Below are positions 1 through 64,000 of a DNA stretch of 64,000 nucleotides, in pieces (the stretch's first letter is position 1; each line of letters starts with the position of its first letter). The stretch is from Nitrospirales bacterium. GTDB lineage: Bacteria; Nitrospirota; Nitrospiria; Nitrospirales; UBA8639. The stretch covers positions 3,074,001 to 3,138,000 of the forward strand of contig JALDRJ010000002.1 of the NCBI GenBank assembly GCA_031315865.1, read 5' to 3'. The translations under genes and the position numbers were made by a program. The notes beneath the pieces were generated by a model, which ran no database searches, was not told where the DNA came from, and saw nothing but the letters and a program-made list of their open reading frames with translations.

Positions 1-173
1 TGCTCGTGCGGGTTGGGGAGTGATTGATCGTGATCATCCGCGTTGTGAATCGGTCAGGAGCGGATAAAGGGTACTGTGCGTATTGGTGTAAAAATGTATG
101 CTTCTTTAATTGCATCGAAGTCAAGGGGGAAACGAGTTCCGTCGGCGCAACAGCCCTCTCACCGAAGAAAAAA
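1..173. other. no gene seen at window edge
   Basis: I see no coding region, RNA gene or clear hairpin in this stretch. It lies downstream of the minus-strand flavodoxin-like gene and may belong to a gene or regulatory region that begins outside the window. Confidence 0.4.
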
Positions 174-857
174 TTATTGAGGTTGAATTAGGCTCGGATC
201 AACCAGAGACTTCGTATCCTCGATGAACCATTCTGAATCGATAGCGCCGATCATTTCATCCGGGCTAATTTGTTGAGTCATGCGACCGCGTCGGACGAAC
301 CGATGCTCGAATGACTGAGCACCGCGCTCCATCACCTGTGCCTTGAAGGCTTCAATGTACTCGGGCTTGAACTGACTATTAAACGTATTGAACAGGACGA
401 CGTGCTTGCCATCGAAGCGGTTGTGCTCGGTAAAATCCCATATCGGTGGTGCTGGGCTGTACAGCCAGATGGGAGCCCCTAGGTAGACCGTCTCGAACTC
501 GCCTAGATCGATAGTGCGCGGTGAGATATCGGCCTCATGCTTCCGCGCATCCTGCATTGCGCGTGCCCAACCCTGTAGCCCAAGACGATAGGCCGAAGCC
601 TGAATCTCGAACAGTTGTGCGTCCAAACGTCTCGCAACATGTCGTGCTGCAAGGGCCGTGTTCCCAGAGCGAGAGAAATAGACGACAGCAATCCGACTCT
701 TTTGCCCGTCACCAGGCGATCCGTATGGCACAAGCTTCTGAAGATCGCTGGCTTGACGACGTTCGATCCATGTGATGGTCACGGGGACGAGCGCCGCCAC
801 TACCAGGAGTAGGGTAAGCAAGGATAACAGGCATTTGAGCAACGAAGGGGCGGTCAC
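174..857 (-). CDS. membrane-anchored flavodoxin-like protein
   Basis: A 227-residue protein with one hydrophobic N-terminal segment (about residues 5-29) followed by a flavodoxin fold. The FMN-phosphate loop is visible near residues 58-68 as VVYFSRSGNTA, and a second flavin-contacting loop, LGAPIWLYSPAPP, lies near residue 125. The N-terminal helix suggests tethering to the inner membrane, with the flavin domain on either side depending on topology. Likely role is one- or two-electron transfer or quinone/nitro reduction, but the substrate cannot be read from the sequence. It faces no obvious partner; the next gene (alpha/beta hydrolase) starts beyond a 45-base gap on the same strand. The family call is fairly safe, the specific function unknown. 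Confidence 0.75.
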   Translation of the reverse strand: MTAPSLLKCLLSLLTLLLVVAALVPVTITWIERRQASDLQKLVPYGSPGDGQKSRIAVVYFSRSGNTALAARHVARRLDAQLFEIQASAYRLGLQGWARAMQDARKHEADISPRTIDLGEFETVYLGAPIWLYSPAPPIWDFTEHNRFDGKHVVLFNTFNSQFKPEYIEAFKAQVMERGAQSFEHRFVRRGRMTQQISPDEMIGAIDSEWFIEDTKSLVDPSLIQPQ

Positions 858-902
858 GTGCTCTCCAGCTTCGATTTGAAGAACGAGTGTCCGGGTCGAA
901 TT

Positions 903-1874
903 CTAATTCATATACTTGTCGATAAAGGGCATGATTTTTTCGGGATAGCGCCCGAAATAATTATACCCATCCTTGAACCGCCGTGTGGTGTCCTCGATCC
1001 ACAGTAATTCCTTCTCCTTGCTGCCGAGTAGATCGAAGGTTTCCTGTGCGTCTTCGGGATTACGAGTCCAGCTATCTTTCAGAACTTGCACCATCAACAC
1101 TGGCATCTTTACGCTGGCGGCCCACAAATGCGGAGTCATTTCAGCAGCAACAAACGCACCCATCTTGAGCAGTTCCAGATCGATCAATTCCTGATACTGC
1201 CTCACGCCCTGCAACTCCGAGAACGCATCGTAGATCGCCGCCATGGAAACGACCATAGGGCTCACCATGCATTGCACGTTTTCAAACAGGTCAGGATGGC
1301 GGTGGATCGCGTGATATTGTGAATTTCCACCCATACACTGGCTGTAGAGGGCAACCTTCATTTTGGAGAGCGTCGGGTGGTGGTCTACAAATTTCTTGAC
1401 CCCGACACAGTCACGCCACTCCCATTGCCCGATGCCGCTCAGACCGTTATTGGCAGCACTGCTGTTGCCGTGATTGCGAATGTCATAGGTGAGCACGTTG
1501 TAGCCAGCATCGGTCAGATGCTTGTATTGGATCACGAAGTCGATCTCCACCGCGTCATACAGGCTCCACGGTTCACCCAAATGCCCAGGAAAGCCTGAAC
1601 GACACATCGGTAGCGCGTGGTTAAAGATGACCAGCTTGTTGCTCGCGCCACCCTTAGCCGGGATATACCAGGCCTCCAGCGGAGTGCCGTCGTCTGAGGG
1701 AATGACGAGATCCTTCCAGCCAGTCATCCCATAATCGTCCGGTGTTTTGTGGAGCACGCTGCGCAAGGGGCGAACGATGTTGGCCATCCCTTTGACCTTT
1801 TCATAATCCTCAGCGGAAATGGTTTTGAGTTGTTCCAAGGCCTTATCCATACGTTCTTTGGATATTCTGCTCAT
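903..1874 (-). CDS. alpha/beta-hydrolase with Cys at the nucleophile elbow
   Basis: A 323-residue alpha/beta-hydrolase-fold protein. The start is placed at the ATG ending at 1874 because AAGGAG lies about 9 bases upstream; a longer frame to 1913 has no such site. The oxyanion/loop region GxxxCRSGFPGH (about residue 88) and YDIRNHGNSS (about 132) are typical. The nucleophile elbow reads YSQCMGGNS near residue 182, so the usual Ser is replaced by Cys, as in dienelactone hydrolases. An acid candidate lies in LKDSWTRNPEDA. In the C-terminal region where the catalytic His is expected I see EDTTRRFKDGYNYF with no His. It could be an esterase with an unusual triad or a non-catalytic member. No partner gene is evident. 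Confidence 0.75.
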   Translation of the reverse strand: MSRISKERMDKALEQLKTISAEDYEKVKGMANIVRPLRSVLHKTPDDYGMTGWKDLVIPSDDGTPLEAWYIPAKGGASNKLVIFNHALPMCRSGFPGHLGEPWSLYDAVEIDFVIQYKHLTDAGYNVLTYDIRNHGNSSAANNGLSGIGQWEWRDCVGVKKFVDHHPTLSKMKVALYSQCMGGNSQYHAIHRHPDLFENVQCMVSPMVVSMAAIYDAFSELQGVRQYQELIDLELLKMGAFVAAEMTPHLWAASVKMPVLMVQVLKDSWTRNPEDAQETFDLLGSKEKELLWIEDTTRRFKDGYNYFGRYPEKIMPFIDKYMN

Positions 1875-2070
1875 GATATTTTTCTCCTTGTCAGGTTGCG
1901 GGCGAAGTGGCACGGCTTCGACGGGATGATTATTTTCGATAATCCCTCTTGTTCACTGGAGGCTTCCTGTATGTTCACTTTGAGTCAACAGCGGTCTTAA
2001 CCGTACAGTTCTGGATGAGTACGCGTAAGATAGAGAGAGGTGGAGGGAGGAAAGTAAGAAACGAAAGCCG

Positions 2071-2616
2071 CTATTTTCGCATTTCACCCACGATGTGGCC
2101 CATCTCCGGCAAGATGAGTTCTTCCATGGCCAATTGCACGGCGCCCCTGGACCCTGGAATTGAAAAAATGACTCGGCCTCGATAGAGACCGGCCACGGCA
2201 CGACTCAGCATGGCTGGAGATCCGATTTCTTTGTAGCTTAAATGCCGGAAAATTTCACCAAATCCATCAAGGCGTTTTTCTAACAGTCCCGCCACGGCTT
2301 CGAAGGTGGCATCCCGTCGCGAGATCCCAGTTCCTCCGTTAATAATTATGGTTTCGATCGCCTCATTTTCACCCGCCTCTTTGAGAAGCCGTTGGACTTC
2401 TACCGGTTCATCTTTGATGATTTCATAGACATGCACTTCGTGATGTCGCTGCTTCAGCAGATGCTGGATCAGTTGGCCGCTCGTATCGGTCTCCGGGGTT
2501 CGGGTATCACTGCATGTCACGACCATACAGCCGATGGCTTTGGGGCCAGACTCTTTATGTTGCACGTGGGAAGGGGCGGTCGTTGAGCTTGTGTGAGGGT
2601 GATGATGTCCTGACAT
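2071..2616 (-). CDS. moaB: molybdenum cofactor biosynthesis protein MoaB/MogA-like
   Basis: A 181-residue MoCF-biosynthesis (MoaB/MogA) fold protein, expected to adenylylate molybdopterin during cofactor assembly in the cytoplasm. The core begins after a His-rich N-terminal tail of about 25 residues (GHHHPHTSS). Diagnostic motifs are VTCSDTRTPETDTSG near residue 34, which binds the pterin, and the INGGTGISRRD loop near residue 92, with the Asp of the RRD group present. A later GSPAMLSRA and IFSIPGS also match the family. The gap to the downstream hydrolase gene is about 200 bases and no other Moco gene is in the window. The His-rich tail is unusual and could bind metal, but this is inference. 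Confidence 0.88.
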   Translation of the reverse strand: MSGHHHPHTSSTTAPSHVQHKESGPKAIGCMVVTCSDTRTPETDTSGQLIQHLLKQRHHEVHVYEIIKDEPVEVQRLLKEAGENEAIETIIINGGTGISRRDATFEAVAGLLEKRLDGFGEIFRHLSYKEIGSPAMLSRAVAGLYRGRVIFSIPGSRGAVQLAMEELILPEMGHIVGEMRK

Positions 2617-2638
2617 GCTATTTCGCCTTGGCCGGTAC

Positions 2639-2965
2639 TCAGCCCCAGACTTGATCGGGCTTCAAGTCAGCAACCGGTTGTCCGCCCTTAATATGTCCAT
2701 CAAGGATTTTAGGGACATCTTCTTCCTTGACTTGAGAATACCAGGTTCCATCTGGGTAGACGACGACCGTTGGCCCTTGCTCACAGGGACCAAGGCAGGT
2801 CGACCCGGTCACGAGCACTTCTCCCGGTTGGACACCCCGTTCGATCAATCCCATGTTCAAAGCCATGAGAAGGTTTTGTGAGCCTTGTGCGCCACAAGAG
2901 GGCTTCGGATGACCCGGCGGCCGTGAATTCGTGCAGACTAAAATATGATATTTGGGTTTTGGCAT
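2639..2965 (-). CDS. thioredoxin-like [2Fe-2S] ferredoxin
   Basis: A 108-residue thioredoxin-fold [2Fe-2S] ferredoxin of the Aquifex Fd4 / NuoE-like type. The start at the inner ATG is chosen because AGGAGG lies 8 bases upstream. Cluster-binding cysteines are visible: VCTNSRPP near residue 10, SCGAQGS near 23, and the pair in GSTCLGPCEQGP near residues 55-62. Such proteins act as soluble electron carriers or donors to hydrogenase- or formate-dehydrogenase-type systems. It is encoded 22 bases upstream of moaB on the same strand, so the two are likely co-transcribed; a link to molybdoenzymes is plausible but not proven. Confidence 0.85.
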   Translation of the reverse strand: MPKPKYHILVCTNSRPPGHPKPSCGAQGSQNLLMALNMGLIERGVQPGEVLVTGSTCLGPCEQGPTVVVYPDGTWYSQVKEEDVPKILDGHIKGGQPVADLKPDQVWG

Positions 2966-3060
2966 GAGCAAGTCCTCCTATTCGAGCACGGTGTTTTGAT
3001 AATGGTTTCTTCTACGTCTATCTGGTACGGCAGAATCGGAGTGGAAGATGATGTGGTGAG

Positions 3061-3504
3061 TTAGTGAGGACGGAAAAGTTCCCACATCTCCGTACACTCA
3101 TCTGGAAGCTTCCAATGGCGAACCCCGGTAAGGATCCAGTCTAGATAATGATCTTTGGCCTTAAATTTTCCGATGGCATGAGCTGAATGGGTCAGCACGA
3201 GTTCTTTTTGATCATCCTCTGTGATGACGTGGACTTCGAGGTGTCGAAATGCCCCGTCAGGCAGATCGCCTTCAAACTTGTCCAACTCTTTGAGGTCTTC
3301 ATCCGTGATTTCTAAGACCACGCCCCAAACCCGTTCCCCTTGTGATGGCGCAATGGTTGCGAGCCCACATCGCCATTGCGAAGACCATCGACAGAATTGA
3401 ATCGTATGGTCTTGGAGGTAAGCCTTATACAGGAACTTGTGTTCAGGAGCCCGGCGTTTCAACTGAGTTGGATTGAGATTGTCTGCATACACGAAGAACT
3501 TCAT
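3061..3504 (-). CDS. gamma-glutamylcyclotransferase-like (GGCT/AIG2) protein
   Basis: A 147-residue protein with the GGCT fold. The N-terminal substrate loop reads FVYADNLNPTQL, a variant of the usual YGSNL motif. The general acid/base Glu is present in LDKFEGD near residue 80. Family members release 5-oxoproline from gamma-glutamyl compounds or act on gamma-glutamylamines. Gly-Ser of the canonical loop is replaced by Ala-Asp here, so the substrate may differ. The start ATG is taken at 3504; a longer hydrophobic N-terminal extension is possible in frame but would put an unlikely peptide before the beta-strand. It stands alone between the ferredoxin and a protease-like gene. Confidence 0.7.
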   Translation of the reverse strand: MKFFVYADNLNPTQLKRRAPEHKFLYKAYLQDHTIQFCRWSSQWRCGLATIAPSQGERVWGVVLEITDEDLKELDKFEGDLPDGAFRHLEVHVITEDDQKELVLTHSAHAIGKFKAKDHYLDWILTGVRHWKLPDECTEMWELFRPH

Positions 3505-3635
3505 AGTATTTCCATGAGATAGACAAAGGAGGAAGGTGAACGACAAATTTGTTTTACCATACCACCTTCCAGAACTGTCAAGAAGTGGAGAAACAGGAGG
3601 TTAGAACTGAGATGATGCAGGAAAGGTCACTGATG

Positions 3636-4202
3636 TTACGATTTTGGTCGCAGGATAAGGCGTCGTTGTGTTTGGTCAAGGTGCCACTGGAATCCGTCCA
3701 AGAAATTCAGCCCGAGTAGCCCATTCATGTTTTGTCCAGAATGATCGCCGAAATCCAAGACTGCGACGGGGAGGTTCGTTCGCTCAATTTCTCCGACTCG
3801 TATTGAGTCGATCTTCGCTACCCAGGCTTCCACTTGACCGTTGGCAGTTTTGACCGAAAGTTTTGGCAGGTACGGGTCTGGGAACAGTCCGAGCCTATCG
3901 GCGAGTTGAGTCGAGATGGTTGTGATCGTGGCCCCACTGTCGATGATCAGATTGGTCTCATGCAGATGATTCAGTTCAACGCTTGCCAACCACACGCCAT
4001 TCCACTCGAGGGGAATACTTTCCTCATCATCGATGCTAGGCAAGGTTGCGTCATTTCCCTGCACGATTGTTGAGAGCGCCGCATGGACCTGACTCTTATC
4101 GACATCTTGTAAGAAGTCCCAGGCCAGATGTTTGAACACGAAATGTTGCCCGAGTACGAGCACAGTGAAGAGGAAGGCCCATCTGACTAATGGGGTATTC
4201 AT
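3636..4202 (-). CDS. membrane-anchored retropepsin-like aspartic protease
   Basis: A 188-residue protein with an N-terminal hydrophobic segment (about residues 7-25) followed by a single-lobed, retropepsin-like aspartic protease domain. The catalytic triplet is visible as LIIDSGATITTIS near residue 85, and the flap-to-C-terminal signature NMNGLLGLNFLDGF near residue 160 is typical of the bacterial clan AA family. Such enzymes must dimerise to form an active site. The membrane anchor suggests action at the inner membrane, probably facing the periplasm. No substrate is suggested by neighbours. Confidence 0.8.
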   Translation of the reverse strand: MNTPLVRWAFLFTVLVLGQHFVFKHLAWDFLQDVDKSQVHAALSTIVQGNDATLPSIDDEESIPLEWNGVWLASVELNHLHETNLIIDSGATITTISTQLADRLGLFPDPYLPKLSVKTANGQVEAWVAKIDSIRVGEIERTNLPVAVLDFGDHSGQNMNGLLGLNFLDGFQWHLDQTQRRLILRPKS

Positions 4203-4554
4203 CGCAAAGGCACAACTCCGTCACAAAAGAATCCTCAATAAGGAGACGCAAGGCCTCGCCGGCTGGTGTTTTGTACTTCGGCTGATGAGATATTGAGCTT
4301 GACAAGAATTTCTCCCATCAAGTCGATAACGGACTATTTGAGACGCCAGAAGGCTTAGAAATATCTCGCATCGTTCGTTTCAGTTTGCCTAGGTGAGGGG
4401 AAATTCTTACCCGGTGTCGAGGGTTGTGAGCCCATTTTCGCCTGTTCTGCATGTTTCCAAGCCATCAGCATGACGGCTCATTTGGCATAAAGTTTGAACC
4501 GTGTGGTCTATGACTGGGTAGTCTTGGCGGGGCACTCTGTCTAATAAGGAGCCG
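4203..4554. other. intergenic region upstream of tad genes
   Basis: This 350-base divergent region separates the protease-like gene from the tad operon. A good ribosome binding site (AAGGAG) lies just before the tadZ start. I see TTGGCAT near 4484 but no convincing matching -10 or -12 element. No small gene is supported. Confidence 0.4.
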
Positions 4555-5799
4555 ATGATGGAACAGAATCTACAAATTTTAGTCGTTGGTGGAGATGCCG
4601 CGATTGAGAGAGAGTTTGAATCAGCCTTGCAGGGGGTGACGGGCTGTCACTGCGTCACCTCGTATGCCGCGAATTATCGACGGGCAGAAGAAATGGCATT
4701 AAGTCGTCAGCCCAATTTGATCTGTGTCGACATGGAGCAGGACTTCGATGAATTGAAACGCTTTACGCAAGATATGCGGCACTTACTTCCTGATACGACA
4801 GTGGCTGCGATGTATCGACCGGATCAATTGAGTGCTGAACGTTCAGAAAGTGCCATTGTCATCGACGGGATTCGCGCCAACATCAAAGATTATTTGCGGC
4901 ACCCACTTTCGAGCACCGAACTTCGGCAATTGCTCGATCGCGTATATGCGCCACGGTATTCAAAGCCCGTGACTTCGGGCAAATTGGTCGCTTTTGTGAG
5001 CAATACGGGCGGGGTCGGGAAGTCGACGTTAGCCGTGAATGCCGCGACGCTGTTAGCGACGAGACATCCTGGACGCGTGTTATTGATTGACGCTTCGCTC
5101 CAATTGGGCGTCTGCTCGGTGATGCTTGACTTGCTTTCGCCCACTTCGTTGGTGGATGCCGTCAGGGAAAAGGATCGATTGGATGAAACGCTATTGCGGC
5201 AATTGACCACGACGCATGCTTCCGGGCTCAATGTCTTAACCGCACCGTTCGATGCCGTGGAGGGGGCCGAAGTCGATGAAGAGTCCATGTATCGTATCCT
5301 GAATTTTGCCCGCCGGACATTTGACTATGTCATCGTGGATTCGTTTCCGATTTTGGATAGCACCGTCATTTCGATCCTGGATTTGTCGGATGTGGTCTAT
5401 GTCGTCATGTTAGGAACTGCCCCAAATGTCGTGGCCACCTCGAAGTTTCTTCCTATTTTAGAGGGACTTGGGGTCCCTCAGACGAGACATCGTCTGCTCT
5501 TGAATCAAAATTATCGATCCTTTACCGGGAATCTGAGCTCGAGAGACATTGAAGAACGTTTAGCCCGTCGCTTCCATCATGTGTTCCCTTACCAGAAGCA
5601 ATTGCGTGCATCGGCCAATGCCGGAATACCATATTGTCTGAATCATTCCAAACGATTCGGGTTTTATCAGAGCTTGCACCGGTTGGTGAATGAAATTGAA
5701 TGTCTCGACCCGTCGGATCAGTCCTTATCACTGAAGCCCTACAAAGAATCGTCCTGGCGACAATTCTCAGAACTCGTCGAAAGGTGGTGGCGTGGATAG
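4555..5799 (+). CDS. cpaE: Tad pilus assembly protein TadZ/CpaE (receiver-like + ParA/MinD ATPase)
   Basis: A 414-residue TadZ/CpaE protein. Residues 1-125 resemble an atypical receiver domain, with an Asp in LICVDMEQD near residue 59. Residues 140-380 form a MinD/ParA-type ATPase with the deviant Walker A GGVGKST at about 152-158, and LLIDASLQLG after it. In Tad systems this protein localises the secretion ATPase and pilus machine to a cell site. The AAGGAG ribosome binding site precedes tandem ATG codons. The gene overlaps the start of tadA by 8 bases, so the two are translationally coupled. The receiver half lacks the full acidic pocket, as is common in this family. Confidence 0.9.
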   Translation: MMEQNLQILVVGGDAAIEREFESALQGVTGCHCVTSYAANYRRAEEMALSRQPNLICVDMEQDFDELKRFTQDMRHLLPDTTVAAMYRPDQLSAERSESAIVIDGIRANIKDYLRHPLSSTELRQLLDRVYAPRYSKPVTSGKLVAFVSNTGGVGKSTLAVNAATLLATRHPGRVLLIDASLQLGVCSVMLDLLSPTSLVDAVREKDRLDETLLRQLTTTHASGLNVLTAPFDAVEGAEVDEESMYRILNFARRTFDYVIVDSFPILDSTVISILDLSDVVYVVMLGTAPNVVATSKFLPILEGLGVPQTRHRLLLNQNYRSFTGNLSSRDIEERLARRFHHVFPYQKQLRASANAGIPYCLNHSKRFGFYQSLHRLVNEIECLDPSDQSLSLKPYKESSWRQFSELVERWWRG

Positions 5800-7240
5800 T
5801 CAGCGCAATGGACATACGACGCTCACTCGGTCTACGTATCGTGAACGCCTCAATCGTTCGTTGACGACAAGATTGGCCTCACGCTTGCGAGCCACAGAAC
5901 GGCAGTTTTCATCGACTATTTTAAGCGAAGGGCCGGAGAAAGATCGCAGATCCTTCGATCGTCCCAAGGCTGATTACACGACGATTAAGGGCATGCTGCA
6001 AGAACGGATGCTGCTGGAAATCGGCGAACAATACTTATACGGAAGCAGTAGTCATGAGGTTTCTCGCGCCATACAGGATTTCACCACACGTATTCTTACG
6101 AAGGAGCACATTCCTCTGAATGAAGATGAACGACGAACTCTTGCGGATGAACTGACGGAGGAGACGATCGGACTTGGCCCCTTAGCCCCGTTATTAACCG
6201 ATCCGGCTGTCACGGATATCCTGGTAAATGGCCCAGAGCATGTCTACGTCGAACGGTTTGGTCGAATCGAACGAACGGAGGTGAAGTTCCTCAATAAGGA
6301 GCATATTGCACGAGTCATCGAACGTATTGCCGCACAAATGGGAAGGCGCATTGATACTTCCTGGCCCATGGCAGACCTTCGGCTGACGGATGGAACCCGT
6401 GTCAACGCGACGTTGCCTCCCGTTTCGACGGATGGACCGACGCTCTCCATACGACGTTTTGGCCGACAACGATTACGCAAGCATGATCTCATCACGCTGG
6501 ATGTGATGTCCTCGGAAATGGCCATATTTTTGGGATTTGCTGTTCGGGCTAAGCGGAATATCTTGATCTCGGGAGGAACGGGAGCGGGGAAGTCGACCGT
6601 ACTCGGTGCGCTCGCGGAATCAATCCCTGCGCATGAACGGATCGTCACGATCGAAGATACTGTTGAGCTTTCGCTCGATCAGGAGCATGTGGTGCGGCTG
6701 GAGACGCGACCAGCCAATATCGAAGGCCGTGGAATCATCAATACGCGAGACTTGCTGATCAACACGCTTCGCATGAGACCGGATCGGATCGTGGTTGGCG
6801 AAGTTCGCGGAGACGAAGCCGTCGATATGCTTCAGGCTATGAATACCGGGCATGAAGGCAGCATGAGCACCATTCATGCGAACTCTCCGCCTGATGCGCT
6901 CTCCCGCTTGGAAACGATGGTCATGATGGCCGGATCGGATTTGCCGTCCTTCGCCATTCGAGAGCAAATTGTCTCAGCCATTCATCTAGTGATTCACGTC
7001 AGGCGTTATGAAGATGGACTGAGGCGGGTCGAACGGATCTCAGAGGTCGTGGGCCGGGACGGCGTGAAAATCATCATGCAGGACTTGTTTCAATACCATC
7101 GTCCAGGAGTCCACGGTTCGGGGACGGGATATTTTGGGTCGTGCGGAGTCGTCCCACGGATGCTTCTGGATTTTCAAGAGTATGGTTTGGATGTTCCATT
7201 TAGTTTATTTGAAGCGAGAAATCATAATGTCGTGGTATGA
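5792..7240 (+). CDS. cpaF: Tad secretion ATPase TadA/CpaF
   Basis: A 482-residue hexameric secretion ATPase of the TadA/CpaF group. It starts at a GTG that overlaps the end of tadZ. The N-terminal domain contains the family signature around [20 protein letters not shown] (about 128-147). The motor domain has Walker [10 protein letters not shown] at about 261-269, an Asp box with [16 protein letters not shown], and Walker B around [15 protein letters not shown], followed by the His box [14 protein letters not shown]. It powers assembly or retraction of Tad/Flp pili at the inner membrane together with TadB and TadC. Its length matches the family. Confidence 0.93.
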
Positions 7241-8087
7241 ATTCGGTCTTTTGTTCGTGTTTTCAGGTCTGTCTGCCGTCGCCGGTTATGCCTGGTGGGA
7301 TATCCGGACGAGACAGCGGTATGCCCGCCGTTTGGAGGGCCTCTTCACCTCGATTCATGAACGCCATTTTCAACGTCGGATTCACCTGTTTCCTAAACGG
7401 CACCGGTTTCTCTCCATCATTTTGAGTGTTGGTCTGTTTGTGGTTCTGGTTGAATTTCTCGATATCGCTCTTCCATTCGCTTGTGCGGCGAGTGTCTTGA
7501 CAGGTGTGGTGAGTTACTTATTGGAAGCGCATTTCGTTCGACGTCAACTCGATGAAATTGAACAACAACTGGCGGATGTGATCGATCTCATTATCGGGTT
7601 GCTTCACACCGGGTTAACATTGCCGAAAACCTTGGAGATGGCGATGCATGAAACACGGAAGCCACTCAAGCCGTTCCTCGTCGATATGGTGAGCCGCATC
7701 CGTTTAGGTGATGATCCGCCCTCTGTGATTCAACAGCTTGCCAAACAAATACCTCTCGAGACGTTTCAACTTTTTTCATCGATCCTGTCGGTGCAATGGT
7801 GGAGCGGGGGGCGTTTAACGACGACGCTCATGAATGTCAGCGCCGTAATTCGAAGTCGTCTCGAGCTTGACCGCCGAATCCGGACGCAGAGCGTTGAATC
7901 CCATCTCTCAGTGCTCTCCATCTTATTTATCACGTATGGCTTGTCGTTGCTGATGTGGTATCTCAACCCCGTAGGAATGGAAGCGTTCTTGTCTACGCCG
8001 GTGGGCTCCTATCTTGGCGCCGGAGCCATCATTGTTCAAGCATTAGGAATTCTTTGGATTGCTCGATTAAGTAGGATTTCTTTTTAA
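7227..8087 (+). CDS. tadB: Tad inner-membrane platform protein TadB
   Basis: A 286-residue GspF/TadB-type platform protein. The start is placed at ATG 7227, inside the end of tadA (14-base overlap); a frame opening at 7134 would only translate sequence already used by tadA. An N-terminal hydrophobic segment (about 5-22), a second pair near residues 70-110 and a C-terminal pair near 235-280 flank the cytoplasmic T2SSF domain with IEQQLADVIDLIIGLLHTGL and a RIRLGDDPPSVIQQLA stretch. It forms the inner-membrane base on which TadA acts. Confidence 0.88.
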   Translation: MSWYEFGLLFVFSGLSAVAGYAWWDIRTRQRYARRLEGLFTSIHERHFQRRIHLFPKRHRFLSIILSVGLFVVLVEFLDIALPFACAASVLTGVVSYLLEAHFVRRQLDEIEQQLADVIDLIIGLLHTGLTLPKTLEMAMHETRKPLKPFLVDMVSRIRLGDDPPSVIQQLAKQIPLETFQLFSSILSVQWWSGGRLTTTLMNVSAVIRSRLELDRRIRTQSVESHLSVLSILFITYGLSLLMWYLNPVGMEAFLSTPVGSYLGAGAIIVQALGILWIARLSRISF

Positions 8088-8092
8088 GTCTC

Positions 8093-8998
8093 ATGGCGCA
8101 CGTTACGCTCCTGTGCATTTTGTTTTTATGTTCCATTATCTGTCTGATCGGTATTCGTGCTCTCTATCGGCGTCAACAATGCATGAAGCGGATTGGAGAA
8201 CTGGTCGGGATCGCCAAGGAAGAAGAAGGCCCACGAGAACGACGAAGTCTCATGCGAAGATGGCTGGCTTTGGCCGGATTCCGACATGCTTCGGCATCAC
8301 TGTTTTTTCTCGGCTCGATGGTCGCCTCATCTTGGTCCGCACTGATCCTTCTGGCAGTCTTGAACTACTTGGCTATTTTCAATGGTCCCATCGAAACACT
8401 CCTACGCGTGCCCAGTACGTTTGTCCACATGGTAGGGCTTGCAGGATATGGTATTCCTCTCCTCGTATTCTTTCTAATTGCCGGCATGCCGATTTTTGTC
8501 GTGAGAGGGGCGCGGACGAAACGTATCAGACAGGTCGAACAGGACCTGCCTTTGTTCCTTGACCTTCTGTCCACATTGGCGGAAGCCGGGATGAGTTTTG
8601 ATTTGGCGCTTGGAAAAATTTTGAGCTCACAGCCATCGGCGCGCGCACTCAGCATGGAATTTCGGATTTTTCAACGGGAAGCGTCTTTAGGCATCTCCCG
8701 TTTGAAGTGCTTCCGGCGTCTCTCTCAACGTCTCTCGATACCCTCAGTCTCTCTATTTATCGCGGCCCTGATTCAAAGTGAGCAACTCGGCGCCAACGTC
8801 GCGGAAACGCTTCGCCGGCAGGCCGAAGACTTGCGGCATCGACGGCAAGAACAGGCAATGTTGCATGCCCAGGGATTGTCGGTGAAACTCGTCTTTCCCC
8901 TCGTGCTGTGCTTTCTTCCGGGAATTTTCATCGCCACGCTCGGCCCCACCGTCTATCAACTCATTCATATTGTTGGCGGAGTGACGGGGGCCTTTTAG
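8093..8998 (+). CDS. tadC: Tad inner-membrane platform protein TadC
   Basis: A 301-residue second GspF-like platform protein, starting 5 bases after tadB. Hydrophobic segments lie near residues 4-22, 65-85, 110-140 and 265-295. The T2SSF core reads QVEQDLPLFLDLLSTLAEAG (about residues 144-163), followed by SEQLGANVAETLRRQAEDLRHRRQ typical of TadC. It ends the run of tad genes. No prepilin, prepilin peptidase, CpaB or secretin gene follows, so the apparatus must be completed from elsewhere. Confidence 0.88.
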   Translation: MAHVTLLCILFLCSIICLIGIRALYRRQQCMKRIGELVGIAKEEEGPRERRSLMRRWLALAGFRHASASLFFLGSMVASSWSALILLAVLNYLAIFNGPIETLLRVPSTFVHMVGLAGYGIPLLVFFLIAGMPIFVVRGARTKRIRQVEQDLPLFLDLLSTLAEAGMSFDLALGKILSSQPSARALSMEFRIFQREASLGISRLKCFRRLSQRLSIPSVSLFIAALIQSEQLGANVAETLRRQAEDLRHRRQEQAMLHAQGLSVKLVFPLVLCFLPGIFIATLGPTVYQLIHIVGGVTGAF

Positions 8999-9309
8999 TT
9001 GGAACCAGCCTCTCACATGGTTTTCGTTCACCGGCATCTGAAACACCTGGTCCAATTTAGTCTGGTGCCGGGAAGCAACCATCGGGTGCAAGTTGCCAAT
9101 ACTACGAATCAGACCACTAAAACAAGGCCTGCTCCTAGGTTCTGTGAATAACGAACAAGGTTGTAGGATAGGATGACATCAAGCATGTTATTTGTCAGTC
9201 GACATAAGGAAGGGTCTGTATGTACGAACGCAAAGTGGATCCGCGAGTAACGAGGCTGTCGTAGGCACGTGGGAATGTAATCCAGTGGCGGATTCGTAGG
9301 AGTGGAGTC
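8999..9309. other. intergenic region without recognised gene
   Basis: About 310 bases between tadC and the Rhs remnant. Short open frames occur on both strands but none has a convincing start, domain or composition. I see no strong terminator. Confidence 0.4.
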
Positions 9310-9612
9310 GTGGTGGCCGATGCCATCCGGTTTGTGAGTGCGGGGACGGGTGCGGGAAGTGGCCTCTACTACGCGCGCCCCGATCATCTAGGCACACTCC
9401 AGAAAATGACGGATGGCACGAAGGCTCTCGTGTGGGATGCGGTCTACGCGCCCTTTGGGGAGATGCACAGCCTTACGGGGACAGCGTCAAACAACCAGCG
9501 GTTCCCGGGGCAGCTCTTTGATGCAGAGACCGGCTTCCACCAGAATTACTTCCGGGATTATGATCCAAGTACAGGCCGGTATGTCGAAAGTGATCCGATT
9601 GAGAGAGGTGGC
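9310..9612 (+). pseudogene. Rhs/YD-repeat core remnant
   Basis: This frame encodes only the conserved core that ends the shell of Rhs proteins: YYARPDHLGTLQKMTD, then DAVYAPFGE, and RFPGQLFDAETGFHQNYF with RDYDPSTGRYVESDPIE. A complete Rhs protein would have over a thousand residues of YD repeats before this and a variable toxin after it. Both are missing. Similarity stops at ERGGL near 9612, after which the frame runs into the zinc-operon operator and ends at 9690. A GTG with an upstream GGAG could allow translation, but I regard this as a relic of a larger Rhs element. Its local GC looks higher than in neighbours, as expected for foreign Rhs DNA. Confidence 0.75.
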
Positions 9613-9624
9613 CTTAGGAGCTTA

Positions 9625-9647
9625 TTATTGCAAGCTGTTTGCAATAA
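9625..9647. promoter_or_regulatory. Zur/Fur-type operator of the zinc operon
   Basis: A perfect inverted repeat with 9-base arms, TTATTGCAA and TTGCAATAA, separated by five bases (GCTGT). Nearly the same 23-base element occurs at 17996-18018 before the Fur-family gene. It lies 40 bases upstream of the first gene of the zinc operon and just upstream of a possible promoter (TTGACG at 9649, TACAGT at 9672, 17-base spacer). Architecture fits zinc-dependent repression by a Zur-like protein; binding is inferred. Confidence 0.75.
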
Positions 9648-9686
9648 CTTGACGCCGTCAAAGGGCTTTGCTACAGTTTTGACCCC

Positions 9687-10031
9687 ATGACCACCTTTCG
9701 ATGCCTTTTCCCGCCCCGTGTTCTTTCCGGGATTGCACTGATTACCGCTGTCTTCTGTATCAGTCTAATGCCCTTTTCTGGGGCGCTGCAAATTCATCAT
9801 GTCTTCGCGGCGGTCGATCATGATAGTCATGAGCATTCTGAATTTGATCTCTGCCAGTGGGTTCTCCATCATGCCAACGGTCTGTCGGCCTCCACTGTGC
9901 TCGACTCGGTCGCCTTACCCCTTGAATTGAGCCAGGTTGAGCGTGATCGTGATGTATCTCTGTGTTCGTATCTTGGTTCGTTCAGCCAATCTCCCCGACC
10001 CCCCCCAGTCCTTTTTTCTTTCTTTTCATAA
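9687..10031 (+). CDS. small secreted His-rich protein, first gene of zinc operon
   Basis: A 114-residue protein with an Arg-containing N-terminus and a hydrophobic signal-like segment (about residues 12-35), then a His/Asp-rich stretch including AVDHDSHEHSEFDLCQW and VLHHANG. It ends in a Pro-rich tail SPRPPPV. This layout resembles small DUF2946-like exported proteins found with metal transport genes, but I do not assign it firmly. The predicted promoter places the transcription start very near the ATG, so translation may be leaderless or begin slightly downstream. Position directly behind the Zur-like operator and ahead of an outer-membrane protein and znuACB suggests a periplasmic zinc-binding or accessory role. 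Confidence 0.65.
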   Translation: MTTFRCLFPPRVLSGIALITAVFCISLMPFSGALQIHHVFAAVDHDSHEHSEFDLCQWVLHHANGLSASTVLDSVALPLELSQVERDRDVSLCSYLGSFSQSPRPPPVLFSFFS

Positions 10032-10141
10032 TTCGTTCTTATTCGTCATCGTGTCTCGACGCATCCTCGTGAAATGGCGCTGATGTGCGCGGCATGAGCG
10101 AATCCTGTGATTTGAATGGAGTAAAGAGAAAGGAAAACTCT

Positions 10142-11773
10142 ATGGGTGGCGCGAGAAAGGCCATTGGCCGCAGGTTTCATCTATCTTCGTGTAGTTTCGT
10201 CTTCTGTCTTTTTATGTTGTTTGCGGTGTCGGTGTTGGCCGAAACCGACACAACGCGGGAAAATGCTATTCAGCAGCGTATGCCCGGGGCAAACGTCCAA
10301 AGTGCACCCAAAGACCTGAATCCTCGAACCGGCGGGATGCCGATGTCTGATCCAAGCTCCCTGTCCGAGGCATATCAAGCCAATGATGAGAGAGCAGGCC
10401 CCCCCAGATCCGAGCGGCCGTCCGCGCTTGAAGAGCGTCTGCCTGGTGTTGAGATCACGACGGATCCCAAGGACTTGACGCCGCGGACGGGTGGAATGCC
10501 GATGGAAGTACCTATTGAACTCGATCAACCATTGGACACACGGGAAGCCGCGATACTTCGACGGCAAAAGCTGTTGAATCGATTCAATCCGGCTATCGGG
10601 CTCGTGTTTGAAACGGTTTTTGGGTATACACAACGGCGTCAACGCTTTCTTGGAGGCGATGGGGAGAATGCGCTTGAAGAGGTGGGAACCCGCTTTCCAA
10701 AGAATGCGGCCGTCGCACTCAGGACGATCGAGCTTTTCGCGTCGGCCGAGGTGGATCCTTTTGCGCGCGCGTACCTGATCGCCTCCGGCCATGCCGAAGG
10801 TATTAACGCGCGAGGTACGGAAGAATTCGGAAAGGCGGCATTTGAGATCGAAGAAGCCGCGATTCAAACGACGTCCCTGCCGTTCAATCTCTCTGTCCGG
10901 GCAGGGCGGTTTTTTACCGATTGGGGCTTTCTGGGGCGTCGGCATGCTCATGACCTTCCCCAGATCGACGTGCCGCCATCCCTTGCCCAGATTTATGGGA
11001 ACGGGAACCGAACCGATGGGATCGAACTGACCTGGCTTGTCCCTGTTTCATTCTATCTGCAAGTGAACACGGGGTATGGGTATAGCTTTGGGCTTCCGGG
11101 GGAGGGGCCGCTCGCGGGTTTGCAACGTCAGGTCATTAACGGGAGTGTGATTTTTGGGTCGATCCGGACGTATGTAGACCTTGACGACGATCACAATATC
11201 GAGATTGGGTTTTCCGGTCTTTATACACCGCAGTCGAGAGTACCGGGAGCTACGGACGAAGCTCTGCTTGCCGTGAGTAACGAGGATCCTATCGATCGAC
11301 ACACGTTCAACGTGGATTTTCATTATCGCTGGTATCCCCTGGGGCGTGGATTGAGACAAAGCTTTTCCCTTCATGGAGAAATTCTGTACGATTTCGGACA
11401 GGGTCGTCGCGATATCTTTGGGAACACGGTCTCGCGTGGCGCATGGGGCGGCTATGCCTATGTGGAGTATCGCTTCAGTAAACGGTGGAGACCTGGATTC
11501 CGGTTCGACTATCATCAATTGCCGAGTGAGCCGGCTCTCGTCACCAATCCGCTTAACGGTCGAGCGGGTACGACAGTCAATTCTTCAGGAAAACGGACAG
11601 ACTCCATGACTTTTTCTCCTTACATCACGTTTTACCCAAGCGAGTTTCAGCGATTTGTGCTCCAATACAATCATTCGGATTACGGAAATACCTTTGCGCC
11701 CAATAATCAAGTGCTTTTTCAATGGCAAGTCGTAATCGGGAGTCATCAACATGGGTTTACTGAACGAAACTAG
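10142..11773 (+). CDS. putative zinc-regulated outer-membrane barrel protein
   Basis: A 543-residue exported protein. The start at ATG 10142 follows AAAGGAAA; the frame is open to 10085. A signal peptide ends near ...VSVLA-ET. Residues about 35-130 hold two copies of a motif: RMPGANVQSAPKDLNPRTGG followed by MPM, and RLPGVEITTDPKDLTPRTGG followed by MPM. The remainder alternates aromatic and polar residues in strands (for example YLQVNTGYGYSFGLP, YVEYRFSKRWRPGFRFDYHQ) and ends with a strand near the C-terminus, typical of an outer-membrane barrel. It is not a TonB-dependent receptor: no plug or TonB box is seen. Context between the His-rich protein and ZnuA suggests passage of zinc or a zinc complex across the outer membrane. 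Confidence 0.65.
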   Translation: MGGARKAIGRRFHLSSCSFVFCLFMLFAVSVLAETDTTRENAIQQRMPGANVQSAPKDLNPRTGGMPMSDPSSLSEAYQANDERAGPPRSERPSALEERLPGVEITTDPKDLTPRTGGMPMEVPIELDQPLDTREAAILRRQKLLNRFNPAIGLVFETVFGYTQRRQRFLGGDGENALEEVGTRFPKNAAVALRTIELFASAEVDPFARAYLIASGHAEGINARGTEEFGKAAFEIEEAAIQTTSLPFNLSVRAGRFFTDWGFLGRRHAHDLPQIDVPPSLAQIYGNGNRTDGIELTWLVPVSFYLQVNTGYGYSFGLPGEGPLAGLQRQVINGSVIFGSIRTYVDLDDDHNIEIGFSGLYTPQSRVPGATDEALLAVSNEDPIDRHTFNVDFHYRWYPLGRGLRQSFSLHGEILYDFGQGRRDIFGNTVSRGAWGGYAYVEYRFSKRWRPGFRFDYHQLPSEPALVTNPLNGRAGTTVNSSGKRTDSMTFSPYITFYPSEFQRFVLQYNHSDYGNTFAPNNQVLFQWQVVIGSHQHGFTERN

Positions 11774-11786
11774 GGTACGGGTCGTC

Positions 11787-12749
11787 ATGAACCTGGGGCA
11801 AGTCATGAAAGCGGCAGGAATCGGATTGCTCTTGGTCGTCAGTTTAGGCATGGCGGAACGCCCGCCCGTCGAGCAGGGTGGGCGTCTCCGTGTCGTCACG
11901 TCTATTCCTGATTTGGCCAACCTGACATCCCGCATCGGGGGCGATCTTGTGACGGTCGAAAGTCTGGCGAAGGGATTGGAAAATCCCCATGGCGTACCGA
12001 TCAAACCAAGTTTTCTTCCGAAGTTGAATCAAGCCGATGTGCTCGTGGTGATGGGATTGCAGAATGAGCATGCCTGGCTGACGGCATTAATCGATGTCGC
12101 CAGAAATCCCGTTATTCTTCCCGGAAACCCCGGGTACATCGATAGTTCGATAAAAATTTCTCCCAAACAAGTGCCTGAAGTTCTGACACGTCAAGAAGGA
12201 GATTTGCATCCTCTGGGGAACCCTCACTTTAATCTCGATCCGGTAAACGCCAAGCTGATGGCTCAGGCCATTTCCGAAGGCTTAACGCGGGTCTATCCAG
12301 CCGGTAAGCCCTATTTTGAGGACAATTTACGGCAATTTGAAGCCTCGATCGATTCGAAGATGGGGGCATGGCAAAAGCTAGCGGCTCCCCTTCGGGGCAT
12401 ACCGTTCGTGTCGTACCACCAGGACACGATTTATTTTGCTGAACGCTTTGGCTTGAAAGAAACAGGACAAATTGAAATTCGTCCCGGCATCGAGCCGACG
12501 CAGCGTCATTTAGCAGCGTTAGTCGAAAAAATGAAGCGGGAACAGGTCAAACTCGTTCTCCGGGAGCCGTACTTCAGTGATCAACTACCGAATTGGCTGG
12601 CCGAACAGACTGGCGCTCGCGTTGCCAAGTTTCTCATCATGGTCGGCGGAAGTCCTGAAGTGAAGACCTATGAAGATCTGATTGATTTCAATCTTCATTC
12701 CATATTAAAGGCGGTTCAGGGGGAGAAGGAATCTTTTCATGAGAAGTAG
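11787..12749 (+). CDS. znuA: zinc/manganese ABC substrate-binding protein ZnuA-like
   Basis: A cluster A-I metal-binding protein of about 320 residues with a signal peptide (MKAAGIGLLLVVSLGMA). The start is uncertain: ATG codons at 11751, 11787 and 11805 are in frame; 11787 is the first beyond the previous stop codon. Candidate metal ligands are the His residues in ENPHGVP, GNPHFNLDP and SYHQDT, and the family C-terminal acidic ligand is probably the Asp in TYEDLIDFNL. The long His-rich loop typical of many ZnuA proteins is absent, so metal preference (Zn or Mn) rests on the Zur-like operator and neighbours. It delivers metal from the periplasm to the ZnuB permease. Confidence 0.85.
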   Translation: MNLGQVMKAAGIGLLLVVSLGMAERPPVEQGGRLRVVTSIPDLANLTSRIGGDLVTVESLAKGLENPHGVPIKPSFLPKLNQADVLVVMGLQNEHAWLTALIDVARNPVILPGNPGYIDSSIKISPKQVPEVLTRQEGDLHPLGNPHFNLDPVNAKLMAQAISEGLTRVYPAGKPYFEDNLRQFEASIDSKMGAWQKLAAPLRGIPFVSYHQDTIYFAERFGLKETGQIEIRPGIEPTQRHLAALVEKMKREQVKLVLREPYFSDQLPNWLAEQTGARVAKFLIMVGGSPEVKTYEDLIDFNLHSILKAVQGEKESFHEK

Positions 12750-12752
12750 GCC

Positions 12753-13475
12753 ATGAACACACTGTTGTCCTTGGAACATGCGACCATCGGCTATCATGAC
12801 CGCGTGGTCCTTCGTGATGTTTCGTTTGACATTTCCCCAGGCACGTCACTGGCTCTCATTGGTTCTAATGGTTCCGGTAAAACGACTTTCCTGAAATCCT
12901 TGGCTGGCATACAACCTCTTGTACGGGGGACGCTCCACCTTGGGACACGGTCAGATGGAGGCCTTGTGCGAGTCGGGTATGTGCCCCAGCGTGGGATGGT
13001 CAATGCCCTAGTTCGATTAAAAGCCAGGGAAGTCGTAGAGATGGGAACCTATGGCCTCCTCCGGCCATGGCAAGGTCTAGGGCCAGATGAACGTGAGCGG
13101 ATTCGGCAGAGTCTTATTGCCGTAGAACTGTTGGATAGACAAGATAAGCTCTATTCTTCCCTCTCAGGAGGACAACAGCAACGGGTATTGATCGCGCGTG
13201 CTTTGGCCACGCGCCCTGATCTCTTGCTTTTGGATGAGCCTCTGGCGAGTCTTGATCAGGCGTCTGTTCAATCTATCAGGGAGGTGTTTCTGAAGCTTCA
13301 AACCGAGTTGAACGTGGCCTTAATATGGGCTGATCATGCTCTTCCAACGTTGGAAGGCATTCTGTGCGAAGCCTTGATTATCGAAGACCAACATCTCCGA
13401 AAACAGGCATTTGATGCGAGTCTCTACTCTGGCAGTCCATGTACCTTACTAAGTGGGGATTCGTTCGTTGAGTGA
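12753..13475 (+). CDS. znuC: zinc ABC transporter ATPase ZnuC-like
   Basis: A 240-residue ABC ATPase with every catalytic motif intact: Walker A GSNGSGKTT (about 37-45), Q-loop VPQRG, signature LSGGQQQRVLIARAL, Walker B LLLLDEPLASLD and switch His in ALIWADHALP. It begins 3 bases after znuA and overlaps the permease gene by about 22 bases, so the three are translationally linked. It hydrolyses ATP on the cytoplasmic side to drive metal import through ZnuB. Confidence 0.9.
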   Translation: MNTLLSLEHATIGYHDRVVLRDVSFDISPGTSLALIGSNGSGKTTFLKSLAGIQPLVRGTLHLGTRSDGGLVRVGYVPQRGMVNALVRLKAREVVEMGTYGLLRPWQGLGPDERERIRQSLIAVELLDRQDKLYSSLSGGQQQRVLIARALATRPDLLLLDEPLASLDQASVQSIREVFLKLQTELNVALIWADHALPTLEGILCEALIIEDQHLRKQAFDASLYSGSPCTLLSGDSFVE

Positions 13476-14367
13476 ACTTTTTGACATTCTGTCGCCTTCA
13501 TACGTGCTGAGGAATGCCTTGTACGGTAGTGTGATGGCCGGCATGATATTACCACTCGTGGGAAGCCTGATGTATGTTCGCCGCATGGTTTTCCTCGGGG
13601 TGATGTTGCCGGCAATTTCTGCTGCAGGGATTGCGATGGCCATTTTTTGGCATGCGACGTTTCATCTCGATACACAGCATAGTGACTTTGCTTTGGCATT
13701 GATGGGATCAACAGTCCTCACTACCGGTACGTTACTGATACTCGCGTATTTGGAACGACATGGCCATGTCGGGGTAGATGGAAGAATCGGCGTGCTCTAT
13801 GTTCTGTCCGGAGCCGCAACCGTGTTGCTTCTTGCGAGCGATCGAATACCGGAGGCCGGAGCGTTGAGCCTCTTGCAAGGACAAATCATCGCTATTTCAG
13901 ACTCTGATTTGTTGCTGTTAACGGTGTGTTTGAGTGTCATTTTGTGTATATTGTGGCTTTTCCGCAAGGAATTGTTGATGGTTTCCGTCGATCGCGACCT
14001 GGCTATTTCACTGGGCAAACGTGTGTGGGTTTGGGATATGGTGCTGTATGGGATCGTCGGGTGCACCGTTTCTTTGGGGGTTTTGATCGTCGGACCATTG
14101 GTCACGTTTGGGTTTCTGTTACTCCCGGCGATGATCGCGCTACGGATGAATGTGGGAATTTGGGTGGCTCCCCTCATCGCCGCCGCCGTGGGAATCGCGA
14201 TGGCCTTCGGTGGTTTTCTGGCTTCCTATTCGCTTGACTGGCCAACCGGTCCTACGGATATCGTACTGGGCTGTGTGATGTTGGGAGGCGTGAGTCTCAG
14301 CCAATGGACCGTACAGAAATTGAAAAAAGGGAAACATAGTGTGACAGAACCGTCAATTTCTTCATGA
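13453..14367 (+). CDS. znuB: zinc ABC transporter permease ZnuB-like
   Basis: A 304-residue ABC-3 family permease with eight or nine hydrophobic segments. GTG at 13453 is taken as start, but a TTG at 13468 preceded by GGGGA is an equally good choice. Characteristic features include MVFLGVMLPAISAAGIAMA near the N-terminus and VGPLVTFGFLLLPAMIALRM in the central part, which matches the ABC-3 core. It forms the inner-membrane channel with ZnuC. It ends one base before the tail of the convergent lipoprotein gene, so no separate terminator is visible. Confidence 0.88.
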   Translation: MGIRSLSELFDILSPSYVLRNALYGSVMAGMILPLVGSLMYVRRMVFLGVMLPAISAAGIAMAIFWHATFHLDTQHSDFALALMGSTVLTTGTLLILAYLERHGHVGVDGRIGVLYVLSGAATVLLLASDRIPEAGALSLLQGQIIAISDSDLLLLTVCLSVILCILWLFRKELLMVSVDRDLAISLGKRVWVWDMVLYGIVGCTVSLGVLIVGPLVTFGFLLLPAMIALRMNVGIWVAPLIAAAVGIAMAFGGFLASYSLDWPTGPTDIVLGCVMLGGVSLSQWTVQKLKKGKHSVTEPSISS

Positions 14368-14368
14368 T

Positions 14369-15196
14369 TCATTTCCCCCCATGGTCTTTCTGCCGTAAGC
14401 GGTCCTTTAAGCGATCCAATTCCCGATGCTGTCCTTCCAATTGCTGCTGAAGCTCTTCAATTTCCTCTTCTATCGCTCGCATATCTTTGGACTTATCGTT
14501 CGCGCGTAACGGGTCTTCCTCTGTATCAATCCCTGAAGAGGAGTCCTCACGAGTACTTCGGAATGCTTCAAGATCGATCGTGAGGGACCCAATGTCGGAA
14601 TAAAGGGGTAACGTCCCGTCTTGCGTGCTGGCATCGGTTCGTGCGACCTCGGAAGGATAAAACTGTAAAATCCAACGCTTGATGCGCGTCGGAGAAAAAC
14701 TCGCTTTCGACGAGACCTCTTTCTGTCTCATATCAGCTTGAAACTTGTCGAGACCGATGTGCGCCGAAGCGTTGGTCATGTAGAGCGTGCCGCGCGTCAG
14801 GGTCGGAGGGATCGCTTGAGGTTTTCGACGTTCAAACTCCACGTACTCTTCTGATGTCGCCTGACTCAAGGCGTCGTGAATGAACGGACCGAAAAACTCA
14901 AGGTCTTCTTCCGAAAAGACCGGGAGTACCTGCCCTTCACCACTGACGAGCGTCGCCAATAATGCTTTGTCTTCCTGAATACGCAGCCCGTGTAGTATGT
15001 CTTGTATCGATAACAAACTGATGGGAGATGGGTGGGAGGCATGATTGAAGCCTTCAGGGAACGTTTTCAGGATAATTCGGCCGCGCGAACTCTCGTGAAT
15101 CGGCGTCTCGACTTGAGGGAGAGCGAGGCAACTCGCAAGGGGCAGGGAAATGGCCAGCAAACAGATGACCTGTGAGACAAACAATTGACGATTCAT
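14369..15196 (-). CDS. lipoprotein with C-terminal coiled coil, unknown function
   Basis: A 275-residue protein, not recognised. The start at 15196 is chosen because it gives a clean signal peptide with lipobox LASC near residue 23, and GAGGAG lies 12 bases upstream; a longer frame adds a 40-residue N-terminus. The central region (about 40-200) is a globular domain without known motif. The last 45 residues, rich in Glu, Gln and Arg (EEEIEELQQQLEGQHRELDR), form a coiled coil. Anchoring to the inner leaflet of the outer membrane is likely. It converges on znuB and is not obviously part of the zinc operon. Confidence 0.6.
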   Translation of the reverse strand: MNRQLFVSQVICLLAISLPLASCLALPQVETPIHESSRGRIILKTFPEGFNHASHPSPISLLSIQDILHGLRIQEDKALLATLVSGEGQVLPVFSEEDLEFFGPFIHDALSQATSEEYVEFERRKPQAIPPTLTRGTLYMTNASAHIGLDKFQADMRQKEVSSKASFSPTRIKRWILQFYPSEVARTDASTQDGTLPLYSDIGSLTIDLEAFRSTREDSSSGIDTEEDPLRANDKSKDMRAIEEEIEELQQQLEGQHRELDRLKDRLRQKDHGGK

Positions 15197-15263
15197 ACGT
15201 GACAGGACTCCTCTGATGCCAAAGTCATTTGGGACTAATTGCGTTTTCTTTTGCATGAGCATG

Positions 15264-15563
15264 TTAGCACGTTTTTCGATGCCTGACTTCAAAGCGCGGA
15301 GGGAATACCTGCTCATGTTTACAGAGAGGACAGCGAGTAGGGCAGGTCAGGCGGTGACGGTCTCGGAAAATAAAGCCGCAATGCCGACAGGCTGCTGGAT
15401 GTACGTGAAACTGTTGGGTCTCTTGATGTTTTAGACTTTTGATGATGTGCGTGAGGTGATCTTCCACCTCCCGTTCAGAAATGCCAAGGTTACGTGCGAC
15501 ATCGTAGGATGAATGGGGAGTCTGTTGAAGAAGTGCGAGAATGCTTTGTCGAATGGTTCGCAT
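15264..15563 (-). CDS. small HTH plus zinc-ribbon transcriptional regulator
   Basis: A 99-residue protein with an N-terminal winged-helix segment (about residues 5-45; SSYDVARNLGISEREVEDHL forms the helix-turn-helix) and a C-terminal zinc ribbon with Cys pairs in AACRHCGF and TRCPLCKHE. This matches the family of short predicted regulators with HTH and Zn-ribbon (COG3357-like). It probably binds DNA; the target is unknown. It lies just upstream of the lipoprotein gene on the same strand, so they could share a transcript. Confidence 0.75.
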   Translation of the reverse strand: MRTIRQSILALLQQTPHSSYDVARNLGISEREVEDHLTHIIKSLKHQETQQFHVHPAACRHCGFIFRDRHRLTCPTRCPLCKHEQVFPPRFEVRHRKTC

Positions 15564-15977
15564 TGATCAGGCCGGTTTTCCTGCAGAAGATGGCACGGTA
15601 TTGGAATAGGATAAAAGTGCGCAAGTACTTAAACCTAGATGGACGATTCTTTCATGAGAAGATTTCTTGGTGATTATGTCTTTGTGTTGCAGATATTGTG
15701 GGTGCCAGAGGTGAGTCATGCCATATCTTGGCTGTCTGGAGGTTTTGGAATGGATAGGCAATTTTTTGTGTTGGCTATAAAATGACTGAACCATATTCAA
15801 GGTAACAATTTTCTCCTGTTACCGGGAAAATCTCTACCATTGACTCTAGAAACTAATCGGAGTAAAGATGGTTAAAGACATGTAAGCGTGAGTCTTGGTT
15901 TTCTGCCTCTTGATCCACCGTTTGACGATTGAAAGAGTGTTGATTTCTCACTGAGCAAGAGATCCTGGAGTTTTTCG
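15564..15977. other. intergenic region, no supported gene
   Basis: About 410 bases of relatively AT-rich DNA between divergent genes. One minus-strand frame of 77 codons (15567-15800) overlaps much of it but has no recognisable domain, no clear ribosome binding site and an unremarkable composition, so I do not call it. Confidence 0.4.
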
Positions 15978-16751
15978 ATGGGTTGGAAATCACAAGAACC
16001 TCCTCTCAACCTCATTCATATTCTTCCTAGTGAACGGAAAAAGCCTAAGGCTCAATTACCACACGATCAGTCTCAAAATCTACGCATTCAAGTAGGCGAT
16101 GAGCCGCTGTCGATGAGGACGGAGTCTCTTGCGCGGTTTGTCCGCTTGTGTCGAAGAATGTTCAACCTGGTCGGTGCTGGGATGAGCACGATGTGGTCCT
16201 GGTGTCGAAAGGCGTGGAAAGCTCTTTGTGGTGGAACCGTGGTATCTGGGATCGCTTTGTGGACGTTGATGAAAAACGTGTTTTACGGAGGACATCAGAT
16301 CCTCCTTCGATCAGGGCAAAGTCTTCAACTGGTCTCCGGGAAAGTGCAAGCGGTGCTTACAAGAAAAAAAGTTATGTCTTATCGCCATTTGGAAGAGTCT
16401 TCGTCGCCTATTGAAAAAACGGTGATGGATTCACCACGTCAGCTTGAACATGATGAACTCTTGCTGGAAGTCCATGCTCTTCGAGATCAATTGGCGGCTC
16501 AACGGAGTGAGCTGGCGAGAGTCAATGCGCAAATGAGTGAATTGAAGGCACTTGCCCTATCTCAGCAACAAGTGTTGCTGCACCTGGGACAGGAACTTGA
16601 ATTACTTGAATCGAAATCAGTTGGGCCAGAGAAACCCTTGCCAAAGAAGACCAAGTCGCCGCGTTCAATGAAAACCTCAAAAACTAAATCACTACCTGCT
16701 GCGTTGAAGCCTGTGGCAGAACCGTCTATTCATCTACAGTCCCCTCGATAA
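15978..16751 (+). CDS. hypothetical protein with membrane-proximal segment and coiled coil
   Basis: A 257-residue protein, not recognised. The N-terminal 40 residues are basic and polar. A moderately hydrophobic Trp/Cys-rich stretch (about 55-100; FNLVGAGMSTMWSWCRKAW and GIALWTLMKNVFYGG) may contact or cross the membrane. Residues about 150-215 are a strong heptad-like coiled coil (LLLEVHALRDQLAAQRSELA and following). The C-terminus is Lys/Ser/Pro-rich and basic. The composition fits a structural or anchoring protein, not an enzyme. Confidence 0.55.
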   Translation: MGWKSQEPPLNLIHILPSERKKPKAQLPHDQSQNLRIQVGDEPLSMRTESLARFVRLCRRMFNLVGAGMSTMWSWCRKAWKALCGGTVVSGIALWTLMKNVFYGGHQILLRSGQSLQLVSGKVQAVLTRKKVMSYRHLEESSSPIEKTVMDSPRQLEHDELLLEVHALRDQLAAQRSELARVNAQMSELKALALSQQQVLLHLGQELELLESKSVGPEKPLPKKTKSPRSMKTSKTKSLPAALKPVAEPSIHLQSPR

Positions 16752-17052
16752 GACTTCGTTCCCATCTCAGCTCATTAGCAGATACGATTCAAATCCTTTC
16801 GAATCAAAGGAATATTGCTGGCCATTGGATGAAACCCTGCATGTTCCGTTTGGTTTTCAGGTATTGTTGATGCTTTGCTGGATGTTTCTTCTCACTCCTC
16901 TTCTCATCATCGCCATGATGTTTTAAGAAGTTTCCTCATGTACTTCATAAATTTCATTGATTCTCCGAAGGATATGAAAGGCTGAGATAGGCCAATTGTC
17001 GTTCTCTGTCTTGACCATAGAAGAAACGGAGCATGGTTATAGGAGGTCAGTT
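16752..17052. other. intergenic region with a possible tiny hydrophobic frame
   Basis: About 300 bases. A frame from a TTG at 16825 to 16926 would give a 33-residue peptide ending in MLCWMFLLTPLLIIAMMF, which looks like a membrane helix. Its start codon is weak and AAGGAA lies about 12 bases upstream, so I leave it as a possibility. Nothing else is evident. Confidence 0.3.
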
Positions 17053-17802
17053 GTGAGAGAGGGGCTCTCGCGAACACGGTTTCGTGGGCAATTATTGGAC
17101 CTGATGACTCGCAAACATCATTGGGCCTGGCCGAAATTTTCTAGTGATGCTGTCAACAAAGACCAGCTTAAAGTGCATTTTCAGCAGGAATACGAAGTGT
17201 ATGTTCGAGATTTTCCGGTGTTTCTGGCGCGTATTTACGGCCACAATCCACCGGCTTCTGTTCGTGCCATGTTAGCGGAAAATATCTATGAAGAAGATAC
17301 GGGAAGACTATCGCTTGGGGTCTCGCATCCGGAACTCTTCTTAAAGATGATGAAGGGTGTTGGCTACCCACGGCAGGAATTTTCACAGATTCGACTACTG
17401 GCTGCGAGCCGACGGTACAGGAAATGGCTGGATGAGATCTCAGGATGTGGTGATTGGATCATGGGGGCAGCTGTCTTGACTATTTTCGTTGAGGGAAGCC
17501 GAAATGATCGGCGAGAAATTCGAGCGGCTTCCAAACCTCCGACCAAACAACGATTGGAAGCCCGTGTGCGGGAACATCCGTTGGTTCGCTATCATCGTGT
17601 GCCGGCACGGTTCATGGATTTAACTCGTGCCCATCTCATGGTTGAAAATGGCCATCGGCATGATGCGTATCATATGGTGGTCAATCATGCAGTGACCCGC
17701 AGGCAACAAGAAAAAGTGCTTTCGGCATTGAGAAAAACGTTACGTTTGTGGCTCCACTACCGGGAGGGCATTGCTCGGGCATGTCTGCTCAAGCAATCGT
17801 GA
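17053..17802 (+). CDS. haem-oxygenase-like diiron oxidase/oxygenase family protein
   Basis: A 249-residue all-helical protein of the TenA/PqqC/CADD-like superfamily. The start is taken at GTG 17053, which follows a perfect AGGAGG by 6 bases; the frame opens earlier at a TTG (16996) without such a site. Possible metal ligands are Glu in NIYEED, His in VSHPELF, Glu in IFVEGS, and the His/Asp/His set in GHRHDAYHMV near the C-terminus. This pattern resembles the diiron haem-oxygenase-like oxidases. Reaction and substrate are unknown. It lies 230 bases upstream of the Fur-family gene; a functional link to metal status is only suggested by position. Confidence 0.7.
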   Translation: MREGLSRTRFRGQLLDLMTRKHHWAWPKFSSDAVNKDQLKVHFQQEYEVYVRDFPVFLARIYGHNPPASVRAMLAENIYEEDTGRLSLGVSHPELFLKMMKGVGYPRQEFSQIRLLAASRRYRKWLDEISGCGDWIMGAAVLTIFVEGSRNDRREIRAASKPPTKQRLEARVREHPLVRYHRVPARFMDLTRAHLMVENGHRHDAYHMVVNHAVTRRQQEKVLSALRKTLRLWLHYREGIARACLLKQS

Positions 17803-17995
17803 ATAGGATCATCGAATTGCTCCTCCCATATTTCAATTTTCCGCCTGTTGAACTTCCCAAGACGCAAGCGATTGAGCGATCGGACTGCTTTCTGTTCGCT
17901 TCACTTCCCGAAGAATCCTTTATCATTCGACAGCTTCGAGGTCACCGTTCTTTTCAAGCAACTTCCCCTTGTTGACAGACCTGTCTTGAATTTGG

Positions 17996-18018
17996 TAATT
18001 GCAATACACTTGCAATAA
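17996..18018. promoter_or_regulatory. Zur/Fur-type operator of the regulator gene
   Basis: Inverted repeat TAATTGCAA-TACAC-TTGCAATAA, one mismatch from the perfect palindrome at 9625-9647. A consensus -35 (TTGACA at 17972-17977) and a candidate -10 (GGTAAT at 17994-17999) place the element across the -10 and start region. That is the classic position for repression and implies autoregulation. Confidence 0.75.
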
Positions 18019-18032
18019 CAAGTTGCCGTTAC

Positions 18033-18452
18033 ATGAAGAGCACGATCGATCAAGACCTTCGAGCCGCAGGACATCGGCTGACCAGAACCCGTCGAGCCGT
18101 CCTGGATGTGCTTGAACGCACCAAATATCCCTTAAGTGCGACGGAACTATTTGAACGATTGAAACGTAACCGTGTGTCAATCGATCTGGCCACTGTCTAC
18201 CGGACCCTTACTGTCTTACGTGAGCTTGGTCTTGTCACGCAGGTTGAGCTTCACCAGGAAGGTCAGGTCCGTTTCGAGATTCAACACGGACGGGAACATC
18301 ATCACCATATTCGTTGCCATGGATGTGGCCGTATTGTCGACCTCCTGTTGTGTCCTCTGAAAAAGCTCACAGCACTGGTAGAACGCGAAACGAAGTTTGT
18401 GGTGGATGAACATACATTGGAATTCAGCGGACTCTGTCCTAAATGTCAGTAA
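18033..18452 (+). CDS. zur: Fur-family metalloregulator, probable Zur
   Basis: A 139-residue Fur-family repressor. The winged-helix half is clear: GHRLTRTRRAVLDVLE, then helix-turn-helix PLSATELFERLKRNRVSIDL with ATVYRTLTVLRELGLV. The metal-binding half has HGREHHHHIRCHGCG (about 88-102) and a second Cys pair LCPKC at the extreme C-terminus, giving the structural zinc site. The Fur-box-like operator at 17996-18018 suggests autoregulation, and the matching operator before the znu operon suggests it is the zinc sensor. Sequence alone does not separate Zur from Fur or PerR, so the Zur label is inference from the shared operator and the linked MerC-like gene, which begins 4 bases downstream. Confidence 0.85.
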   Translation: MKSTIDQDLRAAGHRLTRTRRAVLDVLERTKYPLSATELFERLKRNRVSIDLATVYRTLTVLRELGLVTQVELHQEGQVRFEIQHGREHHHHIRCHGCGRIVDLLLCPLKKLTALVERETKFVVDEHTLEFSGLCPKCQ

Positions 18453-18456
18453 ACCT

Positions 18457-18921
18457 ATGAAAACATTCGGTCTCACACTTTCCAAGGCTGGATCGCTGGC
18501 CTCTCTCGTATGCGCGGTGCATTGTGCTTTAACGCCTTTGGCTTTGCTGGCTCTCCCCGTGATCGCCGCTCACTCATGGGATGGATTGGATGTCATTCTT
18601 GGTGGATTTCTCGCAGAGACGACGGAGTGGTTTTTTGTGGGCATCATCAGCCTGCTGGCGGGGTTTGGCTTACTCGCCACCTATCCGCTCCACCGCGATA
18701 TCCGTCCGGCTTATCTGACGGCTGTCGGTCTTCTCTGTCTCGTTCTTTCGCACGTCTGGATGGTGCCGAGTAGTGCGGGTGAAATAGTACTCGATGTCAT
18801 CGGAGCTTCTCTCATCGCTTTCGCGGGATTCTGGAATCGTCGGCTATGTCATTGCCTGGGATGTCATACCCATGAACATACTGATGATTCTCAAGCGTCT
18901 ACTGCCGAACACGTCGCCTAA
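18457..18921 (+). CDS. MerC-domain membrane protein with Cys/His-rich tail
   Basis: A 154-residue MerC-domain protein with four hydrophobic segments (about 12-40, 53-73, 80-100, 105-125). The MerC signature is visible as LVCAVHCALTPLALLALP near residue 15, with a Cys-x3-Cys pair that binds metal in family members. The C-terminus is rich in possible ligands: RLCHCLGCHTHEHTDD. No mer operon genes (merR, merA, merT, merP) are present. Being in one transcript with a Zur-like regulator under a Zur-type operator, it is more likely part of zinc handling than of mercury resistance. Confidence 0.75.
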   Translation: MKTFGLTLSKAGSLASLVCAVHCALTPLALLALPVIAAHSWDGLDVILGGFLAETTEWFFVGIISLLAGFGLLATYPLHRDIRPAYLTAVGLLCLVLSHVWMVPSSAGEIVLDVIGASLIAFAGFWNRRLCHCLGCHTHEHTDDSQASTAEHVA

Positions 18922-19046
18922 CTTTTCTTGTGTTTTTCCCACAAGGGAGTTACCTGGCCTCAATACCTTGATCGTGAGGAGGAGGGAAGGAGGCTTATAA
19001 ACGGGAAAAATCCCTGCCAATTGTTAAGACGACTTGTCTCGAAAAT

Positions 19047-19059
19047 ACGACATTGTCGT
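19047..19059 (-). terminator. weak hairpin after DAHP synthase gene
   Basis: On the minus strand, immediately after the stop codon, ACGAC and GTCGT form a 5-base stem with a 3-base loop followed by ATTTT. It is short but correctly placed for transcription termination. Confidence 0.35.
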
Positions 19060-19060
19060 C

Positions 19061-20140
19061 CTAGAGTGACGAGGCGAGTTTGGTAGGAAATGAACGTTGC
19101 ATTCCTATCTGTAGCTCATAGAGTAGAGCTTCCGTTTCTTCCCAGCCCAGACAGGCGTCAGTTATGGACACTCCGTAGTTGAGTTCCATGCCTTTTTCCC
19201 ATTTTTGGTTGCCTGGGTGGAGATGACTTTCCATCAAGAGACCCATGATCGCGTCCTGCCCATTGCAAAATTGCTCAAGAACGGAACGTGCGACATGAGC
19301 CTGACGTGTGTGGTCTTTATCTGAATTGCCATGGGAGCAATCGACCATCACCGGTCTTGAAATGTGTTCTTTCTCGAGAGCTGAAACCGCTCTGGCAATA
19401 TCACTGGCCTGGTAGTTCACTTTGCCCCCACCGCCTCTTAGCACAATATGACGGTCTTGATTACCGTTCGTTTTGATGATGGAGGTCACCCCATCCACAT
19501 TTATCCCGATAAAGCTTTGTGGGTGGCGTGCGGCGATCATGGCATTGAGGGCTACTTGGAGCCCACCATCTGTTCCATTTTTAAAACCAACGGGCATCGA
19601 AAGGCCGCTGGCCATTTCCCGATGCGTTTGACTTTCCGTCGTGCGAGCGCCAATCGCCGCCCAGCTGATAAGGTCGGAGATATACTGTGGGGTCACGGGG
19701 TCAAGAAATTCCGTACCACAGGGAATGCCCATGGCATTAATGTTGAGCAGAATCTTTCGCGCCAGTTGGAATCCGGCATCGATGTCACAGCTATTATCGA
19801 GATGAGGATCGTTAATGAGCCCTTTCCAGCCTACCGTGGTTCGCGGTTTTTCAAAATACGTACGCATAATGATCACGAGTTGTTCGCGCGTCTTATCGGC
19901 GACGACCTTGAGGCGTTCCGCGTATTCGTATGCGGCCTGAGGATCATGGATAGAGCATGGGCCAACGATCACGAGCAGACGTTGACGGTCACGCCCATCC
20001 AGAATGTCTTGAATCGTCTCGCGGGTGTTATAGACGAGCAGCTCGCTCGCCTCGGGAAGTGGAAGTAAATTTTTTACTTCGCGCGGAGTCATCAAGGGTC
20101 CGATATCTATGATGTTGCGATTATCGATTTGCTCACGCAT
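19061..20140 (-). CDS. aroF: 3-deoxy-7-phosphoheptulonate (DAHP) synthase, class I
   Basis: A 359-residue class I DAHP synthase of the AroF/AroG/AroH type. It condenses phosphoenolpyruvate and erythrose 4-phosphate in the first step of aromatic amino-acid synthesis. Visible landmarks are VGPCSIHDP near residue 60, MRTYFEKPRTTVGWKG near 92, GARTTESQTHREMASGLSMP near 168 and VMVDCSHGNSDKDH near 265, which contains metal ligands. The N-terminal segment of about 40 residues is the part that binds feedback inhibitors in E. coli isoenzymes. The start has GAGGAAG upstream. The isoenzyme cannot be decided from sequence alone. Confidence 0.95.
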   Translation of the reverse strand: MREQIDNRNIIDIGPLMTPREVKNLLPLPEASELLVYNTRETIQDILDGRDRQRLLVIVGPCSIHDPQAAYEYAERLKVVADKTREQLVIIMRTYFEKPRTTVGWKGLINDPHLDNSCDIDAGFQLARKILLNINAMGIPCGTEFLDPVTPQYISDLISWAAIGARTTESQTHREMASGLSMPVGFKNGTDGGLQVALNAMIAARHPQSFIGINVDGVTSIIKTNGNQDRHIVLRGGGGKVNYQASDIARAVSALEKEHISRPVMVDCSHGNSDKDHTRQAHVARSVLEQFCNGQDAIMGLLMESHLHPGNQKWEKGMELNYGVSITDACLGWEETEALLYELQIGMQRSFPTKLASSL

Positions 20141-20364
20141 GACTAGTCTTCCTCATTGATGCCACTGAATAAATAAACGTGGAAAAATTCCCGTTTGGCC
20201 GAATGTTTTATTCGACGATGATCTCAAACTATTTTCGCTGTTCCTGAAAATTGTTTGGGAAAGTGCATTCTATAAGGAGCGTTGCGTCGTGTGCAAGTGA
20301 GCCGTCTCAGGCGGTCGGAGGACCTGAAGAAATTCGATCGTGGGCACGAAAGATTTCCGGGGCA

Positions 20365-21027
20365 TCACACGACGGTGTTAATCAGTTTGGCCTGCTGGGA
20401 TGTGAACCACTTGAGAAGGTCCTGCCGTGCGACATCGGACTCTGACTGAAATCGAAATTGTATTCCCATAGTCAGTCCCGGTGCCGGATCTATCCATTCA
20501 ATGTTTCCTGAAAGCTTTGAGTTATGTGATGATCCGGGAAGCCGGCAGGTGATGAATATTTGGAGGCTCGCGACTGTAGGCCAGGCTTCGGCTGGAGCTG
20601 TCAATTGACAGCCTGTTGGGCATAAGTCACCAATCGTGACAGGGAGCACAGCGAGGACCGTGGCGTGATGGCTTAATGGTCTGGCTGTGCCTGGTATTTT
20701 GACTGTGAGCCTGGGGTAGACTCTTGCGGCTTGGTGCGAAATTTCTGCGGGGGGAGTGAGTCGCAAAGAATGTGCCTCCGGCATGATTTCTTGTATGCTG
20801 GTTTCGAACTGATAGGTTTCGCCATCGAACAAGGAACGCCCTTTCACCAGGGCTCCTACTGTCAGGCTTTGTAATGTCGTGTCCTCGGGAATCGAGCAGA
20901 GCAAGGAATGGTCAGGTCCTAATCCTAGTAGCTGAGACCTGAGGATCAACGCGGCTGTTTCGCTCGGGAAGGTGAGCCAGAGGGTATTTGAGCTAGATGA
21001 TAAGAAGGTCCGTGATTGATGACTCAT
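20365..21027 (-). CDS. PilZ-like (YcgR-type) protein with degenerate c-di-GMP motifs
   Basis: A 220-residue protein with the two-domain layout of YcgR-like flagellar brakes: an N-terminal beta domain (about 10-110) and a C-terminal PilZ-like domain (about 112-215). The PilZ signature is degraded: the RxxxR motif is reduced to RVYPRLTVKI and the second motif reads GDLCPTGCQL instead of DxSxxG. Binding of c-di-GMP is therefore doubtful. It lies 206 bases from a FlgM gene on the same strand, which supports a motility connection. Confidence 0.6.
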   Translation of the reverse strand: MSHQSRTFLSSSSNTLWLTFPSETAALILRSQLLGLGPDHSLLCSIPEDTTLQSLTVGALVKGRSLFDGETYQFETSIQEIMPEAHSLRLTPPAEISHQAARVYPRLTVKIPGTARPLSHHATVLAVLPVTIGDLCPTGCQLTAPAEAWPTVASLQIFITCRLPGSSHNSKLSGNIEWIDPAPGLTMGIQFRFQSESDVARQDLLKWFTSQQAKLINTVV

Positions 21028-21233
21028 TTTAAAATTATCTCATATGCAGTCTTTATGAAATGAAGCATGAAGAGCGAGGATCGGCTTTTCCGGATCTGCA
21101 GGTTAACAACCCACTTTCAGGATCATGCAGAGTGTCGCTATAGTCTTATCGGCCGGGTGCCAGAAAAATATAAAAACGAATGGCTTGGTACTGAGGAGAG
21201 AAAGCTGTCGGAAATGTGAGGCGATTCAGAAGC

Positions 21234-21566
21234 TTAGCGTGACTCTTCTGATTCGTTTGGGATAAGGTCACGAACCATGGCATTGGCCACGTCCATGCTC
21301 GAAACTCGATACTTCCCTGACGCAATTGCCTCTCGAAGCGCCTGAACTCTATGTTGGCGGATTTCCGGTAGCTGGCGAATCATGGTCTGGACGGTTTCAT
21401 GTTCTTCCTGGTTTTCTGAGAAAAACACGGCATCTCGAGGGTGCGTTTGCCGAGCTGATGATTCGGAAGGGACTGCACTTTTTTCGGGTGATGAAGGTAT
21501 GGCTTTAGAGGCATCTTCAGGAGGAGTGAGTTGGCGTGAGCCAGGTGGGGGGATGGGTATAGTCAT
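21234..21566 (-). CDS. flgM: FlgM-like anti-sigma-28 factor
   Basis: A 110-residue protein whose first 50 residues are Pro/Ser-rich and probably disordered. The C-terminal part is typical FlgM: IRQLPEIRQHRVQALREAIA followed by SGKYRVSSMDVANAMV. FlgM binds and inhibits the flagellar sigma factor FliA until the hook is complete, when it is exported. No flagellar structural genes are in the window, so this is an isolated regulator next to a PilZ-like protein. The extended N-terminus is longer than usual. Confidence 0.8.
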   Translation of the reverse strand: MTIPIPPPGSRQLTPPEDASKAIPSSPEKSAVPSESSARQTHPRDAVFFSENQEEHETVQTMIRQLPEIRQHRVQALREAIASGKYRVSSMDVANAMVRDLIPNESEESR

Positions 21567-21671
21567 ATCGTCCTTTTAGGTCAAAGTAGTATAGTTGACG
21601 GTGAAAAAAATAGAAAGAGAGATCTGGGTGGCCGAAAGTTCTATGCGTTCACTAAACAGAAAGGTTGGTCT

Positions 21672-22574
21672 ATGGCAGAAATCGTTGTTCCTGCGCGTCT
21701 ATCGCGTGTGACAACCGTCGATCCCGGCGAGATACGGGCCATTGAGCTTACATTGCCTGAACAGTGGGAAGTCGAGGGAAAGGTCTATCCTGTCTTGGAT
21801 GTTATGCGTCCCGGGAATGCCTTTTTGACAAAACCATGGGGAATGCGGACAGAGAAGTGGCGAAGACGGATGTACACACGATCAAACACCGCCGTCGTGT
21901 CGCCTCATCGATTGGAGACGATCATTAACTTCACGCATGAAGAACGATCAGACACGTCCCAGTGGTGGCAAACCGACGACATATTGCAATGGCAAAAAAC
22001 CGGCAAAACGCTCGATGTTCGCGTGGACTGGAATGAAGACCGGACGGCCTTGCGGATTTATGAAAATAGCCGACGCCCTCATGAAACGAATCTCTATCTT
22101 GAGTCCGATCATGAATGGCCTCAGATGTCCTTTTTCGCTTTAGCGTTTTCCACGGGAATCACGCCGTTTCTGGCATATATTCGGTACATGCGTCATCATA
22201 ACTTTGGGCGATCCCATGTACATCCTGGTGTTCGCTTGACCTTGGTAGTCAGTGTACGGCACCTACAGCAACTTTTGGCACATGATGAATTGGAAGCGTT
22301 AGCGGACCAATTTTCTGATAATTTTCAGTATCACCCGGTCCTGACGCGAAGTTGGCCGAACAATTGGAAGTATGCGACTGGTCGAGTGATTCAGACCGTT
22401 GGATCAGAAAAAGGAGATGAACGGGTTGATCTCAGTCGGTTGCTTGCAATCGAGTCCAAGCTGAGTCAGCGCCATATACGTTTTTGCGGAAATACCAATG
22501 CACGTGATCAGCTTAAACTCGGACTCACACAACATAGCATTGAGCCCCTTAGCCTCAGAGCGGAAGTCTGGTAA
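21672..22574 (+). CDS. ferredoxin-NADP reductase-like flavoprotein
   Basis: A 300-residue oxidoreductase of the FNR superfamily. The FAD-binding strand carries RRMYTRSNT (about residue 65), a variant of the RxYS motif. The NAD(P) domain begins with FFALAFSTGITPFLAYIRYM (about 155), in place of the canonical GTGIAPF loop, and continues with SVRHLQQLLAHDELEALA and the C-terminal RHIRFCGNTNARDQLKLGL, which matches the pyridine-nucleotide side. It probably shuttles electrons between NAD(P)H and a ferredoxin. An unusually long segment between the two halves (about 85-145, rich in Trp and charged residues) departs from standard FNR. Confidence 0.75.
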   Translation: MAEIVVPARLSRVTTVDPGEIRAIELTLPEQWEVEGKVYPVLDVMRPGNAFLTKPWGMRTEKWRRRMYTRSNTAVVSPHRLETIINFTHEERSDTSQWWQTDDILQWQKTGKTLDVRVDWNEDRTALRIYENSRRPHETNLYLESDHEWPQMSFFALAFSTGITPFLAYIRYMRHHNFGRSHVHPGVRLTLVVSVRHLQQLLAHDELEALADQFSDNFQYHPVLTRSWPNNWKYATGRVIQTVGSEKGDERVDLSRLLAIESKLSQRHIRFCGNTNARDQLKLGLTQHSIEPLSLRAEVW

Positions 22575-22627
22575 TGAATATATTGAACCGAGTGTGCAAG
22601 GAAAAGGAGAGCGGTCGATGGATTGGT

Positions 22628-22951
22628 TCAAGCACTCTTCAATGTAACAGGCTGCGTGGGAATCTCCGGCCGGCGAATGAGCCGGACGACCGGTTTTCCT
22701 AAAAACGCATGATGGCCACAAATCAAACAGTGAAGGCACAGTGTGGCAAGCAGTTCCTGCTGGAGTTGCTGTAGATGAACGGTACGGGATCCACATCGAG
22801 GGCAGCATGGGTGTTTTGCTCGTTGGCCAGTCGGTGTAGTCATTGGGTTACCTTGACCTTTTCGGGAAGTTCGTTTGGCCGTAGCAGATTTTTGCAGGCT
22901 ACGCGGCTTCTTATTGAGTGCGGTTTTCTGTAATGGTTGTTTTTTGATCAT
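22628..22951 (-). CDS. small basic zinc-ribbon protein
   Basis: A 107-residue protein. The first 45 residues are very basic (Lys/Arg/Gln/Thr-rich). Residues about 48-85 hold two Cys pairs, HPCCPRCGSRTVHL and CLHCLICGHHAF, forming a zinc ribbon of the transcription- or translation-factor type. Start at the ATG ending at 22951 is chosen; a TTG six codons earlier is also possible. Function unknown; nucleic-acid binding is plausible. Confidence 0.55.
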   Translation of the reverse strand: MIKKQPLQKTALNKKPRSLQKSATAKRTSRKGQGNPMTTPTGQRAKHPCCPRCGSRTVHLQQLQQELLATLCLHCLICGHHAFLGKPVVRLIRRPEIPTQPVTLKSA

Positions 22952-23132
22952 GCCCGTTTTACCTAACAAGTTTCATGCCAGGCCTAATGCTTATCTCCTG
23001 CCAAACAAAGGAAGAAAAACTGCGTGCAATATGAATAAACGGACGTCCTGTCTCGAATATATCGGCAACACTTACCCATTCGCCTAGGACGAAAAGAACC
23101 TAGAGTTGGTGAGGCGTCTCTTGGAAATAGCG

Positions 23133-23615
23133 TTAACGTGAGGGAAGCTTTGGGGGGGGGCGAGGAGAATATTTCGCGAGAATCGCAGCGGCACGAGATG
23201 ACAAGTTGTCGGCTTCGGTATAGCGTTTTGCGTCACGAAGTAAATCCGCGTAATTTTCAAGAATTGTGACCAAGTCTGGATGATCTGGACCGCTCTGCTC
23301 CTCTTTCAGTTGAAGAGCTTTCTGATACTGGAGTTCAGCCTTATCATATTGGCCCTGTGACCGATAATAGGATGCGAGGCTGTAAAGGCTGCTCAGGACA
23401 AATGGATTCCCACGTCCCAAACTTTCTGCATGTTTCACCGTTTCAAGCAATTGGGATTCGACCGCAGTATTTTGCTGAATTTTCACCGACTGGCCGGCAG
23501 TATTAGAAGGAGTGTTAGAAGGAAGGTGATGAGAGGACGTGTGCTGGCAGGCTTGTACGCTCAAATGCAGAACGCAGATAGCTAAAAAACGGCAAAATAG
23601 TACGTGACGAGACAT
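23133..23615 (-). CDS. TPR lipoprotein
   Basis: A 160-residue protein with signal peptide and a lipobox-like SVQAC near residue 20. Residues about 75-145 hold two to three tetratricopeptide repeats of the kinesin-light-chain type (LYSLASYYRSQGQYDKAELQ, then YADLLRDAKRYTEADN). These act as protein-interaction scaffolds in the periplasm. The C-terminal SPRPPPKLPSR is encoded over a run of eight Gs (plus strand) at about 23153-23160, a site prone to slippage that would affect only the tail. The start ending at 23615 is preferred to a longer frame because it gives the signal peptide. Confidence 0.65.
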   Translation of the reverse strand: MSRHVLFCRFLAICVLHLSVQACQHTSSHHLPSNTPSNTAGQSVKIQQNTAVESQLLETVKHAESLGRGNPFVLSSLYSLASYYRSQGQYDKAELQYQKALQLKEEQSGPDHPDLVTILENYADLLRDAKRYTEADNLSSRAAAILAKYSPRPPPKLPSR

Positions 23616-23805
23616 GATTGTGGAATTGTACGACGAGTAATCCGATTTTTTCTTACAACGTAAAAATTGTAAGGAGGCGACTACGAAATAACAAGTCACG
23701 AGAGGGGTGACCGAGTTTTGGCTTCTCTCGCTAACGAGTTACGTCAAGAAAACGAAAATGCTCAAGGGTTTGGATACTATAGTAGGGTCGTAAGGGGGAT
23801 AACGA

Positions 23806-24888
23806 GTGTCAAAAATTTGGTGTGCGATTTCAAGTCATGGCTTTGGTCATGCAGCTCAACTTGTGCCTGTCTTAAACGAATTGGGGAGAAGACGCCCGGA
23901 TCTTGAGGTCTACCTGCGTACGGCACTTCCGTCCTCATTTTTTAAGGAAACACTTGAAATTCATTGGGAGCTTTCTCCATCTAAGCAAGATATCGGGTGT
24001 ATTCAGGATGGCCCACTTCACATCGATAGCAAGAAAACCTGGGATGCCTATCGACTGTTTCACGAAAACTGGGAAGAACGGATAGGCGAGGAAGTTGACG
24101 TCATCGAACGGGTCCGGCCTCAATGCGTGTTATCCAATATTTCATATTTGAGTATCACGGCAGGAGTCAAAGCAGGCTGTCCGACGATGGCATTGGCTTC
24201 GCTTTCTTGGGACCAAGTGTTGGAAGACTATAGATGCGCGGATAACGTCGAACATTCCAGGATTATCGAACAGATTCGCCAAGCTTACCGCGGATGTCAT
24301 AAGCTTATACGTCCTTTTCCGGGAATTCCGATGGTGGCGTTTCCAGATATCCAAGATGTGGGGCCAGTGTTATCGCCAATGGTCTCGCTCCATGGAGACA
24401 TTCGGCATCGTCTTCGCCTCAATGCCAGTGACCGCATTGTGTTGGTGGCCTTTGGTGGCATTCCCTTATCATCTCTTCCTCTATCCCAGCTCGAAACCAT
24501 CAAGGGCTACCATTTTCTGGTTAGTGGTGCACTCGACTGTGAAGGATGTCAACGTGTCACGGCGATTGATGTCATGGGGCTCTCGTTTCGTGAAATTCTC
24601 AGTTCTGCCGATATCATTATGACCAAGCCTGGTTATGCAACGATTGTCGAGGCGGTTCGCGGTGACAGGCCTATCGTGTATGTCAGGCGCTATAATTTTG
24701 CCGATGAGCAACCTCTTGTAGACTTTGCGCATCGGTATGGACGAGCCGTAGAATTGACATTGAAAGACTTCGAGGATGGAAGATGGGAGCAGGCGCTTGA
24801 TCAGGTGCTGCGGTTACCGTTCCCGACGGAGTTCATGCCAGCCGAGGGAACCGCAATCGCGGCTGAGCAGATTTTGGCAATCTTGTGA
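23806..24888 (+). CDS. GT-B glycosyltransferase-like protein
   Basis: A 360-residue protein with a two-domain GT-B fold of the MurG/glycosyltransferase-28 type. The start is GTG after AGGGGGAT. The N-terminal CAISSHGFGHAAQLVPVLNE (about residue 6) is the acceptor-side glycine loop, and the C-terminal SADIIMTKPGYATIVEAVRG and DRPIVYVRRYNFADEQPLVD form the nucleotide-sugar side. It also resembles the N-terminal half of plant arabinokinase-like proteins. Donor and acceptor are unknown. It stands alone. Confidence 0.75.
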   Translation: MSKIWCAISSHGFGHAAQLVPVLNELGRRRPDLEVYLRTALPSSFFKETLEIHWELSPSKQDIGCIQDGPLHIDSKKTWDAYRLFHENWEERIGEEVDVIERVRPQCVLSNISYLSITAGVKAGCPTMALASLSWDQVLEDYRCADNVEHSRIIEQIRQAYRGCHKLIRPFPGIPMVAFPDIQDVGPVLSPMVSLHGDIRHRLRLNASDRIVLVAFGGIPLSSLPLSQLETIKGYHFLVSGALDCEGCQRVTAIDVMGLSFREILSSADIIMTKPGYATIVEAVRGDRPIVYVRRYNFADEQPLVDFAHRYGRAVELTLKDFEDGRWEQALDQVLRLPFPTEFMPAEGTAIAAEQILAIL

Positions 24889-24891
24889 TGT

Positions 24892-25326
24892 CTACGTATG
24901 TCCCTGAGCGCCGAGGGCCATACCTTCCGCGCGATCTGGAGTTAAGGGTGGGTAGAGAGTCACGGCTAGAGCTTCAAGGTTATTCTCAAAATGATATTCC
25001 TTAGCCACTCGATCTTTCCAGAACACTCCTGAAACCTGGACTCGCTCTCCCATAACGATTGGACTGCTCCCCTGAGTCCTATCGTGCCGACCGAAGACTA
25101 CGAGTTGCTGATTGCCCTCCTGTAGAACAAAGACAAAGTCAAAGAATAAACCGGTCTCATCCAGATGCATTTCGGGTTGCCTGACGACTCCTCGAACGGT
25201 CACATGTTTTTTATGAAAGTGTTCTGGGTTCGATAGTAAGGACTGAACTGTGACCAGTTCGGGATAGCTTGAAATGGGGGAGGGCAATATTCCTAGAACG
25301 CAGGTTATGAGCCATGGAAGGAGCAT
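24892..25326 (-). CDS. secreted OB-fold-like protein, unknown function
   Basis: A 144-residue protein with a hydrophobic N-terminus (about residues 1-20) that acts as a signal or anchor. The rest resembles an OB-fold: VQSLLSNPEHFHKKHVTVRG and following strands, with a G-x-V-x-x-P opening and VMGERVQVSGVFWKD. No metal or catalytic motif is seen. It converges with the glycosyltransferase gene, the two stops being three bases apart. Confidence 0.5.
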   Translation of the reverse strand: MLLPWLITCVLGILPSPISSYPELVTVQSLLSNPEHFHKKHVTVRGVVRQPEMHLDETGLFFDFVFVLQEGNQQLVVFGRHDRTQGSSPIVMGERVQVSGVFWKDRVAKEYHFENNLEALAVTLYPPLTPDRAEGMALGAQGHT

Positions 25327-25527
25327 AGATTTTCAGTTGAAACTCTTTGATGTGAGATGTGCGAGATGGCGTAAATAGTGAAGTACAACTTTAATTTTTG
25401 CTCGATATTTTCTATAAAGTATCAATATGATTCAAAACTGGTTGAATGGCAAATGGTGTCTATAAGACATTGATATTATTGAAAAGTTGAATACAATTCC
25501 TGATATTGAGTATGATGATAAGAGATT

Positions 25528-25725
25528 ATGACACGTCAAGAACGATATCAACAACGTCATAAGGCAGCGGGACTTTGTATCTATTGTCCGAGAAAAGCGA
25601 TAAGTGGTTGGTTCTGTGCTCATCATCTGCGAAAGCGCCGCACTTCCATGCGTGCGCAAAATGGTAATCGTCCCTGGCATCCTGGAGGGCCGGGAAGGCC
25701 TCCCCTCACACGACGCTCTCATTGA
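25528..25725 (+). CDS. small CxxC/CxxH zinc-binding-like protein
   Basis: A 65-residue basic protein with GLCIYCPRKAISGWFCAHHL (Cys-x2-Cys and Cys-x2-His), a short zinc-knuckle pattern common in small HNH-like or nucleic-acid-binding proteins. Lys and Arg are abundant at both ends and the tail is Gly/Pro-rich. AAGAG lies shortly upstream of the ATG. No function can be assigned; no HNH catalytic residues are present. Confidence 0.5.
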   Translation: MTRQERYQQRHKAAGLCIYCPRKAISGWFCAHHLRKRRTSMRAQNGNRPWHPGGPGRPPLTRRSH

Positions 25726-25870
25726 AAATCACTTCGATTTCTTCTAGACGCTTTCCTGCCACTTCAAAGAGATTCTTCCATCTATACCCGCGAAGATGTC
25801 TATTCCAGGCCTCAATGTTTATGGCAGCGGTCAATTGATGTATTGTCGGTGGTTTTGATCGGAGTTCTCC

Positions 25871-26536
25871 TTGGCACGTCTCGATTACTATGCCGTTCTG
25901 AAAGTGGTTCCGGATGCCTCGGATGAGGAAATAAAAAAATCATATAGAAAATTAGCGCGGCTCTATCATCCGGACCATAACCAAGGCAGGCAAGATGCAG
26001 AGACGAAAATTCGTGAATTAAACGCGGCTTATGAAATCCTGAATAATAAGGAAAGTCGAAAGGCCTATGACCGATTACGGTTTGGGGGCTATCGCGAGCA
26101 AGTTGATGGATTCGGACCGGCCACTGAAGATGCCCCGGATCCAAACATCGCCTTCCAAGCGATGGAGCACACGTTACGTGAGGAAGGGAAAAAAGATGTC
26201 TTTGCCACTCTCATCAAAGATCAAGCCAAAATTCAAGAGGAACTCGCGATCATTCGTGAACGGGTAGTCGCAAAGCAGGGATATGATACCTTTCACGATA
26301 CGTTCGTTCGAGAGAGGGCCGCAGAGGTCATCACCTTACTCGTCTCTGATGAACTACTCGTACGGCGTGAACGGCTCGTGGATGTCGGTCATCAAATGCT
26401 GATCTCCCAAGGCATATGCCATGATCAGAAGGACCAGGACGTAAAGGCGTTGAGAACATTACTCGAAAAATATTACGACGAAGGTTGGATTCAAGGCTAT
26501 GTGCAGGCCTGTGAATTGTTTTACGTGAGGCGGTAA
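25871..26536 (+). CDS. J-domain (DnaJ-like) protein
   Basis: A 221-residue co-chaperone-like protein. Residues 3-68 form a complete J domain with the HPD motif in RLYHPDHNQG and surrounding DYYAVLKVVPDASDEEIKKS and YEILNNKESRKAYDRLR. The remaining 150 residues are helical with no zinc finger or C-terminal peptide-binding domain, so it is a type III (specialised) J protein. It presumably stimulates DnaK for one client. The start is TTG after GGAG. No DnaK or GrpE gene is adjacent. Confidence 0.85.
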   Translation: MARLDYYAVLKVVPDASDEEIKKSYRKLARLYHPDHNQGRQDAETKIRELNAAYEILNNKESRKAYDRLRFGGYREQVDGFGPATEDAPDPNIAFQAMEHTLREEGKKDVFATLIKDQAKIQEELAIIRERVVAKQGYDTFHDTFVRERAAEVITLLVSDELLVRRERLVDVGHQMLISQGICHDQKDQDVKALRTLLEKYYDEGWIQGYVQACELFYVRR

Positions 26537-26593
26537 AAACGCTCGAATAGCGGTTCTAGCCGGGAAGATGTAGAATCGATGATCTTTGGAATA

Positions 26594-26623
26594 CAGGAGA
26601 AGAGTTTCCCCACCCTTCTCCTG
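26594..26623. terminator. hairpin between J-domain gene and convergent small gene
   Basis: CAGGAGAAG pairs with CTTCTCCTG (9-base stem, 12-base loop). On the plus strand six Ts follow about six bases later. Placed between convergent genes, it could terminate both, more clearly the plus-strand one. The T-run is set off from the stem, so confidence is limited. Confidence 0.45.
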
Positions 26624-26658
26624 ATACGTCTTTTTTCCACCCTGTGCTATTCAGTGGA

Positions 26659-26925
26659 TTACTGACCGTCGACAAGGGAAGAAGAGAATTGTTGTTGTGA
26701 ACCCTGCTGGGAAGAAAACTGAGAATTTGAAAGGGCCTGAGCCGCACGAGAAATCTCAACTGTAATGCCCGGGCCTTGGGCTGCTCCCGCTTCGAGCTGG
26801 CCTCGTGAGTCTTGGTCCTTATCTTCAGGACGTTGAACCGCTGTCGCAGGTTTGCTCGAGGAGGAAAGGGCATTTGCCACCTGGCTCAGTGGACCGTGTC
26901 CTTGTTCAATGCCTGTGATGTTCAT
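26659..26925 (-). CDS. small Gln/Ser-rich protein, unknown function
   Basis: An 88-residue protein of low complexity: rich in Ser, Gln, Ala. It starts with MNITGIEQGHG and has GITVEISRAAQALS near the middle. The start is supported by AGGGAGG 7 bases upstream. There is no signal peptide or membrane segment. Similar short proteins beginning MxITG occur near motility genes, but this resemblance is weak and I assign nothing. Confidence 0.5.
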   Translation of the reverse strand: MNITGIEQGHGPLSQVANALSSSSKPATAVQRPEDKDQDSRGQLEAGAAQGPGITVEISRAAQALSNSQFSSQQGSQQQFSSSLVDGQ

Positions 26926-27168
26926 TCAGGGCCTCCCTTTAGAAAACTAATGTGTGGCATGCTCTCCGTGTCCTATCTCTTTCGGCTCGAATCCATATTC
27001 CTTGAGTTCGAGAATGTGGTGAAAAATCTTAACATCGAAGAACCATATGCAACATGGAATATGTTCAGCAATATGGAGGAGAGTAGCTGGCAAGGGATGA
27101 CAATCTCAGATGCAAGTTTCATTTTTTAATGAGTAGTTCGAACTTATTCTAAATATGTCGAGGTATGT

Positions 27169-27636
27169 ATGAATATAAAGCTTTTCTTATCTTTTGGTCT
27201 GTGGGGCCTCACGGTCATATCCCCGGTTTTTGCCGAGGAAATTGGAAGTGTTGACACAAAATTCAACTTCCTTGGGCCGGATCATAAAATTGTGATCGAG
27301 GCATTCGATGATCCCAAGATTGATGGGGTCACTTGCCACCTGAGTCGATCAAAAAAAGGTGGATTAAAAGGGATGATTGGAGTCGCGGAGGATAGTTCCG
27401 ATGCGTCAATTGCCTGCCGTCAGGTCGGTCCAGTTCATGTAAAGGAAGAACTTGCAGAAGGCGAAGACGTGTTCACTGAAAGCCGGTCATTGATCTTCAA
27501 AAAGCTCCAAGTGGTTCGGTTCTTCGACAAAAAGCGGAATACACTGATCTATCTTGTCTACAGCGATAAAATGATTGAGGGCTCGCCTAAGAATGCCATT
27601 TCGACCGTGCCGATCATGCCTTGGCCTCATCGCTAG
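27169..27636 (+). CDS. creA: CreA family periplasmic protein
   Basis: A 155-residue CreA-family protein with signal peptide ending at VFAEE. The family core is clear: [43 protein letters not shown] and the terminal [20 protein letters not shown]. The two Cys in CHLS and CRQV probably form a disulfide. Its biochemical function is not established. It is followed by a perfect 14-base hairpin at 27764-27798. Confidence 0.9.
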
Positions 27637-27763
27637 ACTTCGCGTATACCCGATGCGCTCATCAAGAATGATCGTTCCTTAGACTCGTACCTCATGGCTA
27701 AGCACTCTACTTTCAAAGCCGTGTAACATATTTTTTATCATCTTTGATCAGTAAGAATCCCAC

Positions 27764-27798
27764 GAGGTTCTCATCACATGTTGCGTGATGAGAACCTC
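27764..27798. terminator. perfect 14-base inverted repeat between creA and degP
   Basis: GAGGTTCTCATCAC and GTGATGAGAACCTC form a perfect 14-base stem with a 7-base loop between convergent creA and degP. It lacks a T-run on either strand. It probably acts as a bidirectional terminator or protects both 3' ends from exonucleases. Confidence 0.55.
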
Positions 27799-27814
27799 TG
27801 TAGGTTGACCTCCC

Positions 27815-29332
27815 TTACACTTTAATCGTTAAGAACAGTGGGTTTCCATTCCGGTGGACAAGTACTAGCGCAAGCTTGTCATGCGTCAGTTCCGAGACGA
27901 CTTCCTGGTACTCCCGCAGAGAATGAATCTCTTCCTTATTGATTTCACTGATGATATCGCCACGGACAAGACCAGCGCGTTCGGCTTGACTTCCTGGTTC
28001 GACATAGGTGACGACCACTCCTTCGGTCATGCCTTTGACACCAAGTGTTTGGGCTAATCGTTGGTCCAGATCCTGAACTTTCACCCCAGCCAACGCGCTC
28101 TCATGAACACTTTTCCCGACGCTTGCCAATTGGATGGAATCAGGGTGTTCCGAGATTTTCGTGCTGAGTTTCTGTTCTTCGCCATCGCGCATGATGGTGA
28201 TATCCACCGAGGTATCGACTGGTGTCCGCGTCACTTCGCGTTGTAACGTGCGTGGGTTCGTAATGGCCACCCCTTGATACATGACGATCGTGTCACCGCG
28301 TTGCAAACCCGCTCCCTCCGCTGGACTTCCGGATCGCACATCCGTTACCAACGCGCCTTTGGTGTCATCGAGGTTGAGGGTTTTGGCGAGGTCAGAGGTC
28401 AATTCTTGAATGCCAACGCCCAGGTATCCACGCACGACTTTGCCGTTCTTGACTAAGCTATCGAATACGGGTTGCGCCATGCTGGCTGGAATGGCAAAGC
28501 CAACGCCTTGTGACCCGCCGGTTCGGGAGAAGATCGCGGTGTTGATGCCGATGAGTTCACCTTGCGTGTTGACCAACGCTCCCCCAGAGTTGCCTGGATT
28601 GATCGCGGCATCTGTTTGGATGAAGTCTTCATATTGCGTAATGCCCATGCCCCCTCTTCCCAAAGCGCTCACGATGCCTTGAGTCACAGTCGAACTCAAG
28701 CCAAAAGGATTGCCGACCGCGAGGACATAATCTCCAACTTGAAGCTCCGAGATATTTCCCCATTTCAAGTAGGGGAGGTCCTTGGCATCAATCTTGAGGA
28801 TGGCGAGGTCGGTCTGAGGGTCGGTTCCCACGACGGTCCCTGTGAATTCCCGTTTGTCAACCAGCATCACGGTCACGGTTTTGGCTCCATCGACAACGTG
28901 AAAATTCGTGACAATGTGGCCGTCGGGAGAAACGATCACACCGGACCCTGACCCCATGCCGAAATGCTCTTGTGGGGGGCTTGGCATGCCTGGTTTTCCA
29001 AAGAAATCTCTAAAGGAATCAAAGGGGCCTTCTTGAAAATTCGAATTCATGACTTTTTGGGCCGTGATGTTGACGACGGCTGGTGTGACTGATTTCGCAA
29101 TCTCAGCAAACCCATGTTCTTTAACGTGTTGTTGCATTGATGCGTGAGCAGAGTCTGAGCTTTTGGTCGGGGAAGCTAAGGATACGCCGGGAACGTTGAT
29201 TGACCCCAGAATCATCGACCCAGTGAGCCAGCTTGCGACGACAAGTCCCATGACGAGTCCCAGTGTCTTCCGATTTGTCTTGCTCGTTGTCTTCTGGGAC
29301 TGTTGGCTAAACGATTGAAACAAATGTCTCAT
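27815..29332 (-). CDS. degP: DegP/HtrA (Do-type) periplasmic serine protease
   Basis: A 505-residue HtrA protease-chaperone with N-terminal membrane anchor or signal (about 27-47). The trypsin-like domain shows catalytic His in VTNFHVVDGA, Asp in DPQTDLAILKID and Ser in INPGNSGGALVN. Two PDZ domains follow: the first around RGYLGVGIQEL, the second around ALAGVKVQDL, near residues 300-390 and 405-500. It degrades or refolds misfolded envelope proteins in the periplasm. TAGGAGG lies before the start. Length and layout match DegP/MucD. Confidence 0.95.
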   Translation of the reverse strand: MRHLFQSFSQQSQKTTSKTNRKTLGLVMGLVVASWLTGSMILGSINVPGVSLASPTKSSDSAHASMQQHVKEHGFAEIAKSVTPAVVNITAQKVMNSNFQEGPFDSFRDFFGKPGMPSPPQEHFGMGSGSGVIVSPDGHIVTNFHVVDGAKTVTVMLVDKREFTGTVVGTDPQTDLAILKIDAKDLPYLKWGNISELQVGDYVLAVGNPFGLSSTVTQGIVSALGRGGMGITQYEDFIQTDAAINPGNSGGALVNTQGELIGINTAIFSRTGGSQGVGFAIPASMAQPVFDSLVKNGKVVRGYLGVGIQELTSDLAKTLNLDDTKGALVTDVRSGSPAEGAGLQRGDTIVMYQGVAITNPRTLQREVTRTPVDTSVDITIMRDGEEQKLSTKISEHPDSIQLASVGKSVHESALAGVKVQDLDQRLAQTLGVKGMTEGVVVTYVEPGSQAERAGLVRGDIISEINKEEIHSLREYQEVVSELTHDKLALVLVHRNGNPLFLTIKV

Positions 29333-29715
29333 AGTAACCTCCTACATAAAGAGACAAGCGTGAATGTGTGAGTTCGCTGGTAAGACCAGTCGAACAATTG
29401 TTAAATACCTTGTATCAGGCAAATATGAGACGGTGATTAAATGAAGATTAAGACTTTCTTAGGCAGGAATGCGACGAGTGCAGAAGCTCTTGGCGGGGAA
29501 GCCACGAAAAATCGGACTATACAGGAGAAGTTCACCATCATTTTCCCGTGCTTGGCAAATGAATGCGAGCGTGAATCGTGAATGGAGGCTGGGTGTCTGG
29601 AATTGATGAACCGGATCGGACAGTCCATACATGCTATCGGGATTGAATTTTCTTGGTTTGGTCATGTGCGTTTGGAGACTGATTTTATTCTCTGCGTCTC
29701 TTCCCATGGCTGAGA

Positions 29716-29803
29716 TGGCGGAGGGGGTAGGATTCGAACCTACGGTCCCGTGAAGGACTCCGGTTTTCAAGACCGGCCTAATCGTCCACTCTAGCACCCC
29801 TCC
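29716..29803 (-). tRNA. tRNA-Ser (UGA), copy 1
   Basis: An 88-base minus-strand gene with encoded CCA. The acceptor pairs GGAGGGG with CCCCTCC. The anticodon arm is CCGGT-CTTGAAA-ACCGG, giving anticodon TGA. A long variable arm of class II type is present. A near-identical copy lies at 36974-37061; three positions differ, two of them compensatory in the T stem. Confidence 0.93.
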
Positions 29804-29919
29804 AAATGTCTGCAGTGATACGTGTTGGGCACCTTTGAATGAGCACATTAACATGTATAAGAATGAGAGAGAAGGGGGTTCAGCGGATGAGACAAATTTT
29901 GGAGAGCATTTCACGCCCC

Positions 29920-32253
29920 TTAAACGAAATTATACACGGTCGTTGAAAGCTCTTCTAATGTAACCGGCTTGTGAAGGATGCCGGATAACCCATCTCTTTG
30001 CAATTCAAGGACACTCTCAACTTGGCGATATCCTGTGATCAACACTACTTTAATTTCTATGCCCTTCTTCTTTAATTCATAAAAACATTCCCGGCCTGTC
30101 ATTTCCGGCATGAGATCGTCAAGCAGGATCAGGGAGATATCCTCCTTGGCATGATAGACGACTTCAAGACATTCCTTAGCCGATGAGGCTTCTAGAGTCT
30201 TATACCCTAACGATTGCAGCATGCTTGATAGAATAAAACGTGTACGTTGATCATCATCACAGACCAATACATTCAAATTTTTGGGAGGATTCATTTTGAG
30301 TGTGGGTTCGAATATCTGAGCCCCCATTTTCTGTAGGGGTTCGGTGGTCAAAAATTCGATCAAAAAGCAAGCCCCACCTTTCTTCTGATTTCTCGCTTTT
30401 ATCGTTCCGCCATGTTCTTTCACGGTTCCATAGACGACTGAAAGCCCAAGTCCAGTGCCTTCGTGAGATGATTTGGTGGAGAAAAAAGGTTCAAAAATTC
30501 TCTCTTTTTGGTCTGGGTTTATTCCTGGACCGTTATCAGTGACCTCTAGACATATTGACTCCCTCAATGACCGTGATCCCTTAGAGGAATGGTCTTCATG
30601 AAAAAAATGACTGTTAAACGTTTTGATGTATATTTTCCCGTTTTGCCCATCAACGGCTTGAATCGCATTGATCCCTAGGTTCACAAGCATATTCTTCAAT
30701 TGTGCCGAATCACCCATTAAGCAGCTATTTGTCGCCAACAATTTAAGATGAAAGTGAGCCTTCTTCTTGCTTCCCCGTCTGAGGAACAAAATGGCATCAC
30801 TGATAATCTCATGGAGGTCAACGTGAGTAAACGTCGTCCCGCCTTTTTTGGAAAACGATAACAGTTTTTTCGTGAAGGCTTTGGCGTCGTGTGCCGCATC
30901 AATAACCGTGGCGAGATAGGGCTCCAAACTGGGGTTCGTATTCCCGGCTTGAATGAGTTGGGCTGCGCCTAATAACGCACATAAGGAATTATTGAAATCG
31001 TGCGCCACTCCACCAGCCAGCATTCCCAGTGAGTCAAGTCTTTGCCCATGTTTGAGACGTTGTTCGAGGCTCAAATCCTCAAGGAGAGCTTGTAAGGTTT
31101 CTTCTAATTCTCTCAAGTATGTCTGAAAGGGAAAGACATACCCCTTTTCCTGCTGCCGTATCGCAAGGATTCCCCGGTATGCAGAACCGGACTCGTTTGC
31201 GTCATTCTCCCATGTCTTCGAAAACGTAAAAAGTGAAAATGTCATTCCATCGCATGTCATGACTTCAGGAGGTGTTTCAGACTCGATTAAGAACGTTTGG
31301 ATTTTTTCTTTCAGTGCCTTTTTGAATGTCCGATTCGTTATCCAATGAGAGAGCACGCAAGGTTTCTCAGAATCTTTAACGTAACAAAAAAGTAGCGGCT
31401 CTTCTCTGTGAAAGTATGACAGGAGCTCGACACTATGTTTAATGAATATGTGTGGCTGTTTGACCGCATATCGCAATCGATTGAATTCTCTTGACAGCAC
31501 AAGCTTGGCATCACTGACACTTTTTACTAATAAGCAGTTCGCTTGCTGTGCCGTGAGTTCGGTCGCCTGACCAAAAAAACGGAGATTGCCACCCGATAGC
31601 ACAGCAAGATGCGTGGCGTGCGAAATCGTCTCGTCGTATTTTTCAGTGGAGAACACGAACGTAATACCTTGCTGCGAAAGTCGAACAATTTTCTTGAAAA
31701 GATGATCGTTGCTGTGTTCGTCTAAATCCTGAAAGACTCCATTCAATATGTACAAAGATGTCTTGCACAGAAACCCACGAACCAGCGAAGCGATCACTCG
31801 TTCTTTACGTGACATCAGAGTGGATGGTCGTTCCCATTCTAACTCTTGACCTAATTCATCATATAAATCTTGAGCCCGTTTACGGAGGTGATTTCTATTT
31901 AAAATTCCTTCACCAATCGCCAGTGGAACTCCCAAAAAAAGATTATCGAATAACGAGAGTTCATGGTAATAGCCTAGGTCGCCAAATATTCCTGAGATCG
32001 AGATTTTCTCTGACGAGGTAGGATGGAGATCATGGAGATATTGCACGGATCCTTGTGTGGGGTTCAGGTGTCCAGACAATATTTGCAGGAGAGCACTCGA
32101 TTCGTCAGGGTTTTCACTGGCGATTGCGACAATGGCCCCCTGAGGGATAGAGAACGAGATTTCCCGAAGAATCGGAGGAAACGTCTCACCGTGGTACGAC
32201 ACATCTTCCAAGGTCAGGATATGGTGGCCAGCAGAATTTGAGTAAAGAGACAT
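29920..32253 (-). CDS. pseudo-ABC ATPase fused to hybrid histidine kinase and receiver
   Basis: A 777-residue fusion. Residues 1-235 have the shape of a sugar-ABC ATPase (RbsA-like) but all catalytic motifs are destroyed: Walker A reads SENPDESS with Ser52 where Lys is needed; signature region LMSRKER; Walker B ILNGVFQDLD with Asp and Glu replaced by Asn171 and Gly172; the switch His is missing. Residues 240-390 are a possible degenerate GAF-like region. The kinase is intact: H-box GGVAHDFNN (His418), N-box NLGINA (Asn529), DNGPGI, FEPFFSTK and GTGLGL. A complete receiver follows with DDD at 666-668, Asp712 in LLDDLMPEMTG, Thr740 and Lys762. The gene ends a module with an RbsB-like protein and an RbsC-like permease, the permease stop lying 4 bases away. 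It most likely reports permease state to the kinase. Confidence 0.85.
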   Translation of the reverse strand: MSLYSNSAGHHILTLEDVSYHGETFPPILREISFSIPQGAIVAIASENPDESSALLQILSGHLNPTQGSVQYLHDLHPTSSEKISISGIFGDLGYYHELSLFDNLFLGVPLAIGEGILNRNHLRKRAQDLYDELGQELEWERPSTLMSRKERVIASLVRGFLCKTSLYILNGVFQDLDEHSNDHLFKKIVRLSQQGITFVFSTEKYDETISHATHLAVLSGGNLRFFGQATELTAQQANCLLVKSVSDAKLVLSREFNRLRYAVKQPHIFIKHSVELLSYFHREEPLLFCYVKDSEKPCVLSHWITNRTFKKALKEKIQTFLIESETPPEVMTCDGMTFSLFTFSKTWENDANESGSAYRGILAIRQQEKGYVFPFQTYLRELEETLQALLEDLSLEQRLKHGQRLDSLGMLAGGVAHDFNNSLCALLGAAQLIQAGNTNPSLEPYLATVIDAAHDAKAFTKKLLSFSKKGGTTFTHVDLHEIISDAILFLRRGSKKKAHFHLKLLATNSCLMGDSAQLKNMLVNLGINAIQAVDGQNGKIYIKTFNSHFFHEDHSSKGSRSLRESICLEVTDNGPGINPDQKERIFEPFFSTKSSHEGTGLGLSVVYGTVKEHGGTIKARNQKKGGACFLIEFLTTEPLQKMGAQIFEPTLKMNPPKNLNVLVCDDDQRTRFILSSMLQSLGYKTLEASSAKECLEVVYHAKEDISLILLDDLMPEMTGRECFYELKKKGIEIKVVLITGYRQVESVLELQRDGLSGILHKPVTLEELSTTVYNFV

Positions 32254-32257
32254 GGGA

Positions 32258-33238
32258 TTATCGTCTGGGATGTTCAGTGACTGTCAGATCGATCAGCAAC
32301 GTACTTAAGACCAAGATTCCGGCCATGACATAACTGACCTCTGGCTGGAGCCCTAAAAACTCTAATTGATGCTGAATGATGACGAGGAGGATAGTGATAA
32401 TGAAAATCCGTGACGGAGAAGGCAGGCGACGTTGAAGGCCAGCATTACTAATGATCACGATTGCCAGGGCATCAAATGGAAGCCGCATCCCAATATTGGG
32501 ACTCGCGGTATTGAGTCGAGCATAGAAAATCGTGCTTGCAAGGAGGGCCGTCAAGGCAGCGAAAATAAAGGCGAAAATTTTATAATGACGGGTCGATATC
32601 CCGCAAAATCGAGCTCGCCTGCCCCCTAATCCTATTGCAATTAAATTCCTTCCGGTTGTCGAACGTCGAAAGAATGCCTCTAAAGCACCTACCAGTGCGA
32701 GAAAGACGAGGATGGATGTGGGGAGCCCCCAGACTTCCCCCCACCCTAAGGATTCCCAAACAGCCACGGTTGTACCAGGTTGCGAAGTAGAGGGCATTCC
32801 ATCGCAGAGAAAAAAAACTACGCCTCGTATGATGAACATCATCGTAAAGGTCACAACCAATGTAGATCCGACTGTGACAGAGATAATTCCGTTAACAAAA
32901 CCAATGACTCCTACTAGGGGAATAATCAGGAGCATGGCTATGAATGGAGACAGAGTATTGGAGAGCATTGAGAAGGTCATTAAGCTGAACGCAAAGGTTG
33001 CTCCCAACGACAAGTCATACTCATTGACATGAAAGACCATTAACGCTCCTAAAGCGATAATCCCTAGTACAGCCGTTTCATGCCCGATGCTTGCTAAACT
33101 CCACACGGCGACGTTATGTGGGTTGATGAGTGACAATGTCGCAATAATGCACATCATCATCAGGATCATGACCCATTCGACCGTAGAAAACTTTTGGTAG
33201 TCGACAGGGGGTTGATGGTACAGATTTGAGGTTACCAC
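32258..33238 (-). CDS. RbsC-like permease of the sensor module
   Basis: A 326-residue BPD_transp_2-family inner-membrane protein with eight to ten hydrophobic segments. The family loop is preserved as TTGRNLIAIGLGG followed by ARFCGISTRHYKIFAFIF near residue 195, which in true importers contacts the ATPase. The Gly-rich segment that normally follows (IGGTSLSGG-like) is degraded to AIVIISNAGLQRRLPSPS, which suggests that translocation is impaired. It starts at GTG overlapping the stop of the RbsB-like gene by 7 bases. Its partner ATPase domain is the catalytically dead one encoded just downstream. I infer that it acts as a transmembrane signal transducer. Confidence 0.8.
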   Translation of the reverse strand: MVTSNLYHQPPVDYQKFSTVEWVMILMMMCIIATLSLINPHNVAVWSLASIGHETAVLGIIALGALMVFHVNEYDLSLGATFAFSLMTFSMLSNTLSPFIAMLLIIPLVGVIGFVNGIISVTVGSTLVVTFTMMFIIRGVVFFLCDGMPSTSQPGTTVAVWESLGWGEVWGLPTSILVFLALVGALEAFFRRSTTGRNLIAIGLGGRRARFCGISTRHYKIFAFIFAALTALLASTIFYARLNTASPNIGMRLPFDALAIVIISNAGLQRRLPSPSRIFIITILLVIIQHQLEFLGLQPEVSYVMAGILVLSTLLIDLTVTEHPRR

Positions 33239-34266
33239 TCTGGCACGATTCCTCGGGCAATCCCTGGAGTCACGAGGACTTGTGGGATTTCAATGAAAAA
33301 GTTTACGTGTTCTCCATCCATTAATTTTTGAACTGTTTGAATCACCTTTTGTCCTTCCTCAGCAATGGAAGAATACGTGGCATACTGAATATCTCCAGTA
33401 TGCATGAAGTTCTTCACATCCTGAGTGAATTCGAGTGTCACAACCTTGATGTCCTTAATTTTATTTTTTTGAAGAATGTGCACGACCGCCACAGCCGCTT
33501 CTGCCCATTGTGTGACAATCACCGTACCCAGTGTCTTTTCATCGACCATTCTTTGAATTTCACGTGCGACGATCTGAATATTCCATCCAGGAATGAGCAG
33601 CTTTTCGATGAGCGTCCAGTGATCTTTGTGGGCATCAAAGGAATCAAGAAATCCTTTCTCTCGAAATCGTTGCGGTGCTGTTCCGGGCGCCCCTTCAATT
33701 AAAACGATATTTATTGGCGTATCTCTTGCCAAAAGTTCGACAGCCTTTCCAAGTATTTGGCCGGCTTTCAACTCATCGCGACCGATATGAGCATTCACAA
33801 TGGCGGATGGCTGGTTTTGTGTATGACCGACCCCATTTGTGAATGTCACAAAGGGAATAGACTTTTCTCTGATTAACTTAATAATGGCTGACATGGCTTG
33901 GTTATCAACAGAACACAGAGCGATCGCATCAAAGGTTTTACCTAACAAAACATTCTCGACCTGCTCTATTTGAACGTAGGGGTCCCATCCGGCATTAAAT
34001 GTCACGAGATCTATATCAAGTCTCTTCGCTTCTTGATCCATGGCACGTGTTTCAATCGAGAAAAATTTCACGGAGCCTGGAAGGAAGACAGCCATGTGCT
34101 TTTTATGGTCTTCGAATTGATGCAGTTGAATGAAAATGTTCAAGATTATCAGGAGACATAAAACCCCAAGCAGAGAAAGCAGTATTTTTTGGGGAAATGC
34201 GAACGATGGCATGTCAATGCATCGATGCTCACGCCCCTCTATGTTCAGTGCGTTTATGATACTCAT
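33232..34266 (-). CDS. membrane-tethered RbsB-like periplasmic binding protein
   Basis: A 344-residue protein with a strong uncleaved-looking transmembrane segment (about residues 28-48, ILLSLLGVLCLLIILNIFI) followed by a type I periplasmic binding fold of the sugar-binding RbsB group. Hallmarks are AVFLPGSVKFFSIETRAMDQ, IEQVENVLLGKTFDAIALCS, AHIGRDELKAGQILGKAVEL and VIVTQWAEAAVAVVHI. No cleavage motif such as AxA is present after the helix, so it probably stays anchored, unlike free RbsB. ATG codons at 34266 and 34212 are both possible starts. It is coupled to the permease gene. Confidence 0.8.
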   Translation of the reverse strand: MSIINALNIEGREHRCIDMPSFAFPQKILLSLLGVLCLLIILNIFIQLHQFEDHKKHMAVFLPGSVKFFSIETRAMDQEAKRLDIDLVTFNAGWDPYVQIEQVENVLLGKTFDAIALCSVDNQAMSAIIKLIREKSIPFVTFTNGVGHTQNQPSAIVNAHIGRDELKAGQILGKAVELLARDTPINIVLIEGAPGTAPQRFREKGFLDSFDAHKDHWTLIEKLLIPGWNIQIVAREIQRMVDEKTLGTVIVTQWAEAAVAVVHILQKNKIKDIKVVTLEFTQDVKNFMHTGDIQYATYSSIAEEGQKVIQTVQKLMDGEHVNFFIEIPQVLVTPGIARGIVPEW

Positions 34267-34662
34267 TTCGTACGGAGTGTTTATGGGCTATGCGAATGAG
34301 TGCTTTCACAGCCTCATTTGAGCCGTTATGCCGTTTCTTGGGCGTCTCTTCTTACAAGTGAGGAGTGCTCGCTCGTTCATAGCCGTTTCAAATAACTTAC
34401 CGTATGGTTCCCGTCGTGCCGCGCGAGATTTGTCGTATTTGCTGATTGGAACTTATTGGGATTCGCTATCAATTGAGTGATGAACAAAACAATGTGTCAG
34501 GGTAATCTCAGTACTCATGTAGTGTATGTTTGGCTCTCTCCTGTACATTTGTGGGGAAGTGCATTCAATGTGTCACGCGTCTTTTGGTGTCAGCAACGTT
34601 CCTGACAGGTCGTCAAGTCCCTTGTTGTTCATCAGATCGCCATATTTTCCCTTCGTAGCCGA
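34267..34662. other. gap inside the sensor module
   Basis: A 396-base region between the AmiC-like gene and the RbsB-like gene. I find no convincing gene. It probably contains a promoter for the downstream three genes, but no element is clear enough to call. Confidence 0.4.
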
Positions 34663-36108
34663 TCAATCTTCTTCGGAGGATGGCTCAGGTTCTACCCATG
34701 GGTACAGAACTTTCTCACATAAATTACAGAGACTGTGGGAAAGCTTAGTGTGGTGGGTGGAACTTAAATAGGCCTCTACACTCTGCCATTCACCATTTTC
34801 CTTAAATAGGCTTTTGCAGACAGCGCAGATTATCTGGAGGTTCTTTGTTGAGACGTTTTTTTCATCCATCGTATGTATATGGCAGGTGGTATGAGCGGGT
34901 TCTTCCCCTACCATCGTATGATCGGGATTCGTTCGTCTGAGATTCCAGTTTTGATGGCCAAGCTCTGGGAATTCTTTCATGACTTCAAGTATCAGTGAGC
35001 GGTTGCTGATCGCGATCTCTTCCATGCCTAACCAGGGCAGGGGTGGGAGTGGAGAGGGGCTGGTCCAGATGATATCGAACAAGCCATCTTCTCGAGCTCT
35101 TCCAATGCGTGCGTACCTTCCAACATGATGATTTTTCTGTATCTGAATCATACCGCTAGGGCCATTGAAAAAAGTTCCGATAAGGTGTTCAGACAAGACT
35201 TCGCAATCGAAGGTTTTGCAGCGTTCGACTAGTTGTTTCCATAGATACACCTGACTGTAAGATGTCACAACGGGATCGGAGATCGGATAATGTGGGCCAA
35301 GATATTCTTTGCATTTTTTCACGAAACGTTGATTTTCATCATCAGGGATCGTTGAAAAATAGTTCCAGCAGGCATAACTCCCTTTGACTTCCTCCGCAAT
35401 GCTCAGAGATTCGATTTCGGAAAGGCTAAAGGACATAATCGGGATAACTTCAGGGCCTATCCCAGCCTGATACAGTTTTTTGAAAAACACTAAGTTACTG
35501 TCTCCATTAAGAGTATTAAAGATTATGTCTGGCTTACATTCGATGATCATGTCGATGAGATTGGAAACATTCGTCGATCCCAACGGTATATATTCCTCAC
35601 CTAATACGGTTCCTTTATCATTTTTGACGAATAGACTAATCAAGCGATTGCTGGTTCTTGGAAAGACGTAGTCAGAACCAACGAGGACGCAACGGTTGAA
35701 GCCTCTCGATAACGCCCACTTTACTCCAGGAAGGATCTGTTGGTTAAAACAACTTCCCGTATATATGATGCAAGGGGCTTCCTCTAAGCCTTCGTATTGC
35801 AGGGGATACCAGAGAAGGGATTGGTGTCGTTCAATGATGGGCTTGACGGCTTTTCGCGATGCAGAGGTCCAACAGCCAAACACACAGGCGACATCATTTT
35901 TCGTTAAGAGAGTTTCTGCTTGGGATGCATATTCCTCGGGAATTGATTTGCAATCTTTGACGATTGCTTCAATTTGTTGACCCAGCACGCCTCCAGATTG
36001 GTTAATTTCGTGAACAGCCATTTCAATGGCTTGTACCATCGGAACCTCATTTAACTTCATCGTTCCGGAGAGCGAATGAATGATTCCAATTTTTATGGTG
36101 TGAGTCAT
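34663..36108 (-). CDS. cytoplasmic AmiC/UrtA-like ligand-binding protein with Cys-rich signalling tail
   Basis: A 481-residue protein. Residues 1-390 are an amide/urea-type binding domain: TIKIGIIHSLSGTMKLNEVP at the start, ASRKAVKPIIERHQSLLWYP, YPLQYEGLEEAP, GSDYVFPRTSNRLI. It resembles AmiC and UrtA, but no signal peptide exists, nor in the 36 residues of a longer frame to 36216. It is therefore probably cytoplasmic, like AmiC. The last 55 residues form a separate unit with IICAVCKSLFKENGEWQSVE and SHSLCNLCEKVLYPW. I know this Cys-pair tail from the C-termini of bacterial two-component signalling proteins. The combination suggests a soluble sensor that touches a regulatory partner, perhaps the kinase fusion. 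No classic Shine-Dalgarno sequence is visible at either start. Confidence 0.75.
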   Translation of the reverse strand: MTHTIKIGIIHSLSGTMKLNEVPMVQAIEMAVHEINQSGGVLGQQIEAIVKDCKSIPEEYASQAETLLTKNDVACVFGCWTSASRKAVKPIIERHQSLLWYPLQYEGLEEAPCIIYTGSCFNQQILPGVKWALSRGFNRCVLVGSDYVFPRTSNRLISLFVKNDKGTVLGEEYIPLGSTNVSNLIDMIIECKPDIIFNTLNGDSNLVFFKKLYQAGIGPEVIPIMSFSLSEIESLSIAEEVKGSYACWNYFSTIPDDENQRFVKKCKEYLGPHYPISDPVVTSYSQVYLWKQLVERCKTFDCEVLSEHLIGTFFNGPSGMIQIQKNHHVGRYARIGRAREDGLFDIIWTSPSPLPPLPWLGMEEIAISNRSLILEVMKEFPELGHQNWNLRRTNPDHTMVGEEPAHTTCHIHTMDEKNVSTKNLQIICAVCKSLFKENGEWQSVEAYLSSTHHTKLSHSLCNLCEKVLYPWVEPEPSSEED

Positions 36109-36216
36109 GTGTTGTAATCGTCTCTTTAGTGTTCGTGAGTAGATATTCTTTGTACAGCCCTTGATTTGCTTTCCCCGATGACGAATTGTCCGGTAAGGTT
36201 GCTCAATCGGAGCCAT

Positions 36217-36973
36217 AGTGCGCAGACTCTACTAATGTGCAGCGCATCATAACGTATGGCATGTCCTCCACTTATTCTGATCTTTCCCTCATCACAACAC
36301 CATGGCTAAATGCCTTTCAACTGGAGCCATAGGGCATCGGCTTTGAGCGTTTGTCATTTGCGTACCTATAGGAAAAACAAGGTGGATAAGAGCGGAGAGG
36401 GGGGCTTTCTGTTTTGGTGTTCTTTCTCATCGTGGCGTCTCTCAATTTCTTGGATGATCTGTGGATGTCCTGCAACACCCCCTTGCACCCCGCGACGCCG
36501 CTTCTGTTCAACTCACCACAAACAGCACTTTCGAGTGTAGTCGAAGAACCAAAGTGGCTCGTCTTAGGGATTGAGAAACTGTTCGACGGGATTCTTTGTT
36601 ATTTTCATTTCTCTCAACCGATCTGGATAAAGTTACAGATACTCTCTAAAAATACGTTTGGATAATATCAGATATATTCCTCACCTCCTGTCTAAATCAA
36701 GGGAAAAGACCCGTTAGCTATGACTTTTCCTGAAAATCAGACATAGACTGAAGGCAAAGTCGGAAATTTAGAAGTGGGTACAAGATTCTGGACAATGGAT
36801 TGAGCTGTGCAGAAAGACCGGCGTACTGGCAGTAGGGGGTTCGTGACAGCAGAATGGTGAGCGGAAAGGACGGCGTTGACGTCGAGAAAAAGGAACCGGG
36901 TCGCGACGAAGCGTTGACTAGCTAAAGCAATATAGAATGACTCGTAGAGAATCTCAGTTTACTTGTGTTTATA
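36217..36973. other. long intergenic region upstream of sensor module
   Basis: About 750 bases between the AmiC-like gene and tRNA-Ser copy 2. Small frames exist on both strands, none with a domain or good ribosome binding site. A short imperfect repeat (CTATGGCTCC followed by a similar A/G-rich stretch on the minus strand) occurs near 36216 and 36330. I find no integrase or att-like core. Confidence 0.45.
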
Positions 36974-37061
36974 TGGCGGAGGGGGTGGGATTCGAACCCA
37001 CGGTCCCGTGAAGGACTCCGGTTTTCAAGACCGGCCTATTCGTCCACTCTAGCACCCCTCC
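36974..37061 (-). tRNA. tRNA-Ser (UGA), copy 2
   Basis: An 88-base minus-strand gene with encoded CCA and anticodon TGA, as in copy 1. Differences are an A-U to G-C pair exchange in the T stem and one base in the D region. It lies 265 bases downstream of serS, its cognate synthetase, on the same strand. Confidence 0.93.
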
Positions 37062-37325
37062 AAGGATTATTGGATATGTCGGATATGAAAGTTATTAATA
37101 CGGACCTATCATGGGAAACTCTATCGGTACAGTTTTGACCGGGAATGAATTGGACGAGATTACTCGCTAAAATTATTCAATCATCAATATGGCATTCCAG
37201 GGAAATACCTGTGGGACAAGAGACATGAAGCGGACTCTCCAAACATCTTTTTCAGAATGAGAGCTCCGATGCGCTATGATAGACGTGCTGCGTTCATCTG
37301 TCTCACTCATGCTCAACATCAATGT

Positions 37326-38609
37326 CTAACGGTTTTTCATCCCTTCAATCCGATCAGTTTCCGGAATGTACGGACGAAGCACATCTGGAATACGTACGGA
37401 CCCGTCGGCTTGTTGATAATTTTCCAGAAGGGCCACCAATGTCCGTCCCACCGCCAACCCCGATCCGTTTAAGGTATGGACGTGGGAAGGTTTGCCCTGC
37501 TTAGGTCGAAAGCGAATACCAGCACGTCTGGCCTGAAAGGCCTCGAAATTACTACAGGAGGAGACCTCTCGATAGGTATTCTGTGACGGAACCCAGACTT
37601 CTAAATCATACGTTTTGGCCGCGGAAAATCCGAGGTCTCCAGTGCAGAGTGTGATGACCCGATAGGGGAGACCCAAGGCTTGCAAGATTGCTTCGGCGCA
37701 CGTCGTTAAATCTTCTAGCGCTTGATAAGAGTCTTCCGGTTGGACAAAGTTCACAAGCTCCACTTTTTGAAATTGATGGACGCGAATGAGTCCTTTGGTA
37801 TCTTGTCCGTATGAGCCTGCCTCTCTGCGAAAGCACGGGGTATGGGCCACGTAACGAAGCGGAAGGTCGGTTTCCGGGAGAATCTCTTGTTGATAGATAT
37901 TCGTGACCGGTACTTCGGCCGTAGGGATGAGAAAATAGTCCTCGCTCGTTATATGAAACGCGTCGTCTTCAAACTTCGGAAGCTGACCGGTTCCGGTCAT
38001 GGTCGTGCGATTCACAATATAGGGAGGTAGCACTTCGGTGTATCCATGTTCGCGAGTATGGACATCTAGCATAAAGTTGGCTAAGGCCCGCTCAAGTTTG
38101 GCTCCAAGACCGAGCGAAAGCGAAAAACGCGATCCGGTAATTTTGCTGGCTCGCTCAAAGTCAAACAATCCCAGCGCTTCGCCCAGGGTTTCATGGGATT
38201 GGGGGGGGAATGCGAAGGTGGGAAGCGTTCCCCAGCGACGAATTTCGACATTATCCTGCTCGCTCGTTCCCTGCGGGACTGATTCATGCGGAGTATTGGG
38301 TATCCGGAGCGCGTGGGCTTGGAGCTGTTCTTCGATTCCGCGTAACTGCCCTTCCATGGCTTGAATGCGATCGCCTAGCTCTCGAAGTGTAGCTGTTGCT
38401 TCGTCTGTCGGTTGTTGTTGGCGTTTGAGCTTCGCGACCGTATTTGAGCCTTGTTTTAATTGATTCCGCAGCTCTTCGATATTGCCAATCAATTCTCGGC
38501 GTTGCTCTGATAATTTCCGAACGAGATCCCAGGGCACCTCTTGCCCACGTACTCCCAACGCGTGTTGCAAAGCTTCGAGCTGATCCTTTAAAACACGGAA
38601 ATCATACAT
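37326..38609 (-). CDS. serS: seryl-tRNA synthetase
   Basis: A 427-residue class IIa synthetase that charges tRNA-Ser. The N-terminal coiled coil (about 30-105, [20 protein letters not shown]) is the tRNA-binding arm. The catalytic core shows motif 1 region [21 protein letters not shown], motif 2 [20 protein letters not shown] near 262 and motif 3 around [18 protein letters not shown] near 387. Length is normal. A tRNA-Ser gene lies directly downstream. Confidence 0.97.
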
Positions 38610-38729
38610 AGGTTGTCATTCTTAAGGGTTCGTGCATTGTGCTGAATCTACCACTCAGTGTAATGGGAGTCAACGAATGGTATTCGTGATGCTCGTGAGC
38701 GAAAAAGAGAGGACCAATCACGAGTGAAC

Positions 38730-38870
38730 ATGGCATATGTCTTTCCCTATGAAGATGCGTTTATCCTGGGAGTCAGTTGCCTGATTCTCGTCTTGCTGTA
38801 CGTGCGCTGGAGGGTTGCTAGACGGCAACAAGCCCGTGCTCCCGAGGAGAAGCATTCAGGAGATGAGTAA
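38730..38870 (+). CDS. small single-helix membrane protein
   Basis: A 46-residue frame: [20 protein letters not shown] then [20 protein letters not shown] and a short acidic end. It has one transmembrane helix (about residues 10-26) followed by a basic, then acidic tail. An alternative GTG start lies two codons upstream with GAGAGG about 10 bases before it. No function known. It sits between the divergent serS and rph genes. Confidence 0.5.
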
Positions 38871-38953
38871 GGCAAATTCTGCTCACGAGAGCGTTTGAGT
38901 TTTCACCAACCCCTCTTTATAATCCGTCTTCTTTTTGGGGAAAGGAACACTGC

Positions 38954-39694
38954 ATGTCTGATGCGAGTTTGAAACGATCCGACGGACGGCTACCGAATGA
39001 AATTCGTCCTGTCAAAATTACGCGAGGGTTTACCAAATATGCTGAAGGTTCGGTGCTGATTGAAATGGGAGAGACCAAGGTCATTTGCAATGCGTCGGTC
39101 GAAGAGAAAGTACCGCCATTTCTTCGGGATAAAGGTAAGGGCTGGGTGACGGCAGAATATGGCATGCTCCCTCGATCCACCCATGACCGTATGCCGCGTG
39201 AGGCGAACCGTGGGAAGCAAGGCGGACGGACGCTCGAAATTCAGCGGCTCGTGGGCCGCGCCCTTCGTGCCGTGACCGACATGCCCGCACTCGGTGAGCG
39301 AACCATCTGGATCGATTGCGATGTCATTCAGGCTGATGGGGGAACTCGGACTGCGGCTATTACTGGCTCGTTTATCGCGCTAGCTGATGCTATGATGAAA
39401 CTCAAAGAGAAGCGATTGATTAAACAACGGCCCCTGAATGATTATCTAGCTGCAATCAGCATTGGGAAAATCGGTGGAGAGGTTCGAATTGACCTGGCGT
39501 ACGATGAAGATTCAGTCGCAGACGTGGACATGAATCTTGTCATGACGGGAAAAGGCCACTTAGTTGAAGTGCAAGGTACGGCCGAAGGCGCGCCATTTGA
39601 GAAAAAAGATCTTGACGCGTTCCTGTCTTTGGGATGGATTGGCATCCAAGATCTCATCAAAAAGCAAAAAGAACTCATAGGACCTCTGGCTTGA
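38954..39694 (+). CDS. rph: ribonuclease PH
   Basis: A 246-residue phosphorolytic 3'-exoribonuclease that trims tRNA 3' ends. Motifs include [75 protein letters not shown], and [20 protein letters not shown]. Length is normal. It overlaps the TTG start of rdgB by four bases (TTGA), a common rph-rdgB pairing. Confidence 0.97.
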
Positions 39695-40318
39695 CCGACA
39701 ATTCTCATGCTCTACAGACGCTGGTGCTGGCAACAGGCAATCGGCATAAGCAAGAAGAAATTTTGACATATCTTGCTGATCTTCCTCTCAGGATTTTGAC
39801 ATTGCGCGATTTTCCCGATGTCCCTGCAATTATCGAAGATGGAAAGACCTGTACAGAAAATGCCGAGAAGAAAGCCCAGGGCATTGCCGACTATACTGGA
39901 CATGTGACGCTGGCGGATGACACCGGACTCGAAGTCGACGCGTTAGATGGACGTCCTGGAGTCTATGCCGCGCGATATGCTGGGGAAGATGCCTCCTACG
40001 AAGATAATTGTCAAAAATTGCTCAAAGAGCTTCGGGGCATACCGACTGGACATCGGCAGGCTCGTTTTCTTACAGTAGTGGCGATTGCATTACCGCATGG
40101 CGCTGTTGAGACAGTTGAAGGTATTCTCAACGGAGAAATTACGACGCAGCAAAAAGGGACGAAAGGCTTTGGGTACGATCCGGTCTTCTTGATACCTGAG
40201 CTTGGAAAGACATTGGCTGAAGTAAGTCTTGATCTCAAAAACAGGATTAGCCATCGCGCCAAGGCCTTGGCAAAAGCCAAAGAGCTCCTTACAACCAAAT
40301 GGATTCCCCACAAAAAGT

Positions 40319-40341
<23 letters not shown>
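39691..40341 (+). CDS. rdgB: non-canonical purine NTP pyrophosphatase RdgB/HAM1
   Basis: A 216-residue house-cleaning enzyme hydrolysing dITP, XTP and similar nucleotides to monophosphates. The start is TTG overlapping the rph stop codon; a frame opening at 39634 would read through the end of rph. Motifs: [71 protein letters not shown] and the terminal [13 protein letters not shown]. The last 23 bases overlap the 5' end of tRNA-Pro. Confidence 0.95.
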
Positions 40342-40396
<55 letters not shown>

Positions 40397-40560
40397 CCTT
40401 CACTCTCCCCATACTCTTAAGTTCTCAGGTATTGTCATATTAATGCCATGTGAACAAAATGTCGTTATTTTGTAAGACACACTTCGTGTACAGGCCAACT
40501 CCTGCCAAACTTAGAATACCTGGTTGCGTAACAGCCGATAGTTGACTGCCTAGATCAGGT

Positions 40561-40815
40561 GGTGACCAAGATGAAACGGATCTTCGTATGCTCGTGCTAG
40601 TGATTGCGACGATGTTGCGCGAGAATATCTAGGGAATCGCCATGTTGCTCCACGGTTCGTCACAGATAGTGCCGTTGGCCTTGAACGATCACAAGCATTT
40701 CGTCGACCTGCCAGGCATCATTCAGGTGTCCCTGTCGTTTCTTGAGTTTTTGAGTATAGTCCTGGTTAAACTTCTAACACCATTGACGAACGGTTTCGTA
40801 GGTGACGATGATTCC
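40561..40815 (-). pseudogene. IS6-family transposase relic
   Basis: Reading the minus strand gives GIIVTYETVRQWC-stop-KFNQDYTQKLKKRQGHLNDA, then WQVDEMLVIVQGQRHYL-stop-RTVEQHGDSLDILAQHRRN-stop. This matches the IS6-family transposase core (ETVRxWC..., W.xDE...I.G..HYLWRAVDxDG..LDIL). Three in-frame stops destroy it. The catalytic first Asp-Glu region is recognisable. No terminal inverted repeats were found. It lies between tRNA-Pro and tRNA-Arg. Confidence 0.78.
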
Positions 40816-40964
40816 GGGCTTTGTACTTTGTCTATAAACATTATTTTGGTATGATTCGCTCCATAGTCGACTTGTAAATCGTCAACCCTTGAAGTGAGCT
40901 ATGACGCGTAGAGTAGTTATGCCGTGTCGTTTGACGTTACTTTGAGTTCGCTGTGATCTCCAAT

Positions 40965-41041
40965 GCGCCCGTAGCTCAGTTGGATAGAGCATCGGCCTTC
41001 TAAGCCGAGGGTCGCAGGTTCGATTCCTGCCGGGCGCGCCA
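40965..41041 (+). tRNA. tRNA-Arg (UCU)
   Basis: A 77-base gene with encoded CCA. GCGCCCG pairs with CGGGCGC. The anticodon arm CGGCC-TTCTAAG... gives anticodon TCT in loop CTTCTAA. GGTTCGATTC forms the T-loop. It lies 150 bases after the IS6 relic. Confidence 0.94.
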
Positions 41042-41100
41042 CTTTTCAAAAAAAATCTTAGCTAACAAAGTCCTCAGCCTATCTTCCCAGTTTTTATGCG

Positions 41101-42054
41101 ATGCCAAATACACTCGCTCATCTGGGTGTCCAAGGGGTCCTAACAAAGCTCGCCGTTCCTCAAGCCGATCTGAAACTTGTCTTTCTGGGCTGTCTTCTAC
41201 CCGATATCCCTTGGATCATTCGACGGGCGGTTGTAGGACTCGATCCCGGTGTCGATCTGTATAGCCTGAAGCTCTATGCGATTACTCAGTCTTCTTTGTT
41301 TATGACGTTGGTGCTATGTGGCGCATTGGCCGGATTAAGCAGAACGCCGGGAAGGGCTTTTGGAATCCTTGGGAGCAATGCTGTTCTACATCTTGTTCTT
41401 GATGCGATACAGATCAAATGGGCCAACGGGGTTCATCTTGTCGCCCCGTTTTCATGGGTGCTATGCAATGTCGGGTGGTTTTGGCCGGAAAGTCTTCCGA
41501 CATATCTTCTCACTGGGTTTGGCTTGGGTTACGTGTTTTGGCGATGGAAAGAGGCTCTCGCCGAACCATTGAGCCTGGCCACATTTTCGACCTATAGGAT
41601 CGGGCTTTGTCTCATAGGACTCACTGTATACTTGATGGCCCCCTTTGTTTTTCTTCACGAGCCCTTCATGCACGACAATCATTATGTCCGAACGTTTCAA
41701 GAGAGGAATCATCGTATTGATCGCCCCGTGGAAGCTGATAGACGTCCTTATACAAAAGGCGTCAAAAACGACGTGATCAATGTTTTCGGAGAAGATTTCG
41801 TCGTGCGGGGGGCACAATTAGCTCAATCGGGAATGGCATCAATTCGCGGTCGCTTTGTCCAAGAACAGGTCATTGAGGTCTGGGACATTCATGCGCATTC
41901 TACCTGGTTCAGAGAATGGAGTAGTTGTGTCGGGATCTTCGCGGTCGGAAGCATATGGCTTATCGTGATCATTCGACATCTACGAATGATCACCCAGAAA
42001 ACGCATGGGGCATCCAGACGATCACAAAAGGAGGGGCATGTGAGACATCATTGA
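41101..42054 (+). CDS. membrane-bound metal-dependent hydrolase-like protein
   Basis: A 317-residue protein resembling the YdjM/DUF457 group. The N-terminus MPNTLAHLGVQ and VFLGCLLPDIPWIIRR supply the His and Asp of the putative metal site, and HLVLDAIQ (near residue 98) supplies the next His and Asp. Five or so hydrophobic segments lie in residues 50-195 and at 280-297. Residues 200-280 are soluble and polar, probably outside. The tail is basic. Family members are of unsettled function; some act in the membrane on lipids. The start ATG has no strong ribosome binding site. Confidence 0.65.
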   Translation: MPNTLAHLGVQGVLTKLAVPQADLKLVFLGCLLPDIPWIIRRAVVGLDPGVDLYSLKLYAITQSSLFMTLVLCGALAGLSRTPGRAFGILGSNAVLHLVLDAIQIKWANGVHLVAPFSWVLCNVGWFWPESLPTYLLTGFGLGYVFWRWKEALAEPLSLATFSTYRIGLCLIGLTVYLMAPFVFLHEPFMHDNHYVRTFQERNHRIDRPVEADRRPYTKGVKNDVINVFGEDFVVRGAQLAQSGMASIRGRFVQEQVIEVWDIHAHSTWFREWSSCVGIFAVGSIWLIVIIRHLRMITQKTHGASRRSQKEGHVRHH

Positions 42055-42215
42055 AAGGGCCTGCATGTTTTACGATTGAGGATGAGACTGTATGATAGGT
42101 GAACTGAAAGAATTTTACCGTCGATTTCATGTAGGCACGTAACGCAAGATCATCAAAAACGTTTCTCGCCCCGTCTTCTGATGGAATTACATTATCAGAT
42201 CTCCTTTGGCTATCC

Positions 42216-42791
42216 CTACTTATAGCGTTTATCGAACTCTTTCACGACTTCACTCGTAATGTCCAAACCACGTTGCGCGTAAAGGACAATCTTCAATGTC
42301 GTTTCACTCCCTTTATCGATGACAAGCGTAAAACCATGACGTTGGGCTACGACGGCGGTAGCGGCTTCGATTTTCTTCATATATTCCTGAACGAGTTCTT
42401 TTTGCTTTTGGCCGAGCTCTTGTTGGTATTCTTGCCCTCGTTTTTGAAAATCTTGGAATTTTCGCGTAAAGACCTCTTGTTTTGACTTAAGGCTCTTATC
42501 ATTAGTCGATTGGAGTTTTCGCAACTCTGTTTGGAGATCTTCCAACTCTTTTTGGTCAGCCTTTAGCACATTTTCTCGTGCTTGTGCATGTTCCTTCAAT
42601 GTAGCGAGTGCCCGACTCCCGGCTTTTGATTTTTCAATGACGGCTTGAGGATCGATGATGGCAATCTTAGAGGTCTCTTTTGCCAATGCCAGGGAGGTTG
42701 AACTAAAAAGTAGAATGCCAAGACACAGAAGGGTCATGATGTTTGCTGTTATCCGACGAATGGGTTGCATTGACGCGCTAAGCCTCCTCAT
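42216..42791 (-). CDS. skp: Skp/OmpH-type periplasmic chaperone
   Basis: A 191-residue protein with signal peptide (about residues 14-37, ending LALAK) and a long coiled-coil tentacle (60-165) between short beta-elements: SKIAIIDPQAVIEKSKAG at the start and GFTLVIDKGSETTLKIV at the end. Skp trimers hold unfolded outer-membrane proteins. The start is preceded by TGGAG. bamA or lpxD, often neighbours, are absent here. Confidence 0.88.
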   Translation of the reverse strand: MRRLSASMQPIRRITANIMTLLCLGILLFSSTSLALAKETSKIAIIDPQAVIEKSKAGSRALATLKEHAQARENVLKADQKELEDLQTELRKLQSTNDKSLKSKQEVFTRKFQDFQKRGQEYQQELGQKQKELVQEYMKKIEAATAVVAQRHGFTLVIDKGSETTLKIVLYAQRGLDITSEVVKEFDKRYK

Positions 42792-43058
42792 GATGATATT
42801 CTCCAGAGAAATGTAAATGGGTTCGAAAGCCGTTCGTGATCTACGTGAGAGGTAATGCTCGCAGTACTTGGATTTCTTAGTATGCGAGAACTTCTCGAAG
42901 AGCAGCCCGCGTGACTATTGACTGACCTGAGGTTAACTAGGGCTATCGTTCGTGTCAAGAGTGCTTCGAATATCTCTACTTTACCATGATGAAACTGGGA
43001 ATACGAGTGTAGATCTTATGCGGTTGTCCGTTCGTGAGCAGACGATGGGAGAGTCGAT

Positions 43059-43688
43059 ATGAAGATTGTGTGTTTTGGAGATAGCTTGACTGTAGGATTT
43101 CAATCTCCCACTCAGGAAGCCCCCTATTATCATGAAACGCCCTATGGAGATATGCTCCAACGTTGCTTTGGAAAACGTGCCACAGTGCTGACACGAGGTC
43201 ACAATGGAGAATTAACGGGAGAGATGACAACTCGGTTTCCTCGGGACGTCCTTCGCGAAGTTCCGCACTCTGTCATTATCCTGGGGGGAACGAACGACCT
43301 AGGGATGAACATGGCTCCGTCAACTATTTTTGAGAATTTAACCTGGATGTATGATCAAGCGTCTCAGTCGGACATTCAGCCTGTGGCGGTCACGGTGCCT
43401 TCCTTGCGAGACGTAGGAGACCAGCAGAACCCAGAATTCCAAAAGCAGTATATTAACCCGAGGGTTGAACTGAATCGTCTGATCATGACCCACTGTCAGG
43501 CTCAAAGTCTGGCTTGTATCGACCTCTATTCCGCCACATTAGAGCCTGGCGGGACTCTTTTGCTGGCCCGCCAATATTCAAACGATGGTATCCATTTATC
43601 AACCAAGGGCTATGAATGCTTTGCAGGATTGGTGTGGGATCAAGTTTGGGCGAGGGAATACGGAATCCGTTCGACGGTCCTCGAATAA
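43059..43688 (+). CDS. SGNH/GDSL-family hydrolase
   Basis: A 209-residue esterase or lipase-like enzyme. The four family blocks are present: GDSLTVGF (Ser10-region), GHNGEL, GGTNDLGM (Gly and Asn of the oxyanion hole) and NDGIHLSTKGY (catalytic Asp-His pair). No signal peptide is visible, so it is probably cytoplasmic. Substrate unknown. It stands between divergent skp and an FmdB-type gene. Confidence 0.85.
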   Translation: MKIVCFGDSLTVGFQSPTQEAPYYHETPYGDMLQRCFGKRATVLTRGHNGELTGEMTTRFPRDVLREVPHSVIILGGTNDLGMNMAPSTIFENLTWMYDQASQSDIQPVAVTVPSLRDVGDQQNPEFQKQYINPRVELNRLIMTHCQAQSLACIDLYSATLEPGGTLLLARQYSNDGIHLSTKGYECFAGLVWDQVWAREYGIRSTVLE

Positions 43689-43734
43689 CACGTTGAAACT
43701 GCCGTCGTGATAATCAAAGAATACTGAAGGGCCA

Positions 43735-44163
43735 TTAGGTTTTGTCACTTCCCGACGAACTTGACGATGAGGTATTAGGGGACGAGGCCCCACTTGAGGA
43801 AGTCGAAGTGGATGATGACGAGTCCTTTGTCGTAGACGACGTGCTTGAACTGTCAGTGGATGCACTCGATCCACTGGATGACGCAGTCCCTTCCGTTTTA
43901 CCCTCGGTCTTTCCTCCCTCTGTTTTTCCCTGAGGTTTCCCATCTTCTCCGGGCCGCTTCGGTTCTTTCAGTTTGTCTGAATAATCGGTCACGTACCATC
44001 CTGATCCTTTGAACATGATGGCTGGAGAGGAGATGATTTTTTCAACGGGTTCGCCTTTAGGGCATGAGAATTCCGCACAAGTTTTGATGGGCGGGTCGGA
44101 AAACTTCCGTTGGACTTCGAACTTTTCATTGCAGGCTGTACAGACATATTCATAAATCGGCAC
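43735..44163 (-). CDS. FmdB-type zinc-ribbon protein with Ser/Thr-rich tail
   Basis: A 142-residue protein. Residues 1-45 are the FmdB zinc ribbon: MPIYEYVCTACNEKFEVQRK followed by the second Cys pair in KTCAEFSCPKG. KIISSPAIMFKGSGWYVTDY is the usual extension. The last 60 residues are almost entirely Ser, Thr, Gly and Lys (low complexity), with a repeated KTEGGKTEGKTEG start. FmdB proteins are thought to act in regulation or metal handling. The Ser-rich tail is likely disordered. Confidence 0.82.
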   Translation of the reverse strand: MPIYEYVCTACNEKFEVQRKFSDPPIKTCAEFSCPKGEPVEKIISSPAIMFKGSGWYVTDYSDKLKEPKRPGEDGKPQGKTEGGKTEGKTEGTASSSGSSASTDSSSTSSTTKDSSSSTSTSSSGASSPNTSSSSSSGSDKT

Positions 44164-44260
44164 GGTTCGTCCTCCTGATGGTCTCCATAAGCACAGGCTG
44201 TAAGTTAATTAGGAGATAAGGTCACGCTCCCGAAAGTCAAGGGATAAAACGTCCATTTTT

Positions 44261-45454
44261 TCATTGTAACGCCTGAATGGCGCGAGCCACTTCGTCCATT
44301 CCCTGCTCGATAACAGCAATTGGCGGTGTGTAGGAAAAGCGTATATGCTCAGAACTCCCGAATGGTTCTCCTGCCACTCCAGCCACTTTGGCCTCTTTGA
44401 GCAGATAATGTGCCAGGTCAGATGCCGAAGAAATGATGCCGTCGGCATGCCGACGACCGAACAAGGCTGAAATGTTCGGGAAGGCATAGAAGGCTCCTCG
44501 AGGACTCAAGCAACTGACCCCGGGAATGGCGTTAAGACGGTCAACCATCATCGTTCGCTGTTTATCCAGTTCCTGAACCATTTCCTTCACGAATTCTTCT
44601 CCGTTCCGTAAGGCGGCCACAGCCGCTTTTTGAGAAATAGAAGTGGGGTTGGACGTACTCTGCCCTTGAACATGAGCCATCGCAGTTATAAGGTCCTTCG
44701 GGCCCGCCGCATAGCCTATTCGCCACCCAGTCATGGAATAGGATTTTGAGACGCCGTTCACGAGAAGAGTGCGAGCCGCGATTTCTGGTCCCAGTGCCGC
44801 AATGCTCAGATGTTGGTGTCCGTCATACGTGAGGTGTTCATAGATCTCATCAGAAACGATCAATAAGTCATGTTGAAGCGCGAGATCGGCGACACGTTCA
44901 AGAGTCTGCTGATCATACATACTGCCAGTCGGATTACAGGGGCTATTGATGATAATCGCTTTCGTCCTCGGTGTAATCAGTTTCTTGAGTGCCTCCGGAT
45001 CAATCGCATAGTGGGATTGTTCTTCAGTCTTGAGGAACACCGGCGTCGCGTCTGCTAGCACGATTTGATCAGGGTAGGAGACCCAATAGGGGCTTGGCAC
45101 AATGACTTCGTCACCAGCCTCAAGGGCAGCTTGAGTGAAATTGTAGAGAGAATGTTTTGCGCCACACGAAACTAGGATCTGTGACTTTTCATATTCCTGA
45201 TGACGAGTAGACCGCAATGAATCGATGATGGCTTCTTTCAGCTCATCGATTCCAGAAACAGGCGTATATTTCGTGAATCCAGCCTGCATCGCCTCATATG
45301 CAGCATGTTTTACGTGGTCGGGAGTATCCTGGGCAGGTTCTCCAGCCGCAAAGTCAAACACTCGGACTCCTTGTGCTTTCATCGTTTTGACCGTTGCCGC
45401 CATTTGTAATGTTGGAGAGGCCTCAATCCTTGTTGTTCGTTCAGCAAGTTTCAT
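44261..45454 (-). CDS. aspartate aminotransferase (class I PLP)
   Basis: A 397-residue fold-type I aminotransferase, most like bacterial aspartate transaminase type Ib. The start at 45454 gives the usual MKLAERTTRIEASPTLQMAA; a longer frame adds 32 residues without support. PLP lysine lies in NGVSKSYSMTGWRIGYAAG (about 233); substrate-binding Arg is near the C-terminus in GSSEHIRFSYTPP. NSPCNPTG and SDEIYEHLTYDG are diagnostic. It links glutamate/oxaloacetate to aspartate. The CoaD gene lies about 20 bases upstream on the same strand, so the two may be co-transcribed. Confidence 0.92.
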   Translation of the reverse strand: MKLAERTTRIEASPTLQMAATVKTMKAQGVRVFDFAAGEPAQDTPDHVKHAAYEAMQAGFTKYTPVSGIDELKEAIIDSLRSTRHQEYEKSQILVSCGAKHSLYNFTQAALEAGDEVIVPSPYWVSYPDQIVLADATPVFLKTEEQSHYAIDPEALKKLITPRTKAIIINSPCNPTGSMYDQQTLERVADLALQHDLLIVSDEIYEHLTYDGHQHLSIAALGPEIAARTLLVNGVSKSYSMTGWRIGYAAGPKDLITAMAHVQGQSTSNPTSISQKAAVAALRNGEEFVKEMVQELDKQRTMMVDRLNAIPGVSCLSPRGAFYAFPNISALFGRRHADGIISSASDLAHYLLKEAKVAGVAGEPFGSSEHIRFSYTPPIAVIEQGMDEVARAIQALQ

Positions 45455-45476
45455 GTGATTCCACGTCGTGATGGGG

Positions 45477-45950
45477 TTAAAAACGGGCTCGCAATCTTTC
45501 GGCGACTTCTGGATGCAAAAAATCCTGCAAGGGACCTCCAAGTGAGGCAACCTCCTTGACCATGCTTGATGTTAAATATGAATATTCTTCACTCGCCATC
45601 AGAAATACCGTTTCGATTTCTTCAGCAAGTTTTCGATTGAGCAGTGCCATCTGAAATTCATGTTCAAAATCTGACACGGCTCGCATGCCACGGATGATCG
45701 CCTGCGCCCCTCGTTCGCGTACATAATCTACTAAAAGAGAGTGGAATGGCTCCACATCAACATGCGATAAGTGTTTCGTCGCAATTTTAGCGAGTTCCAC
45801 ACGTTCAGATAGATCGAACAAGGGCCCTTTTTGAGGATTCGGCGCCACGGCCACGATCACACGATCAACCATTCGCAGGCTTCGCGCGATGACGTTGGCA
45901 TGTCCGAGCGTAATGGGATCAAACGTCCCTGGATAAACGCCGATTCGCAT
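45477..45950 (-). CDS. coaD: phosphopantetheine adenylyltransferase
   Basis: A 157-residue nucleotidyltransferase for the fourth step of CoA synthesis. It has the T/HxGH box in YPGTFDPITLGHANVI (about 7-21), ERVELA and the ISSTxxR-like YSYLTSSMVKEVASLGG near residue 125. The start at 45950 overlaps the end of rsmD by 32 bases. Length is standard. Confidence 0.95.
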   Translation of the reverse strand: MRIGVYPGTFDPITLGHANVIARSLRMVDRVIVAVAPNPQKGPLFDLSERVELAKIATKHLSHVDVEPFHSLLVDYVRERGAQAIIRGMRAVSDFEHEFQMALLNRKLAEEIETVFLMASEEYSYLTSSMVKEVASLGGPLQDFLHPEVAERLRARF

Positions 45951-46515
45951 GACTATCAAAAGTTGGTTGATAAAAGGTCAACATGGTATCGCCGTACCGC
46001 TGGGTTCGTGACACCTTAAGCGAGCTAGCAAAGGACGGCATGTCAGTTTTCCAAAAATGTTCTACAATGATCGTTCCCTGTGGAGAGAGCATCCGTTCAT
46101 GGCCGAGGTCACATAAGAGAGGAAGGAAGTCGTGCTGTCGATAGGGGGGATCGACATAGATCATGTCATATGGTCCCGAGTAAAGAACTTGCGGGATTTG
46201 TCGGATTTTCCAGGCGTCGCCACAGAGAACGGTGGCTTCTTCGGGGTTTCCCCATTGTGCAAGATTCCGCCTGAGGAGAAGCAAGGAATCTTGGTGGTGA
46301 TCGACAAACACAACACGGGCAGCGCCACGACTCAAGGCCTCGAGTCCGATGGTTCCCACTCCACAACACAGATCGAGCACTCGCGCTTGTGGTACGTGAT
46401 CGGCAAGAATGGAAAATAGTGCTTCTCTCACGCGTCCAGACGTAGGACGGATATGATTTCCAGTCGGACCTTGAAGTCGACGCCCTTTTTGACTTCCAGC
46501 TATCACTCGCAGCAT
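45919..46515 (-). CDS. rsmD: 16S rRNA (guanine966-N2)-methyltransferase RsmD
   Basis: A 198-residue RsmD enzyme. N-terminal RVIAGSQKGRRLQGP contacts rRNA. The AdoMet site is VLDLCCGVGTIGLEALSRGA (about 46) and the catalytic DPPY motif occurs in IYVDPPYRQHDF near 122. It overlaps the coaD start, a frequent gene pair. The upstream in-frame GTG (46530) is also possible. Confidence 0.94.
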   Translation of the reverse strand: MLRVIAGSQKGRRLQGPTGNHIRPTSGRVREALFSILADHVPQARVLDLCCGVGTIGLEALSRGAARVVFVDHHQDSLLLLRRNLAQWGNPEEATVLCGDAWKIRQIPQVLYSGPYDMIYVDPPYRQHDFLPLLCDLGHERMLSPQGTIIVEHFWKTDMPSFASSLKVSRTQRYGDTMLTFYQPTFDSHANRRLSRDV

Positions 46516-46668
46516 CAATAATGGTCTCACTCAATTATGCCCCTAGGGCTTTGTACCGTACCACACCATTTTCAGATTTCACAACACGATCAGCTGTGAC
46601 TTTGACGTGTTTCTTCGGACCTGCCTATAGTGAAGAGCTCCTTAAAACACACATAACAGTAGGGAAAA

Positions 46669-47358
46669 ATGGGAATTCAAACATGGCCCAAATCCGAACG
46701 CCCGCGGGAACGGCTCTTACAAGAAGGGCCAGAATCCGTCTCTGATGCTCAACTGCTCGCCATTCTTTTACGTGTGGGAAGACCGGACTCTACCGCCGTT
46801 CAAGTCGCCATGGAGTTGCTGCAACAGTTGGATGGGTTACCGGGCCTGTGTAATCGAAGCCTTGAAGAGTTATGCGTCATTCCTGGGGTTGGCCCAGCTA
46901 AGGCTGCTCAGATCATGGCGGCACTTGAACTGGGGAAACGGTCACTCGCCGCCCCATTAACGACAGGAGTGCGAATCGGAAGTAGTCAAGAGTTGTATAG
47001 GCATTATTTCCCCCGGCTTCGAGATCTACGTCACGAAATCTTTAAAGTCGTCTTACTTGATGCGAAGCATAAAATTATTCGAGATGCGACGATTTCTGAA
47101 GGAAGCTTGACGATCAACATCGTACATCCACGTGAAGTGTTTAATATAGCCGTCCGGGAATCAGCGGCAGCCATCGTCGTCCTTCATAATCACCCCAGCG
47201 GCAATCCTGAACCCAGTGAAGAAGATCACGCCCTCACACATCGATTGGTCACGGCGGGAGAGATTCTTGGGATTCAAGTATTGGATCACCTCGTGATTGG
47301 TGATGGCCGCTATGTCAGTTTTGCTGACAGAGGGTTTCTTCATCATAGAGAATCTTGA
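46669..47358 (+). CDS. radC: RadC-family JAMM protein
   Basis: A 229-residue RadC (YicR) protein. The N-terminal helix-hairpin-helix region reads RERLLQEGPESVSDAQLLAI and VIPGVGPAKAAQIMAALELG. The C-terminal JAMM-type zinc metalloenzyme fold has Glu in NIVHPREVF and HNHPSGNPEPSEED, with both His and the Asp ligands. Cellular role is not established; the repair function originally claimed was withdrawn. Its chromosomal location away from mobile genes is ordinary. Confidence 0.93.
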   Translation: MGIQTWPKSERPRERLLQEGPESVSDAQLLAILLRVGRPDSTAVQVAMELLQQLDGLPGLCNRSLEELCVIPGVGPAKAAQIMAALELGKRSLAAPLTTGVRIGSSQELYRHYFPRLRDLRHEIFKVVLLDAKHKIIRDATISEGSLTINIVHPREVFNIAVRESAAAIVVLHNHPSGNPEPSEEDHALTHRLVTAGEILGIQVLDHLVIGDGRYVSFADRGFLHHRES

Positions 47359-47544
47359 TAGAACATTTCCGTGTTAAACGGAATCCCCCTTTTGTATTGA
47401 TCTGGTTATAAGCGTAAAGTTCGGTAGATTTTCTCGGGAAAACATGCTAGAACTATTTGGGAATAAAGGGTTTTTATTCCAGACAGTCAATCAAAGCCCA
47501 TCTGCCCTGTGGGCCGTATTGGACAGGTTCGCAAGAGACTTACC

Positions 47545-47853
47545 ATGAAAATTAGTCAGGACGAAGTCGACCATATCGCCCATTTGGCACGATTGCATAT
47601 CGCTGAAGGCGAGAAAGAGCAATTCAGCGAACAATTGAGCCAAATCGTGACTTTTGTCAATCAGCTTAGCGAGGTGGATACCGAGGACATTCCCCAGACT
47701 GCCACAACTTCGACGGCATCAAATGTCCTACGAGAGGACATTTGCCATGCCTGCTTGCCCGTCGAAGAAGCCGTGGCCAATGCCCCTCAAACCAAAGAAG
47801 GGTTTTTTGTCGTTCCAAAGATTATCTCGGATCAAGAAACCAGAAACCGTTGA
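47545..47853 (+). CDS. gatC: Asp-tRNA(Asn)/Glu-tRNA(Gln) amidotransferase subunit C
   Basis: A 102-residue GatC: DEVDHIAHLARLHIAEGEKE, LSQIVTFVNQLSEVDTEDIP, and the C-terminal AVANAPQTKEGFFVVPKII. It stabilises GatA. The start ATG at 47545 follows AAGAG; a longer frame to 47509 has no support. gatA starts about 110 bases later. Confidence 0.93.
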   Translation: MKISQDEVDHIAHLARLHIAEGEKEQFSEQLSQIVTFVNQLSEVDTEDIPQTATTSTASNVLREDICHACLPVEEAVANAPQTKEGFFVVPKIISDQETRNR

Positions 47854-47965
47854 TGGAATGAAAAGCATAGCTCGTACCGAACCGAAGGTCCGAGCAGAAG
47901 AATATTCAACAATGTTCGGCCCCTGATGTTCCGTCACGCCTCGAATAAAGTTACGCGTCTTCAAA

Positions 47966-49441
47966 ATGGTCACATCTCTTTTTAAGCTCAGTTTAAAAGA
48001 ACTCCAGGATCTTTTTACTGCCGGGGACATCAGCGCCCGGGATATCGCGCGTTCCTATCTGTTACGAATCAGCCAAGTTGAATCAAAAGTGAATGCCTTC
48101 ATTACCTGTCAGGACAGAGAACGACTACTCACGGAGGCTGAGGCGATCGACAGGGATTTGAAGCAATGGCGGAAAACGTTTCCGTTAATGGGAATGCCGA
48201 TCGCTATCAAGGACAATATTTGTACGCAGGCATTACGGACAACTTGTGGGTCGAGAATGCTCGAACATTTTACGCCGCCCTACGATGCGACGGTCATTTC
48301 TTCCTTTCGAGCGGATCGCTATTTACTCGTGGGGAAGACAAATCTTGATGAATTCGGCATGGGTTCGTCAACGGAACATTCTGCATTTGGCACGACTCGC
48401 AATCCTTGGAACCTTGAACGCATTCCTGGAGGGTCAAGTGGAGGATCCGCCGCGGCGGTGGCGGCCGATGAATGTGTCGCTGCCCTGGGAACCGATACCG
48501 GCGGTTCTATTCGGCAACCGGCCGGATGTTGTGGGGTCGTTGGATTAAAACCCACATATGGGCGGGTATCACGGTATGGGCTTGTCGCCTTTGCCTCTTC
48601 GTTGGATCAAATCGGACCGATTACAAAAACTGTGACAGATGCCGCGATTTTACTCAATGCCTTGGCCAAGCATGACCCCCGAGATTCGACGTCCGTCGAT
48701 ACCGATGCGCCTGACTATACGAAAGCCGTCAAGAAAAAGGACGTCAAAAAACTCAAGATTGGAGTCCCGCGGGAATTCTTCGCGGAAGGGCTCGATCCGG
48801 AAGTTGAGCAGCATCTCCAATCGGCCATCGCTCACTATCAGGATCTTGGAGGAACGATTCAAGAAGTCTCGCTTCCGACCACGCAATGGGCGATCGCGGC
48901 GTATTATATCATCGCAACAGCGGAGGCGAGTTCAAATCTCGCACGTTATGATGGCGTGAAGTATGGTTATCGAACCAAAGAACGACAAGACCTTATGGAG
49001 ATGTACCGACAGACTCGAGCAGAAGGGTTTGGCCCCGAAGTGAAACGCCGCATCATGTTAGGCACATATGCGTTGAGCGCCGGGTATTATGATGCATTCT
49101 ACGGCAAGGCCCAATCCGTGAGAACTCTGATTGCACGAGATTTTGAGAATGTCTTCCAGGATGTGGATTTTCTGATTACGCCAGTGATGCCTACGCCGGC
49201 CTTTCCATTGGGTGAAAGGCTTCAAGACCCGCTACACATGTATTTATCAGATATGTATACTATTTCTGCTAGCCTGGCTGGGCTTCCTGCAATATCACTC
49301 CCTTGCGGGTTTAGTCAGGATGGCTTGCCGATCGGCATGCAGTTGATGGGGCGTCCCTTTGAAGAATCGACGATTCTTCGCGCGGCCTTCGCCTATGAAC
49401 AGGCAACGCAATGGCGAAAGAAACGTCCTTCCATTCGTTAG
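47966..49441 (+). CDS. gatA: Asp/Glu-tRNA amidotransferase subunit A
   Basis: A 491-residue amidase. The Lys-cisSer-Ser catalytic set is visible: Lys in IAIKDNICTQ, cis-Ser in GGSSGGSAAAVAAD and nucleophile Ser in GTDTGGSIRQPAGCCG. It hydrolyses glutamine or asparagine to supply ammonia for converting mischarged Asp- or Glu-tRNA. The 100-base gap after gatC contains nothing clear. Confidence 0.96.
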   Translation: MVTSLFKLSLKELQDLFTAGDISARDIARSYLLRISQVESKVNAFITCQDRERLLTEAEAIDRDLKQWRKTFPLMGMPIAIKDNICTQALRTTCGSRMLEHFTPPYDATVISSFRADRYLLVGKTNLDEFGMGSSTEHSAFGTTRNPWNLERIPGGSSGGSAAAVAADECVAALGTDTGGSIRQPAGCCGVVGLKPTYGRVSRYGLVAFASSLDQIGPITKTVTDAAILLNALAKHDPRDSTSVDTDAPDYTKAVKKKDVKKLKIGVPREFFAEGLDPEVEQHLQSAIAHYQDLGGTIQEVSLPTTQWAIAAYYIIATAEASSNLARYDGVKYGYRTKERQDLMEMYRQTRAEGFGPEVKRRIMLGTYALSAGYYDAFYGKAQSVRTLIARDFENVFQDVDFLITPVMPTPAFPLGERLQDPLHMYLSDMYTISASLAGLPAISLPCGFSQDGLPIGMQLMGRPFEESTILRAAFAYEQATQWRKKRPSIR

Positions 49442-49465
49442 CCAGGAAGAAAGGAACAGGTTTTT

Positions 49466-49867
49466 ATGATCGATTTGGCTGCAGTCGCCATCGCCATCGC
49501 CGTCGTTGTCCTGGTGGGGTACCTGATCCCGACCATTTTGCAAATTAAGCGAACGGTCGCGCAGTCCGAGCGTGTCCTGGCACGGGTCAACAATGAATTA
49601 CCCGGGTTGCTCAAAGATATCCGTGGAACCAGTGAAAACGTGCGAGCGCTCACCGATCAAGCCAAAATGGGGGTTGATCGGGCCTCGACGTTGTTTACGG
49701 CCTTGGGCGACATGGGACAAACGGTCCAACAGGTTCACGGAGCCGTGCGCGGCAGGAGCGGCTCGCTGTTCCTGGGACTCACCAGCGTGTTGGCGGGAAT
49801 TAAAGCCGCTTCTCAAAAAATGAAACATCGTGCCTCAAAAGAAGGAGGGAAAGAGCATGGGAAATAA
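49466..49867 (+). CDS. DUF948-type membrane protein
   Basis: A 133-residue protein with one N-terminal transmembrane helix (about residues 4-24) and a long amphipathic helix, as in the DUF948 family (RTVAQSERVLARVNNELPGL). The C-terminus is basic. AAGGAACAGG precedes the start. With the next gene it forms the common DUF948-YtxH pair, thought to act at the envelope under stress; function is unknown. Confidence 0.75.
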   Translation: MIDLAAVAIAIAVVVLVGYLIPTILQIKRTVAQSERVLARVNNELPGLLKDIRGTSENVRALTDQAKMGVDRASTLFTALGDMGQTVQQVHGAVRGRSGSLFLGLTSVLAGIKAASQKMKHRASKEGGKEHGK

Positions 49868-50180
49868 TCAATCATCTGCGTCTGCTGGATCCGTTGCGTT
49901 AGCGTTTTTAAGTGGTGCGCTGGTCGGAGCCGTTGGGGCCTTCTTGCTGGCCCCACAGGGGGGACGTGAATCGCGAGAGCGTCTTGTGGGGTATGCACGA
50001 CGGACCGGCGAGGATATTCGCGATCTTCGAGAGAAGGCCACCGATGCGTTGGATGAAGTGGTATTGAAGGGGAGGGACTTTGTGGACGAAGCATCTTCCG
50101 CCGTGAAAGAGGCCATCGAAGCTGGACGTGAAGCCATGCGTCGTGAACGCGATCAGAATACGCACGATTACACCCTTTAA
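49857..50180 (+). CDS. YtxH-domain protein
   Basis: A 107-residue protein with a glycine-rich membrane helix (AFLSGALVGAVGAFLLAPQGG, about residues 14-34) followed by a helical region with repeated charged residues (KEAIEAGREAMRRERDQ). This matches the YtxH family. The start ATG at 49857 is preceded by AAGGAGGGAAA and overlaps the end of the DUF948 gene by 11 bases, so they are coupled. Confidence 0.8.
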   Translation: MGNNQSSASAGSVALAFLSGALVGAVGAFLLAPQGGRESRERLVGYARRTGEDIRDLREKATDALDEVVLKGRDFVDEASSAVKEAIEAGREAMRRERDQNTHDYTL

Positions 50181-50204
50181 TCTAGAGGATTCCGCACTTA
50201 GACT

Positions 50205-52941
<2,737 letters not shown>

Positions 52942-52950
52942 CGTTCTAAC

Positions 52951-53307
52951 ATGGCTAAAAACCGAAAAAAGAAACGACAAAAACCAGGCTTCTTAGGCGA
53001 GGTATCACATCGACTCCCCACGGTCGCTGGAATGATCCTTGGGGGAATGTTTTTGGGGTATATCTTTTTTACGAAAGACGGAGTCCCTTTATATCGTGCT
53101 CAAGTGCAGGCTGCAGAGAATTTAGAGCGACGGATACACGAGATCAAAACTCAAAATGCCATACTCGAGGAAGAAATTCGTCTTGTGCAAACCGACTCGA
53201 GAAAGCTTGAGGAGCTAGCCAGAAATCACCTGGGAATGGTGCGGAAAGGAGAAACCGTTTATCAATTCGTGGAGCCTCAGGTAAAACACGCTCCTCCTCA
53301 CCTTTAA
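52951..53307 (+). CDS. ftsB: FtsB/DivIC-like septum formation protein
   Basis: A 118-residue protein with basic cytoplasmic start, one transmembrane helix (about 26-44) and a periplasmic coiled coil (NLERRIHEIKTQNAILEEEI), ending with LARNHLGMVRKGETVYQF, the FtsB/DivIC signature. It bridges early and late divisome parts. It follows eno by 9 bases, the common eno-ftsB arrangement. Confidence 0.9.
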   Translation: MAKNRKKKRQKPGFLGEVSHRLPTVAGMILGGMFLGYIFFTKDGVPLYRAQVQAAENLERRIHEIKTQNAILEEEIRLVQTDSRKLEELARNHLGMVRKGETVYQFVEPQVKHAPPHL

Positions 53308-53402
53308 TTATATCTCTTTGTTGTGTCCTCCACGCATCGTCAAAACCCCATCTCTGAATTTCAACCGCGTCCTCGTCAGCGAGACTGGCTGGTTGGCCTG
53401 CC

Positions 53403-54293
53403 ATGAAATTCGGCACGTTGGTTCTCGTCGGACGTCCCAATGTTGGAAAGTCGACTCTCCTCAATACTCTTGTGCGACAAAAAGTCGCGATTGTCTCGGA
53501 TAAACCACAAACAACGCGAACACGAATTCTTGGAGTCGGACATTTGCCACAGGCGCAAATCGTTATCCTCGATACACCGGGACTTCATAAGCCCAAGCAT
53601 CAACTCAATCGCAAGATGGTCAGGACGACCTTGGATTCGCTTCCGGAAGCCGACGTCATTTACGCCATGGTTGATGCGCGAAAGCCGCCAGGCCCTGGAG
53701 ATCGATTTGTCCTGGAGCAGGTCACGGCGGCAACCCAAGCCAGAGGGTATAATGGGATATTCTTGCTCTTGAATAAGGTCGATGAAATGGGAAAGGCTCG
53801 TCTCTTGCCATTGATCGATCAATACCGTCAACTGGGAGAGTGGACGGAGATTGTACCAATCTCCGCTAAACAAGGGGATAATATTGATCGGTTGATTCAA
53901 TTAACCTTGGCTTGTCTGCCGGATGAACCTCAACCTCTCTATGAAGAAGATTTCCTCACTGATCAATCCATGCGACACATGGCAGCGGAAATCGTTCGCG
54001 AGAAAATCTTGCAGCAAACACACGCTGAACTCCCGTATGCCGTAGCAGTGTTAATTGAAGATTTTCTCGAGAAAGACTCCGCAGCCCATATTACCGCCTC
54101 GATTTATGTGGAAAAATCCTCTCAAAAACCCATTATCATCGGAAAACAGGGACAACGATTGAAAGCGATCGGAACCGATGCCAGGATTGAAATGGAACAG
54201 ATTTTCGGTGTCAAGATTTTCTTAGAGCTTTGGGTGAAGGTCCGCGAGGATTGGAGAGATAATGAACGACTGTTGACCGAACTGGGCTATTAG
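53403..54293 (+). CDS. era: GTPase Era
   Basis: A 296-residue ribosome-assembly GTPase. G1 VGRPNVGKSTLLN (about 8-20), G3 LDTPGLHKPKHQLN, G4 NKVDEM, and a C-terminal KH domain with SIYVEKSSQKPIIIGKQGQR. It binds 16S rRNA near the 3' end. Length is normal. Confidence 0.97.
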   Translation: MKFGTLVLVGRPNVGKSTLLNTLVRQKVAIVSDKPQTTRTRILGVGHLPQAQIVILDTPGLHKPKHQLNRKMVRTTLDSLPEADVIYAMVDARKPPGPGDRFVLEQVTAATQARGYNGIFLLLNKVDEMGKARLLPLIDQYRQLGEWTEIVPISAKQGDNIDRLIQLTLACLPDEPQPLYEEDFLTDQSMRHMAAEIVREKILQQTHAELPYAVAVLIEDFLEKDSAAHITASIYVEKSSQKPIIIGKQGQRLKAIGTDARIEMEQIFGVKIFLELWVKVREDWRDNERLLTELGY

Positions 54294-54359
54294 GGATACA
54301 GGGGATAGGCCCTGTTGAAATTGCTTCGTTATCGCTTTGCAATAGAGGCAAATTTTCTT

Positions 54360-55121
54360 ATGCCACTCTATAAGACGCAAGCCGTGATCCTCAAAAGTCA
54401 GCGATGGGGCGAAGCCGACCGGATCGTGACCTGTTACACTGAACACGTCGGAAAAGTTCGCGGCATCGCTCGAGGCGCTCGACGCATGAAAAGCCGATTT
54501 GGCAGTGCCCTCGAACCATTCCGCTTGATTGGCCTCACACTATTCGAGAAAAATACAGAAACACTTGCCCGCGTTAGTCAGGCCGATATTATCGAGCCAT
54601 TCTCAAAACTTTCTGAAAATTTATCCTTGATGACGGCTGCTGCACGTATGGTGAATTTCATTCAAGGCATCACGCCTGACCGGGATCCGAATCAGTCAAC
54701 ATTTCATGGGCTAATCAACGGCTTAACATTCTTGTCAGATGGGCATGATCCTGGATTATGTACACTTCTCTTTCACATTCATATTCTGGGACATTCCGGT
54801 TTTCGCCCTCAACTCGATCACTGCGCGGACTGTGGAAAAATGTTTCATGCCGCCACGATAGTCCGATTTTCTCCACAAGCTGGTGGCGCTGTATGTACAA
54901 TTTGCCAAGATAAATACCATGGGCGAGGCCTGTCGTTATCTCCTGGTAGTTTGGCCTTTATCCAGCAGGCTAAACGACTGCCTTTTTCAAAAGTGATTCG
55001 ATTGCGTGCGGATGGGCGAGTACGTGAAGAAGTTGAGCAAGCCATCGAAGCTTACGTGGAACATATTCTCGGCCGTACGCTCCCACGTATGAGTCTATAT
55101 TCTTCGGTATCGCATTCGTAA
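54360..55121 (+). CDS. recO: DNA repair protein RecO
   Basis: A 253-residue RecO. The OB-fold N-terminus reads KTQAVILKSQRWGEADRIVT, followed by a helical domain and a Cys-rich zinc site (DHCADCGKMF and VCTICQDK). It helps load RecA on SSB-coated DNA. Start ATG at 54360 is chosen because it gives the usual N-terminus; the frame extends 15 codons further. Confidence 0.92.
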   Translation: MPLYKTQAVILKSQRWGEADRIVTCYTEHVGKVRGIARGARRMKSRFGSALEPFRLIGLTLFEKNTETLARVSQADIIEPFSKLSENLSLMTAAARMVNFIQGITPDRDPNQSTFHGLINGLTFLSDGHDPGLCTLLFHIHILGHSGFRPQLDHCADCGKMFHAATIVRFSPQAGGAVCTICQDKYHGRGLSLSPGSLAFIQQAKRLPFSKVIRLRADGRVREEVEQAIEAYVEHILGRTLPRMSLYSSVSHS

Positions 55122-55154
55122 TTTTTTCGCAATCTTCTGAAGAGGATATATGAT

Positions 55155-55511
55155 ATGACACATGATTTGATTGCGCCTAACGATATGAATTGGCTAGACA
55201 ACGGGATCTTAGGCATCGATTGGAGTGATGGCCATCGTGGAATTTATCCCGTGCGGTATCTTCGTCAACGTTGTCCCTGTGCCGCATGCATTGATGAGTG
55301 GACTGGGGAACAACGGCTCAAGCCTGAGTCTGTCCCTTTACTCGTCATGCTGAAAGATATTGAAGCTGTTGGACGGTATGCTCTGCGATTTACGTGGAGC
55401 GATGGGCATGATACAGGAATCTATTCCTTTACAGCTTTACGTGCGATGTGCCAATGCAACATCTGCCAGCCTGAAAAACCTTCAGAACCACGCGGGAAAG
55501 TCCTCCTTTAG
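55155..55511 (+). CDS. DUF971-family protein
   Basis: A 118-residue DUF971 (GBBH-like N-terminal) protein: GILGIDWSDGHRGIYPVRYL, RCPCAACIDEWTG, and RFTWSDGHDTGIYSFTALRA with CQCNIC. Two Cys clusters suggest bound metal. Family members occur beside iron-sulfur assembly genes; nothing of that kind is close here. Confidence 0.82.
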   Translation: MTHDLIAPNDMNWLDNGILGIDWSDGHRGIYPVRYLRQRCPCAACIDEWTGEQRLKPESVPLLVMLKDIEAVGRYALRFTWSDGHDTGIYSFTALRAMCQCNICQPEKPSEPRGKVLL

Positions 55512-55674
55512 GCAATTGTAGGCAAGAGATCGATGTAACAAAATCGTGCTACTGGCAACAACAAACATGAAGAAGCCTCACGCAGCTGCTTAAAGCAACT
55601 CTGTATGTTGCTACGTTGTAGCTGAAATTTAATAGGTAGCCGACTTGTAAGAGAGGAGGGGCGTGAACGATTTA

Positions 55675-56175
55675 TTACTCTAAAGACACGTTCCGAATCG
55701 TGGGCACTTGTTGTATGGTATGACGAGCTTCTTCAACATAGTATGCATATTCTGCCTCAGGGTAGCCCTCGATAACAGCCTGCAGGAGGTCGCGGGCAAG
55801 TTCTAGATGTCCGGTCTTCCATGCCGCTTCACCAGCCAGGAGAGAACAAGAGGCTGCCATGGCCCTAGGATCGACAGAAAGACGTGAAGCACGATGAGAT
55901 GTCCAATTTTTCAAAAATTTTGGTAGGGGAATAGGAGAGTGATGGATCGAAATTGGTCGAGGTGCCTCTGTCAGCTTGAGAATGTAATCTTTCATCTGCA
56001 AGGGATCTTGGTCGGTGACGCACCTATTATACATAGACCAAAGCCCCATAAACTCTGAATCCTCAAGGGCTAGTTCACTTCTCTCGGTAGGCTGAAAACT
56101 TTGACATCCAGTGAAAAGCACCAGAGACAATATGCCTACGAGATAAAAACGAATATTTTGGTAAATAAATTTCAT
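55675..56175 (-). CDS. lipoprotein, possible TPR-like helical protein
   Basis: A 166-residue protein with signal peptide and lipobox LFTGC near residue 24. The C-terminal part (GEAAWKTGHLELARDLLQAV, EGYPEAEYAYYVEEAR) resembles tetratricopeptide helices. The N-terminal half has no motif. It probably sits in the outer membrane facing the periplasm. Function unknown. Confidence 0.6.
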   Translation of the reverse strand: MKFIYQNIRFYLVGILSLVLFTGCQSFQPTERSELALEDSEFMGLWSMYNRCVTDQDPLQMKDYILKLTEAPRPISIHHSPIPLPKFLKNWTSHRASRLSVDPRAMAASCSLLAGEAAWKTGHLELARDLLQAVIEGYPEAEYAYYVEEARHTIQQVPTIRNVSLE

Positions 56176-56372
56176 AAGAGTAAGTACTTTCGGAAGATTA
56201 AAAAAACACTTGCTTGTTCATAAAAAGAATTTTTAAAGATATAAGCAATGGTCATGCCATTTAACGTAAACACATAAGTCATTGAAATATATTGTAAATT
56301 AAGATATTTTCATCATAAGATAAGATCACGTGTTGCTTATTTACAACGAAAGTGTGATTTTTGATCAACGAA

Positions 56373-57422
56373 TTACGAACGTCTTGAACGATTCCCAAGT
56401 GTCTGCTCTTCGTATTGAGAGAATAATCGTTTGGTTTCAGGATGAAGATGAAGTGATTGTCCTTTCGTAATATCACGCGTATGAAAGAAAGGACTAAACG
56501 CCCCCGTCGGATGTAAATACCCTGCTCGAAGCGGAACAGATCGATTTTGGTGGTGAACCAGGTAACAGGAAGTCGGTCGAATGCTGCTCAACCATGCCGC
56601 CAAATCTTGCGGGTTACCGATGGATGCCGATAGCAGAAGAAGACGAGCCCGTGATGGACAAAAGATAATCGTTTCCTCCCAAACAACCCCACGTTCGGCA
56701 TCGGCTAGGTACTGTGATTCATCCAAAATGACGAGCCCGAGTGTATTCAGGCGAATGTCGACCTCTCCACTTGCCGCATCATAGAACAGGTTCCGTAGAA
56801 TTTCTGTCGTCATGATCAAAAGCGGAGCCTGAGCATTGTCTCGTCGATCGCCTGTGAGTATGCCGACATGATCCCGTCCAAATAACGAAGAAAATTCCAT
56901 GTATTTGGTGTTTGAGAGGGCTTTCAGCGGAGACGTGTAGATCACGGTCTGGTCTTTCTCGAGTGCTCGTTTCGTGGCTTCCACGGCCACGAATGTTTTC
57001 CCGCTTCCCGTGGGAACGCTGACGATCACGTCATGCACATCGAGTTTTTCCACGGCCTCGGTTTGCCATGGATCTGGTTGGAATTCTCGTGGCGGCGGAA
57101 TACCCAATCCCTCTAAGAGTTCGCTTGAGGAAACCAGCGGCGTGGGAACGCGAGATGCCTTAGGCTTGCTCTGTGCCACGACGGGCTTCGTTGAAGACTT
57201 CTCGTGAGATTCAGGTGTTGTGGATTGTCGAAAACTTTGAGCTTGTGATGTCAAAAGGTCGGATTCAAGGAGTTGCCGAGAATCCAGAGGGAGGTTGAGT
57301 AAAATCTCGATTAATCGACGTTTCCCTAAGCGAAAATGTCGGTGAATTCGCCCCCGTGCGAGAAAGTGAAGCCGTCGCAGGGGAAGCGATTGCAGATGTT
57401 GGCTGAGTTCAGCGTTCGTCAT
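56373..57422 (-). CDS. Ski2-like helicase, N-terminal (RecA1) half encoded as separate gene
   Basis: A 349-residue protein carrying only the first helicase domain. Residues 1-55 form a helical SAP-like segment, 60-105 a flexible linker. Motif I is PTGSGKT (about residue 138), Ia SPLKALSNTKY, Ib TTEILRN, motif II ILDESQ (about 234) and III SASIGNP. The protein ends shortly after the P-x-R-x-x-Y/F segment that closes RecA1. The RecA2 and C-terminal domains are in the gene immediately upstream on this strand, 58 bases away, reversing normal order. The start ATG four codons into the frame has GAGGA at a better distance. It probably works as a complex with the upstream product. Confidence 0.82.
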   Translation of the reverse strand: MTNAELSQHLQSLPLRRLHFLARGRIHRHFRLGKRRLIEILLNLPLDSRQLLESDLLTSQAQSFRQSTTPESHEKSSTKPVVAQSKPKASRVPTPLVSSSELLEGLGIPPPREFQPDPWQTEAVEKLDVHDVIVSVPTGSGKTFVAVEATKRALEKDQTVIYTSPLKALSNTKYMEFSSLFGRDHVGILTGDRRDNAQAPLLIMTTEILRNLFYDAASGEVDIRLNTLGLVILDESQYLADAERGVVWEETIIFCPSRARLLLLSASIGNPQDLAAWLSSIRPTSCYLVHHQNRSVPLRAGYLHPTGAFSPFFHTRDITKGQSLHLHPETKRLFSQYEEQTLGNRSRRS

Positions 57423-57489
57423 CTCAGACATTCCTCAAAAAACAACCGAATAGGGTTTCTTCTAAAATTAGAATCGAACAAATATGTTC

Positions 57490-59349
57490 TCACGGAAGCT
57501 CCTCCAGAACCTCGCGTCTCATGGTCGTAATCGCTGCACTAGCCGTATCAGCAAGGCTAGGATGGGAATTTTTGAGAGTTTGTATCTGAGAGAGAAACTC
57601 GATGGTTCTCGCGAACAATCGGTATACATCCCCTTCGGCCATGGTCGTCATTTGGACGAGCGACGACCATTTCAGCGTTGGTTCACGAATCCATTTGTCC
57701 GTCAATGCCGCGACATCGGTTCGAAGCAATGGAGGATCCTCATAGGGGGCTAAGGATTGAGCGATTGTCCGAACCTGATGGAGCATCGTGCTCAAACCCG
57801 CTTCCATGCGAAGAAATGAACCGGGGCGATCATCATCATGGGCGATACTGGCCATCACAGCTGCTAAAAGTGCTGGCTCAATAGCCGCGAAGGCTTCCAT
57901 CCGAATCAGTTCCGTGATGAGCAATGAATGATCGATACGGATCAATCGGGCCCACTGGCCTTCTGCCGTCAATTCAGAAGTCGCCGTCAAATATCCCAGA
58001 TGATGCAGAACATCGCTTTTCTCTTGAAATCGGTGCCAGAGCCCCGTTCGTAGGGCTTGAATCGTTTTCGTCAATCCTTTTTCTTTCTGTCGAAGCCGTG
58101 AGGCTGTCGCATGATCTTTACGGCATGCGGGTTGAGACGGGCAGGTGGGACAGGGGAATTCATCAGTGAGAACCGCCTGGAGTTGTGTATCATCTTCAGA
58201 GTTTTGATCGAGCAACACGGGCAAAACCGGGAGGGAGTGAGGAAGTTGCTTGAGTTCGTGCACTAAACGAGCTAGCGTGTCGGCAGTACACCACGGAAAG
58301 GAGCGAAGGGAATGAAAATCAAAAACATGGTCATAGACCTGCGTCACTGTCATCGCCGGGCATTCAGTGATGGTGCCCTTCTCTCGTAGAATGGAAAGCA
58401 TAGGGTATCGCTGGCTGCGACTCCGGTACTGACGCAGGATGATTGCAAAGCCTCTTGATACGCCTATCACTCGTCCAGGCGTCAAAAACGGGAGCCGTGC
58501 CGTCGTGGCGGGAGAATCGTTGTGCACGACGATCCGTCGATGAGATTTTCTCCGTTTGGCAAAATCATAGAGTTGCCATTGCGTAATCCAGTCGGTGCAG
58601 ACTCTGGGGCCAAATGGCCGCATGGTTTCTTGTACCGTATCCAGATGATTCTGATGAACATCTGCTCGACGATTGAGCTGGAACTGGGCAAAGCTCTTAG
58701 CCAGGATTCCTTCGATATGATCGAGAGGGTGGGCTTTTAAAAGGTTCAAGACCATGGGATACGAGATGACAAACTGGCTTTCGATAGGCTCTGGAAACCC
58801 GGTCAACCCTTTGCTCAATACGTGGAGATCAATATACGGCGACGGTGTAATCATCACGAAACCCACCAAATCTTTTCCGCGCCGACCGCCTCTTCCGGCC
58901 AATTGTTGAATTTCCCCGACCGTCAAATCCGAAAAATCCCTGGCTTTTCGCACGCTCGACTGCGTGATAACCACCGTGCGAGCCGGAAAATCCACGCCTG
59001 CAGCTAAAGTCGTCGTGGCAAAAACTGCATCGAGATGCCCTTTCCGCATGAGCTCTTCAACCGCGATTTTCCACGAAGGGAGATGACCCGCATGATGAGC
59101 TGCGACTCCACATCGAGCGACGACTGGCATGAGCGGATGCCCGATAATACTCGGATAATCGCTGGCCAGCCCCTCAAAAAAGGTGGTGATGGCGTGTGAG
59201 CGTTGAGGCGGGAGCGAGGAGTTCCCTCGCTCGAACGCGTTGATCGCGTCATCGCAAGCACGACGTGACGTGAGGAAGACAATCGCCGGGGTCAATTGTT
59301 TTCTTCGTAGAACTTCGACTAGTTCAACTGGATGGATGGCAGGTGGCAT
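57490..59349 (-). CDS. Ski2-like helicase, RecA2 and C-terminal half encoded as separate gene
   Basis: A 619-residue protein starting directly at the second helicase domain: HPVELVEVLRRKQLTPAIVF then LTSRRACDDA. Motif IV-V region TTTLAAGVDFPARTVVI (about 112) and motif VI QLAGRGGRRGKD (about 149) are intact. The rest is winged-helix and ratchet-like, with CPTCPSQPAC near residue 412 and a DSHCT-like helical end. Motifs I and II are absent here and lie in the downstream gene. In other Ski2-like proteins the two halves form one chain in the order RecA1-RecA2. This gene is upstream, so the arrangement is permuted. Likely an RNA or DNA helicase when paired. Confidence 0.82.
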   Translation of the reverse strand: MPPAIHPVELVEVLRRKQLTPAIVFLTSRRACDDAINAFERGNSSLPPQRSHAITTFFEGLASDYPSIIGHPLMPVVARCGVAAHHAGHLPSWKIAVEELMRKGHLDAVFATTTLAAGVDFPARTVVITQSSVRKARDFSDLTVGEIQQLAGRGGRRGKDLVGFVMITPSPYIDLHVLSKGLTGFPEPIESQFVISYPMVLNLLKAHPLDHIEGILAKSFAQFQLNRRADVHQNHLDTVQETMRPFGPRVCTDWITQWQLYDFAKRRKSHRRIVVHNDSPATTARLPFLTPGRVIGVSRGFAIILRQYRSRSQRYPMLSILREKGTITECPAMTVTQVYDHVFDFHSLRSFPWCTADTLARLVHELKQLPHSLPVLPVLLDQNSEDDTQLQAVLTDEFPCPTCPSQPACRKDHATASRLRQKEKGLTKTIQALRTGLWHRFQEKSDVLHHLGYLTATSELTAEGQWARLIRIDHSLLITELIRMEAFAAIEPALLAAVMASIAHDDDRPGSFLRMEAGLSTMLHQVRTIAQSLAPYEDPPLLRTDVAALTDKWIREPTLKWSSLVQMTTMAEGDVYRLFARTIEFLSQIQTLKNSHPSLADTASAAITTMRREVLEELP

Positions 59350-59579
59350 GAACGAGAGTAAATTGTACCAAGTTTGAATCGGAAGGTGAAGGACACGCCA
59401 AAAGGAAGTTAATCAGCAATGCTGAAGATGATCGAAGAATGCCAGCCGAAGAATTCCGGCAAGAAAAAAAGCATGAAAGCAAGAACGTGGAACAAACGCC
59501 AGCAGATGCCGACAGTTGATAAGAATACGTCTTTAAGGCATTGTAGACGTGGACCGATACTCTTGATATAGGAGGAATG

Positions 59580-59915
59580 ATGGTTGACGTCATCGTACGC
59601 GCTGTCAAGGGAGCCACAGTCATCGATTTACATGGTCGTCTTGATATGAACGCCCGGTGGCATTTCAAAGCGATTATGAACCAATGCTGTTTGAATGAAT
59701 CGGAACACGTCATCATCAATCTTTCCGGCCTGACGTTCATCGACAGTGCTGGCCTGGGTTTTCTCGTCACAGCGTATATGCAATTCACCGGATTAAAGCG
59801 ACGAATGACTTGGGTGCAACCCCAGGGAGTCGTGGCAACATTGCTTGATGAACTGAAACTCCAAGAGCTCGTCCCGATCTATGAATCGGAAAAAGAGGCC
59901 ATATCAGAACTCTAG
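59580..59915 (+). CDS. STAS-domain anti-anti-sigma factor-like protein
   Basis: A 111-residue single STAS domain. The phosphorylatable Ser lies in LTFIDSAGLGFLV (about residue 58). ATVIDLHGRLDMNAR forms the first strands. Such proteins are controlled by Ser-kinases of the SpoIIAB/RsbW type, in partner switching. The second of tandem ATG codons is preferred because GGAGGA is closest at proper distance. No kinase or phosphatase gene is adjacent. Confidence 0.88.
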   Translation: MVDVIVRAVKGATVIDLHGRLDMNARWHFKAIMNQCCLNESEHVIINLSGLTFIDSAGLGFLVTAYMQFTGLKRRMTWVQPQGVVATLLDELKLQELVPIYESEKEAISEL

Positions 59916-60077
59916 ATGGCCATCCCTCCTTCCCCGCCTGTTACATTTTCATTATATAACGCACCACAGTGGTTATTCACTCGACTCAACCGTGGCTTTC
60001 CGAAGCGGAGACTGATCGACGATTCGGGTTGGAACGGATAGTAGAGAATTCAATGCGGAAGGTCTATTGGTTGTATC

Positions 60078-61436
60078 TTATGGCTTTAATCGTTTTTTTC
60101 TGATGAGCATGTGACCTTTGATTTTCTCTTTGATGACCTGAATGTGGACATCCCACGGGTCGACAGAAAGCCGGGTCTCACTGATTTCGTGGTTGAGATC
60201 AGCGCGGATCCCTGGAGCTTTTCTGAGGCGCAGGAGTTGCGTGGGTATCGCGCTCCGATGCCCTGACATCAGAAAACTCACGACGCACGTGAGCATGGCA
60301 TAGGATCCGATCGTCACGCCAAAAAGTTCAAGTGCCAACAGCACGGCCGTAATCGGTGTGTTCACGGCTCCCGCCAATACCCCAACCATCCCTAAGGCGG
60401 CCAATTGGCCAGGGTCCAGGTCAAAGGCATGTCCAAATGCCGAGCCTACTGTAGCGCCGATAAAACAAATCGGAAGGATGATGCCACCACTTCCTCCAAA
60501 ATTTAATGTCAGACTCGTAGTGATTATTTTTAGGAGAAAGGCGTACCACAAAAACTCCTGCCCAGCAATCACCTCCTGAATCACCCCCTCGCCCAATCCC
60601 AGCACGCGAGTTGAGGTCAGCGATGTGAAACCCAAGAGGACCAATCCGGCCAAAAACCCAAGCAAGGGAAAGGGAAGAGTCGCCCGAAACGCCACTCGTC
60701 TCCCCAAATTAATCGCTTCGATAAGGAGCAAGGCACATAATCCAAAAACAATCCCTCCTCCTATCGACCAGAGAAGAAGGGTATGGTCAAACATTCCTTC
60801 AACTTTAAGATGAGTCGTCCAAAAGGAAATCTGAAAATACTGTGTGACTTGATGGGCAACGATGGCTGCCACAACAGATGGCAGTAAGACTTGATAGGAG
60901 ATAGCGCCAACGAACAGTGCTTCGACACCAAAAAACGCACCAGCTATCGGTGCTCCAAGAACGGAGGCAAACCCTGCGCTAATCCCGCAGATAACCAATG
61001 TCTTGCGATCCTCATTAGAAAATTTCAGCATCTGAGCCGCCCAAGAGGATATTCCGCCACCAATTTGCGCGCAGGGACCGACATTTCCAGCTGAGCCTCC
61101 AGCACCGATTGTCAATAATGTGGCGACCAGTTTGACGGGAATGACTTGGGCTTGAATGAAGCCGGATCGAAGGTGAACGGCTTGTATGACCCGCTCGACG
61201 CCCTGTCCACTGGCATCCGGCGCGAGAGAGGTCGTCATCCATGCCGACAGGGCTAACCCAAACGGCAAGAGCAGAAGAGGATAGGAAAGCCGTTCGGTCT
61301 CAGACAGTATCAGAGAAAGGATCGTTAAAAATATGGTGGTTGAGAGCCCAACCAGCAAACCAGCGCCAATGGCCAACACAAGCCATTTGGCGACGTTGAG
61401 GAATAACACACATTCTTCAGCTACGCGAGTATTCAT
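60078..61436 (-). CDS. CLC-family chloride channel/antiporter-like protein
   Basis: A 452-residue CLC protein with around ten to twelve hydrophobic helices. Pore signatures: GAGGSAGNVGPCAQIGGGIS in place of GREGP, PIAGAFFGVEAL, FGGSGGIILPICFIGATVGS and VGVLAGAVNTPITAVLLALEL. The gating glutamate of the GREGP loop is replaced by Val in NVGP. This predicts channel-like or altered anion transport, not standard proton-coupled exchange. The start at 61436 removes a 45-residue unsupported N-terminus. No CBS domains follow. Confidence 0.88.
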   Translation of the reverse strand: MNTRVAEECVLFLNVAKWLVLAIGAGLLVGLSTTIFLTILSLILSETERLSYPLLLLPFGLALSAWMTTSLAPDASGQGVERVIQAVHLRSGFIQAQVIPVKLVATLLTIGAGGSAGNVGPCAQIGGGISSWAAQMLKFSNEDRKTLVICGISAGFASVLGAPIAGAFFGVEALFVGAISYQVLLPSVVAAIVAHQVTQYFQISFWTTHLKVEGMFDHTLLLWSIGGGIVFGLCALLLIEAINLGRRVAFRATLPFPLLGFLAGLVLLGFTSLTSTRVLGLGEGVIQEVIAGQEFLWYAFLLKIITTSLTLNFGGSGGIILPICFIGATVGSAFGHAFDLDPGQLAALGMVGVLAGAVNTPITAVLLALELFGVTIGSYAMLTCVVSFLMSGHRSAIPTQLLRLRKAPGIRADLNHEISETRLSVDPWDVHIQVIKEKIKGHMLIRKKRLKP

Positions 61437-61658
61437 GATCAACCGTATCCTAGAACTGATCAATCGTGATACAACACTGCAAAGTGTAGCACTCTGGCAG
61501 ACAAATGTCGGCGTTCCACATGAGAAAGTCATGATGAAATCTCTATTGAGATTAAGAATGAAGCAAAACATTGACAGGTCGAAAACCCTGATGCCACGAC
61601 TCCATGCACCGTTTCTGACGCCACCGTTCTAGACTTTTGTTCCGTCCTCACGTCTTGC

Positions 61659-62846
61659 ATGACTTCATCTCGAGTATTTGGACTTCTCTGCTCCGTTGCC
61701 TTCCTGGGATTTGTGAGCTATGACCTGGTTCGCCGCCCGGCTCTCGCCCTTTTCGCCGAATCGTTAGGTGCGACACCCAGCACAGTTGGCATGCTGGTCG
61801 CCATTTCGACCCTGACCGGAGTGTTTCTCAAGCTTCCGGTGGGAGTCATGTCGGACTTTTACGATCGACGAAAACTGATGCTCGGTGGACTCTTGGCTTT
61901 TGCGCTTCCGCCTTTTTTGTATCCATCCATTTCAGATACGACGACGTTAGGCCTCCTTCGTCTTGTTCATGGCTTGGCGACGGCCCTGTTTACCCCGCTT
62001 GCTTTGGCGACCGTCGCCCGAATATTTGCCGCCCAACGAGGACAGGCAATGGGATGGTACACGGCCGCGGCTCAGGGAGGGGGGCTTCTCGGTCCGGTGA
62101 TCGGAGGCATCTTGGTTTATTCCGTGGGATTTTCGCCCACATTTCTTACTGCAGGGATCATTGGAACATTGAGCCTCCTTTGTTTTTTATCCATTCCCCA
62201 TGCCGACATTCTCCAAGAGCAAGTGAGGCGGTCCTCTCACGGACTATGGCCAGAAGTCCGGCAAGGCATTCACGAAATCCTGAAACATCGAGGTATTCTC
62301 ACGACAAGCTTGACTGAAGCATCAAAAATGATGGCCAATGGCACGCTCATGGCATTTCTACCGCTATATGGGCTTTCGATCGGTCTCAATGCTGCTGAAA
62401 TCGGCATGTTGTTCGGAATTCAGGCCTTCACATCTTTATTGGCGAAACCAGTCATGGGACATGTGTCCGATAGAGTCGGACGGCAGCCATTGATTATCCT
62501 CGGATTGGGTGTCTGCGGTTGCATGCTCATTCTTATTCCCCATATTGCTTCTCTGTATTTTTTGCTACCAGTGTCCGGAATGTTTGGTTTTGGAGAGGCA
62601 GTGATTACCTCATCTTCAACGGCCTTGATCGCCGATCTTTCGCACCAGCAATCATTAGGAGCTGGCATGGGAATGCGCGGGACTATCATGGACCTTGGAC
62701 ATGCGAGTGGGCCGATGATCACGGGTTTGCTCATTGGATCAATCGGATATGCTGGAGGATTTGCGATGATCGGTGTGCTGCAGTTTATTACGGCCGTCAT
62801 ATTCGGTATGATCATGTTGCGAAGCACAATCACAATTACAGGATAG
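61659..62846 (+). CDS. major facilitator superfamily transporter
   Basis: A 395-residue MFS protein with twelve predicted helices. The loop 2-3 motif reads VGVMSDFYDRRKLMLGG and the symmetric loop 8-9 GHVSDRVGRQPLIILG. It is a drug- or sugar-efflux-like transporter; the substrate is not determinable. No regulator lies next to it. Confidence 0.9.
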   Translation: MTSSRVFGLLCSVAFLGFVSYDLVRRPALALFAESLGATPSTVGMLVAISTLTGVFLKLPVGVMSDFYDRRKLMLGGLLAFALPPFLYPSISDTTTLGLLRLVHGLATALFTPLALATVARIFAAQRGQAMGWYTAAAQGGGLLGPVIGGILVYSVGFSPTFLTAGIIGTLSLLCFLSIPHADILQEQVRRSSHGLWPEVRQGIHEILKHRGILTTSLTEASKMMANGTLMAFLPLYGLSIGLNAAEIGMLFGIQAFTSLLAKPVMGHVSDRVGRQPLIILGLGVCGCMLILIPHIASLYFLLPVSGMFGFGEAVITSSSTALIADLSHQQSLGAGMGMRGTIMDLGHASGPMITGLLIGSIGYAGGFAMIGVLQFITAVIFGMIMLRSTITITG

Positions 62847-62882
62847 AAGACACGGAGATCTTCGAACTCTGAGGGATGTTTG

Positions 62883-63014
62883 ATGAGAGAAGGCATGAGT
62901 ACAGGCGATGTCATCATCGGTGCCATCGCTGGGTTAGGGGTCGTGGTGATGATTATCGTGTTTTTTTTGGTCGTGAAACATGTTTTGCTGAAGAAAGAAC
63001 ACGACTCCGAATAG
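62883..63014 (+). CDS. small single-helix membrane protein
   Basis: A 43-residue frame with one hydrophobic helix: MREGMSTGDVIIGAIAGLG then VVVMIIVFFLVVKHVLLKK and HDSE. The second ATG at 62895 with AGAAGG before it is an alternative start. A run of eight Ts encodes part of the helix. It lies between the MFS gene and riboflavin synthase. Function unknown. Confidence 0.5.
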   Translation: MREGMSTGDVIIGAIAGLGVVVMIIVFFLVVKHVLLKKEHDSE

Positions 63015-63053
63015 ACCATCAGTCAAGGCCTAGGACGAATTTGGACGAGCTCT

Positions 63054-63710
63054 ATGTTTAGTGGAATCGTGGAAGAAATGGGCGCCATCAAGTCTGTCAA
63101 TAAAGGATTGACTGGCGCACGTTTATCGATACTCGCTTCACAAATTTTGCAAGATCTCAAGATTGGAGAAAGTGTCAGTGTGTCCGGCACATGTCTGACG
63201 GTCATTGAGCATGGCCCGGAGGATTTCGAGGCGGATGTCTCGACTGAAACACTCAATCTCACCACCCTCGGATCAGCTGAAGCCGGTATGCCCGTCAATC
63301 TCGAGAGGGCTATGAAACTGAATGAGCGCATCGGCGGACATCTCGTCACAGGACATGTTGACGGGGTTGGTACGATTCGTCGAAGAGAACAAAACGGCAC
63401 TGCCATTCTGTTCGTCATCGAGGTTTCAGCGGCGCTCAGTCGATACTGTGTGAAAAAGGGATCCATCACGGTCGATGGAATTAGTTTGACCGTGAATGAT
63501 GTCTCGGACCAGACGTTTGCCGTCACGATCATTCCCCACACGGCAAGTATCACAACTCTGGGGCTCAAACAGGTTGGCGATCACGTGAATCTTGAGACTG
63601 ACTTGATAGGAAAGTATGTGGAACGCCTCCTTCAATCGAATGGAAACATTCCCTCAAAGTCCACACCAGTCATCGATCATGAGTATCTCCAGAAACGGGG
63701 ACTTCTCTGA
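63054..63710 (+). CDS. ribE: riboflavin synthase alpha chain
   Basis: A 218-residue trimeric enzyme that dismutates two 6,7-dimethyl-8-ribityllumazine molecules to riboflavin. Two lumazine-binding repeats: MFSGIVEEMGAIKSV with GTCLTV at residues 1-95, and GHLVTGHVDGVGTI to the C-terminus, with SITVDGISLTVNDV. Length is normal. Other rib genes are not in the window. Confidence 0.96.
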   Translation: MFSGIVEEMGAIKSVNKGLTGARLSILASQILQDLKIGESVSVSGTCLTVIEHGPEDFEADVSTETLNLTTLGSAEAGMPVNLERAMKLNERIGGHLVTGHVDGVGTIRRREQNGTAILFVIEVSAALSRYCVKKGSITVDGISLTVNDVSDQTFAVTIIPHTASITTLGLKQVGDHVNLETDLIGKYVERLLQSNGNIPSKSTPVIDHEYLQKRGLL

Positions 63711-63726
63711 CTGTACCCACCTGCTT

Positions 63727-63882
63727 ATGCTTCGCGACCGTCCTCTCCTTCGTCTATTTTTAGTCATCACATCTTTTATCGTGATAATCCCGATTATTTT
63801 ATGGGGAGTCGTGCAATGTTATGAAATCCTCTGTACGTGGTGTGATTGCTGTGAAGGCTTACCCAAACCCCGGAGATCGTAA
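63727..63882 (+). CDS. possible small membrane protein
   Basis: A 51-residue frame downstream of riboflavin synthase: MLRDRPLLRLFLVITSFIVI then IPIILWGVVQCYEILCTWCD, then CCEGLPKPRRS. One transmembrane helix and a Cys-rich end. No ribosome binding site is seen, so this is tentative. Confidence 0.35.
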   Translation: MLRDRPLLRLFLVITSFIVIIPIILWGVVQCYEILCTWCDCCEGLPKPRRS

Positions 63883-64000
63883 TCCGAGGCAGCATATCCA
63901 AGTATTGGACATGAGATATGAATGGGTAGGTGAACGGATGAGGATTGGGCTATAGCGTTTTATGTAACTTGAGAGTTTCGTCTCGCCAACTTGCATCGCA

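Follow-up and report, generated by a model that had tools for sequence, protein, structure and literature searches.

The window analysed here (the full 64,000-nt stretch, with positions counted from its first letter) carries a minus-strand locus that combines parts of a sugar ABC importer with a hybrid histidine kinase, which raises the question of whether its products import a substrate or sense one. The sequence-only reading had taken the locus for a sensor rather than an importer. A putatively dead ATPase domain in all three homologues now at hand, signs of purifying selection and the retention of kinase and receiver residues support that view. We consider it probable, on comparative sequence evidence, that the binding protein, the permease and a hybrid kinase docked through its pseudo-ATPase domain form a two-component receptor that spans the membrane and derives from an ABC importer. 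The locus and its flanks contain:

29716-29803, minus strand: tRNA-Ser(TGA), one flank of the insert
29920-32253, minus strand: fusion protein, 777 aa, with ABC_tran (1.9e-8), HisKA (5.6e-7), HATPase_c (1.3e-20) and Response_reg (2.7e-19)
31069-31548, minus strand: linker of the fusion (residues 236-395), no Pfam match
31549-32253, minus strand: pseudo-ATPase domain of the fusion (residues about 1-235), nearest to the N-terminal domain of CUT2 sugar ATPases
32258-33238, minus strand: RbsC-like permease, BPD_transp_2 (5.8e-29)
33232-34266, minus strand: RbsB/TorT-like binding protein, Peripla_BP_4 (1.7e-28)
34663-36108, minus strand: UrtA/AmiC-like binding protein, Peripla_BP_5 (2e-126)
36974-37061, minus strand: tRNA-Ser(TGA), the other flank of the insert, a second copy 97% identical to the first

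The four minus-strand genes reported earlier at 29920-36108 are all present there, with Pfam domains that agree with their descriptions. Their order is UrtA/AmiC-like protein, a 396-base gap, binding protein, permease and fusion. The gene ends give a 7-base overlap between binding protein and permease and a 4-base gap between permease and fusion, as had been noted, and we read these three genes as a tight operon. No gene for a phosphotransfer protein or a DNA-binding regulator adjoins it. The fusion comprises, in order, one ABC-ATPase-like domain, the linker, HisKA, HATPase_c and the receiver. Near its N terminus, at residues 21-52, the binding protein carries a single strong hydrophobic segment, which bears out its earlier description as membrane-tethered; a scan of the fusion and the UrtA-like protein detected no hydrophobic segment in either sequence. 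Lacking a membrane segment, the fusion would need a membrane partner.

The ABC domain is best matched by CUT2 ATPases, namely by the N-terminal halves of AraG, LsrA, YtfR and AlsA. We aligned the domain with a CUT2 ATPase from an Aureimonas plasmid whose motifs are intact. In the window's fusion SENPDESSA stands where the reference has GENGAGKST (Walker A), FGD replaces HQE (Q-loop), YILNGVF replaces LIMDEPT (Walker B and the catalytic Glu) and FSTE replaces YITH (H-loop). Walker A is lost, along with the Gln of the Q-loop, the catalytic Glu and the His of the H-loop. Two homologues from Nitrospira (see below) carry other letters at the catalytic motifs that are just as disabling, and none of the three proteins has the P-loop glycines and lysine, the catalytic Glu or the H-loop His. 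The domain is thus predicted to be catalytically dead, as the sequence-only reading had claimed. The three proteins share an unchanged stretch, SLFDN-x-FLGVP, directly after the Q-loop. It lies on the side of the ATPase domain that, in ABC importers, faces the permease coupling helix, and its conservation suggests that the docking side has been retained while catalysis has been lost. The predicted structure of the ABC domain plus linker is a poor model (mean pLDDT 53), and the GAF/PAS-like secondary structure of the linker belongs to that low-confidence model.

The signalling half appears intact, consistent with the earlier description of a complete hybrid histidine kinase and receiver. The fusion has the H-box His, the HATPase_c ATP-binding boxes and the receiver Asp, and His418, Asp712 and the residues of the N, G1, F and G2 boxes are invariant in the three homologues.

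The earlier proposal to look for the same fusion and neighbourhood in other genomes was productive. A search of 396 genomes of the phylum gave two fusion homologues, each of 774 aa, in Nitrospira sp. RBC069 and RBC044, ammonia-oxidising Nitrospira MAGs from one wastewater plant (PMC7305129). At both loci the binding protein, permease and fusion occur in the same order, each gene overlapping the next, with identities to the window's proteins of 43-45% for the binding protein, 43-44% for the permease and 37-38% for the fusion. That the three core genes recur with their order unchanged in two further genomes argues for an association beyond chance. The permease subfamily, which retains the coupling-helix region and has the motif VNEYD[LF]S[LV]G, occurs in only three of the 236 genomes of the order (the window's genome, RBC069 and RBC044), and the family so far numbers three, the two from Nitrospira sharing one wastewater plant as their source.

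Wider searches returned nothing further of this kind. A scan of the genome collection with strict permease patterns, which may miss distant members, found the two Nitrospira loci alone, fusion residues 1-395 matched only ordinary ABC ATPases in a set of 60 relatives, and no record in the plasmid collection covers 80% of the fusion. Long partial plasmid matches (Azospirillum, Rhizobium, Agrobacterium) were set aside, with no comparable permease/binding-protein pair listed beside the kinase. Retention of the Walker motifs at a homologous locus, which the sequence-only reading had named as evidence that would speak against it, was found neither in the order nor in the phylum sample or the plasmid collection.

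In the fusion, dN/dS between RBC069 and RBC044 reaches 0.32 in the dead domain, against 0.20 in both linker and kinase and 0.08 in the receiver; the permease gives 0.14 and the binding protein 0.17. These values indicate that all parts are under purifying selection, weakest on the dead domain. Together with the same catalytic losses in the homologues, the value of 0.32 argues for a maintained family and not for a decaying gene.

The binding protein falls in the ribose/TorT group, with TorT among its best family matches. Compared with Vibrio RbsB, it retains the pocket FF and one Arg, and it has T-N in place of a D-R pair, W in place of Asn, E in place of Asp and S in place of Gln. We take these replaced residues of the Vibrio protein to be ribose contacts, and their substitution suggests that the ligand is probably not ribose. 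A hint of a saccharide-like ligand comes from the LamB porin gene (PF02264) directly after the fusion gene at both Nitrospira loci. Among the 79 genomes of the genus of these MAGs, LamB occurs only in the two that have the trio, and adjacent to it; this pairing may descend from one acquisition and is then linkage, not independent repeats. A search of the window's genome, run without a positive control, revealed no porin homologue. Two plasmid relatives of the binding protein (L063 5893-7769 and L065 4947-8037) adjoin chemoreceptor or diguanylate cyclase genes, with no permease of their own beside them, and so stand in signalling contexts.

The locus lies in a low-GC insert of 7.2 kb between the two tRNA-Ser(TGA) copies (29716-37061), with a GC content of 44.9% versus 49.3% for the window. 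Genomes of the same genus have serS, one or two tRNA-Ser copies and then dnaJ at this place, with the insert absent; where two copies are present, they lie 0.2-0.4 kb apart. The insert was probably acquired between a pre-existing tandem tRNA pair. Next to the insert is an HtrA-type protease gene (27815-29332). No counterpart was found at the equivalent position in two genomes of the same genus, so the insertion may be larger and include this gene. About 12 kb separates the trio of RBC044 from rdgB-rph (L024 178-1534 and 13418-17878), and rdgB-rph is near the window's trio as well, which could be a shared hotspot or a coincidence.

These features can be assembled into a working scheme, which we hold to be somewhat better than an even bet, where an importer scaffold has become a receptor and the coupling helices drive a pseudo-ATPase dimer through which a soluble hybrid kinase receives its input. 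A ligand, perhaps saccharide-like, would close the binding protein onto the permease dimer. The kinase dimer would supply two pseudo-ATPase domains to the two docking sites of the permease dimer, and movement of the coupling helices would move both domains, altering autophosphorylation at His418 and transfer to Asp712. The phosphoryl group would then pass to an unlinked phosphotransfer protein or regulator. The complex would carry out no ATP-driven import.

The importer-like parts of the locus require that transport be weighed against such a scheme. The complex could still be an importer whose permease uses another cellular ATPase, with the kinase fusion reading out or regulating transport (a transceptor). 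The permease and its coupling-helix region look intact, the LamB gene adjoining the Nitrospira trio fits uptake, and an unrelated ATPase could be borrowed. Against this, a search of the window's genome and RBC044 with XylG, a model of CUT2 ATPases, gave only matches of one domain's length and no RbsA-type double ATPase. The permease is also the sole PF02653 protein in each of these two genomes, leaving no other such system there to lend an ATPase, and the dead domain would compete for the identical docking sites. RBC069 has a further PF02653 pair beside a two-domain XylG match that is divided between two reading frames; this set resembles a urea-type transporter. On balance, we regard continued import as unlikely.

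We give much less credence to a domain that still binds or hydrolyses ATP through a non-standard site, which would make the complex an unusual transporter-kinase. The best solved-structure match to the domain profile is CFTR NBD1, and some degenerate ATPase domains retain nucleotide binding, but the residues missing from all three homologues include the P-loop glycines and lysine, the catalytic Glu and the H-loop His. Least probable in our estimate is the decaying remnant of an acquired transporter, fused to a kinase by accident. Acquisition is indicated by the low GC content and the site between tRNA genes, and dN/dS of the dead domain exceeds that of the other parts; however, it is well under 1, and a second family of the order has, with open frames and at 37-38% identity, the same fusion with the same losses. 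The receptor remains the reading that we prefer, and we infer both signalling and the absence of transport from the sequence.

How such a receptor relates to known systems depends on which of its parts is compared. CUT2 importers (RbsBCA, AraFGH, LsrACDB) have homologous parts, namely RbsB, RbsC and the N-terminal half of the RbsA-type ATPase, and the locus has their pairing of an RbsB-type binding protein with a PF02653 permease. It differs from them in having a tethered binding protein and in its ATPase part: CUT2 importers have a double-domain ATPase whose Walker motifs are intact in one half or both, the locus a single ABC domain that has lost its catalytic motifs and is fused to a hybrid kinase. 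As in TorT-TorS, LuxP-LuxQ and XylFII-LytS, an RbsB-family binding protein is co-encoded with a histidine kinase that it would feed. The kinases of those systems have their own membrane and periplasmic part, whereas here the kinase has no hydrophobic segment, and a permease and pseudo-ATPase would sit between it and the binding protein. FtsEX is an ABC-type complex that passes a signal, not a substrate, across the membrane; it signals outward and hydrolyses ATP, whereas signalling here would be inward and the ATPase domain appears dead. Transporter folds also serve sensing with histidine kinases in BceAB-BceS, CbrA and the 5TMR kinases, which use an ECF S-component fold (PMC11109136). BceAB, however, has a working ATPase and a separate kinase, and the 5TMR kinases and CbrA have one membrane domain with neither a binding protein nor an ABC domain.

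In the literature searched, which mostly excludes subscription journals, we found no importer whose components include a pseudo-ATPase acting as kinase input domain, in agreement with the earlier statement that no described system of this architecture was known to that reading. As far as these searches show, what is new is the proposed signal route from permease through dead ATPase to kinase; binding-protein-driven and transporter-like kinases are already known. If the proposal is correct, an ABC importer has been turned into a receptor, and its nucleotide-binding domain now serves as a mechanical adaptor that links the permease to the kinase. Ligand-driven movements of ABC importers could then be studied cleanly in a system free of ATP turnover, and some Nitrospira-group bacteria would possess an unexpected sensor, possibly for a saccharide.

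The sequence-only reading had described a four-gene system that included the UrtA/AmiC-like protein. The three-gene core is conserved, but the UrtA/AmiC-like gene, separated from the window's operon by the 396-base gap, is missing at both the RBC069 and RBC044 loci, and we dropped the protein as a fourth subunit. Its assignment to the UrtA/AmiC family holds: it has the Peripla_BP_5 fold, and among solved structures it lies near UrtA and AmiC. It has no export signal and the window's genome has no urea-type (UrtBC) permeases, features at odds with a urea ABC transporter. Its Cys-rich C-terminal module (34663-34830; CxxCK...W..vE.Yl...SH.lC..C) matches no Pfam family and also occurs at the ends of stand-alone response regulators in relatives. 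The absent signal and the Cys-rich module agree with the earlier description of a cytoplasmic protein with a Cys-rich tail, and the protein is likely a separate cytoplasmic sensor. Elsewhere in the window's genome, the gene for a membrane-anchored UrtA-like paralogue overlaps a large hybrid kinase gene (L046 5798-10005), and the pairing recurs in a same-genus genome (L047 5272-10891), which suggests that UrtA-type proteins have been coupled to signalling repeatedly in this lineage.

Follow-up and report, generated by a model that had tools for sequence, protein, structure and literature searches.

A sensor kinase probably assembled from the parts of a ribose-type ABC importer in Nitrospirales

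The minus strand of a 64,000-nucleotide stretch of a Nitrospirales genome (hereafter the window) encodes an RbsB-type binding protein, an RbsC-type permease and a fusion protein in which a degenerate ABC ATPase domain (pseudo-NBD) is joined in one open frame to a hybrid histidine kinase. Judging from these sequences, the importer-like gene set is probably an antenna sensing a molecule outside the cell and not a pump, and a ribose-type ABC importer has quite likely been taken over as a whole to build a transmembrane sensor kinase. The features of the system are as follows:

29920..32253, minus strand: fusion protein of 777 residues, a single open frame with pseudo-NBD, GAF-like domain, HisKA, HATPase_c and receiver
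31561..32253, minus strand: pseudo-NBD, residues 1-231, ABC ATPase fold of the sugar-importer (AraG/LsrA/YtfR/RbsA) type
31069..31530, minus strand: GAF-like domain, approximately residues 242-395, whose long C-terminal helix runs into HisKA
30841..31026, minus strand: HisKA, residues 410-471 (Pfam, 5.6e-7), with the phospho-acceptor His418 at 31000-31002
30352..30714, minus strand: HATPase_c, residues 514-634 (Pfam, 1.3e-20), with N-box, DNGPG and GTGLGL intact
29935..30270, minus strand: receiver domain, residues 662-773 (Pfam, 2.7e-19), with Asp712 (30118-30120) and Lys762
32258..33238, minus strand: RbsC-type permease of 326 residues (PF02653, 5.8e-29), ending 4 bases before the fusion start
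32417..32449, minus strand: permease residues 264-274 (SNAGLQRRLPS), at the position of a GGxxxxGG motif in all nine ordinary permeases aligned
33232..34266, minus strand: RbsB-type binding protein of 344 residues (PF13407, 1.7e-28), with a 7-base overlap with the permease gene

The fusion protein, its partners and its relatives

A preliminary description of this DNA had reported an inactive ABC domain at 31560-32253 within a frame of 777 codons; that frame was recovered at 29920-32253 on the minus strand, the interval described corresponding to residues 1-231. The Pfam model ABC_tran matches residues 29-170 (E 1.9e-8), and among the NCBIfam models the ABC part is closest to AraG (61.6 bits), followed by LsrA (54.4), YtfR (53.8) and AlsA (53.6), with lower matches to GguA (51.9) and RbsA (41.5), all six families scoring far under their own cut-offs. 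The remainder of the chain has the sequence characteristics of a hybrid histidine kinase, namely the HisKA His, the N, G1 and G2 boxes of the HATPase domain and the receiver Asp and Lys. The catalytic residues of kinase, receiver and phospho-site are intact in all three copies of the fusion that were found (see below), His418 is invariant among them, and in each of them the ABC ATPase domain and the kinase share one frame. None of the three has a hydrophobic stretch that could form a transmembrane helix, so a signal from outside must arrive via a partner.

The order of the genes on the minus strand is binding protein, permease, then fusion. The window binding protein has a single N-terminal membrane helix at approximately residues 28-46, and the three binding proteins have in common one N-terminal hydrophobic helix, no obvious signal-peptidase site and a C-terminal PEW. 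A binding protein of the Peripla_BP_4 type and a BPD_transp_2 permease are both present, as in CUT2 importers. The glycine motif of the permease, a hallmark of the family, has diverged from GGxxxxGG to SNxxxxRR in all three copies, which would fit a permease no longer selected for transport.

When 269 genomes of the class were searched with residues 1-395 of the fusion, two copies were found besides that of the window, in the Nitrospira MAGs RBC069 (G196, L013) and RBC044 (G194, L014); a search of the phylum (395 genomes) gave the same three. Compared with the window copy, the fusions of RBC069 and RBC044 are 38 and 37% identical over their full length and the permeases 44 and 43%, and the three genes stand in identical order in both MAGs, with the same kind of binding protein ahead. 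The copy set is of three, all from related bacteria of a nitrifier lineage and two of them from closely related MAGs, of which RBC044 is only 86% complete. Permeases matching the alignment of the three copies at 1e-12 occur in 3 of the 269 class genomes, exactly those with the fusion. The system is absent from the four other genomes of the genus to which the window belongs (G001-G004), and is thus dispensable within the genus. No fusion was found among 398 genomes drawn from the phylum of G501, the genome with a Rhodocyclaceae locus, where the five matches cover the kinase part only. None of 3506 matching plasmid records covers 80% of the fusion, the long plasmid matches H16 and H20 being kinases with no ABC domain; two of 834 plasmid records reach 80% coverage when the query is the ABC-plus-linker part alone. 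The viral contigs searched contain no relative, and a two-motif scan of 84,980 species genomes returned only the two Nitrospira copies and three ordinary ABC ATPases. In most rows of the 269-, 395- and 398-genome searches scoring was confined to 2 to 7 candidates per genome, and the two-motif scan detects only sequences with one of two short motifs, so that distant relatives may be missed and the searches of other phyla are shallow.

Nucleotide motifs, predicted fold and selection

The state of the nucleotide motifs was read from an alignment with seven ordinary sugar-importer ATPases (RbsA from E. coli and six from plasmids), and is as follows for the window copy:

32092..32118, minus strand: Walker A position, SENPDESSA (residues 46-54) against the ordinary GENGAGKST, with Lys replaced by Ser52
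31981..31983, minus strand: Q-loop position, with Gln replaced by Gly91
31801..31815, minus strand: signature position, MSRKE (residues 147-151) against LSGGQ
31738..31743, minus strand: Walker B position, Asp-Glu replaced by Asn171-Gly172 (Asp-Arg in both orthologues)
31642..31644, minus strand: switch-His position, Glu204 (Glu and Gly in the orthologues)

The altered residues listed in the preliminary description are all correct by this alignment. Its statement that every catalytic motif is destroyed holds for the window copy but goes too far for both orthologues, in which Walker B reads FDR, the Asp being kept and the catalytic Glu replaced by Arg. At Walker A the orthologues have SANPRETTT and STNVRETTA (Lys to Thr), at the signature LSPQE and MSPHE, and in both the Q-loop Gln is replaced by Glu. 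Loss of the Walker A Lys, the Q-loop Gln, the catalytic Glu and the switch His is therefore common to the three pseudo-NBDs, while that of the Walker B Asp is found in the window copy only. The working Walker A, Walker B, signature and switch of a CUT2 ATPase are found in none of the three, the Walker B Asp being all that is kept, in two; orthologues with active motifs had been named as evidence against the preliminary interpretation, and neither of the two has the active set. Several of the seven ordinary ATPases also have a loose signature in their N-terminal domain (e.g. LSIAE, LPLSV and LDAVA), and since it is weak in these as well, this motif alone is poor evidence. When conserved columns are defined as those kept in at least six of the seven ordinary domains (16 columns in nucleotide motifs and 36 others), the window copy keeps 4 of 16 against 21 of 36 (Fisher p 0.037), and the orthologues keep 5 of 16 against 15 of 36 (p 0.55) and 3 of 16 against 17 of 36 (p 0.068). 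The preferential loss at nucleotide-motif columns is only modest, and in the two orthologues it does not clearly exceed that at the other conserved positions; the pseudo-NBD has therefore diverged broadly, beyond its motifs.

An AlphaFold2 model of residues 1-410 (five aligned sequences, mean pLDDT 75.5) has an ABC fold, with pLDDT of 74-90 for most blocks of the NBD and three weak stretches, at the N-terminus and in blocks near residues 71-80 and 111-120. Foldseek gave solved ABC ATPases from E 1.1e-15, and VIA-align against such structures gave Z of 23-24 (e.g. MetN, 6cvl_D, 222 residues at 2.4 A). The fold, which had been said to be preserved, is thus predicted to be so by both the model and its structural matches. 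Residues 242-408 were modelled separately (three sequences, pLDDT 75.9), and their top PDB matches are mostly GAF and PHY domains; the best Foldseek match is the GAF domain of NifA (8jrc), with an E of only 4.6e-3, and VIA-align gave the GAF domain of NLH1 (4g3k) at Z 10.5 over 131 residues (3.4 A). In Pfam, the linker region has no family in the window copy or in L013, and only a chance-level coiled coil in L014. On the basis of the predicted structure we describe residues 242-395 as a GAF-like domain.

Selection was estimated from one pair of copies, RBC069 and RBC044 (NG86, 2000 bootstraps), the dN/dS values against the window copy being saturated for most parts and hence unused. For this pair dN/dS is lowest for the receiver (0.08), followed by the GAF-like domain (0.18) and the kinase (0.20), and highest for the pseudo-NBD (0.34, with a bootstrap 95% range of 0.24-0.49), and 0 of 2000 bootstraps reach 1 for any part of the fusion; the permease and the mature part of the binding protein give 0.14 and 0.16, also with NG86. 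Biopython calculations with NG86 and with YN00 (YN00 values 0.45 for the pseudo-NBD, 0.29 for the GAF-like domain, 0.19 for the kinase and 0.12 for the receiver) are in broad agreement. Of the four fusion parts tested, the pseudo-NBD shows the weakest constraint, yet it is under purifying selection. The frames are full length and contain no stops in all three genomes. The check proposed earlier, of dN/dS and of frame decay, has therefore come out on the side of an intact gene, and a pseudogene is rejected on the three full-length copies together with a dN/dS of about 0.34. Because the orthologues lack the active motif set and their frames are full length and under purifying selection, these sequences support what had been proposed for the domain, that selection would be acting to keep the fold without ATP hydrolysis.

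Genomic surroundings

Two tRNA genes and a further gene for a binding protein surround the system in the window:

29716-29803 and 36974-37061, minus strand: two tRNA-Ser(TGA) genes, with 88 of 91 bases identical
34663-36216, minus strand: UrtA-like binding protein of the urea type (PF13433, 2e-126), with no signal peptide seen

Between the two tRNA genes lie the three genes of the system and the UrtA-like gene. GC content is 0.43-0.46 inside this block (0.48 in one stretch); just outside it is 0.49-0.51 towards serS, and mixed, at 0.45-0.55, towards HtrA. The block may be an acquired island. The HtrA gene adjoining it is found in the four other genomes of the genus; a search for the empty site gave no serS or tRNA-Ser by HtrA in three loci (G004 being left out, and the stretch of G002 stopping at a contig end). 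The UrtA-like protein has a C-terminal tail with two CxxC pairs, a tail which resembles one from sensor proteins. In neither of the two Nitrospira MAGs does this gene adjoin the operon. The genome of the window has a paralogue of it elsewhere, within about 3 kb of a 982-residue frame with kinase domains.

In both Nitrospira MAGs, a LamB-type porin gene follows the fusion on the same strand, about 45 bases behind it:

L011:4991-6484 and L012:5884-7377, minus strand: LamB-type maltoporins of the Nitrospira MAGs (PF02264, E 6e-56 in RBC044)

Each MAG has one LamB, at the fusion locus only. As a component of the system in the window LamB was rejected, as there is none in the genome of the window or in the four genomes of the genus. 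Its place next to the fusion in the MAGs hints at a sugar as the ligand.

A putative route from binding protein to kinase

Conservation among the three pseudo-NBDs (69 of 231 residues invariant) is densest in one stretch of the domain:

31924..31962, minus strand: residues 98-110 (ELSLFDNLFLGVP), 11 of 13 invariant

The enrichment of invariant residues in this stretch has a hypergeometric probability of 4e-5, for a segment picked post hoc, after inspection. It follows the Q-loop, at the place where in ABC structures the coupling helix of the permease docks on NBDs, and is a putative docking segment. A search by sequence for solved structures of the permease family found none for the window permease or for E. 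coli RbsC. The permease is the only adjacent membrane-spanning candidate fitting an NBD, so that permease and pseudo-NBD are the only visible route to the periplasm, and the binding protein could inform the kinase only if these two link both. The domain had been called a coupling module, and this would be the best reading of the anatomy, given that the kinase is soluble, that the permease lacks another cognate ATPase and that a strongly conserved segment lies at the NBD-docking place; the permease, the tethered binding protein and the GAF-like domain had no part in that proposal.

On balance we lean towards a system in which a complete ABC importer has become a non-transporting receptor, its dead ATPase domain would be the input of a soluble kinase, and the conformational cycle would signal without hydrolysis by the cassette. 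The tethered binding protein would capture a periplasmic ligand, possibly a sugar, and dock on the permease dimer, which would shift its conformation as in a transport cycle but without pumping. The cytoplasmic face of the permease would then move two pseudo-NBDs, one per kinase protomer, which would still dock although productive ATP binding or hydrolysis would be gone. This movement would reach the kinase dimer through the GAF-like domain and its long exit helix, and the dimer would phosphorylate itself and its own receiver domain. As the second NBD of an RbsA-type protein is replaced here by the GAF-like and kinase parts, the kinase dimer itself would pair the two NBDs.

It is also possible, if rather unlikely, that the pseudo-NBD serves only as a membrane anchor on the permease, the GAF-like domain reading a cytoplasmic signal and the binding protein having a minor or modulating role. 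The GAF-like domain directly precedes the kinase and could sense a cytoplasmic ligand alone, and the pseudo-NBD is less constrained than it is between the MAGs (0.34 against 0.18); however, purifying selection acts on the binding protein and the permease, which are conserved together as a set, a membrane-tethered binding-protein fold makes little sense for a pure anchor, and it is the GAF-like domain that has diverged most between the window copy and one from Nitrospira, at 22% identity. We consider it very improbable that import persists, with another ABC ATPase of the cell powering the permease and the pseudo-NBD reporting transport, in a somewhat Bce-like manner. Shared ATPases do occur among other importers, and all three genomes are rich in other ABC ATPases, the RbsA model having 23, 21 and 30 matches in them at 1e-10. 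None of these genomes, however, has an RbsA-type ATPase over the 745-bit cut-off (best matches 96, 98.9 and 172 bits, the last, in RBC069, being a join across the urea-transporter ATPases UrtD and UrtE), the fused domain would occupy the NBD-docking place, and the glycine motif of the permease is lost in all three copies. An ordinary importer with its ATPase encoded elsewhere is rejected on the same result. PF02653 permeases number one in the genome of the window, one in RBC044 and three in RBC069, two of these being UrtB and UrtC of a urea transporter operon. That the ABC domain is a decaying relic on a working kinase is scarcely credible: it does change fastest among the fusion parts tested, with motif losses that differ between copies, but the three frames are full length and have no stops, dN/dS is well below 1 with no bootstrap at or above it, and the fold, with its 69 invariant residues, is predicted to be intact.

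The non-transporting receptor which we favor is a variant of transporter-derived sensing that lies outside the Ks-Amt5, Bce and CbrA families. In Ks-Amt5 of Candidatus Kuenenia stuttgartiensis ammonium is bound without efficient translocation and a signal passes to the fused kinase (PMC5764959), so that there, too, a transporter module binds its ligand, hardly moves it and drives a histidine kinase; but Amt channel and kinase are in one chain, whereas here the importer is made of separate proteins, and of its parts the dead ATPase domain alone has been joined to the kinase. Bce modules (BceAB-BceS) likewise combine an ABC transporter and a histidine kinase into one sensory system, but there the transporter binds and uses ATP and the kinase is separate, in the membrane (PMC10314905), whereas the dead ATPase is here the input of a soluble kinase. 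The permease is of the BPD_transp_2 and not of the FtsX-like type, the NBD is dead, and the kinase has no membrane helix. In the SLC5-STAC kinases CbrA and CrbS, too, the input domain of a (hybrid) histidine kinase resembles a transporter; this is a secondary symporter in one chain with no ABC parts, and in CbrA, where symporter and kinase are fused, histidine is still transported (PMC7096432). A review of kinase sensing names BceS and Ks-Amt5 as transporter cases (PMC8534201). As in kinases of the Ks-Amt5 and CbrA kind, a transporter-derived part is covalently joined to the kinase in all three copies, but the membrane-spanning part is not in the kinase chain, the permease being encoded by a separate gene. 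Compared with the ribose-type (CUT2) system RbsABC, the binding protein, permease and ATPase fold are from the same families, but here the ATPase domain is dead, single and fused to a kinase, the permease motif is lost and the binding protein is tethered by a helix. Periplasmic binding proteins of the sugar type feed membrane-spanning histidine kinases in XylFII-LytS, LuxP-LuxQ, TorT-TorS and ChvE-VirA; in these the kinase itself spans the membrane, while here the permease and pseudo-NBD stand in between. A literature search, with subscription papers mostly outside its scope, found no published fusion of an ABC ATPase domain to a histidine kinase.

The system would be a natural case in which ATP hydrolysis has been removed from an ABC importer while the ligand-binding and NBD-docking parts are kept under selection. 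If this is true, movement from binding protein to NBD can by itself carry information, the system offers a clean case for asking what an importer does with a dead motor, and ABC importers join the transporters that have been turned into kinase receptors.
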